DNA of 23,551 nucleotides from positions 1-23,551 of the IMG/VR virus record IMGVR_UViG_3300023119_000128, one strand, 5' to 3'. The translations under genes and the position numbers were made by a program. Below the pieces are notes generated by a model. The model did not search any database, was not told the DNA's origin, and saw only the letters and a list, made by a program, of their open reading frames with translations. This document shows positions 1 through 23,551 of this stretch, piece by piece (positions within the stretch are counted from its first letter, which is position 1; each line of letters begins with the position of its first letter). The DNA comes from a virus.

Positions 1-54
1 CAAGACTTCATCCACGATCTCTTCTTTAACCATGTCGTTTACTGCATTACTCAT
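1..54 (-). CDS. Hypothetical protein, N-terminal fragment (runs off window)
   Basis: The minus strand opens with ATG at 54 and stays open for 18 codons to the window edge (starts MSNAVNDMVKEEIVDEV). The upstream gene's TAA overlaps this ATG by one base (TAATG), the junction style used throughout the window, and a GAGG lies about 10 nt upstream. The visible part is acidic and hydrophilic with no recognisable motif. Function is unknown and the remainder lies outside the window. Confidence 0.6.
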   Translation of the reverse strand, partial: MSNAVNDMVKEEIVDEVL

Positions 55-392
55 TATACAATTTCCTCAAAACCAGCAAACGCAACACGATACTTGGTAG
101 TTCCAAACAACATCTGATCATTCACAGAAGTAGAACGCAATCCATACTCAACTCCACCCTCAACAGGAAGAGAAGCCATAACAGTAACATCTTCAGAGAA
201 GTCACCGTTCTGAATTACCTTACCATCGAACTCAAAGACTTGTGGTTTACTCCAAGAACCTTCGATGTTCTGTGTTTTACGAAAGGCATACTCTAATGCC
301 ATATCAGCAGAAAACTCATCTGGAACATTCACAAACGCAACAGTGCGAGGTGAATCTTCAAAAGCAGTGTGAATTACAGCAACTTGTTTCAT
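54..392 (-). CDS. Conserved-looking hypothetical protein
   Basis: This 112-residue soluble acidic protein has no signal peptide, membrane segment or recognised catalytic motif. The N-terminus (MKQVAVIHTAFEDSPRTVAF) looks like a beta-strand opening, and the middle holds a short helical patch (DMALEYAFRKTQN) followed by FEFDGKVIQNGDFSEDV. It lies in a chain of tightly packed short genes: its ATG at 392 shares one base with the stop of the gene before it, and its stop shares one base with the next ATG. It is probably read from the promoter at 624-652. I do not recognise the family. Confidence 0.7.
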   Translation of the reverse strand: MKQVAVIHTAFEDSPRTVAFVNVPDEFSADMALEYAFRKTQNIEGSWSKPQVFEFDGKVIQNGDFSEDVTVMASLPVEGGVEYGLRSTSVNDQMLFGTTKYRVAFAGFEEIV

Positions 393-592
393 TATATAAT
401 CTCCTTCACGATTTGTTTTACGAAAGAACTGATAGGCATATCTTTGACTGCACCATCAGAGTATTGAACCGTTACAAAGTCTTCTCTGTAAGGCCCGTCC
501 AATTGATCAATAACCTCAGCAGTGGCAGGTTCAAGTTTTTCTTCCAACCAGTTCCACAACTCAACTTCAAATTTCTTACCATATAGAATCAT
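392..592 (-). CDS. Small hypothetical protein
   Basis: A 66-residue protein starting MILYGKKFEVELWNWLEEKL, with no motif I recognise. The start at 592 is supported by an AGAGG Shine-Dalgarno about 7 nt upstream. It is the first gene downstream of the sigma70-like promoter at 624-652, so it leads a short transcription unit with the two genes after it. Charged, soluble, no membrane segment. Likely an early accessory protein, judging only from its promoter. Confidence 0.7.
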   Translation of the reverse strand: MILYGKKFEVELWNWLEEKLEPATAEVIDQLDGPYREDFVTVQYSDGAVKDMPISSFVKQIVKEII

Positions 593-623
593 AATTTACC
601 TCTTTCTCTCACCTTACATAGCA

Positions 624-652
624 ATATTATCAAATTGTCAATACCTTGTCAA
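624..652 (-). promoter_or_regulatory. Sigma70-type promoter with extended -10
   Basis: On the minus strand TTGACA (652-647), a 17-nt spacer and TAATAT (629-624), with TGA directly before the -10 element (extended -10, TGn). The purine-rich leader GAGAGAAAGAGGT follows, then the ATG at 592. The organisation matches the promoters at 1106-1134, 6456-6484 and 7125-7153, though the spacer sequence differs. Confidence 0.8.
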
Positions 653-660
653 GCATTATT

Positions 661-1074
661 TTACAGAATATCGGCATCCCAAACCAACTGAGCAAGTTTA
701 TCTTGCATACGATATGCTTCCTTTTCCCAAGGCAAGTCATAGTAGTCAGTTTTTTCTGGGATTGTTTTCTTTTTCCACTTCTTACCATAACAGTCCATCT
801 CTTTGCGAGCATACTGTTTAACATGAACCATCTCATGACAAATGGTAGTAATGAAATCTTTAAGAGTTAGGTTGTTTGCAACCTCAATGGTGAACTCACG
901 ATTAGTGTCTTCCATCATACACCAACCAACAGCATCGCCAGTCAGTTTCTTGATTTTCACTTCAATCTCTAAAGTGCGAAATCTAGGAAGTAGAGCAGAA
1001 ATCATCTCATGAACAACCTTTTCTGCGATTGCTCTCTGGAACTTGTTTCCACCAGTGACTTCAATGTAGTTCAT
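661..1074 (-). CDS. SprT-like zinc metallopeptidase-type protein
   Basis: This 137-residue protein carries the zinc-binding motif HEMVH at residues 80-84 (H80, E81, H84) in a hydrophobic helix (DFITTICHEMVHVKQY), followed by an acidic PWEKEA element near residue 115 that could supply a third ligand. This is the SprT-like/zincin arrangement often found as a small stand-alone protein in marine T4-like phages. Substrate is unknown; SprT-family proteins include proteases acting on DNA-protein crosslinks, but that role here is inference. The start has an AGAGG site 7 nt upstream. The gene is the only one directly under the strong promoter at 1106-1134. Confidence 0.8.
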   Translation of the reverse strand: MNYIEVTGGNKFQRAIAEKVVHEMISALLPRFRTLEIEVKIKKLTGDAVGWCMMEDTNREFTIEVANNLTLKDFITTICHEMVHVKQYARKEMDCYGKKWKKKTIPEKTDYYDLPWEKEAYRMQDKLAQLVWDADIL

Positions 1075-1105
1075 AAAAACACCTCTTTTCTCAAACTATA
1101 TGTAT

Positions 1106-1134
1106 ATTATATGTTATCAGAACAACCTTGTCAA
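1106..1134 (-). promoter_or_regulatory. Consensus sigma70 promoter (cassette copy 1)
   Basis: Minus strand: TTGACA (1134-1129), 17-nt spacer, TATAAT (1111-1106), a perfect match to the bacterial housekeeping consensus. The spacer ends TTGTTCTGATAACA, and GTGC precedes the -35 box. Both features recur at 6456-6484 and 7125-7153. It drives the SprT-like gene and lies just after the terminator hairpin at 1147-1185. Confidence 0.9.
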
Positions 1135-1146
1135 GCACTTTTTGCT

Positions 1147-1185
1147 AAAAAAAAGCCCTGTAAAATCAACGACTTACAGGGCTTT
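1147..1185 (-). terminator. Rho-independent terminator
   Basis: Perfect 12-bp inverted repeat: AAAGCCCTGTAA (1152-1163) and TTACAGGGCTTT (1174-1185) with a 10-nt loop. Read on the minus strand it is followed by a run of Ts (eight in total, counting the end of the stem). It closes the endolysin/small-RNA transcription unit. The central 26 nt differ at one position from the terminator at 7177-7215. Confidence 0.9.
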
Positions 1186-1246
1186 AAAGGGTATGGTGAG
1201 AACAACTTGAGAGAGAGTTGAGAGAGAGGTGTCGCCCTCACCATTC
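1147..1246 (-). ncRNA. Putative phage small RNA (~100 nt)
   Basis: A promoter-like pair at 1251-1279 would start transcription near 1246-1244, and the strong terminator ends it near 1147, giving an RNA of about 100 nt with no credible ORF. It can fold with an outer stem AUGGUGAG (1244-1237) / CUCACCAU (1200-1193), an inner stem CAACU/AGUUG around a CU-rich loop, and the terminator hairpin. The CU-rich stretch ACCUCUCUCUCAACU (about 1230-1216) is nearly complementary to the purine-rich leader GUUGAGAGAAAGAGGU of the gene at 7093, and less fully to other leaders. Existence and antisense role are inferred; it could instead be only the endolysin mRNA's 3' untranslated region. Confidence 0.45.
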
Positions 1247-1250
1247 TTTT

Positions 1251-1279
1251 ATAGTATCCGAAAGGACACTAAATGTCAA
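1251..1279 (-). promoter_or_regulatory. Possible promoter for small RNA, overlapping endolysin stop
   Basis: Minus strand: TTGACA (1279-1274) overlapping the endolysin TGA stop codon, a 17-nt spacer, then TACTAT (1256-1251). The -35 box is perfect; the -10 box matches 4 of 6 positions. No protein gene follows before the terminator, which is why an RNA product is suggested. Confidence 0.5.
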
Positions 1280-1785
1280 CACATTTTTAGTGCTTCTTCT
1301 GTGGTTTCTTTAACTCTGCGAGTCCAACCACGCCCAAAGGTTTCAAATGTGGAAAGTTGCTCATAGTATCCTTGTCGAGCATCTTGATACGCCTTGATGG
1401 TTTCTTCCAAACCATTCTCTTCGACATATGCATTTACCTGTCGTAAAGTGTTAGGGCCAATAGCACCATCAGCACCGGCACCAACAAGAGTTTGTAGATA
1501 CTTAGCGGCTCGCCCAGTGCCAGCATTAACACCGAAATCGAACACACACAGATCCAAACCACTAGGTAGTTCATCGCCTTTTACCCTTCCCCAATAATTC
1601 TTTTCATAGATAGGTGCGACATCTTCAACCGTTAGGTCTTTCATGTCCTTAGTTCCACCCCATTCTTCATAGACTCTTTTAGTGACTCCAAGATTGGTTT
1701 CACCGCCGGGGTCTTTTGGATGGTTCACATACCCACCTTCATGGTGAAGTATCATTTCCAAGCAATGTTGATAATTTTCTTTCAT
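1276..1785 (-). CDS. Endolysin, GH108-type N-acetylmuramidase
   Basis: The 169-residue protein has the GH108 signature near its N-terminus: HHEGGYVNHPKDPGGETNLG, with E16 as the likely catalytic acid. The C-terminal half (GADGAIGPNTLRQVNAY onward) looks like the small peptidoglycan-binding domain usual in this family. It should cut the glycan strands of peptidoglycan during lysis. An ATG 33 nt upstream is in frame, but the start at 1785 is preferred because AAGGAG lies 5 nt before it. No signal peptide is visible, so a holin would be needed for export. The spanin genes lie far away at 14670-15393. Confidence 0.9.
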   Translation of the reverse strand: MKENYQHCLEMILHHEGGYVNHPKDPGGETNLGVTKRVYEEWGGTKDMKDLTVEDVAPIYEKNYWGRVKGDELPSGLDLCVFDFGVNAGTGRAAKYLQTLVGAGADGAIGPNTLRQVNAYVEENGLEETIKAYQDARQGYYEQLSTFETFGRGWTRRVKETTEEALKMC

Positions 1786-1786
1786 A

Positions 1787-2239
1787 TTAACTCCTTGTAA
1801 AATTATCAGTCCAACCAAATGCTTCTTTGACTACATTTTCAGATAATCCTTTATACACTTGGTGCAGTTTCTTATCCTTAGCGTCAACAAGAAGTTGCGC
1901 CTCAGATGAATGTAATCCTTCCAAAATTTGGATGAAAAGATTTTCTCGTTTGAACTGAGGCAATTGGTCATCACCCCCTTTAATAAAACGATATAGTTTT
2001 TTTGCTTCTCTACGCAAAACCGTATGTTCAGTTCCTTCTTCAGCATTATTCGCTGTGTAAGGAACTTCACCTTCTGGAATCAACCAAACGATATTTGGAT
2101 CGAATGATGATTTCAAAACCATACGAAGCGGTTCGCAATCATATTCTTTAAGAAGTTCAACCTTCTTATCCTTAGTTTTTGCGTTATGAACTTTCTTTAG
2201 AACCTCAGAAAGTAGAGGTGTATATGTGTCTTTTGCCAT
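1787..2239 (-). CDS. Conserved T4-like phage protein next to RNase H (DUF6433-like)
   Basis: This 150-residue charged, helical protein begins MAKDTYTPLLSEVLKKVHNA. It has the look of a protein found beside RNase H in marine T4-like phages, and I tentatively associate it with DUF6433. In T4 the neighbourhood of rnh encodes DNA-binding and late-transcription factors (dsbA, gp33), so a DNA- or transcription-related role is plausible but not shown. The start at 2239 has GGAG 9 nt upstream, inside the last codons of rnh. An alternative ATG at 2260 overlaps rnh and lacks a good ribosome site. Confidence 0.8.
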   Translation of the reverse strand: MAKDTYTPLLSEVLKKVHNAKTKDKKVELLKEYDCEPLRMVLKSSFDPNIVWLIPEGEVPYTANNAEEGTEHTVLRREAKKLYRFIKGGDDQLPQFKRENLFIQILEGLHSSEAQLLVDAKDKKLHQVYKGLSENVVKEAFGWTDNFTRS

Positions 2240-2240
2240 A

Positions 2241-3101
2241 TTAAAAGTCTCCAATGTCATTCATGAGATTTTTCAATCTCTTTTGTATGAAATAATTTAG
2301 TAGTTTTGATCTTTCACCTTTCGGTGGTTTCTCATATTCAACAAGAATCCTATCCTTCAAGTCACTTGGAATACACTCCAAATCAATCAAAGTTTTGTTG
2401 CGTTGATAATTTCTCATCATTTCCTCTGAGCAAAAATCTTCTGGTTCAAGGCCTACCCAAGTTTCCAGTTTCTTTTTTGCAAGAGGGCGTTGACGCAACT
2501 CATCTACAAATGTATTGTCAGACGATAAGAAGTTAGGAATACCATCACTCCTGTCGCCTTTCAATATATGTTCCTTAATATATATGCGAGGGTCTTGCCC
2601 ATTAACAAACTTCTTGAGCACTGGTGAATATTGTTTTACAAAGTTGTGTTTCTGCAACTGTATAAAATCCTTGTCACCAGACAAGATAAGAACATTTTCA
2701 AATGCAGATGGTGTTTTAGAAACATAATCAATTACAGCAGCAATACAATCGTCTGCCTCTGCACCCTCTACTTCTAGAACTTTATATGGGAAGTTGTCTC
2801 TGATTTCATCACGAATATTATTCAGTGTTTCAAAGATAGTTGTCCAATCAAGTCCAGACGCTTCTCTATCTTTCTTACGATTAGATTTATAGTTGGGGAA
2901 GAAATCTCTTCTCCAATACTTCTTGCTATCGTAACAAAGAACTAACTCACCATACTCTTCACTGAACCTAGAGCGATACATACGCAACGAGTTCAATACC
3001 ATATGGCGAACCAGATTTTCATCGACATCATTCTGTCGTTTTGAACCGATGGACATCATCAAATTGCTGATGGTCACTTGGTTCATGTCAACAAGTATCA
3101 T
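2241..3101 (-). CDS. rnh: T4-type RNase H (5'-3' exonuclease, FEN/PIN fold)
   Basis: The 286-residue protein matches T4 RNase H in length and motif order: MILVDMN at the N-terminus (metal-binding Asp), a basic helical-arch region RRDFFPNYKSNRKK (near residues 64-77), EGAEADDC (near 112-119), LSGDKDF (near 139-145) and GDRSDGIPNF near residue 190. These acidic clusters bind the two metal ions of the FEN family. The enzyme removes RNA primers and adjacent DNA from Okazaki fragments, working with the phage polymerase and the gp61 primase encoded at 12548-13567. It has its own promoter at 3134-3162, just after tRNA-Gly. Confidence 0.92.
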   Translation of the reverse strand: MILVDMNQVTISNLMMSIGSKRQNDVDENLVRHMVLNSLRMYRSRFSEEYGELVLCYDSKKYWRRDFFPNYKSNRKKDREASGLDWTTIFETLNNIRDEIRDNFPYKVLEVEGAEADDCIAAVIDYVSKTPSAFENVLILSGDKDFIQLQKHNFVKQYSPVLKKFVNGQDPRIYIKEHILKGDRSDGIPNFLSSDNTFVDELRQRPLAKKKLETWVGLEPEDFCSEEMMRNYQRNKTLIDLECIPSDLKDRILVEYEKPPKGERSKLLNYFIQKRLKNLMNDIGDF

Positions 3102-3133
3102 GGTATTTTCACCTTATATTTTCATAGTTTTAT

Positions 3134-3162
3134 ATATTAACCCATGACAATAATAATGTCAA
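3134..3162 (-). promoter_or_regulatory. Sigma70-type promoter for rnh
   Basis: Minus strand: TTGACA (3162-3157), a 17-nt spacer and TAATAT (3139-3134). It lies between the 3' end of tRNA-Gly (3171) and the rnh start (3101), so it can restart transcription after tRNA processing. The spacer is unrelated to that of the three-copy cassette family. Confidence 0.8.
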
Positions 3163-3170
3163 TAGATTTT

Positions 3171-3244
3171 TGGAGCGGGCAAGGAGAATCGAACTCCTAG
3201 CATCAGATTGGAAATCTGAGGTATTACCATTATACGATGCCCGC
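3171..3244 (-). tRNA. tRNA-Gly (UCC)
   Basis: The minus strand folds as a full cloverleaf. The acceptor stem is GCGGGCA/TGCCCGC, the anticodon stem TCAGA/TCTGA encloses loop TTTCCAA (anticodon UCC, reading GGA), and the T-arm has GTTCGATTC. The 3' CCA is encoded (3173-3171). It is one nucleotide from tRNA-Thr and likely processed from the same transcript. Confidence 0.95.
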
Positions 3245-3245
3245 A

Positions 3246-3320
3246 TGGTGCCGCTGAAAGGAATCGAACCTCCAACCTACTGATTACAAATCAGTTGCTC
3301 TACCGTTGAGCCACAGCGGC
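3246..3320 (-). tRNA. tRNA-Thr (UGU)
   Basis: Cloverleaf on the minus strand with acceptor GCCGCTG/CAGCGGC, D-arm GGCTC..GAGC, and anticodon stem ACTGA/TCAGT with loop TTTGTAA (anticodon UGU, reading ACA). The T-loop is TTCGATT and the 3' CCA is encoded (3248-3246). It begins directly after the stop codon of the gene at 3322-3699. Confidence 0.95.
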
Positions 3321-3321
3321 G

Positions 3322-3699
3322 TTATTCTTTATCATCTCCAATAAATTCTTCCAATGCTTCCATATCAAACCTAGTATAGAGTCCTTGTGTTTCATCGTGT
3401 GCAGACTCTACAAACAAATCTACTAATCCTTGCATTGGATGTTTAATTCCCATATCCCTATAAACTGTAGACTTGACCAATTCAATCAAAAACCCAATAT
3501 CTCTAATAAAGTTAGGGTCACTAGTATCAACCTCATTCTCACCCATGTTGTGAATTAAGTTGACAACCAATCCTTCTGTAAGATGGTCTGCAAACTTCAA
3601 ATCAGTGTGTAACTGTAAAGCAGTATCATCAATATGAACTGGATTTTTTGGATCGAGTTTCAATGGAAACTGAATGACCTTACCTTTTTCGTCTGGCAT
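3322..3699 (-). CDS. Hypothetical protein between bS21 region and tRNAs
   Basis: An acidic protein of about 125 residues starting MPDEKGKVIQFPLKLDPKNP, with a helical C-terminal half (IRDIGFLIELVKSTVYRDMG). No catalytic motif or membrane segment is visible. The frame is open further upstream to an ATG at 3792, but that would overlap the preceding gene by over 100 nt. The starts at 3708 (MVTMPDE) or 3699 are more economical, and neither has an ideally spaced ribosome site. Overlap with the previous gene is about 20 nt. I do not recognise the family. Confidence 0.65.
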   Translation of the reverse strand: MPDEKGKVIQFPLKLDPKNPVHIDDTALQLHTDLKFADHLTEGLVVNLIHNMGENEVDTSDPNFIRDIGFLIELVKSTVYRDMGIKHPMQGLVDLFVESAHDETQGLYTRFDMEALEEFIGDDKE

Positions 3700-4213
3700 A
3701 GTAACCATCTTCCTCTTCCATCTCTCTAGTCCATTCGGTCTGTAAATCGGGATACCAAGTCCCGATATTCCGTTTTGGTGTTCCATCTTCATGGTATGCC
3801 ATGACTAGACAGATATTCTTAACTCTGTTCTGTTGGTATTCGCCCCAAAACATATCCAACCAAATTCCTGTTCTAAGGTATGTTTCCATATTACGAACAT
3901 AACCTTCATGTTGAAGTTGTTTTGCCAACGCACCTTTAACATTCTTTCGTGCGGCAGCCCGTTCTGCGGCCGCAAGTCCTTTTTGTGTCTTAATCCACTC
4001 TTTGACTTTTTTATGTGACCAAGCATGATCGTCACCCTTTGCCAAAACATCTGGGTGAATAGATTTATATTCTGGGGGATTTTCTTTTAGTCGTTTTTCA
4101 CGAGCCTTCGCAAGGCGCTCTGCAGCGGCCTTCTTCTGCTCTTCTGACATAGGTTTTCGGGTTTTTCTCTTTTTAGTAAGAGTGGCGTCTGTTTCGACTT
4201 TACGCCTTGCCAT
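3680..4213 (-). CDS. Basic conserved phage protein, possibly nucleic-acid binding
   Basis: This 177-residue protein has a very basic N-terminal third (MARRKVETDATLTKKRKTRK, then a Lys/Arg/Ala helix near residues 26-43). A core with HAWSHKKVKEWIKTQK and NMETYLRTGIWLDMFWGEYQ follows, then an acidic tail. The architecture (basic tail, helical core) looks like a conserved protein of marine T4-like phages, but I cannot assign a function. GAGGTG about 5-8 nt before the ATG supports the start. It follows bS21 by 18 nt and is likely co-transcribed with it. Confidence 0.8.
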   Translation of the reverse strand: MARRKVETDATLTKKRKTRKPMSEEQKKAAAERLAKAREKRLKENPPEYKSIHPDVLAKGDDHAWSHKKVKEWIKTQKGLAAAERAAARKNVKGALAKQLQHEGYVRNMETYLRTGIWLDMFWGEYQQNRVKNICLVMAYHEDGTPKRNIGTWYPDLQTEWTREMEEEDGYYARRKR

Positions 4214-4231
4214 AGTATCACCTCAAAAAAA

Positions 4232-4501
4232 TTAGTAACCAAGTTCATCCATTCTCTTCTGCATCTTTCGTTTATATCTTCTAGTTGCAGCAGCCTTTGC
4301 CTTTCGGCGTTTTGTTCCTCTACTTTCGTAGAAACTTCTTTCTCTAAGTTCTTGAAAAAGACCATCTTTAATCAACTTCTTTTTCAAGACCCTCAATGCA
4401 CCATTCACATCATCGTTACGAACTGTAACTGTCAAACCTTGCGGTTTTTCTTCTTTATTAAATTTTTTTCTCTTAAAATTATTATTATATTGTCTATACA
4501 T
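4232..4501 (-). CDS. rpsU: Phage-encoded ribosomal protein bS21
   Basis: Residues 23-75 match the bS21 family: LTVTVRNDDVNGALRVLKKK corresponds to the bacterial VxVRxxExxxxALRRFKR strand/helix, ELRERSFYES to the conserved VRRREFYE, and RGTKRRKAKAAATRRYKRK to the basic C-terminal helix. bS21 sits on the 30S platform near the anti-Shine-Dalgarno helix and affects initiation. Viral bS21 copies are known in marine phages and are thought to enter host ribosomes. The protein has an N-terminal extension of about 20 polar/basic residues relative to cellular bS21. GAGG lies 5 nt before the ATG. It sits among tRNA genes. Confidence 0.9.
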   Translation of the reverse strand: MYRQYNNNFKRKKFNKEEKPQGLTVTVRNDDVNGALRVLKKKLIKDGLFQELRERSFYESRGTKRRKAKAAATRRYKRKMQKRMDELGY

Positions 4502-4521
4502 TATATCCTCATATTAGTAGT

Positions 4522-4598
<77 letters not shown>

Positions 4599-4619
4599 AT
4601 TTCTTAACCCAACTAGTTA

Positions 4620-5078
4620 CTACTTCGTAAACCTTAGAGCATATCTTTTTCCATCCTCATAGAATATGATCACACTGTGAGAATAAACTTCATATGTCTC
4701 TGTAGTATATGTAGTATTGTTAGAACATCTCTGTTCTTGTCGATACCCAACAATCTGTTGATTACGATTTTTTGCGTTGTTATTACCAATGATAGCACCT
4801 GTCATAGCACCAATGCCTGTTGCGGCCTGTTTACCACCACCTTTACCAATCTGGTTGCCAATAACTCCACCAATAATACCACCAATAATCATATCACCAG
4901 TAGTATCTACATTACCCTGTCCATAAATTGGAACATCAACCGTAGAGCATACTTTTTCAGTATGTGGTATCTGTTTCGTTATGGTTTTATATTCGTCCAT
5001 CACTTTAACATTCTCTGCAGCAAATACTGGTGCAGAAATCATTGATGCGATAGCAGACGCAATTACAAGTTTTTTCAT
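4620..5078 (-). CDS. Exported glycine-zipper (17 kDa antigen-like) protein
   Basis: The 152-residue protein has a clear signal peptide (MKKLVIASAIASMISAPVFA, cleavage predicted after A20). Its central glycine zipper (about residues 58-100, GGIIGGVIGNQIGKGGG then ATGIGAMTGAIIGN) resembles the two-helix membrane region of bacterial 17 kDa surface antigen/SlyB-like proteins. There is no lipobox Cys at the cleavage site, so it is not a typical lipoprotein. Two other cysteines (near 44 and 118) could form a periplasmic disulfide. It would act at the host envelope; stabilisation or superinfection block are only guesses. AAGGAG sits 5 nt before the ATG, at the end of the previous gene. Confidence 0.8.
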   Translation of the reverse strand: MKKLVIASAIASMISAPVFAAENVKVMDEYKTITKQIPHTEKVCSTVDVPIYGQGNVDTTGDMIIGGIIGGVIGNQIGKGGGKQAATGIGAMTGAIIGNNNAKNRNQQIVGYRQEQRCSNNTTYTTETYEVYSHSVIIFYEDGKRYALRFTK

Positions 5079-5080
5079 TT

Positions 5081-5230
5081 TTACTCCTTAACTTCCATTA
5101 CAAATTCACCTGTTCCAAAAAGTTCATAACCACCCTTACACTTGGTGATTTTTACATAGGTTTCTAAAACAGCACACATTTCTTTAGCGGCGGCAATTGC
5201 CTCCTCTAGAGTTTCATAATAAACATACAT
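5081..5230 (-). CDS. Small hypothetical protein, possibly truncated
   Basis: A 49-residue ORF (begins MYVYYETLEEAIAAAKEMCA) ending two bases before the next gene's ATG. The amphipathic helix and the phrase YETLEEAIAAA look like a real small phage protein. The same frame continues upstream as protein-like sequence (WEFNYEEE) but is broken by a TGA 12 nt before this ATG. No strong ribosome site precedes 5230, while GGGAG sits before a different-frame ATG at about 5253. The gene may be decayed, recoded or misread. The promoter at 5278-5306 lies directly upstream. Confidence 0.5.
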   Translation of the reverse strand: MYVYYETLEEAIAAAKEMCAVLETYVKITKCKGGYELFGTGEFVMEVKE

Positions 5231-5277
5231 CCAATTTTCTCACTCTTCTTCATAATTAAACTCCCAAATTACATTCC

Positions 5278-5306
5278 ATATTACCAAATCCTAAACTACT
5301 TGTCAA
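5278..5306 (-). promoter_or_regulatory. Sigma70-type promoter overlapping preceding stop codon
   Basis: Minus strand: TTGACA (5306-5301), 17-nt spacer, TAATAT (5283-5278). The -35 box lies in the last codons of the gene at 5296-5493, and the spacer contains its TAG stop. It would drive the small ORF at 5081-5230, the glycine-zipper gene and possibly tRNA-Arg/bS21. Confidence 0.75.
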
Positions 5307-5493
5307 GCGGAATAAGCTCTTTTTCGCCATTTTCTTCGTCAACCTTAACTTTGATATAATTGTTTCTTTCCAACATATCTAGGGTTGCTTCAATGGCACC
5401 TTCAACCTTAAACTTCTGTCCTTGATACCTTCCAAAGTAATAGAAGGCAGCAAGACAGATTGTTGCAATAATTGAATGTTCTATAGCAGTCAT
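5296..5493 (-). CDS. Small single-pass membrane protein
   Basis: A 65-residue protein with one N-terminal hydrophobic segment (about residues 6-20, HSIIATICLAAFYYF) followed by a charged soluble tail (KFKVEGAIEATLDMLERNNY and an acidic end). Probably inserted in the inner membrane with a cytoplasmic tail. GAGG sits about 6 nt before the ATG. It is part of the small-gene chain from 6426 downward. No family is recognised; proteins of this shape are common in T4-like phages. Confidence 0.7.
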   Translation of the reverse strand: MTAIEHSIIATICLAAFYYFGRYQGQKFKVEGAIEATLDMLERNNYIKVKVDEENGEKELIPLDK

Positions 5494-5497
5494 TTGA

Positions 5498-5713
5498 TTA
5501 CCTCTCTAGGATTACATAATCGCCAAAGTATTTATCAAACACTGAGACAAGGTTTTCGTAATCTCCAGATTTCATCTCTTCAATGATATTGGCGCCATTG
5601 AGTCCTAACTGTTTTGCAAACCTACTTGCATTTGCCATTAGGGCAAAAGCATTACCCTCTGGGCCAGTTAGGTCAATGACAATCTCATTAGACAGCGATT
5701 TTGAGCGAATCAT
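5498..5713 (-). CDS. Small hypothetical protein
   Basis: The 71-residue protein has a helical core: EIVIDLTGPEGNAFALMANA then SRFAKQLGLNGANIIEEM. The frame is open ten codons further up (ATG at 5743), but 5713 is chosen because AGGAG lies 7 nt before it. It overlaps the previous gene by 26 nt and precedes the membrane protein gene by 4 nt. The phrase LTGPEGNAFALM looks conserved, but I cannot name a family. Confidence 0.7.
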   Translation of the reverse strand: MIRSKSLSNEIVIDLTGPEGNAFALMANASRFAKQLGLNGANIIEEMKSGDYENLVSVFDKYFGDYVILER

Positions 5714-5882
5714 TTGCGAACTCCTTTTCCATTTCATATTCAAATTTACGAACTATGTCCTTCTTCTCAATGAGAAGTTTCTCTACTGCCCACAGAGCAG
5801 CATATTTCTCATCAGAAGCACCCTCGTTCATTGCAATTACAAGATTCTCTAGAACCTCAATATCACGAATCACATCATTCAT
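5688..5882 (-). CDS. Small helical hypothetical protein
   Basis: A 64-residue, highly helical, charged protein (MNDVIRDIEVLENLVIAMNE, later EKLLIEKKDIVRKFEYEMEK). GGAGG lies about 9 nt before the ATG, within the end of the previous gene whose TAA is one base away. Its end overlaps the next gene's start region. No motif is recognised; translational coupling along this cluster is likely. Confidence 0.65.
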   Translation of the reverse strand: MNDVIRDIEVLENLVIAMNEGASDEKYAALWAVEKLLIEKKDIVRKFEYEMEKEFANDSLKIAV

Positions 5883-5883
5883 C

Positions 5884-6426
5884 TTAAGCGGCCTCCAACC
5901 ATTCTTTATAAGTTACAATATTTTCCAACTTCTTCACAAGTTCCCTACCATAATCTGTAAACAGAATATTGTAGTCATAAACCCAACCTTCCACATCTTG
6001 TATGTGGTAGAACTCTTGTCCAGCAGTCAACCAACGCAAAGCGGTTTCTTCATCACCAGCACCCAAGGCGATAGTTTTCTGAACAAGTTCTTTGAACTCT
6101 TCTACTTGTTCAGCATAGAACTTCTGTTCCCTCTCATACTCTTCATTGGCGACTTTGCAGAGATGTTCATACTCATCTTTGAGTTCTTCATCAGTCATGT
6201 TGTCGAAATCATAATGACGACCTTTCACACCATATGCATCCTTGTGTGTTTCATACACTGCCTGTTCCAACATATAGCGATCATACTGGGCAGGAGTGGT
6301 AATACCATACTCTTTCCAGTGTTCAATATCGGTAGTAATCATACCAGCCCAACTGCCTGGATTTGCATCAATCCACTCTTGGGTTTTGGCATTGATTGCC
6401 TCGATATGTTTTACTAAGTCATTCAT
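5884..6426 (-). CDS. Hypothetical acidic protein
   Basis: This 180-residue acidic protein is rich in Glu, Tyr and Trp, with long helical stretches (DEELKDEYEHLCKVANEEYE and EQVEEFKELVQKTIALG). No membrane segment, signal peptide or metal site is seen. GAGG lies 7 nt before the ATG. It is the first gene behind the consensus promoter at 6456-6484 and so probably is expressed strongly and early. Function unknown. Confidence 0.75.
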   Translation of the reverse strand: MNDLVKHIEAINAKTQEWIDANPGSWAGMITTDIEHWKEYGITTPAQYDRYMLEQAVYETHKDAYGVKGRHYDFDNMTDEELKDEYEHLCKVANEEYEREQKFYAEQVEEFKELVQKTIALGAGDEETALRWLTAGQEFYHIQDVEGWVYDYNILFTDYGRELVKKLENIVTYKEWLEAA

Positions 6427-6455
6427 AATTTCACCTCATTTCTCACTATACTTAC

Positions 6456-6484
6456 ATTATATGTTATCAGAACAACAATGTCAA
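6456..6484 (-). promoter_or_regulatory. Consensus sigma70 promoter (cassette copy 2)
   Basis: Minus strand: TTGACA (6484-6479), 17-nt spacer ending TTGTTCTGATAACA, TATAAT (6461-6456). The -35/-10 boxes and most of the spacer are identical to those at 1106-1134, and AAAAAGTGC precedes the -35 box in both. No terminator hairpin accompanies this copy. Confidence 0.9.
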
Positions 6485-6498
6485 GCACTTTTTGGCAT

Positions 6499-6825
6499 TT
6501 ATTCCACACGATCATGGATAGGAACAGCACCATAAAAGTGAACACCCAACATCTCTTCGATTTTATTACTAAACCGTGAATCAGATGTTGCGGCATAGTT
6601 GCCACCCATCATAGTCTGTTTACCCTCTGCTTCCTCTGGAATCACTTTCACAGAAGAACCGAAACCGAAAGTCTGTTTTACCAGTTTTGCGGCAGGGTAA
6701 TCATCAGATGGATCGAAAGGCCCATCCACATTTGTCAAACAAAGTCCTTTGATGTTGCGTGATGAAACACCACCGTTTGTGCAATCATACTTGCCGTTCT
6801 TATATACATCTACTAACAATCCCAT
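6499..6825 (-). CDS. Hypothetical protein
   Basis: The 108-residue protein starts MGLLVDVYKNGKYDCTNGGV, then GLCLTNVDGPFDPSDDYPAA. It is rich in Gly, Asp and aromatic residues and looks like a compact beta-rich soluble domain. AAGGAG lies 6 nt before the ATG. It follows the gene at 6836-7093 by 10 nt and is probably read from the promoter at 7125-7153; its stop precedes promoter copy 2. I do not recognise the family. Confidence 0.7.
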   Translation of the reverse strand: MGLLVDVYKNGKYDCTNGGVSSRNIKGLCLTNVDGPFDPSDDYPAAKLVKQTFGFGSSVKVIPEEAEGKQTMMGGNYAATSDSRFSNKIEEMLGVHFYGAVPIHDRVE

Positions 6826-6835
6826 AATATTCTCC

Positions 6836-7093
6836 TTAGTTAATCCACTCTAGGCGGTTGTCTTCAAGGATGATGTCACGAACTCTTTCTCTGTCGAGGG
6901 AGTCACCACCACCCCATGTCATTTCATCATTTAGAGATGCAATGTATTTCTTAGTAGCATTCAAAACCATTCTATTAGTCATACCTTTAATTGGGTAGAT
7001 ACCAGATTTTGCATTGTAGAATGAATCTACATATGCAACGAAATCACAGATTTCTGAAACGATTTCATCAACATTTGAAACGATTTTAGTCAT
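6836..7093 (-). CDS. Small hypothetical protein
   Basis: An 85-residue protein starting MTKIVSNVDEIVSEICDFVA, with a basic middle (KGMTNRMVLNATKKYIASL) and acidic C-terminus. GAGG lies 6-7 nt before the ATG. Its leader (GTTGAGAGAAAGAGGT) is the best complementary match to the CU-rich part of the putative small RNA at 1147-1246. First gene behind promoter copy 3. No family recognised. Confidence 0.7.
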   Translation of the reverse strand: MTKIVSNVDEIVSEICDFVAYVDSFYNAKSGIYPIKGMTNRMVLNATKKYIASLNDEMTWGGGDSLDRERVRDIILEDNRLEWIN

Positions 7094-7124
7094 AATTTAC
7101 CTCTTTCTCTCAACTTACATATAC

Positions 7125-7153
7125 AGTATATGTTATCAGAACAAGTTTGTCAA
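7125..7153 (-). promoter_or_regulatory. Sigma70 promoter (cassette copy 3)
   Basis: Minus strand: TTGACA (7153-7148), 17-nt spacer ending TTGTTCTGATAACA, TATACT (7130-7125). It has the same AAAAAGTGC upstream flank as copies 1 and 2, and as in copy 1 a terminator hairpin lies just upstream (7177-7215). Confidence 0.88.
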
Positions 7154-7176
7154 GCACTTTTTAGCAAAAAATGGCA

Positions 7177-7215
7177 TAAAAAAAACCCTGTAAAATCAAT
7201 GACTTACAGGGTTTT
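7177..7215 (-). terminator. Rho-independent terminator, near-copy of 1147-1185
   Basis: 12-bp inverted repeat AAAACCCTGTAA (7182-7193) / TTACAGGGTTTT (7204-7215), loop of 10 nt, followed on the minus strand by a T run. It closes the secreted-protein gene at 7233-7502. The core from CCCTG to CAGGG matches the terminator at 1147-1185 except at one loop base. Confidence 0.9.
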
Positions 7216-7232
7216 GAATGTCCCGATTGGGA

Positions 7233-7502
7233 TTATTTTTCTTGGTTAGGATAGTAGTATGGACGATACTGATAATCGTTACCAGTGAACATATTTTGTA
7301 GATCGCCTTCACCATCTGCCTTGAACTTACCTTTGGTTCTTGCAGAACCAGAGAATGACATTGTGAAGTTTGCAGTTCCAGTTCCCTCTGCATCACCGTT
7401 CATTGTAGATGAAGCACCACCAGAGGTGTTACCGTTACCATCGTTAATAAATGCAAATGCAGAAGTTGAAGTCAATGCTAAAAGTGCGATTAAAGTTTTC
7501 AT
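7233..7502 (-). CDS. Secreted small protein, tentatively sulfur-globule-protein-like
   Basis: The 89-residue protein has a signal peptide (MKTLIALLALTSTSAFA, cleavage after A17). The mature part is rich in Gly, Asn, Ser and Thr (NDGNGNTSGGASSTMNGDAE), contains FTMSFSGSARTKGKFKADGE, and ends in an aromatic tail YQYRPYYYPN. The FxMSFSGxA phrase and Tyr/Pro-rich tail recall small secreted proteins annotated as sulfur globule proteins in marine gammaproteobacteria. This likeness is from memory and weak. The gene is monocistronic: own promoter (7572-7601), 5' stem-loop (7541-7564) and terminator (7177-7215), suggesting high regulated expression of an exported product. Confidence 0.75.
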   Translation of the reverse strand: MKTLIALLALTSTSAFAFINDGNGNTSGGASSTMNGDAEGTGTANFTMSFSGSARTKGKFKADGEGDLQNMFTGNDYQYRPYYYPNQEK

Positions 7503-7540
7503 AAAATTTTCCTTGCCCGATTGGACAGTAGTAGTAAAAT

Positions 7541-7564
7541 ATTAGTAAATAATGATTTACTAAT
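7541..7564 (-). repeat. Perfect 10-bp stem-loop at mRNA 5' end
   Basis: ATTAGTAAAT (7541-7550) and ATTTACTAAT (7555-7564) form a perfect inverted repeat with a 4-nt loop. The expected transcription start from the -10 box at 7577-7572 is near 7565, so the hairpin would be the very 5' end of the transcript. It could protect the mRNA from decay or act as an operator. Confidence 0.75.
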
Positions 7565-7571
7565 TGATACC

Positions 7572-7601
7572 ATTATATAGGAAAACTGCACAAAAAATCA
7601 A
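7572..7601 (-). promoter_or_regulatory. Sigma70-type promoter for secreted protein gene
   Basis: Minus strand: TTGATT (7601-7596), 18-nt spacer, perfect TATAAT (7577-7572). Flanked upstream by AT-rich sequence. It drives only the gene at 7233-7502 before the terminator. Confidence 0.75.
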
Positions 7602-7644
7602 CACTTTTTAGCACTGAAGTTTTTTATAGGGGTATAAGAAAAAC

Positions 7645-7800
7645 TTATATTAGATAACCTTTTCTTTGCAGTTCTTTCTGTCTTCTTTCCAAGTCAACGA
7701 GATCAACTGATTTGGCAAGGTATTTCTCTTCCCGCCTGCGTTGTCTGGTGAAACTGTCCACAGTAAACCAATCAATAAGGTGAGTAAGAAAACTTTTCAT
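7645..7800 (-). CDS. DUF3563-like small protein
   Basis: A 51-residue ORF starting at 7800 within ATGA of the previous gene's stop. The sequence (MKSFLTHLIDWFTVDSFTRQ, then RRREEKYLAKSVDLVDLERR) has the pattern of DUF3563 proteins: a short N-terminal amphipathic helix, then a charged helix with YLAxSxDxxDLExR. The family has no established function. It is translationally coupled to 7797-8003. The next 140 nt downstream contain the promoter of the secreted-protein gene. Confidence 0.75.
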   Translation of the reverse strand: MKSFLTHLIDWFTVDSFTRQRRREEKYLAKSVDLVDLERRQKELQRKGYLI

Positions 7801-8003
7801 TTCTTTTTTGCAACCTCTAACATTAGGTGTTTTGCTTCTTCATAGTAACCCATTTGTGCGAGTTGACTTGCCGCACGAGCAGCACCCATAATTTCAAAAG
7901 TTGTAATTATCTTATTAAAAACTACGGAAGTTAAGTTTGCAATCTTTTCGCAGATTTCACAGGTTTCTTGATAGGTGTGTTTTAAGACTAGTCCAATTGA
8001 CAT
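7797..8003 (-). CDS. Small helical hypothetical protein
   Basis: A 68-residue protein starting MSIGLVLKHTYQETCEICEK with a helical C-terminal part (AARAASQLAQMGYYEEAKHL) resembling a tetratricopeptide-like helix pair. The frame is open to 8048, but GGAG lies 6 nt before the ATG at 8003, and the previous gene's TAA overlaps that ATG (TAATG). Two close cysteines (CEIC) are seen. Coupled to the DUF3563-like gene by ATGA. Function unknown. Confidence 0.75.
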   Translation of the reverse strand: MSIGLVLKHTYQETCEICEKIANLTSVVFNKIITTFEIMGAARAASQLAQMGYYEEAKHLMLEVAKKK

Positions 8004-8158
8004 TATATTCTCCTTTTGTGTGTAATGTGTTGGTAGAAGGCAAGGCAATCCTCATCCTTCAAGTGTTTAGTATCTTTGTAATACTCTGTTCTAATAAATC
8101 TTACAATATCAGAACGATTTGTTTTCATTTCAAATAGTTTTGCTATCCATTTTGACAT
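8003..8158 (-). CDS. Small basic hypothetical protein
   Basis: A 51-residue ORF (MSKWIAKLFEMKTNRSDIVR, then FIRTEYYKDTKHLKDEDCLA) ending ...HKRRI at TAATG with the next gene. GAAGGAATG lies before the ATG. The short basic amphipathic N-terminus resembles that of the DUF3563-like neighbour (MKSFLTHLIDWF). A terminator-like hairpin sits immediately upstream (8181-8206). Function unknown. Confidence 0.65.
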   Translation of the reverse strand: MSKWIAKLFEMKTNRSDIVRFIRTEYYKDTKHLKDEDCLAFYQHITHKRRI

Positions 8159-8180
8159 TTTATTTCATTCCTTCAAAATT

Positions 8181-8206
8181 ACAAAAGGGACGCAATCGCA
8201 TCCCTT
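8181..8206 (-). terminator. Probable intrinsic terminator
   Basis: AAGGGATGC (8206-8198) and GCGTCCCTT (8193-8185), one G-T pair, with a 4-nt loop, form a 9-bp stem on the minus strand followed by TTGTAATTTT. It lies directly after the 18-codon mini-gene at 8208-8264. The U-tract is imperfect, so partial termination is likely. Confidence 0.65.
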
Positions 8207-8207
8207 G

Positions 8208-8264
8208 TTATTTGTTTTTTGGTCTGCTCAAAGCATCCCATTCCTCATCGGTGTAAGGCCACAT
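8208..8264 (-). CDS. 18-residue mini-protein
   Basis: The short ORF reads MWPYTDEEWDALSRPKNK and then TAA. A strong AAAGGAG lies 8 nt before the ATG, it has upstream regulatory palindromes (8295-8335), and a terminator follows at once, so it looks like a deliberately expressed mini-gene. The PYTDEEWD phrase seems familiar from tiny ORFs in other T4-like marine phages, but this is recollection only. Function unknown. Confidence 0.6.
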   Translation of the reverse strand: MWPYTDEEWDALSRPKNK

Positions 8265-8294
8265 TGTTGTTTCTCCTTTGGGGATTTACAAAGA

Positions 8295-8335
8295 TATTTA
8301 TGTCAGTATAACTGACATTTTTATTGCACAGCAAT
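8295..8335 (-). promoter_or_regulatory. Two palindromes and possible promoters upstream of mini-gene
   Basis: Two inverted repeats stand side by side: ATTGC-TGT-GCAAT (8335-8323) and ATGTCAG-TTATA-CTGACAT (8318-8300). A possible promoter TTGCTG (8334-8329), 18 nt, TATACT (8310-8305) runs through both. A T4-late-like CATAAATA (8302-8295) touches the second palindrome. The overlap of palindromes and promoter elements suggests an operator. The rest of the 8265-8369 gap holds nothing else I can see. Confidence 0.45.
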
Positions 8336-8369
8336 ATTTTTTTGGCATAACTGCTATTCCAAAAATGCA

Positions 8370-8936
8370 CTAGTCCCAACTGGAACGAACATTCTTCTCA
8401 ACATTCAAAACTTCATAACCATTGCTGTTACCATAACATCTTAGATGTGTGTAGATATTATTTGGATTGTATCTGTTAATCATATCTGTCCACCACTCAA
8501 TCGGTTTGACTGTGCAGTGGGCGTTTTCGCCGTTCGGCAGAATTGCAACTGCTGGTCTGGTGCAGATACCTAAGAATACAAATTTAGTTGCGTGTGTGAA
8601 AATCCAACTAAAGACTTCTGGGATAACTTCTTCTGGGATGTGTTCCATAACATCTGTAGAGTATATACCATCAAAGACTTGTTCTGGAAGTTTATCCCAT
8701 TCTGGGATTGAGGGGTCATAAAGAGTAGGCATAAACCCCCACTCATTATGAAGTCCTAGTTTGAAATACTGTTGTCCTTTACCACAACCATAATCTAACA
8801 GTGTTTTAGATTCTGTATCTTTTACCAGATTAACAATTGATTGATGTTGTGCTGGATAAGATACACCATCACCCCAACCATCATTATGATAAAGTTTATA
8901 CTGTTCAATGTATTTCTGTTTAACTGCTTCTGTCAT
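8370..8936 (-). CDS. Class I SAM-dependent methyltransferase
   Basis: The 188-residue protein has the Rossmann motif I LLDYGCGKGQQY (46-57), an acidic motif II residue in TLYDPS (D74), and motif IV-like FDGIYSTDVMEHIPEE (89-103). This is the pattern of small-molecule or general class I methyltransferases. No target-recognition domain is attached and the DPPY-type motif of DNA N6-methylases is absent, so the substrate is open. The N-terminus overlaps the nuclease gene by 17 nt, implying coupled expression with the nucleotide-metabolism cluster. Confidence 0.82.
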   Translation of the reverse strand: MTEAVKQKYIEQYKLYHNDGWGDGVSYPAQHQSIVNLVKDTESKTLLDYGCGKGQQYFKLGLHNEWGFMPTLYDPSIPEWDKLPEQVFDGIYSTDVMEHIPEEVIPEVFSWIFTHATKFVFLGICTRPAVAILPNGENAHCTVKPIEWWTDMINRYNPNNIYTHLRCYGNSNGYEVLNVEKNVRSSWD

Positions 8937-9258
8937 GTAACCTCACAAAATACTCGGCATCTACAACCACTAATGGTTTCTTACCGTTCTTCTTCATAAC
9001 AACAATAGGTTCATAATCTCCACTGTTGGATTCTGCTTGAGTATATGCGTCCCAAACATTAAGTTTTTCGACATTCTTACATTCAATGGAATAGGGGAAT
9101 TTCTCTCTTGCGGCTCGTGCCATAATCAAGTCTTCACCACCAGCACCCATAGAACGAGATTCAATATCTTCTGGGTGAACATCTAGTTCTTCAACTAGTT
9201 TGTCTCTTACCCACTGTTGCAGTCTCCTGCCTTTCGCTTTTGCGCTTTGCGTTTTCAT
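8920..9258 (-). CDS. PD-(D/E)XK nuclease-like protein (resolvase/Hjc-type size)
   Basis: The 112-residue protein shows a nuclease core: E33 in DIESRS, then GAGGEDLIM with D43, then the E59-C-K61 doublet of SIECKN, and a helix NVWDAYTQAES. The spacing fits the PD-(D/E)XK superfamily that includes archaeal-type Hjc and small phage resolvases. It may process branched or recombination DNA. The N-terminus is basic (MKTQSAKAKGRRLQQWVRDK). A late-promoter-like TATAAATA lies about 52 nt upstream. The first 68 nt overlap the small ORF at 9191-9346. Confidence 0.78.
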   Translation of the reverse strand: MKTQSAKAKGRRLQQWVRDKLVEELDVHPEDIESRSMGAGGEDLIMARAAREKFPYSIECKNVEKLNVWDAYTQAESNSGDYEPIVVMKKNGKKPLVVVDAEYFVRLHDRSS

Positions 9259-9346
9259 TATTTTTCATCCCAAATATTCGATCCCAATTGGATTCAAATT
9301 GCTCACGATTATTTATAGGTCTAGGTTTACTCCCTTTACCACTCAT
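9191..9346 (-). CDS. Small hypothetical protein overlapping nuclease gene
   Basis: A 51-residue ORF (MSGKGSKPRPINNREQFESN, then WDRIFGMKNNENAKRKSERQ) whose ATG at 9346 has GGAG 6 nt upstream and overlaps the zinc-ribbon gene's end. The MSGKGSKPRP...NWDRIFG phrase looks like a short conserved phage protein that would normally end after the FG-K segment. Here the frame runs on 68 nt into the nuclease gene in another frame, giving a low-complexity basic tail. Confidence 0.6.
   Translation of the reverse strand: MSGKGSKPRPINNREQFESNWDRIFGMKNNENAKRKSERQETATVGKRQTS
9310..9317 (-). promoter_or_regulatory. T4-type late promoter-like TATAAATA
   Basis: Minus strand TATAAATA (9317-9310) matches the T4 late promoter -10 consensus, which needs no -35 box. 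It is about 52 nt before the nuclease ATG at 9258, a normal late-leader distance, though it sits inside the small ORF 9191-9346. Confidence 0.4.
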
Positions 9347-9494
9347 CTTCATCTCCATCATACAGTTCATCTTCTAATTCTAACTTAGTAGCACAAAATG
9401 GACAGTAAGTTACTGAGTAGTAGTTCTCATCCAAATCGTGCTTCAATTCAAAGGATGCTTCACAGTCATCGCATTGTAGTAATTTTCTGCTCAT
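9336..9494 (-). CDS. Small zinc-ribbon protein downstream of nrdB
   Basis: A 52-residue ORF with two CxxC pairs, CDDC (residues 8-11) and CPFC (31-34), about 20 residues apart, followed by an acidic tail. This is a rubredoxin/zinc-ribbon-like knuckle pattern. Its ATG overlaps the nrdB stop as ATGA, so it is translationally coupled to the ribonucleotide reductase. It may be a metal- or redox-related accessory, but no function is demonstrated by sequence. Confidence 0.75.
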   Translation of the reverse strand: MSRKLLQCDDCEASFELKHDLDENYYSVTYCPFCATKLELEDELYDGDEDEW

Positions 9495-10699
9495 GCCACT
9501 TCTTCGTATACATCATCCCATTTACCTTTCAGTCCAGCGACTTCATATTCTGTAACACGATTCTCAAAGAAGTTTGTATGGTCTGCACCATTCAGAACCC
9601 ACTCAAGCCATGGTAGGGGATTTTCTTTTACTTTATAGTTACCCTTTAGTCCCAATTGAATTAGGCGTCTGTCTGTAATGTAACGAATATACTGTTTCAC
9701 TTCAGACTCTTCTAATCCTTCAATAGTTCCAAGTTTATATGCAAGGTCAACAAACTTATCCTCAAGTTTAACTGCAACCCTTGCCATCTCATATATATCT
9801 TTCTTAAATTCGTCATCCACGATACGAGGATGTTCTGCACAAAACGCCTTGAATACTTTAGAGATACCTTCCACATGGATAGACTCATCTCTAATACTCC
9901 ATTCAACAACTTTACCCATGCCTTTCATCTTTCCATATCTCTGGAAATTGAGAAGCATGACAAAGGATGCAAATAAAGCGACACCTTCATTCATCACTGA
10001 CTTTGCAAGTGACAACGCAAGTCCACGAACAGTAGAACTATCGTTGTCCATCATGAACTCAATCTTATCTGCCATCTCTGTGTATTCTAGAAACGCATGA
10101 TACTCACTGTCTGGTAGTCCAAGTGTTTCGTTTAGTAGTGCATATGCCCTTTGGTGAATACCTTCACGAGCAGCAAATGAACCCAACATATTACGAACCT
10201 CATTATTCTTAAACTTAGGAATGAACTGGTCATAATAGTTCTGTCCAACTGCAACATCTGATTGTGTGAACAGTCTTAGAATGTTTGTAACATATTCTTT
10301 TTCGACAGAGTTCATCTTACCAGATTTCCAATCAGCAACATCTTCTGACAAGTCAAGTTCATCTTCAATCCAGTGAACCTTTTCATGTCTTGTTGTGATT
10401 TCAACTGCAAATGGATAGTGGAAAGGTTTGTAAGTTTCTGAGAACTCCATCAAACCACCACCCTTCTTCTTCACGAACTGGTCAGAAATTGCATTGAACT
10501 GATCCCAAGTTCCAATAAGTTTTTCGTCAATAAAGATTTGGGGAACAGAACGAGCGCCTGGGACTCTTTGATAGAACGCCAGTCTCTCTTCTTCATTATC
10601 TAGTTTGTATTCTGTATATTCGTAACCATGTTGTTTGAACCATGATTTTGCCTTGTCACAAAATGGACAATGTGATTTACTATAAATTTCTACTTTCAT
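9491..10699 (-). CDS. nrdB: Ribonucleotide reductase beta subunit with N-terminal glutaredoxin domain
   Basis: The 402-residue protein opens with a glutaredoxin: EIYSKSHCPFCDKAKSWF (C11, C14), cis-Pro motif RSVPQIFID near 51-59 and GTWDQF. After a short KKKGGG linker the class I R2 protein begins at MEFSETYKPF. R2 hallmarks are present: SDVAVGQNY (Asp ligand), REGIHQRAY (Glu and His ligands plus the Tyr at the E. coli Y122 position), NEGVALFASF and IRDESIHVEG (Glu and His ligands). It forms the tyrosyl-radical subunit for dNTP synthesis; the fused domain would supply reducing power to NrdA. It follows nrdA by 9 nt. Confidence 0.93.
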   Translation of the reverse strand: MKVEIYSKSHCPFCDKAKSWFKQHGYEYTEYKLDNEEERLAFYQRVPGARSVPQIFIDEKLIGTWDQFNAISDQFVKKKGGGLMEFSETYKPFHYPFAVEITTRHEKVHWIEDELDLSEDVADWKSGKMNSVEKEYVTNILRLFTQSDVAVGQNYYDQFIPKFKNNEVRNMLGSFAAREGIHQRAYALLNETLGLPDSEYHAFLEYTEMADKIEFMMDNDSSTVRGLALSLAKSVMNEGVALFASFVMLLNFQRYGKMKGMGKVVEWSIRDESIHVEGISKVFKAFCAEHPRIVDDEFKKDIYEMARVAVKLEDKFVDLAYKLGTIEGLEESEVKQYIRYITDRRLIQLGLKGNYKVKENPLPWLEWVLNGADHTNFFENRVTEYEVAGLKGKWDDVYEEVA

Positions 10700-10708
10700 T
10701 ATCTATTC

Positions 10709-12526
10709 CTATCCTTGACATGAAACACATTCGTCTTGTGTCTCTAGTGTTTGTGTTTCGTAATCTTTAAGTGCATCACGCACAACCTTCTTAGCGACAT
10801 TCTCTGCCCTCTGAGAAGTTTCTGTTCTTAGGTAGTATAACCCTTTTGTTCCTTGTTTCCATGCAGCAAAGTGAGTTCTATGTAAGTCTCTCTTGTCTGC
10901 ACCAGCAGGGAAGAATAGGTTTAGGGATTGTCCTTGACAGAGGTATTCTTGTCTGTCAGCACCTTGTTCAACAATTGACATCTGGTCAATTTCGATTGCA
11001 GTTTTGAAAACATCTTTGACTTCTTGCGACAGGAAGTCGAGGTGTTGGACTGAACCGCCATTAGTGATAATATCTGACCAAACATCGTTTGTGTTCTTCT
11101 TTACTTTGATGAGTTCTTGTTCAAGGTATTTATTCTTCACCAAATGAGAACCAGCACGAGTTCTGTGTGTATATGCATTTGCCTTTGATGGTTCAATTGA
11201 TGGTGAAGTCGATACAATAATAGAACTATTCGCATTAGGAGCGATTGCAAGCAAGTGTGCATTTCTTCTACCTGTGCCTTGCATATCAGGCGCCTCACCC
11301 TTCTCTCTACCTAAGATAAGGGTTTCCTTCACTGCTTCGTTCTTAATATGTTTGAAGATTCTACGATTCACTTCTCTTGCAAGGTCGGATTCAAATGGGA
11401 TTCGCTTCTGATGGAGATAGGAGTGCCAACCCATTGCTCCAAGCCCGAGACTTCTTTCTTGAGTTGCACTATATCTTGCTCTAGAGATTTCATCGCCTGC
11501 ATTGTCAATGAATACTTGTAGGACATTATCAAGAAACCTAACGAGGTCACGAATAAGAGTAGTGTCTTTCCATTCATCAAACTTCTCCAAGTTTACAGAA
11601 GATAAACAACATACAGCAGTTCTGTCTTCGGAAGTAGGTAGGTGAATTTCATTACATAAATTAGAACCATGAATCTTCAAACCCTTCGCCTTCATTGTAT
11701 GAGGTAGGGCACGATTTGCGGTATCAATAAAGTTTAGATACGGTTCACCAGTTCTATATCTAACTTCTAGAATCTGTTGCCACAACTTACGAGCAGGCAT
11801 AGTTTCACGAACAGTGTCATCATTAGGGTCTTTCAAGTCCCACATCTCACCCCTTTCTACTGCCCGCATGAAATCATCACTGATATTGATTGCGTGGTGT
11901 AGGTTGAGGTTCTTTCTGTTCACATCACCAGTTGGAACTCTCATGTTCAAGAATTCAATAATATCTGGATGTGATACATTCATGTATGCAGCATAAGAAC
12001 CCTTACGAGTTTTACCTTGACGGTAAGCAGTCATGTCTGCATCTACGGTATGAAGAAACGGCATAGGGCCAGGAGCCTTATCTGAGATTGCACGAACAGC
12101 ACTCCAGTGTCCACCAACACCACCACCTTTAACAGACAACCAACGCAACTCAGCAGAGTGGTCAATTAGTCCTTCTAGTGAGTCTGGGACATATGTTAGG
12201 AAACATGAAATAGGAAGTGCCTTTACCTTTTCGCCAGGCAAAGGTGCATTAGACAACACTGGTGATGCATACATGAACCACCCTTTAGAAACATAGTCAT
12301 AGATTCTCTGTGCTAGTTCTAAGTCACCATCTGAATAGGCAACTGATGCACGAGCAAATGCCTGTTGTGGGGAATCTTCGTTGTCTCTACAGTAATAGTC
12401 TTTGAGAAGTTTGTATGCCTGTTCTGATAATTCTTTGTCTCTTGTCTTGTCAATTTGAATGCCGAGGAAATCAAGACCATCATCTCCCTCGGCCTTTGGA
12501 AAAGTGATAACTTCTGCAAAGCCCAT
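10709..12526 (-). CDS. nrdA: Class I ribonucleotide reductase alpha subunit, no ATP cone
   Basis: The 605-residue catalytic subunit retains the active-site residues: C108 in LPISCFL, the N289-C291-E293 set in SNLCNEIHLPT, the Y564-Y565 radical-transfer pair in KGLYYLRT, and the C-terminal C600/C603 pair (ECVSCQG) that relays electrons. A Cys pair at 306-307 (AVCCLSS) likely holds the second redox Cys. It is about 150 residues shorter at the N-terminus than E. coli NrdA, so the allosteric ATP cone is absent and dATP shut-off is probably lost. It reduces ribonucleotides with NrdB, encoded next. CAGGAG precedes the ATG. Confidence 0.95.
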   Translation of the reverse strand: MGFAEVITFPKAEGDDGLDFLGIQIDKTRDKELSEQAYKLLKDYYCRDNEDSPQQAFARASVAYSDGDLELAQRIYDYVSKGWFMYASPVLSNAPLPGEKVKALPISCFLTYVPDSLEGLIDHSAELRWLSVKGGGVGGHWSAVRAISDKAPGPMPFLHTVDADMTAYRQGKTRKGSYAAYMNVSHPDIIEFLNMRVPTGDVNRKNLNLHHAINISDDFMRAVERGEMWDLKDPNDDTVRETMPARKLWQQILEVRYRTGEPYLNFIDTANRALPHTMKAKGLKIHGSNLCNEIHLPTSEDRTAVCCLSSVNLEKFDEWKDTTLIRDLVRFLDNVLQVFIDNAGDEISRARYSATQERSLGLGAMGWHSYLHQKRIPFESDLAREVNRRIFKHIKNEAVKETLILGREKGEAPDMQGTGRRNAHLLAIAPNANSSIIVSTSPSIEPSKANAYTHRTRAGSHLVKNKYLEQELIKVKKNTNDVWSDIITNGGSVQHLDFLSQEVKDVFKTAIEIDQMSIVEQGADRQEYLCQGQSLNLFFPAGADKRDLHRTHFAAWKQGTKGLYYLRTETSQRAENVAKKVVRDALKDYETQTLETQDECVSCQG

Positions 12527-12547
12527 TTGTATTTCTCCTGTTTGTTT

Positions 12548-13567
12548 TTATGTCCGTTTCCACGAATTGAAAACGGTTTGTGCCTGTAACCCTTGATGTG
12601 TGTTACTATGTATAATCATTTGAATCTCTGCTGGCGTTTTGCCAGAAAGAATCATATCATTTATATCTTTTTCTTCTGTGCCTTTCGGCCAAAGAACGAT
12701 ACGGTATCCTTCATGGATACACTTATCTATTTGTCTGCAAACCTCTTTGTTACGAGGTTCATTGTCTGGTATTAAAACTGCCTTTTCTTTGTGTTCAGGC
12801 AATCGCAAATCACTCTGTGCGACTGCGACACAATTTTGCAGAAACAGACTATCAATAGGGCCCTCCACGACATAAAAAAGATTAGAAGTGTCAACCCTAT
12901 CCAACCCAAAGATTTTCGGATGTTCTTTGTCCAAGATGATTGTGATATACTTTTGAGGTTCATCACCAAACGCCCGTCCTTGATAAGCAAAGATTTCACC
13001 ATCCTTTGTTCTGAACGGTATTACCATTCTAGGATGATCGCCCATCAGTGACGGAAATTTGTTTGGAACGAACTTGTTCGTAAACTCAAAAAATTTTGGA
13101 CAGAAATATATATCATTCCAAGTTTCTCTAGGCAGTGATCTTTTCAATAAAAATTTGACAGCAGGATGATTTTCTTCCAACTGTGCAAATGATTTTAATC
13201 CTAGAGATGTTTTGAAAACAGGTTTCTTAAAATCAAAATCTGGTTTCGCAATACTAGCGCCAGGTGTCTTATCACCTTGTCCGTTAGATGTTAATCCCTC
13301 TTTATATCTTTCCATCACATATTCTTTATGTGTGGATGCATCGACATACTCTATCAGTTTAGATAAAGTTGTGCCGTGCGAACAATTATGACATTTGTAG
13401 AAAAGGTCATTCTTAGTTCGATAGATAAATCCTCTTGCCTTCTTCTTGTTCTTCTGTGAGTCACCACAAAACGGACACGAGAAGTTCCATAGGTAATCAC
13501 TCTTCTTAGTGAAGTTCCTAAGTCTAGGGGAGATAAGGGATATGTATTTCGTATCTATATAGTTCAT
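12548..13567 (-). CDS. 61: T4 gp61-type DNA primase
   Basis: The 339-residue protein has an N-terminal zinc ribbon, C31-P-F-C34 and C59-H-N-C62, then a DnaG-like catalytic core with TOPRIM motifs: FYVVEGPIDSLF (E235) and VLIPDNEPRN (D268). The size and layout match T4 gp61, which makes RNA primers for lagging-strand synthesis with the gp41 helicase. The helicase gene is not in this window. The start at 13567 has GAG close upstream and a promoter at 13576-13604. nrdA follows 21 nt downstream, so primase and dNTP synthesis are co-expressed. Confidence 0.93.
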   Translation of the reverse strand: MNYIDTKYISLISPRLRNFTKKSDYLWNFSCPFCGDSQKNKKKARGFIYRTKNDLFYKCHNCSHGTTLSKLIEYVDASTHKEYVMERYKEGLTSNGQGDKTPGASIAKPDFDFKKPVFKTSLGLKSFAQLEENHPAVKFLLKRSLPRETWNDIYFCPKFFEFTNKFVPNKFPSLMGDHPRMVIPFRTKDGEIFAYQGRAFGDEPQKYITIILDKEHPKIFGLDRVDTSNLFYVVEGPIDSLFLQNCVAVAQSDLRLPEHKEKAVLIPDNEPRNKEVCRQIDKCIHEGYRIVLWPKGTEEKDINDMILSGKTPAEIQMIIHSNTHQGLQAQTVFNSWKRT

Positions 13568-13575
13568 TGTTTCTC

Positions 13576-13604
13576 ATAATATAATATTTCACCTTCAAAG
13601 TCAA
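13576..13604 (-). promoter_or_regulatory. Sigma70-type promoter for primase-nrdAB unit
   Basis: Minus strand: TTGACT (13604-13599), 17-nt spacer, TATTAT (13581-13576), placed between the coiled-coil gene's end (13613) and the primase ATG (13567). The leader is very short, about 5-10 nt. It separates the late-type genes upstream from the replication genes. Confidence 0.65.
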
Positions 13605-13612
13605 TAGATTTA

Positions 13613-14068
13613 TCAACTCCAAATTGGGAGTCTTTGGAGTATAAATCCTACCACAATTGCACCACCTATAATTAGATGACGCCATTTTTCAAGTATGCCT
13701 ACTCTGTTCTGTAAGTCGTTTCTCAAACGCTGGAACTCTTCGGATTCAGTCTTGTTATGTGCTTTCATTGCATCAACAAGTCTGCGTTCCATCTCATTCA
13801 TGAGTTGAGTTTGTTCTTTCGCATTGGTCGTAATACGAGAGTGAAGCTCCATGATATTTTCTTGAAGTTTTTTCTCTTGGTTATCCAATGCTTCTTCCTG
13901 TCTTATAATTTTTTCTTCATGGACTGCCATAATGGTGTGTAAAGAAGTAGAGACATCTGCAATCTTTTCAATTGCAGTATCAAGACGAGCATGAATCTTT
14001 GCCATATCAGAGACTTCTTTTTTAAGAAGTTCAACCTCTGTCTCTAAATTCTTTACTGTTGTTGCCAT
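13613..14068 (-). CDS. Tail-anchored coiled-coil membrane protein
   Basis: The 151-residue protein is almost all heptad-patterned helix (residues about 5-125; e.g. VKNLETEVELLKKEVSDMAK, IRQEEALDNQEKKLQENIME). It ends in one hydrophobic segment (HLIIGGAIVVGFILQRLPIW, near 131-150). This predicts a cytoplasmic coiled coil anchored in the inner membrane by its C-terminus. It follows the DUF1353-like and spanin genes, so a lysis-related or membrane-scaffold role is possible; the shape does not fit a classical holin. ATG overlaps the previous TAA. Confidence 0.75.
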   Translation of the reverse strand: MATTVKNLETEVELLKKEVSDMAKIHARLDTAIEKIADVSTSLHTIMAVHEEKIIRQEEALDNQEKKLQENIMELHSRITTNAKEQTQLMNEMERRLVDAMKAHNKTESEEFQRLRNDLQNRVGILEKWRHLIIGGAIVVGFILQRLPIWS

Positions 14069-14649
14069 TACTTAACCTTTGCATTTACCTTGCGATGTCC
14101 ATTCCAAGCGACAAATCCACCCAATCTTAATGCCCAGTATGCAAGGTAGTTAAGAAAGTGGAATCCATTCTGCTCTATATTTATATCTCTGAATATAACA
14201 TCAGCATCCTTCTGTGTCAAGATGCCCATTGTCCCTTTGCCTTTTTTCTTGAGTGTCTCATATTTGTATGCATAGTCATGGACTAGTCCACCCATCAATA
14301 GGACACCAACTGGTGATAACCATGTATGTAAAAACTTAGGGATAGATGCACCGTCAAACTGAAAACCTTTAGGGATTACATATTCAACCCCATCTAGTTT
14401 ATAGTGCCAGTCTTTTGCAATTTCCCAATGGCGAGAACCCATTAACCACATCCAGATTGCACTCCAAAAACCTTTACCAGCAGTTGGAATTGCGATTGGT
14501 TTCATGTGTGGCATTTCTTCATATTCAAAACCAATTCTTTTATCTTTGTTGTCTACACCAAAAAAGTTGATTACCCAACCAATAATTATAAGAATACCGA
14601 CAACCGTAAACTGCCACCAAGTAACAAGTTGTTCAACAATAAAGTTCAT
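14068..14649 (-). CDS. DUF1353-like membrane-associated protein
   Basis: The 193-residue protein has an N-terminal membrane segment (about residues 10-30, WWQFTVVGILIIIGWVINFF). A DUF1353-like domain follows: VIPKGFQFDGASIPKFLHTW, then GGLVHDYAYKYETLKK, then DADVIFRDINIEQNG. The FDGASIP and HDY motifs are the family's conserved parts. The family is phage-associated, often beside lysis or tail genes; its biochemical role is not established. A second hydrophobic stretch lies near residue 62. It lies between the spanins and the coiled-coil protein. Confidence 0.8.
   Translation of the reverse strand: MNFIVEQLVTWWQFTVVGILIIIGWVINFFGVDNKDKRIGFEYEEMPHMKPIAIPTAGKGFWSAIWMWLMGSRHWEIAKDWHYKLDGVEYVIPKGFQFDGASIPKFLHTWLSPVGVLLMGGLVHDYAYKYETLKKKGKGTMGILTQKDADVIFRDINIEQNGFHFLNYLAYWALRLGGFVAWNGHRKVNAKVK
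14178..14185 (-). promoter_or_regulatory. T4-type late promoter-like TATAAATA inside CDS
   Basis: Exact TATAAATA on the minus strand (14185-14178) inside the DUF1353-like gene, about 110 nt before the coiled-coil gene start. The match may be chance in AT-rich DNA. Confidence 0.3.
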
Positions 14650-14669
14650 CTCTCTCTCCTTAGATGTTA

Positions 14670-15068
14670 TTATTCTTTTGGTTTTTCTGGTTCTTCAGTT
14701 ACCGCCTTCTCATAATATAAAATAATTTCGTTTTGTTGTTCCAGATACCGTTTTATGTCTGCAATGTTTAATGCAAGATTTTCATAATCTTTCATGCTCA
14801 AAGCAACAAACGCTAGTTCACCATAAGTTTCAGTGAACTCTTTCACAAACTCTTCATAGTTATCTTTAGTGACTACAAAGACTCTAGTATCATTTAGTTG
14901 GAGCGGCTTCGGCCTGGCCACTACTGGTATTTGAGTTTTCTCTATCTTTGTTACCGTCTTGATTTCCGTTTCCGGCATCAGACTGCTGCAACCAGACAGG
15001 AAGAGGATACTCGTTGTTATTACCAGTGCCATCCATGAAGTCACGCCACAAGTTCGCTGTTGCGCCAT
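14670..15068 (-). CDS. Outer-membrane spanin (Rz1-like lipoprotein)
   Basis: The 132-residue protein has a lipoprotein signal: hydrophobic stretch WMALVITTSILFLSGC with lipobox LSGC, so C27 would be lipidated and held in the outer membrane. The mature part begins with a Pro/Lys linker (KTQIPVVARPKPLQLN) and ends in a charged PEKPKE tail. The start lies inside the Rz-like gene in a different frame, the classic nested Rz/Rz1 layout. GAAGG sits about 8 nt before the ATG. With the inner-membrane partner it would fuse the two membranes in the last step of lysis. It is longer than lambda Rz1. Confidence 0.82.
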   Translation of the reverse strand: MAQQRTCGVTSWMALVITTSILFLSGCSSLMPETEIKTVTKIEKTQIPVVARPKPLQLNDTRVFVVTKDNYEEFVKEFTETYGELAFVALSMKDYENLALNIADIKRYLEQQNEIILYYEKAVTEEPEKPKE

Positions 15069-15393
15069 TCATTTTTCCTTCCAATGTTTTGGAATTTTTT
15101 AGTGCCTCGACTACAAGGTCAAGTCTACTTAGTTTACCTCTCAACTCATCACTGTATGCTTCTGCTTTCTGTAAGTCTTGTTGAAGAGATTGATTGAGTG
15201 ATGCCATCTTTACAATATCACCTTGCAAAGTTTCAACACTCGCCTGTGCAGTATCAACTGCTACTTCAAGTTGTGCATTATTTTCTCGCAATACTTTAAT
15301 AGTATTTTGGGTAGTGTCATAATAGTATTTTGCACCATAACCGACACCACCCAATATTGCAAGTATAATTACTAATGCATATACTTTAAGCAT
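14890..15393 (-). CDS. Inner-membrane spanin (Rz-like)
   Basis: The 167-residue protein has one N-terminal membrane anchor (residues 4-20, VYALVIILAILGGVGYG) and a long periplasmic coiled coil (IKVLRENNAQLEVAVDTAQA through about residue 95), ending in a Gln/Asn/Ser-rich low-complexity tail. This is the i-spanin plan. Its 3' 179 nt overlap the o-spanin gene in another frame, and the low-complexity tail coincides with that overlap, as expected when two frames constrain each other. Start shares one base with the preceding TAA. Confidence 0.82.
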   Translation of the reverse strand: MLKVYALVIILAILGGVGYGAKYYYDTTQNTIKVLRENNAQLEVAVDTAQASVETLQGDIVKMASLNQSLQQDLQKAEAYSDELRGKLSRLDLVVEALKNSKTLEGKMNGATANLWRDFMDGTGNNNEYPLPVWLQQSDAGNGNQDGNKDRENSNTSSGQAEAAPTK

Positions 15394-15554
15394 TATTCAC
15401 TTTTCCAGATAGTCCAACCACCATAAAGAATTGCTGCACCAGCAGCAACCTTTGCAAGAGGTGACAAAAATAAAACTAAGACACCAAGTGCTACAAGTGC
15501 CGCACCATCCCAAGATGTTCTTTCCTTGCTTCTCTTTTTAATCCATGTTAGCAT
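15393..15554 (-). CDS. Small membrane protein, candidate holin-type
   Basis: A 53-residue ORF: basic N-terminus (MLTWIKKRSKERTSWDG), then two short hydrophobic stretches, LVALGVLVLFLSPLAKVAAG and AAILYGGWTIW, ending KSE. It lies directly upstream of the spanin pair (TAATG junction), where holins often sit. Two close membrane helices with a basic end suit a small class II holin, but position is the main argument and no homology is claimed. The preceding gene's stop is one nucleotide upstream of its ATG. Confidence 0.6.
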   Translation of the reverse strand: MLTWIKKRSKERTSWDGAALVALGVLVLFLSPLAKVAAGAAILYGGWTIWKSE

Positions 15555-15555
15555 A

Positions 15556-15699
15556 TTATTTTGCCTTTCTTGTTGTTGACTTTTTAGTAGTCGTTTTCTT
15601 TCTTGTGTAGTTTCTTTTCTTTTTGGGAGCAGTTGCTGGTTTTACTTCGACAACTTCTTCTTTCTTTTTACCAAAAAGATTTCTTATTAAATCAAACAT
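15556..15699 (-). CDS. Short highly basic protein
   Basis: A 47-residue ORF starting MFDLIRNLFGKKKEEVVEVK and continuing as Lys/Arg/Thr repeats (RKKTTTKKSTTRKAK). The strong positive charge suggests nucleic-acid or membrane-surface binding. It has the same plan as the next upstream ORF (15728-15877): MF...GKKK start, an EEVVE-type acidic patch, and an AK-stop end. The pair may be a duplication. Confidence 0.6.
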   Translation of the reverse strand: MFDLIRNLFGKKKEEVVEVKPATAPKKKRNYTRKKTTTKKSTTRKAK

Positions 15700-15727
15700 A
15701 AAATATTTACCTCACTTGTTTATTATG

Positions 15728-15877
15728 TTATTTTGCCCTAATCTTCCAAGAGGTTTCTACTGGTTTCTTAGGCGCCTTTTTCACAACTTCTTCAGTAGTT
15801 TCTACTGTTTCAACAACTTCTGTTGTTACAACTTCTTCTACCTTCTTTGTTGCCTTCTTTTTCTTTTTACCAAACAT
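15728..15877 (-). CDS. Short charged low-complexity protein
   Basis: A 49-residue ORF beginning MFGKKKKKATKKVEEVVTTE, then Val/Thr/Glu repeats (VVETVETTEEVVKKAPKKP) and ending WKIRAK. AGGAG lies about 6 nt before the ATG. It resembles its downstream neighbour and is probably unstructured. It links the structural block upstream to the membrane/lysis block. Function unknown. Confidence 0.6.
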   Translation of the reverse strand: MFGKKKKKATKKVEEVVTTEVVETVETTEEVVKKAPKKPVETSWKIRAK

Positions 15878-15886
15878 TTCTTTCTC

Positions 15887-16582
15887 CTAATTGAATGATA
15901 GTTTTTGGTTTGTGGTCGCAAAGTTTGACTTTCTCATAACTGTCTTTGCAACCAAGTCAAGTTCCTTACCATCCCACTTTAGGACGAAAGGCATATTTAT
16001 ATCAGTTTGCATATCGTTTAGAACCGCTTCTGCGTCTGGCCCCAATTGTGCAATTTTCTTACCATGCATCTTACGAGATTGCTTAAACATCCGTATAAGC
16101 TCTGACACAGTAATCTGTTTCTTGTTTCTCGCATCGTTCACCCTATCTAGGAAGTGTCGAGTAAACTCAACATCAATCCCTACGCTTTTATATAGTCTAT
16201 CAGCATAAACTTCTACTGCATCCAAATCTTTCTTTGTCAATGGAGCATCACCAGCAGCAGCGTTCAAATCTGCCATTGGTTGATATGTTCCGAAAGGAAC
16301 ACCAGAGTATGACTGTTCATAAATTTGTTTGAAGGATTTACTTTCATTCGCAACACCTACACGAGTATGTTGTTTTTCCTTCTTATACTTCTTCATCATC
16401 TTCTTGGTTTGATCTGGTGTTTCAGTTCCAGTAATTTCATCTGGAACAGACTTTTCTAAAGCATCAACATCACCATCAACATCTAAATCTTTAGATGCAA
16501 ATGCATGATACATCATATGTTTCAATCCTAGTTTTGGATTGTCGTGATGATGGATTTCTAAAAATTTCTTAAATGTTTTCAT
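15887..16582 (-). CDS. Conserved virion-type protein with capsid-targeting-like N-terminus
   Basis: The 231-residue protein begins MKTFKKFLEIHHHDNPKLGL; the MKTFxxF start resembles the T4 internal-head-protein capsid-targeting peptide (T4 IPIII begins MKTYQEFIAEA). The C-terminal domain (about 135-225) is compact: EFTRHFLDRVNDARNKKQIT, then ELIRMFKQSRKMHG and FVLKWDGKELDLVAKTVMRK, a helix-plus-beta fold with conserved-looking His/Asp/Arg. I do not recognise this domain; an RNA-binding or nuclease-like fold is only a guess. It could be an injected or internal capsid protein. It overlaps the structural gene upstream by one base. Confidence 0.75.
   Translation of the reverse strand: MKTFKKFLEIHHHDNPKLGLKHMMYHAFASKDLDVDGDVDALEKSVPDEITGTETPDQTKKMMKKYKKEKQHTRVGVANESKSFKQIYEQSYSGVPFGTYQPMADLNAAAGDAPLTKKDLDAVEVYADRLYKSVGIDVEFTRHFLDRVNDARNKKQITVSELIRMFKQSRKMHGKKIAQLGPDAEAVLNDMQTDINMPFVLKWDGKELDLVAKTVMRKSNFATTNQKLSFN
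15994..16001 (-). promoter_or_regulatory. T4-type late promoter-like TATAAATA inside CDS
   Basis: Exact TATAAATA on the minus strand (16001-15994), about 117 nt before the ATG at 15877. It could drive the small basic proteins and the spanin genes as a late unit, which fits lysis timing, but the leader is long and it lies inside a coding region. Confidence 0.35.
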
Positions 16583-17379
16583 TATGTGTTATCCACCAGA
16601 ATAATTGTAAAGTCAGCAGATATTGTTGCATTAGATGAACCTTGAACTCTCAAGTCAATATCTGTTTTCTCTGTGAATTTTAGGGGAACAGAAAACTCAA
16701 TTGATTGACTCGCCTGGTTCAGTGAAAGTGTAGATACAACTCTAAATGCACCACCGAAAGGTCTTTGAAATAAGAACAAGTCTGTTGATTGGTTCTTACT
16801 TGCAGATGCATTGATATTAGTCATGTATCCTGTTTTACCAGCAGGAACAGTATAGAAGCACTGTAATGTCTGTCCAAAATCAGCACCAATCTCTGTTACA
16901 ACAACCCCACCAATAGATGCTTGAATCTTACCAACATTCGTTACATTATTCATAAATGCACGATTCACTCTTGTGAATGATGTTGCACCAACAACTGGTG
17001 TCGTTCCAGTAAGCGTAAATGTCTCTTCTACGAAATTATAGTCTGCATCAAGTCCTTGAATGGTAACATCAGTCACATCAGAACCACTTGTAGAAACTAC
17101 AGAGAGTGTTCCAGCAGAATGCCCCCAATTGTATAGTGCAGTTGCAGATGTATCTGCCGCAGTCCATACAGTTGAGAATGTTGCTAGTGCAGTTCCAAAT
17201 ACACCACCGTATTTGTGAACACCAGAATAACCAGCAAGTCCACCAGCCGCAATAATCACATTAGACGCAGCACCAAAAGTGTTGATGATGTTACCATCTT
17301 GGTCTGCAATCATTACTACTTCATGGTTAGTAGTCTGTTGTGGCAGATATGCGTTAGTGTATTTGCTCCACTGTGCCAT
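16582..17379 (-). CDS. Probable virion structural protein (beta-rich)
   Basis: The 265-residue protein is rich in Thr, Ser, Gly, Val and Ala with alternating hydrophobic strands (GTLSVVSTSGSDVTDVTIQG, IQASIGGVVVTEIGADFGQT), and it has no cytosolic enzyme motif. It begins MAQWSKYTNAYLPQQTTNHE. The composition suits a phage surface or tail/head decoration protein. Lying in the virion block, it is probably structural; the exact place in the particle is unknown. The preceding gene's stop is 3 nt upstream. Confidence 0.75.
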   Translation of the reverse strand: MAQWSKYTNAYLPQQTTNHEVVMIADQDGNIINTFGAASNVIIAAGGLAGYSGVHKYGGVFGTALATFSTVWTAADTSATALYNWGHSAGTLSVVSTSGSDVTDVTIQGLDADYNFVEETFTLTGTTPVVGATSFTRVNRAFMNNVTNVGKIQASIGGVVVTEIGADFGQTLQCFYTVPAGKTGYMTNINASASKNQSTDLFLFQRPFGGAFRVVSTLSLNQASQSIEFSVPLKFTEKTDIDLRVQGSSNATISADFTIILVDNT

Positions 17380-17382
17380 CTA

Positions 17383-17892
17383 TTATTTTACCTTTGACAT
17401 TGCAAAGTCAGCAATCTTCATAAACTGTGCCTTGTTGCCATTCAACATATCTGCCATCTTCTTTTTATTAGAGGCGTTGACTGCATCATAGACTTGAACG
17501 ATTGCAGAAGCAGAGAATAGGTCTACTCTCAACTTACCGTCTTTGAGTTTAACCTGTTGATTCTGTTTTCTCTTAACGATGTCTTTAAGAATATCAACAT
17601 TATCTTCTGTAAGATGTCTTGCTCTTTCAAGAGTAGATTCTTTAACTGTCTTTGCAAGTTTAGATTCTCTCTTTGCTTTCAGTTCAGACATTCTCTTAAA
17701 GAATTGTCTTGCTTCTTTTGTTCTACCATCGTATGGATTCTTTTTCTTTTTCTTTGCCATCTGTGCATCTGGTGGCATAGAAACTGCACCACTACCAGCA
17801 TTGTTGGTTGGTGCCTCTTCTTCTACTTTCTTAATCCCAAGTTTGGGATCATCGTAGAACTTCTTCATAATGTCATCGAATTTGACGCTCAT
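17383..17892 (-). CDS. Conserved virion-block protein, basic
   Basis: The 169-residue protein has an N-terminal segment MSVKFDDIMKKFYDDPKLGI and then a Pro/Asn/Gly linker. A very basic part follows (MAKKKKKNPYDGRTKEARQF) and helices to the C-terminus (DILKDIVKRKQNQQVKLKDG). The (D/N)PKLG(I/L)K motif at residues 15-21 also occurs in the protein at 15887-16582. It may be an internal or neck-type protein, but no family is recognised. It overlaps the upstream gene as ATGA. Confidence 0.72.
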   Translation of the reverse strand: MSVKFDDIMKKFYDDPKLGIKKVEEEAPTNNAGSGAVSMPPDAQMAKKKKKNPYDGRTKEARQFFKRMSELKAKRESKLAKTVKESTLERARHLTEDNVDILKDIVKRKQNQQVKLKDGKLRVDLFSASAIVQVYDAVNASNKKKMADMLNGNKAQFMKIADFAMSKVK

Positions 17893-18503
17893 AGAATATC
17901 CCCTATATCTACTTCCTTTATATCTTCAGCAGAGACAAATATCTTCTGCTTTGTTTTCTTATGAATTACTGGAAATACATCGACACCAAGAATAGTATCT
18001 TCTGGTGGAGTATCTTCAAATACTTCTACCTCATCACCTTCTAGTGCTTCAAACTCTTCTTCAGACTCTTCAGCAGTGGCAACATCTTGAACCAAAGTAT
18101 AGATTCCTTTTGACAACTTACCATTGTCCAGAGTTACCTCTTCAGCAATAGTGTCATCCAATTCAATATTGTTCTCTTTAAGATACTTTAGAAATTCTTT
18201 CTCAAACATTTGAGGGTCTTCAATATGTTCTTTGAAAGTATCCTTGAGTAGAAATAGTGCTGCGGCATATGTTCCAATTTTAGTGCGTAGTCCTGGCACC
18301 TTTTGGAATATCTTTTTGATGTTAAATACCAACTTATGAAGAATCGTATACGAGTTCTTCTGATCTGCCGTAGTTAATCTCATGTCTGTTCTTTTACCCT
18401 TTGCGTCAATGATGCCTTTCTTAAATGCATCACTTTCTTCAAATGGTGTTGTCAACAAACGCAAGAAACGGTATGTAACAAATAAGTCTATCGCTCTACC
18501 CAT
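17889..18503 (-). CDS. Conserved T4-like phage protein, unknown function
   Basis: The 204-residue protein starts MGRAIDLFVTYRFLRLLTTP. It has a helical N-terminal half (KNSYTILHKLVFNIKKIFQK, then TYAAALFLLKDTFKEHIED) and an acidic C-terminal half (TAEESEEEFEALEGDEVEVF). The opening phrase looks like one conserved in marine T4-like phages near head genes. Its position in the virion block suggests a structural or assembly role. The preceding gene's stop shares one base with its ATG. Confidence 0.75.
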   Translation of the reverse strand: MGRAIDLFVTYRFLRLLTTPFEESDAFKKGIIDAKGKRTDMRLTTADQKNSYTILHKLVFNIKKIFQKVPGLRTKIGTYAAALFLLKDTFKEHIEDPQMFEKEFLKYLKENNIELDDTIAEEVTLDNGKLSKGIYTLVQDVATAEESEEEFEALEGDEVEVFEDTPPEDTILGVDVFPVIHKKTKQKIFVSAEDIKEVDIGDIL

Positions 18504-18865
18504 TATAGTTTCTCTAATACCTTTTTGACTTCTTTATCTTCTTCAATCTCTTTAAGTTCCCCTATCGGTAGCATATTAAGGAAGTTCATAAATGTTTTAA
18601 GAACACCCCAATACTCTGGTTCTATCTTAAAGAGCAACAGTGTTGAACCGGCGTCCGTTCCGAACAAATTACTGATAACAGTCATATGGTTCAATATCAA
18701 CCGTTCTTTTAACTCACCTGTTTCATTATACTTTTTCAATAGACGCTTTATATACTTAAAGCGTTTCATGTCATCGTAAAATTCAGCTTCACCTTCACAC
18801 TGTGGATTATCATAATGCTTGATAGCAAACATTATTATATTATCATTAGTTAGTTTCTCAAACAT
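18503..18865 (-). CDS. Conserved helical phage protein (DUF7207-like)
   Basis: The 120-residue, mainly helical protein begins MFEKLTNDNIIMFAIKHYDN and contains DDMKRFKYIKRLLKKYNETG and ERLILNHMTVISNLFGTDAG. I associate this pattern with a small conserved protein of T4-like marine phages (tentatively DUF7207), with function unknown. It is coupled to the next gene by a one-base overlap and preceded by the gene at 18882. Confidence 0.75.
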   Translation of the reverse strand: MFEKLTNDNIIMFAIKHYDNPQCEGEAEFYDDMKRFKYIKRLLKKYNETGELKERLILNHMTVISNLFGTDAGSTLLLFKIEPEYWGVLKTFMNFLNMLPIGELKEIEEDKEVKKVLEKL

Positions 18866-18881
18866 AATGCCTTACCGTTTA

Positions 18882-19298
18882 TTAGACGATTCTGGCTTTA
18901 ATAAAATGTGTTCCTGCTGAAGTTTTTTCGTGCATTATTTCGATTGATAGTCCACCCTCAACCTTGTGAGAAATACCATCATCGTTCACATCGCCATTTT
19001 CGTCTTTTCCAATTCTTCCACCAAACTGTGTCAGTGGCATAGAATACGAACCACCGCTCTCTGACAAATCAAAGTTATCAAAAGAAATAGAAAGTCTTCC
19101 TAGTTTCTCTCTAAGTTTATTTAGAGCGTGTTCTGCAACTAGGTGTTCAATACCACCCAATGCGCCTAGGAAAGAATTGATTCTTTCGATAGTTTCTGGT
19201 TTGGAGAGATCATTAGAAAAGTCAGGCCCACTTGGTTGATGTCCCACATCAATGTTTGCATTGTGTGATTCATCAAGATACTTGTTAAAGGTCTTCAT
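18882..19298 (-). CDS. Virion-block protein with T4 internal-protein-like leader
   Basis: The 138-residue protein, started at the second ATG (19298; GAGG 9 nt upstream), begins MKTFNKYLDESHNANIDVGH. MKTFxxYLDE|S resembles the T4 capsid-targeting peptide MKTYQEFIAE|A, including an LxE site fitting the T4 prohead protease rule ([L/I]xE before a small residue). The mature part has mixed helix and beta (LGRLSISFDNFDLSESGGSY, then VEGGLSIEIMHEKTSAGTHF). Candidate internal head protein; the body matches nothing I know. An in-frame ATG at 19304 is possible. Confidence 0.72.
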   Translation of the reverse strand: MKTFNKYLDESHNANIDVGHQPSGPDFSNDLSKPETIERINSFLGALGGIEHLVAEHALNKLREKLGRLSISFDNFDLSESGGSYSMPLTQFGGRIGKDENGDVNDDGISHKVEGGLSIEIMHEKTSAGTHFIKARIV

Positions 19299-19446
19299 TT
19301 TCATCTTCCTCTTCTACAACTTCTTCGATTTCCTCTTCGACAACCTCTTCTACAACATTAGGGTTGACTTCTAGGATTTCTTGAAGTGCTTCTGGTTTTT
19401 TCTTTTCTGGAATGGGTTGACCATTCGCACCGTATCTAACTGTCAT
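19285..19446 (-). CDS. Small acidic protein
   Basis: The 53-residue ORF starts at 19446 with AAGGAG 7 nt upstream (the frame is open to 19497 but that part overlaps the previous gene). It reads MTVRYGANGQPIPEKKKPEA, then ends in a Glu/Val run (VVEEEIEEVVEEEDENEDL). The extreme acidic tail could mimic DNA or act as a disordered linker; no function is known. It overlaps the next gene by 14 nt. Confidence 0.65.
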   Translation of the reverse strand: MTVRYGANGQPIPEKKKPEALQEILEVNPNVVEEVVEEEIEEVVEEEDENEDL

Positions 19447-19457
19447 GGCTTTTCTCC

Positions 19458-19922
19458 TTAAGCAATAGTTACGCCGTAAGAACCAACAACAACCCATGAT
19501 GAGTTAGTAGATAGCAAAGTTACGGTATCTCCAACATCTGCAAAGGTAATAGTTCCAGCACCACCCCATGCTGCGCCTGTTACTGTAACAACAGAATCAT
19601 TTGCACCAGAACCACCGTCAACAGTCATTGTAATGATTTTAAGTTGTCCGTTACTTCCAGCACCAAGTGAACCGGCGTGAGCACCATTAGTAGTGTCAAT
19701 GTGAGTGATTGATGAAGCAACATCAATTGCCTCTGCGACTTGGTCACATACATGAACTGTATCGTCCAATGCAATCCAAGTTGGAATGTTGTTAAAAACA
19801 TTTGCAACCGAAATCTTTTTATTAACAGGGTTGCCACTTGGGTCATCAATTACATGAAGCAAGTCTTCTGCTGCAAGGTTATTACCCAAATCTGTTAGTG
19901 CAGTAATCTTTTTATCTGCCAT
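19458..19922 (-). CDS. Probable virion structural protein (fibre/decoration-like)
   Basis: The 154-residue protein opens MADKKITALTDLGNNLAAED, a phrase common at the N-termini of phage tail-fibre or tail-associated proteins. A beta-rich Thr/Gly/Val body follows (LKIITMTVDGGSGANDSVVT, FADVGDTVTLLSTNSSWVVV). No enzyme motif is visible. The short length suggests a decoration or adaptor rather than a full fibre. TAAGGAG precedes the ATG. It is the same type of protein as that at 16582-17379. Confidence 0.75.
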   Translation of the reverse strand: MADKKITALTDLGNNLAAEDLLHVIDDPSGNPVNKKISVANVFNNIPTWIALDDTVHVCDQVAEAIDVASSITHIDTTNGAHAGSLGAGSNGQLKIITMTVDGGSGANDSVVTVTGAAWGGAGTITFADVGDTVTLLSTNSSWVVVGSYGVTIA

Positions 19923-19949
19923 TTGTTTTCTCCTTAATTATTTTAACCC

Positions 19950-20204
19950 TCAACTCAATACTGCCTTTAGGGCAGTATTATCGTCTTGCGAGGGAATGCT
20001 ACTGTCGGGATTCGACTCAAGTTGTTGCAGAAACAAGTCACACTGTTGGATTGCGCCATTAACGGCATTACCCTGTGCGGTCAACTGCACCCTCATACTA
20101 TCTATTTTTTGGATTTGTCCTTGAAGTCCTTCAAGTTCTTTTTCCAAATCTTTCTTTCGTTTTTCAATGTCACTGACAGTGATTGTCTTTTCATTCTTTG
20201 CCAT
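19950..20204 (-). CDS. Small coiled-coil protein
   Basis: The 84-residue protein is predicted mostly coiled coil: MAKNEKTITVSDIEKRKKDL, then EKELEGLQGQIQKIDSMRVQ and LTAQGNAVNGAIQQCDLFLQ. It has a short disordered Ser/Asp-rich end. It sits between two structural-looking genes, so an assembly or virion role is plausible. Its last codons encode a perfect hairpin (19957-19979). Confidence 0.7.
   Translation of the reverse strand: MAKNEKTITVSDIEKRKKDLEKELEGLQGQIQKIDSMRVQLTAQGNAVNGAIQQCDLFLQQLESNPDSSIPSQDDNTALKAVLS
19957..19979 (-). repeat. Perfect 9-bp stem-loop at gene 3' end
   Basis: AATACTGCC (19957-19965) and GGCAGTATT (19971-19979) with a 5-nt loop lie in the last codons of the coiled-coil gene. 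No T run follows on the minus strand, so it is not a normal terminator. It may be an mRNA-stabilising or processing hairpin before the structural gene at 19922. Confidence 0.6.
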
Positions 20205-20228
20205 AATCTACTCCGTAGTTTATACTAC

Positions 20229-20498
20229 TTATACATCTGCACCGATTGTTGTATCGTCAGTGTTATCGTCACCAGTAATAGAAGACATTGCAACAAAAAC
20301 TTCAGTCTTGTTACGAGTTCTACCATGCTGATCTGTATATGTGTTATTTGTTACCCATCCAGCGTGTGCAACACCTTTATCTTTGTTACCTTGAACCTGT
20401 GCTTCTGCTTCTGAAATTCCAGCAACAGCAGTCTTCTGAGCGGTAGTAAGATTCTTAGGTTTGTCAGACGCTTGGTCAACATTTCCCCATAGTGCCAT
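20229..20498 (-). CDS. Small conserved virion-block protein
   Basis: The 89-residue protein starts MALWGNVDQASDKPKNLTTA and continues with VAHAGWVTNNTYTDQHGRTR and KTEVFVAMSSITGDDNTDDT. The MALWGN opening is familiar from small proteins in T4-like marine phage structural regions. Polar, with no membrane segment. AAGGAG lies 7 nt before the ATG and a late-promoter-like GATAAATA lies about 32 nt upstream, so it may be produced abundantly late. Confidence 0.72.
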   Translation of the reverse strand: MALWGNVDQASDKPKNLTTAQKTAVAGISEAEAQVQGNKDKGVAHAGWVTNNTYTDQHGRTRNKTEVFVAMSSITGDDNTDDTTIGADV

Positions 20499-20529
20499 TG
20501 TTATTCTCCTTAATGGTTGTTTATAGTTC

Positions 20530-20537
20530 TATTTATC
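20530..20537 (-). promoter_or_regulatory. Late promoter-like GATAAATA
   Basis: Minus strand GATAAATA (20537-20530), one mismatch from the T4 late consensus TATAAATA. It overlaps the nucleotidase stop codon and lies at a good distance (32 nt) from the ATG at 20498. Context favours it; sequence alone is weak. Confidence 0.35.
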
Positions 20538-21045
20538 TAAATCCATTTCTCTTCAATTGAGCAATAGTATTAGATGGGCTCGTATGGTGAATCCCAATAC
20601 CCCCAGCGGCTTCCCATTCTTTAATATTCTTCAAATAATCATCAATCAGAATATTTGGTTTACCGTTAGTCTTTGCATATTTCTGCTTTTCTGCTCTTAA
20701 AACAAGATAAACTTTACCTTTGGGTGAGGCATTTTTCTTTAACCAAGCAGTTTTGCCTGGGCGTGAATTTCTATCCCTATTAGAATATGCAGACAAAATG
20801 TTTGCGTTGTAACGATTGATAAATTTCCACATCGTCTGAGCGCCAGGCATCCAAGGCAATGTATGCCAAAAATCTTTCTTTGACTTAATTGCTTCCCAGC
20901 GTTCTTCCTTGTCTGTAGAGACAAAGGATTTACCTGTCAATTTTTCGTAACCACCGATAAAGTCACAAAGAACCATATCCATGTCACAATAAATTTCAGG
21001 CAAATCCTCTTCGGAAATTTTTAGAAGTTCCGAAATATTTTTCAT
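20533..21045 (-). CDS. HAD-family 5'(3')-deoxyribonucleotidase-like protein
   Basis: The 170-residue protein has HAD motifs: IYCDMDMVLCDF (nucleophile D21 and D23), NILSAYS (motif II Ser near 85-88), a Lys in LRAEKQKYAK (near 120), and NILIDDYLKNIKEWE (D135, D136). The order and length match the 5'(3')-deoxyribonucleotidase branch, which removes phosphate from deoxynucleoside monophosphates. It may tune nucleotide pools alongside the RNR genes at 9491-12526, although it sits in the virion block. The preceding gene's stop shares one base with its ATG. Confidence 0.83.
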   Translation of the reverse strand: MKNISELLKISEEDLPEIYCDMDMVLCDFIGGYEKLTGKSFVSTDKEERWEAIKSKKDFWHTLPWMPGAQTMWKFINRYNANILSAYSNRDRNSRPGKTAWLKKNASPKGKVYLVLRAEKQKYAKTNGKPNILIDDYLKNIKEWEAAGGIGIHHTSPSNTIAQLKRNGFR

Positions 21046-21962
21046 TACTCACCGTCTTTATCTTCTGGACTAACTTCAATCTTATCTAGAGGTTTGCCAG
21101 TCATGGTTTTCTTGCCTTTTACTTCGTCTTCTTTTTCTTCAGACTTCTTTTTCTTTGCACCCCAATAACCTTCTTTCCACATAGAAATCGCATTTGCATA
21201 TGCAGACATCGACTCTTGCATCTGTTCGTTAGTTATTTGGATTGCCTTAGCAACAGCAGGGTCTTTAGAAAGTCCTTTTGCAATCTTTTCGATTGTAGTG
21301 ACAATCTGTGTCATGTTACCACCCTTCCAACGAGGGTCGTTAAGAACACCAAATGCCATTTTATACTGTTTTGCAGAATACTTCTCTTCAAGTTCTACTT
21401 CTTCTGCCTTTGCTCTCAACTTTTTGAGATCATCACCATCGACTTTACCGTTCTTGTTCAAGTCAATTTTCTTTTGTTTTGCAGTAAGTTCTTCAGACTT
21501 AGTTTTTGCAAAGTCAGAATACTCTTCTCTTTCTAGAACCTTGAATGATGGAGCACCTTTAGACTTCATATCCTTCATCAACTTGTCTGCATCATCTGGG
21601 AATTCGATTACGAGTTCGTCACCCTCATCGTATGCATCTTCGTAAGGCACCATGTTTCCAGCAACTTTTTGTGTAAGAACTTTGTATGCTCTTGCAGCGT
21701 CACTAGAACTTCTGAACTGTAGAACTAACAAGTCTGCTGGTTTCTCTTGAAGTTTTGCTTCTGACATATGATAACCTTTGCCATCACAATGGTCGCATCC
21801 TTCGCCTTTACACTTAGGACATTCAACCTTTTCTTCATTCTTAGGTTTTTCACCTTTTTCTTTTTTCGCAATTGCGATTGCGGCCTGTTGTGCTGGAGAA
21901 ACTGCCTCAAGAACGGCACTCTCCAGACTGCCCGCTTTTGTATCGAAATACTTCTTGGACAT
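21045..21962 (-). CDS. Virion-block protein with DnaJ-type zinc knuckle and EF-hand-like loop
   Basis: This 305-residue, Lys/Glu-rich protein combines unusual parts. Residues 48-63 (CPKCKGEGCDHCDGKG) repeat the CxxCxGxG pattern of DnaJ zinc centres (C48, C51, C56, C59). A middle domain LLVLQFRSSSDAARAYKVLT looks like a small alpha/beta fold. Residues 167-178 (DLNKNGKVDGDD) fit an EF-hand/dockerin calcium loop. A helical domain follows the acidic linker AEEVELEEK (186-194), and the C-terminus is basic. It resembles segmented virion proteins of marine T4-like phages. The linker is like those of the protein upstream, suggesting shared proteolytic processing. Confidence 0.75.
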   Translation of the reverse strand: MSKKYFDTKAGSLESAVLEAVSPAQQAAIAIAKKEKGEKPKNEEKVECPKCKGEGCDHCDGKGYHMSEAKLQEKPADLLVLQFRSSSDAARAYKVLTQKVAGNMVPYEDAYDEGDELVIEFPDDADKLMKDMKSKGAPSFKVLEREEYSDFAKTKSEELTAKQKKIDLNKNGKVDGDDLKKLRAKAEEVELEEKYSAKQYKMAFGVLNDPRWKGGNMTQIVTTIEKIAKGLSKDPAVAKAIQITNEQMQESMSAYANAISMWKEGYWGAKKKKSEEKEDEVKGKKTMTGKPLDKIEVSPEDKDGE

Positions 21963-21963
21963 A

Positions 21964-23551
21964 TTATTCTCCTTTTCTCATTTTTTCAATTTCGGATGCC
22001 CGATTGATTTTGTTTATTGTCTCTTGTGCCTTTGCAATTTGCAACTGCAATTGAGCAATTCTTGTTTTCTTTTGATCTTCCTTACCTTGATCGACTTTCT
22101 TTGCCTGATCGTTGGCAGGGGTTTCTTCTTCTTTGAGTTGAGACTTATCTACTTTATCACCAATACTTTGTGCAGTTTTAAGTCTTGCCATTTTTAGTGG
22201 TGCAACATCTTTGAATCTCTTTTCAAGACTTTTGCGATCCAACCTCAAATCTCTCTCATCACTGCCCATTGAATAGATTTTCATATCTGTTCCAACAAGA
22301 GCATATTTCATCTTTGGTGCTTCGTCTAGTTCAGTTTCTTCTGCAACAGAACGAATATAGTCTGCAATCTTGGCAACTGGTGCATTAGGATATGCCTTGA
22401 TTGCACCAGCAAGTTCCTTCTTCACCATTGATTCTGCCTCTTTAGGATTGTTACCTTTCTTAACCAAATATGCAACAACCTTCTTTGCGTCTACTGCCTC
22501 TTCAACAGATTCTAGTTTACCACCAGCATCTGTAAACGCAGCGATTGCCATGTTCTTCTTCTCTTCATCAGACTTACCTTTGAACTGTGGTGCGTCTGAT
22601 TTCTTGAAGTCATCAATCCATGCACCCAAACCATCAGAGACTTTTAGTTTCTCTTCTAGTGGTTGGGAAGGCCACTGGATAGGTTCTACACCTTCTTCCA
22701 CTGACTCTGGAACAACTCGCAGTTTACCAGCAACATACAAAGGATGATCTTTCATCGCCTTCTGTGCATCTTCTTCATCGTTTGAGTCAACAGAGATGAT
22801 ATACTTACCACCCTTCTGTGCAACCTTATGTCTAATCTTACCAAGTGCTTCTTTTGCCTGATAGGTAACTAGTTTGAGGTTCAACATTGCCTCTTCTAGT
22901 TCAACTTCTTCTTTGATACCAAGACGCTTCATATGTTTCTTTACAATATCCCTCGCATCACCGTTTGGATTCTTCTTACCAGCAACATACAAGTCATCAA
23001 ACAACTCATCATCACCAATAAGTGCATAGAGTTTGTCTGAAGCATCATCACCTTCTTTGCCAAGTTTAATTGGTTTAGACATAAGTTTTTTCAAAGCATC
23101 TTTTGCCTTTGGTGAATCTGGAAGAGCCCATGTTCCTTCTTTAATGTCATCAATAGATGCACCCATATCTCCGATAGCAAATGTTACCTTACCATCTCTC
23201 TTGTATAGGAACTTCTTAACTGAACCTTCATTACCTTTTGTTGCAAGAGTAATCTTTTCAACTCTTCCCTTGTTTACCACATTCTTTGATTTCACAACAT
23301 AATCAACAAAGTCTGTTCCCTTGCTGATTGTAGAACTGGTTTTGAGTTTGATAGTGTCACCCTTCTTCATCTTGTCAAATGCACGAACCAACTTAGGGTC
23401 ATCCATCTTTAATTCATCAAGATCAAGTTCCTCTTTAACACTTTCCACATTACTATGGTCAATATTTGCATGAAGTCCTTTCATCTGTTCATGTGTGCCA
23501 GAAAGTTTATTCTGCATCCACTCTGGAAATTCACCACCACCTTGAATGTGT
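21964..23551 (-). CDS. Large segmented acidic protein, candidate processed virion protein (5' end outside window)
   Basis: At least 528 residues. The first in-window ATG is at 23517, but the frame stays open to the edge, encoding ...HIQGGGEFPEWMQNKLSGTHE, so the real start is probably outside. The protein is a string of small domains separated by acidic linkers: ESVKEELDLDEL (25-36, numbered from 23517), IKEEVELEEA (201-210), PLEEK (286-290), ESVEEAV (336-342) and AEETELDEA (392-400). LEE|A and LDE|A match the T4 prohead-protease rule. The C-terminus is a Gln/Lys coiled coil (ARIAQLQLQ-type). One segment resembles a PDZ-free alpha/beta fold (KYIISVDSNDEEDAQKAMKD). Likely a virion or prohead-core protein. 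Confidence 0.75.
   Translation of the reverse strand, partial: HIQGGGEFPEWMQNKLSGTHEQMKGLHANIDHSNVESVKEELDLDELKMDDPKLVRAFDKMKKGDTIKLKTSSTISKGTDFVDYVVKSKNVVNKGRVEKITLATKGNEGSVKKFLYKRDGKVTFAIGDMGASIDDIKEGTWALPDSPKAKDALKKLMSKPIKLGKEGDDASDKLYALIGDDELFDDLYVAGKKNPNGDARDIVKKHMKRLGIKEEVELEEAMLNLKLVTYQAKEALGKIRHKVAQKGGKYIISVDSNDEEDAQKAMKDHPLYVAGKLRVVPESVEEGVEPIQWPSQPLEEKLKVSDGLGAWIDDFKKSDAPQFKGKSDEEKKNMAIAAFTDAGGKLESVEEAVDAKKVVAYLVKKGNNPKEAESMVKKELAGAIKAYPNAPVAKIADYIRSVAEETELDEAPKMKYALVGTDMKIYSMGSDERDLRLDRKSLEKRFKDVAPLKMARLKTAQSIGDKVDKSQLKEEETPANDQAKKVDQGKEDQKKTRIAQLQLQIAKAQETINKINRASEIEKMRKGE

Follow-up and report, generated by a model that had tools for sequence, protein, structure and literature searches.

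A shuffled beads-on-a-string protein of Melnitz-like phages as a probable precursor of internal head proteins

Introduction

In phage T4, the head protease gp21 cuts its substrates after [LI]xE, and the capsid-targeting leader (CTS) is about 10 residues long; a D at CTS position 10 blocks processing. Core proteins, gp22 and gp67 among them, are also split by gp21 into several fragments that are mostly removed from the head (PMC9026906). The T4 internal proteins IPI, IPII and IPIII, as well as Alt, carry an N-terminal capsid-targeting leader ending in [LI]xE, are cut by gp21 and are packaged in the core. In the giant phage SPN3US, the precursors gp53 and gp54 are each cut several times after xxE, with head or ejection proteins as products (PMC10052503), and the polyvalent proteins of phages and plasmids carry many domains per packaged chain and show strong domain shuffling (PMC5512222). 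T4-like cyanophages are reported to be devoid of gp67, gp68 and alt (PMC2984593). Kinases, NMNAT-like enzymes and other proteins recur in cyanophage virions with no stated route of entry; our literature search on capsid targeting and cyanophages returned the T4 review alone. Nor did we find described, in the T4 literature, a single precursor giving many small head proteins through cut sites that permit shuffling.

Here we analyse a phage protein built of small predicted domains ("beads") joined by acidic linkers. The T4 internal proteins have one mature domain per gene, whereas this protein carries 6-8 exchangeable domains per chain. It shares with T4 gp67, gp68 and gp22 several LxE sites per chain, and in some relatives the position of gp68, but those proteins are without its modular bead architecture. 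Like SPN3US gp53 and gp54 it would be a precursor with multiple xxE sites; in SPN3US, however, cleavage falls mainly on the propeptide, and a single mature protein is left. Polyvalent proteins differ in that their domains are typically catalytic and that they often have their own peptidase within the chain, whereas the small beads score above the Pfam cut-off for no family and would be cut by gp21 in trans. We estimate a probability of about 0.7 that the product of the gene is a precursor of internal head (prohead core) proteins, targeted to the capsid and cut by gp21 at its [LI]xE linkers into small proteins.

The gene and its locus

The window, that is, the whole stretch of DNA analysed, is a virus fragment of 23,551 nucleotides (23.5 kb) from a T4-type marine phage, Melnitz-like and of the Kyanoviridae. 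The bead-protein gene lies on its minus strand and is open at the window edge (Table 1), so that the 592-aa protein is represented in the window by its 3'-terminal 528 codons. Complete 592-aa copies, 100% identical across the window part, are found in two other contigs (L003 and L004) and begin with MTRYSTTMRDLLEQVRAREDNLLKPLTE↓AKTV (the arrow denotes a candidate cut). The part outside the window comprises 64 codons and one further candidate site, LTE↓A. An ATG at 23517 was ruled out as the start, since the two complete copies extend 64 codons further 5'.

The gene order of the locus (NMNAT-like protein, bead protein, second modular protein, deoxynucleotidase, small proteins, primase gp61, NrdA, NrdB) is that of Methylophilales phage Melnitz (Kyanoviridae). 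The bead-protein gene is here downstream of the NMNAT-like gene and not between portal and gp21.

Two other proteins of the window deserve mention. The second modular protein contains a zinc segment of the DnaJ type, CPKCKGEGCDHCDGKGYH, and a loop resembling an EF-hand, DLNKNGKVDGDDL; a DKDIDNDGDVD loop is also present in Melnitz gp21 (locus tag _21) and in other proteins, and metal-binding beads therefore seem common in this system. The protein encoded at 15887-16582 has the N-terminus MKTFKKFLEIHH and, further inside, a second leader-like sequence, KSFKQIYE↓QSYSG. In other phages the gene begins at this second part (MKSFKQIYE↓QSYSY), so that the upstream piece was seemingly fused onto it.

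Table 1. Features of the bead-protein locus in the window; arrows mark candidate cut bonds.
Feature	Position	Strand	Remarks
Modular (beads-on-a-string) protein, 3' 528 codons of 592-aa ORF	21964..23550	-	true start outside window
Bead 1, C-terminal part, helical, HIQGGGEFPEWMQNKLSGTHEQMKGLHANID	23458..23550	-	helices in AlphaFold2 model; conserved in L005, L006, L021, L042
Candidate site ESVKEELDLDE↓L	bond 23413/23412	-	
Bead 2 (LKMDDPKL...DDIKE), after LDLDE↓L	23137..23412	-	mostly beta in model; Melnitz gp20 85% identical; [LI]xE in front in 12/12 copies
Bead 3 (GTWALPDS...) with linker EEVELEE, after DDIKE↓G	22891..23136	-	[LI]xE in front in 9/9 copies
Linker EEVELEE↓A, candidate gp21 site	22888..22911	-	E↓A bond 22891/22890
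Bead 4 (AMLNLKLV...) with linker ending PLEE, after VELEE↓A	22651..22890	-	from homologue comparison and AlphaFold2 model
Bead 5 (KLKVSDGLGAWIDDF...), after PLEE↓K	22498..22650	-	[LI]xE in front in 10/11 copies
Linker ESVEE↓A	bond 22498/22497	-	VxE, not LxE
Bead 6 (AVDAKKVVAYLVKKG...), after SVEE↓A (VxE)	22321..22497	-	phrog_9411 E 2.8e-6; phrog_7322 C-terminus E 1.3e-5
Linker (A)EETELDE↓A, candidate gp21 site	22318..22341	-	bond 22321/22320
Bead 7 (APKMKYALVGTDMKIYSMGSDERD...), after ELDE↓A	22129..22320	-	[LI]xE in front in 11/11 copies
Conserved C-terminal helix (KKTRIAQLQLQIAKAQETINK...)	21967..22128	-	model helix 551-589, pLDDT about 80-90; conserved in most full-length homologues
Further [LI]xE sites	DDIKE↓G 23137; PLEE↓K 22651; QLKE↓E 22129	-	
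Second modular protein of the locus	21045..21962	-	EEVELEE↓KYSAKQYKMAF, then GFSPKEIK-family bead; CxxCxG zinc-type segment; EF-hand-like loop
5'-Deoxyribonucleotidase-like enzyme	20533..21045	-	leader MKNISELLKISE↓E; most homologues have [LI]xE at the equivalent place
Protein with T4-CTS-like leader MKMKTFNKYLDE↓S	18882..19304	-	leader kept in relatives: MKTFNKYLAE↓K, MKNFKNHIAE↓E

Beads and linkers

Acidic linkers separate the segments of the protein where a first-pass annotation of the sequence had placed them. That annotation named two cut sites, LEE↓A and LDE↓A; both fit as gp21-type candidates, but the window part contains seven [LI]xE sites rather than two. The small residue that was expected after the cut is not required, K, E, M and L also following candidate sites. 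Within this single protein the number of [LI]xE sites is not above chance (7 vs 6.0 in shuffles, p = 0.40), whereas the linker consensus ExVxLxE is (2 vs 0.04 in shuffles, p = 0.0014). The significance of [LI]xE comes from the homologues, through its co-location with breakpoints, local shuffles of acidic windows and its conservation before beads (see below).

AlphaFold2 modelling of the full 592-aa protein, with 37 aligned fragments, gave a mean pLDDT of 64 and a pTM of 0.27, pointing to no fixed domain arrangement. Compact beads, mostly with pLDDT of about 60-90, are separated by low-confidence stretches, and most linkers score below 50. The model thus predicts small domains joined by disordered linkers, in line with the beads-on-a-string description of the first pass. 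Of the nine [LI]xE sites in the full protein, six lie at most 3 residues from a stretch with pLDDT <50 (30% of positions expected); EEVELEE↓A, one of the three exceptions, falls in a low-confidence predicted helix.

No Pfam family scored above cut-off in any bead (weak matches, among them L21e, ACT and EF-hand, were set aside), no family named for gp67/gp68 or the T4 internal proteins matched in Pfam or PHROG, and a PDB sequence search with the bead protein gave nothing significant. The model had no match with E < 0.001 in a fold search of the PDB; against BFVD, one unnamed protein matched with E 4.3e-4 (TM 0.15), and there was a local match with a protein of Klebsiella phage KP15, which pointed us to the Straboviridae. 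Under the thresholds applied, no named phage yielded a relative of bead 3 or bead 7. Bead 5 has a homologue in P-TIM68 gp159 and forms a stand-alone 56-aa gene in two contigs (L047 and L048). Bead 7 occurs as an 88% identical copy in L034, and also in L025-L031 and L033, its gene lying between portal and gp21.

Module shuffling and conserved junctions

A scan of viral contigs for the bead protein yielded 46 loci, of which 38 non-redundant proteins entered the breakpoint analysis. Across about 40 relatives the beads are reshuffled, gained, lost or present as stand-alone genes, and their order and number vary. The motif [LI]xE↓[ASGMT] coincides with the ends of ungapped homology at 70/283 starts and 53/279 ends (22 expected in each case). 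For [LI]xE itself the counts at homology breakpoints are 120/283 starts (45 expected) and 108/279 ends (43 expected), with z of 7-12, values that are upper limits because the linkers are related to each other and not independent. The controls [LI]xD and [LI]xK are depleted at breakpoints, and reversed motifs are neutral.

In a scan of residue pairs at the junction spacing, E.E came ahead, with L.E second and I.E fourth of 317. Since E..E is enriched at junctions as strongly as L.E, part of the signal reflects general acidity, and we therefore reshuffled residues within acidic windows as a control. [LI]xE[AGSM] still stood out (18/75 vs 3.3; z = 8.8, likewise an upper limit), [LI]xD was low, and acidic windows of other Melnitz and S-CREM2 proteins contained no excess of [LI]xE[AGSM].

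In eight bead families, [LI]xE directly precedes the bead in 67 of the 70 listed occurrences, and E in 70/70, figures that describe conservation and are not an independent test, since we drew up the bead patterns with the sequences already in view. Residues further upstream vary by locus: LEE, LTE, IAE and LYE, all of them [LI]xE, occur before one and the same bead. Three of the listed junctions have no L or I at P3 (VEE at window bead 6, VTE in L044, MDE in Melnitz), and some in the upstream NMNAT protein have no LxE. The 56-aa stand-alone gene reads MSVISFKLYE↓KLSVSDGVGAWIKDF and its polyprotein counterpart ELTE↓KLKVSDGLGAWIDDF, so that the same cut point follows a different leader, the stand-alone copy having a CTS-like one of its own (SFKLYE↓KLSVSDG vs ELTE↓KLKVSDG). 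The mature product of the stand-alone and the chained bead would have an identical start residue. A DUF5824-type bead similarly keeps its cut point and its predicted mature start behind different leaders: QYISE↓NTEGL in a stand-alone gene (L023), QLDE↓KIEGL in Melnitz gp18 and DLEE↓GPDGI in C48C1.

One alternative is that the linkers do no more than space the beads, as flexible acidic stretches, or favour recombination, as short DNA repeats, and that the protein is never cut. Their strong acidity and the enrichment of E..E fit this idea, as does the fact that identical linker peptides share on average 19.2/21 bases; synonymous codons vary among them, a variation that runs against DNA-level repeats but is not in itself discriminating. 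The excess of [LI]xE[AGSM] over composition-keeping shuffles, the deficit of [LI]xD, the lack of any excess in unrelated acidic stretches, and the retention of [LI]xE where the peptides before one bead differ make this explanation improbable in our view. At module junctions, [LI]xE is conserved in homologues by all three measures (breakpoints, acidic-window shuffles and bead junctions), as expected of a gp21 substrate; a lack of such conservation was one of the outcomes that the first-pass annotation had named as refuting its reading.

Head protease and capsid-targeting leaders

A gp21-type (S77) protease, which the first-pass annotation had proposed to look for, is encoded by Melnitz and C48C1, and also on two contigs where the bead-protein gene lies close by; the 23.5-kb window has no gp21 gene and no PF03420 match, the fragment being too short. 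An LxE↓A sequence sits where it would be expected in the capsid proteins of these phages, as FLSE↓A for Melnitz, LHE↓A for L026, LLAE↓A for L033 and LLTE↓A for S-CREM2, and FLSE↓A, LHE↓A and LEE↓A occur in capsid proteins or scaffolds of the gp21-bearing relatives.

In seven contigs (L025-L031) the bead-protein gene directly follows the portal gene and a small ORF resembling gp67; in those that extend further (L025-L028), a 118-aa ORF, gp21, gp22 and gp23 come next. In two others (L033 and L034) it lies between portal and gp21. Compared with the T4 order 20-67-68-21-22-23, the bead protein occupies the gp68 position in two lineages; whereas cyanophages are reported to lack gp67 and gp68 (PMC2984593), a positional analogue is present here.

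The bead protein in L033 starts with MKTFKQLIAE↓V, and T4 IPII and IPIII start with MKTYQEFIAE↓A. The leader of the window protein, MTRYSTTMRDLLEQV...PLTE↓A, is conserved but departs from the canonical MKxFxxFL form. CTS-like leaders also occur on homologues of the proteins encoded next to the bead protein in the window type of locus, including a DUF6267 protein (MIDFSNFLAE↓D), the NMNAT-like protein (MKKFSEIRE↓ARGD) and others. In Melnitz, they are found on 6/17 genes of the cluster as compared to 11/188 other genes (p = 0.0009); when E is replaced by D or Q in the pattern, none of the cluster genes match, and with K one does. DUF6267 proteins (L001 10542-11798; L004 1721-2962; Pfam E 2.8e-108) contain KWDGAPAIFAG, similar to the KxDG motif of ligases and capping enzymes, and a DUF6267 protein behind a leader of the MIDFSNFLAE↓D type is possibly a packaged nucleotidyltransferase.

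The gp68 position beside gp21 also suits a different role, in which the bead protein would serve as scaffold or core in the manner of T4 gp68, gp67 or gp22 and would be cut by gp21 for exit from the head, making room for DNA, with beads that are not cargo. The fate of T4 gp22 and gp67 described above is a precedent, and core chains of the gp22/gp67/gp68 type in T4 have several LxE sites each. The beads, however, vary widely, have predicted folds, can be exchanged and in some cases form single genes with a leader of their own, which fits cargo better, and we regard the scaffold role as rather unlikely.

Virion proteomes of cyanophages

The virion proteome of cyanophage S-CREM2 comprises 52 proteins, including gp154, gp155, gp156 and the modular gp160 of the syntenic cluster, the last detected by mass spectrometry in purified virions with 7 unique peptides (PMC10665884). 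S-CREM2 gp154 is a cytidylyltransferase with the leader MKNFSSFLTE↓A, of the T4 internal-protein kind like that in L033. The linkers of gp160 end in LSE↓A, LEE↓K and ISE↓G, and it has beads in common with P-TIM68 gp159. Each of the four S-CREM2 proteins whose leader fits MK.[FL]..FL.E (SAM hydrolase gp6, gp13, kinase gp14 and gp154) was detected in virions, for which the chance is about 0.006 given 52/187 proteins, with a pattern that was picked after gp154 was seen. N-terminal [LI]xE↓[ASG] does not mark S-CREM2 virion proteins (3/52 virion vs 7/135), and a broader CTS pattern is weak (p = 0.12). The leaders of the SAM hydrolase (MKDFDSFLEE), gp13 (MKDLHSFLTE) and the kinase (MKRFDAFLTE; L058 3837-5081 and 10310-12846) are CTS-like, and a shared leader of this type would explain the presence of these proteins in S-CREM2 virions.

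The occurrence of gp160 in purified virions, taken with the diversity and exchangeability of the beads and their occurrence as single genes, leads us to favour cargo over a core or scaffold role. A tail, baseplate or non-virion protein, with another cause for the LxE resemblance, would suit the window-type locus, which lies outside the head gene cluster among replication genes; moreover, the S-CREM2 authors caution that some detected proteins may be lysate carry-over (PMC10665884). We consider such a protein very improbable, as beads are in common with a protein encoded beside gp21, CTS-like leaders occur in the cluster, and virions of other phages contain a citidylyltransferase (S-SM1, PMC3037559) or NMNAT-like proteins (several others, PMC9602691).

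As a separate observation, a segment of S-CREM2 gp160 (L057 10343-11236), IKE↓EMMAAGATGFTGAAAPEGPVAGYDPLMG, resembles the N-terminal arm of mature gp23 after LLTE↓APTQAVGADGFTGAAAPGGPNAGFDPVMIG (L057 482-1852), and could possibly be a capsid-arm mimic or a recruited fragment.

A proposed precursor of internal head proteins

That reshuffled beads keep a cut site directly in front suggests several internal head proteins from one precursor. In the model we propose, a short N-terminal leader, acting like the 10-residue CTS of T4, would bring the chain into the prohead core; gp21 would cut after [LI]xE in the disordered acidic linkers inside the head; and the products would be the freed leader and 6-8 small folded proteins, each about 50-90 residues long. 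With its own cut site on each, a bead could be gained, lost, swapped or split off harmlessly, and the locus would evolve as a cassette for small head-resident proteins. The grounds for this proposal are read from sequences: modularity, LxE at junctions, beads shared with a protein at the gp68 position, neighbours with CTS-like leaders, and syntenic virion proteins in another phage. We infer from these the cleavage, the copy number and the roles of single beads. The first-pass reading, a polyprotein whose segments would be released inside the head, is supported in part, by the modular chain, its conserved candidate LxE sites, gp21 in relatives and the syntenic cyanophage virion proteins; injection of the beads is speculative.

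Relatives in Straboviridae

In Straboviridae, bead 6 has relatives of about 50% identity, with LNE↓A or IDE↓A in front. The protein in question (RB16p185, JC03 QVW27348 and the KP15 homologue of Pseudotevenvirus and Slopekvirus) shares with the window protein LxE linkers and, as its third bead, a homologue of bead 6, but has only three beads. Its leader is of the form MKSFKELLSE↓S in Cronobacter phage JC03 and E. coli phage RB16, and LKKFKEFLTE↓G in Klebsiella phage Miro; in all three phages there are three beads, with linkers ending in LDE↓A or MDE↓A, and in LNE↓A. RB43 and leN are without the third bead and its linker, and leE has an additional free-standing copy of the bead (53 aa). In a diverged Phynn protein, the sequence and length of the linker differ and its end is still IDE↓A.

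A broader and more tentative idea, to which we give somewhat less than even odds, is that T4-type marine phages and some enterobacterial phages share a plug-in system for head cargo, in which a capsid-targeted polyprotein of interchangeable beads, each with its own gp21 site, would supply a phage-specific set of small proteins for ejection along with the DNA and action on the host, with beads also occurring as single genes with their own leader. A rule of capsid-targeting leader plus LxE would explain virion proteins such as the kinases and NMNAT-like enzymes of cyanophages, predict which uncharacterised proteins of abundant marine phages are packaged, and give exact predicted N-termini for dozens of marine-phage proteins.

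The CTS-like protein of Straboviridae is encoded between gp3 and gp2 (L066 1201-1809, L067 1201-1809, L068 1201-1986, L069 1201-2025), and RB16, with the third bead, and RB43, without it, form a natural pair.
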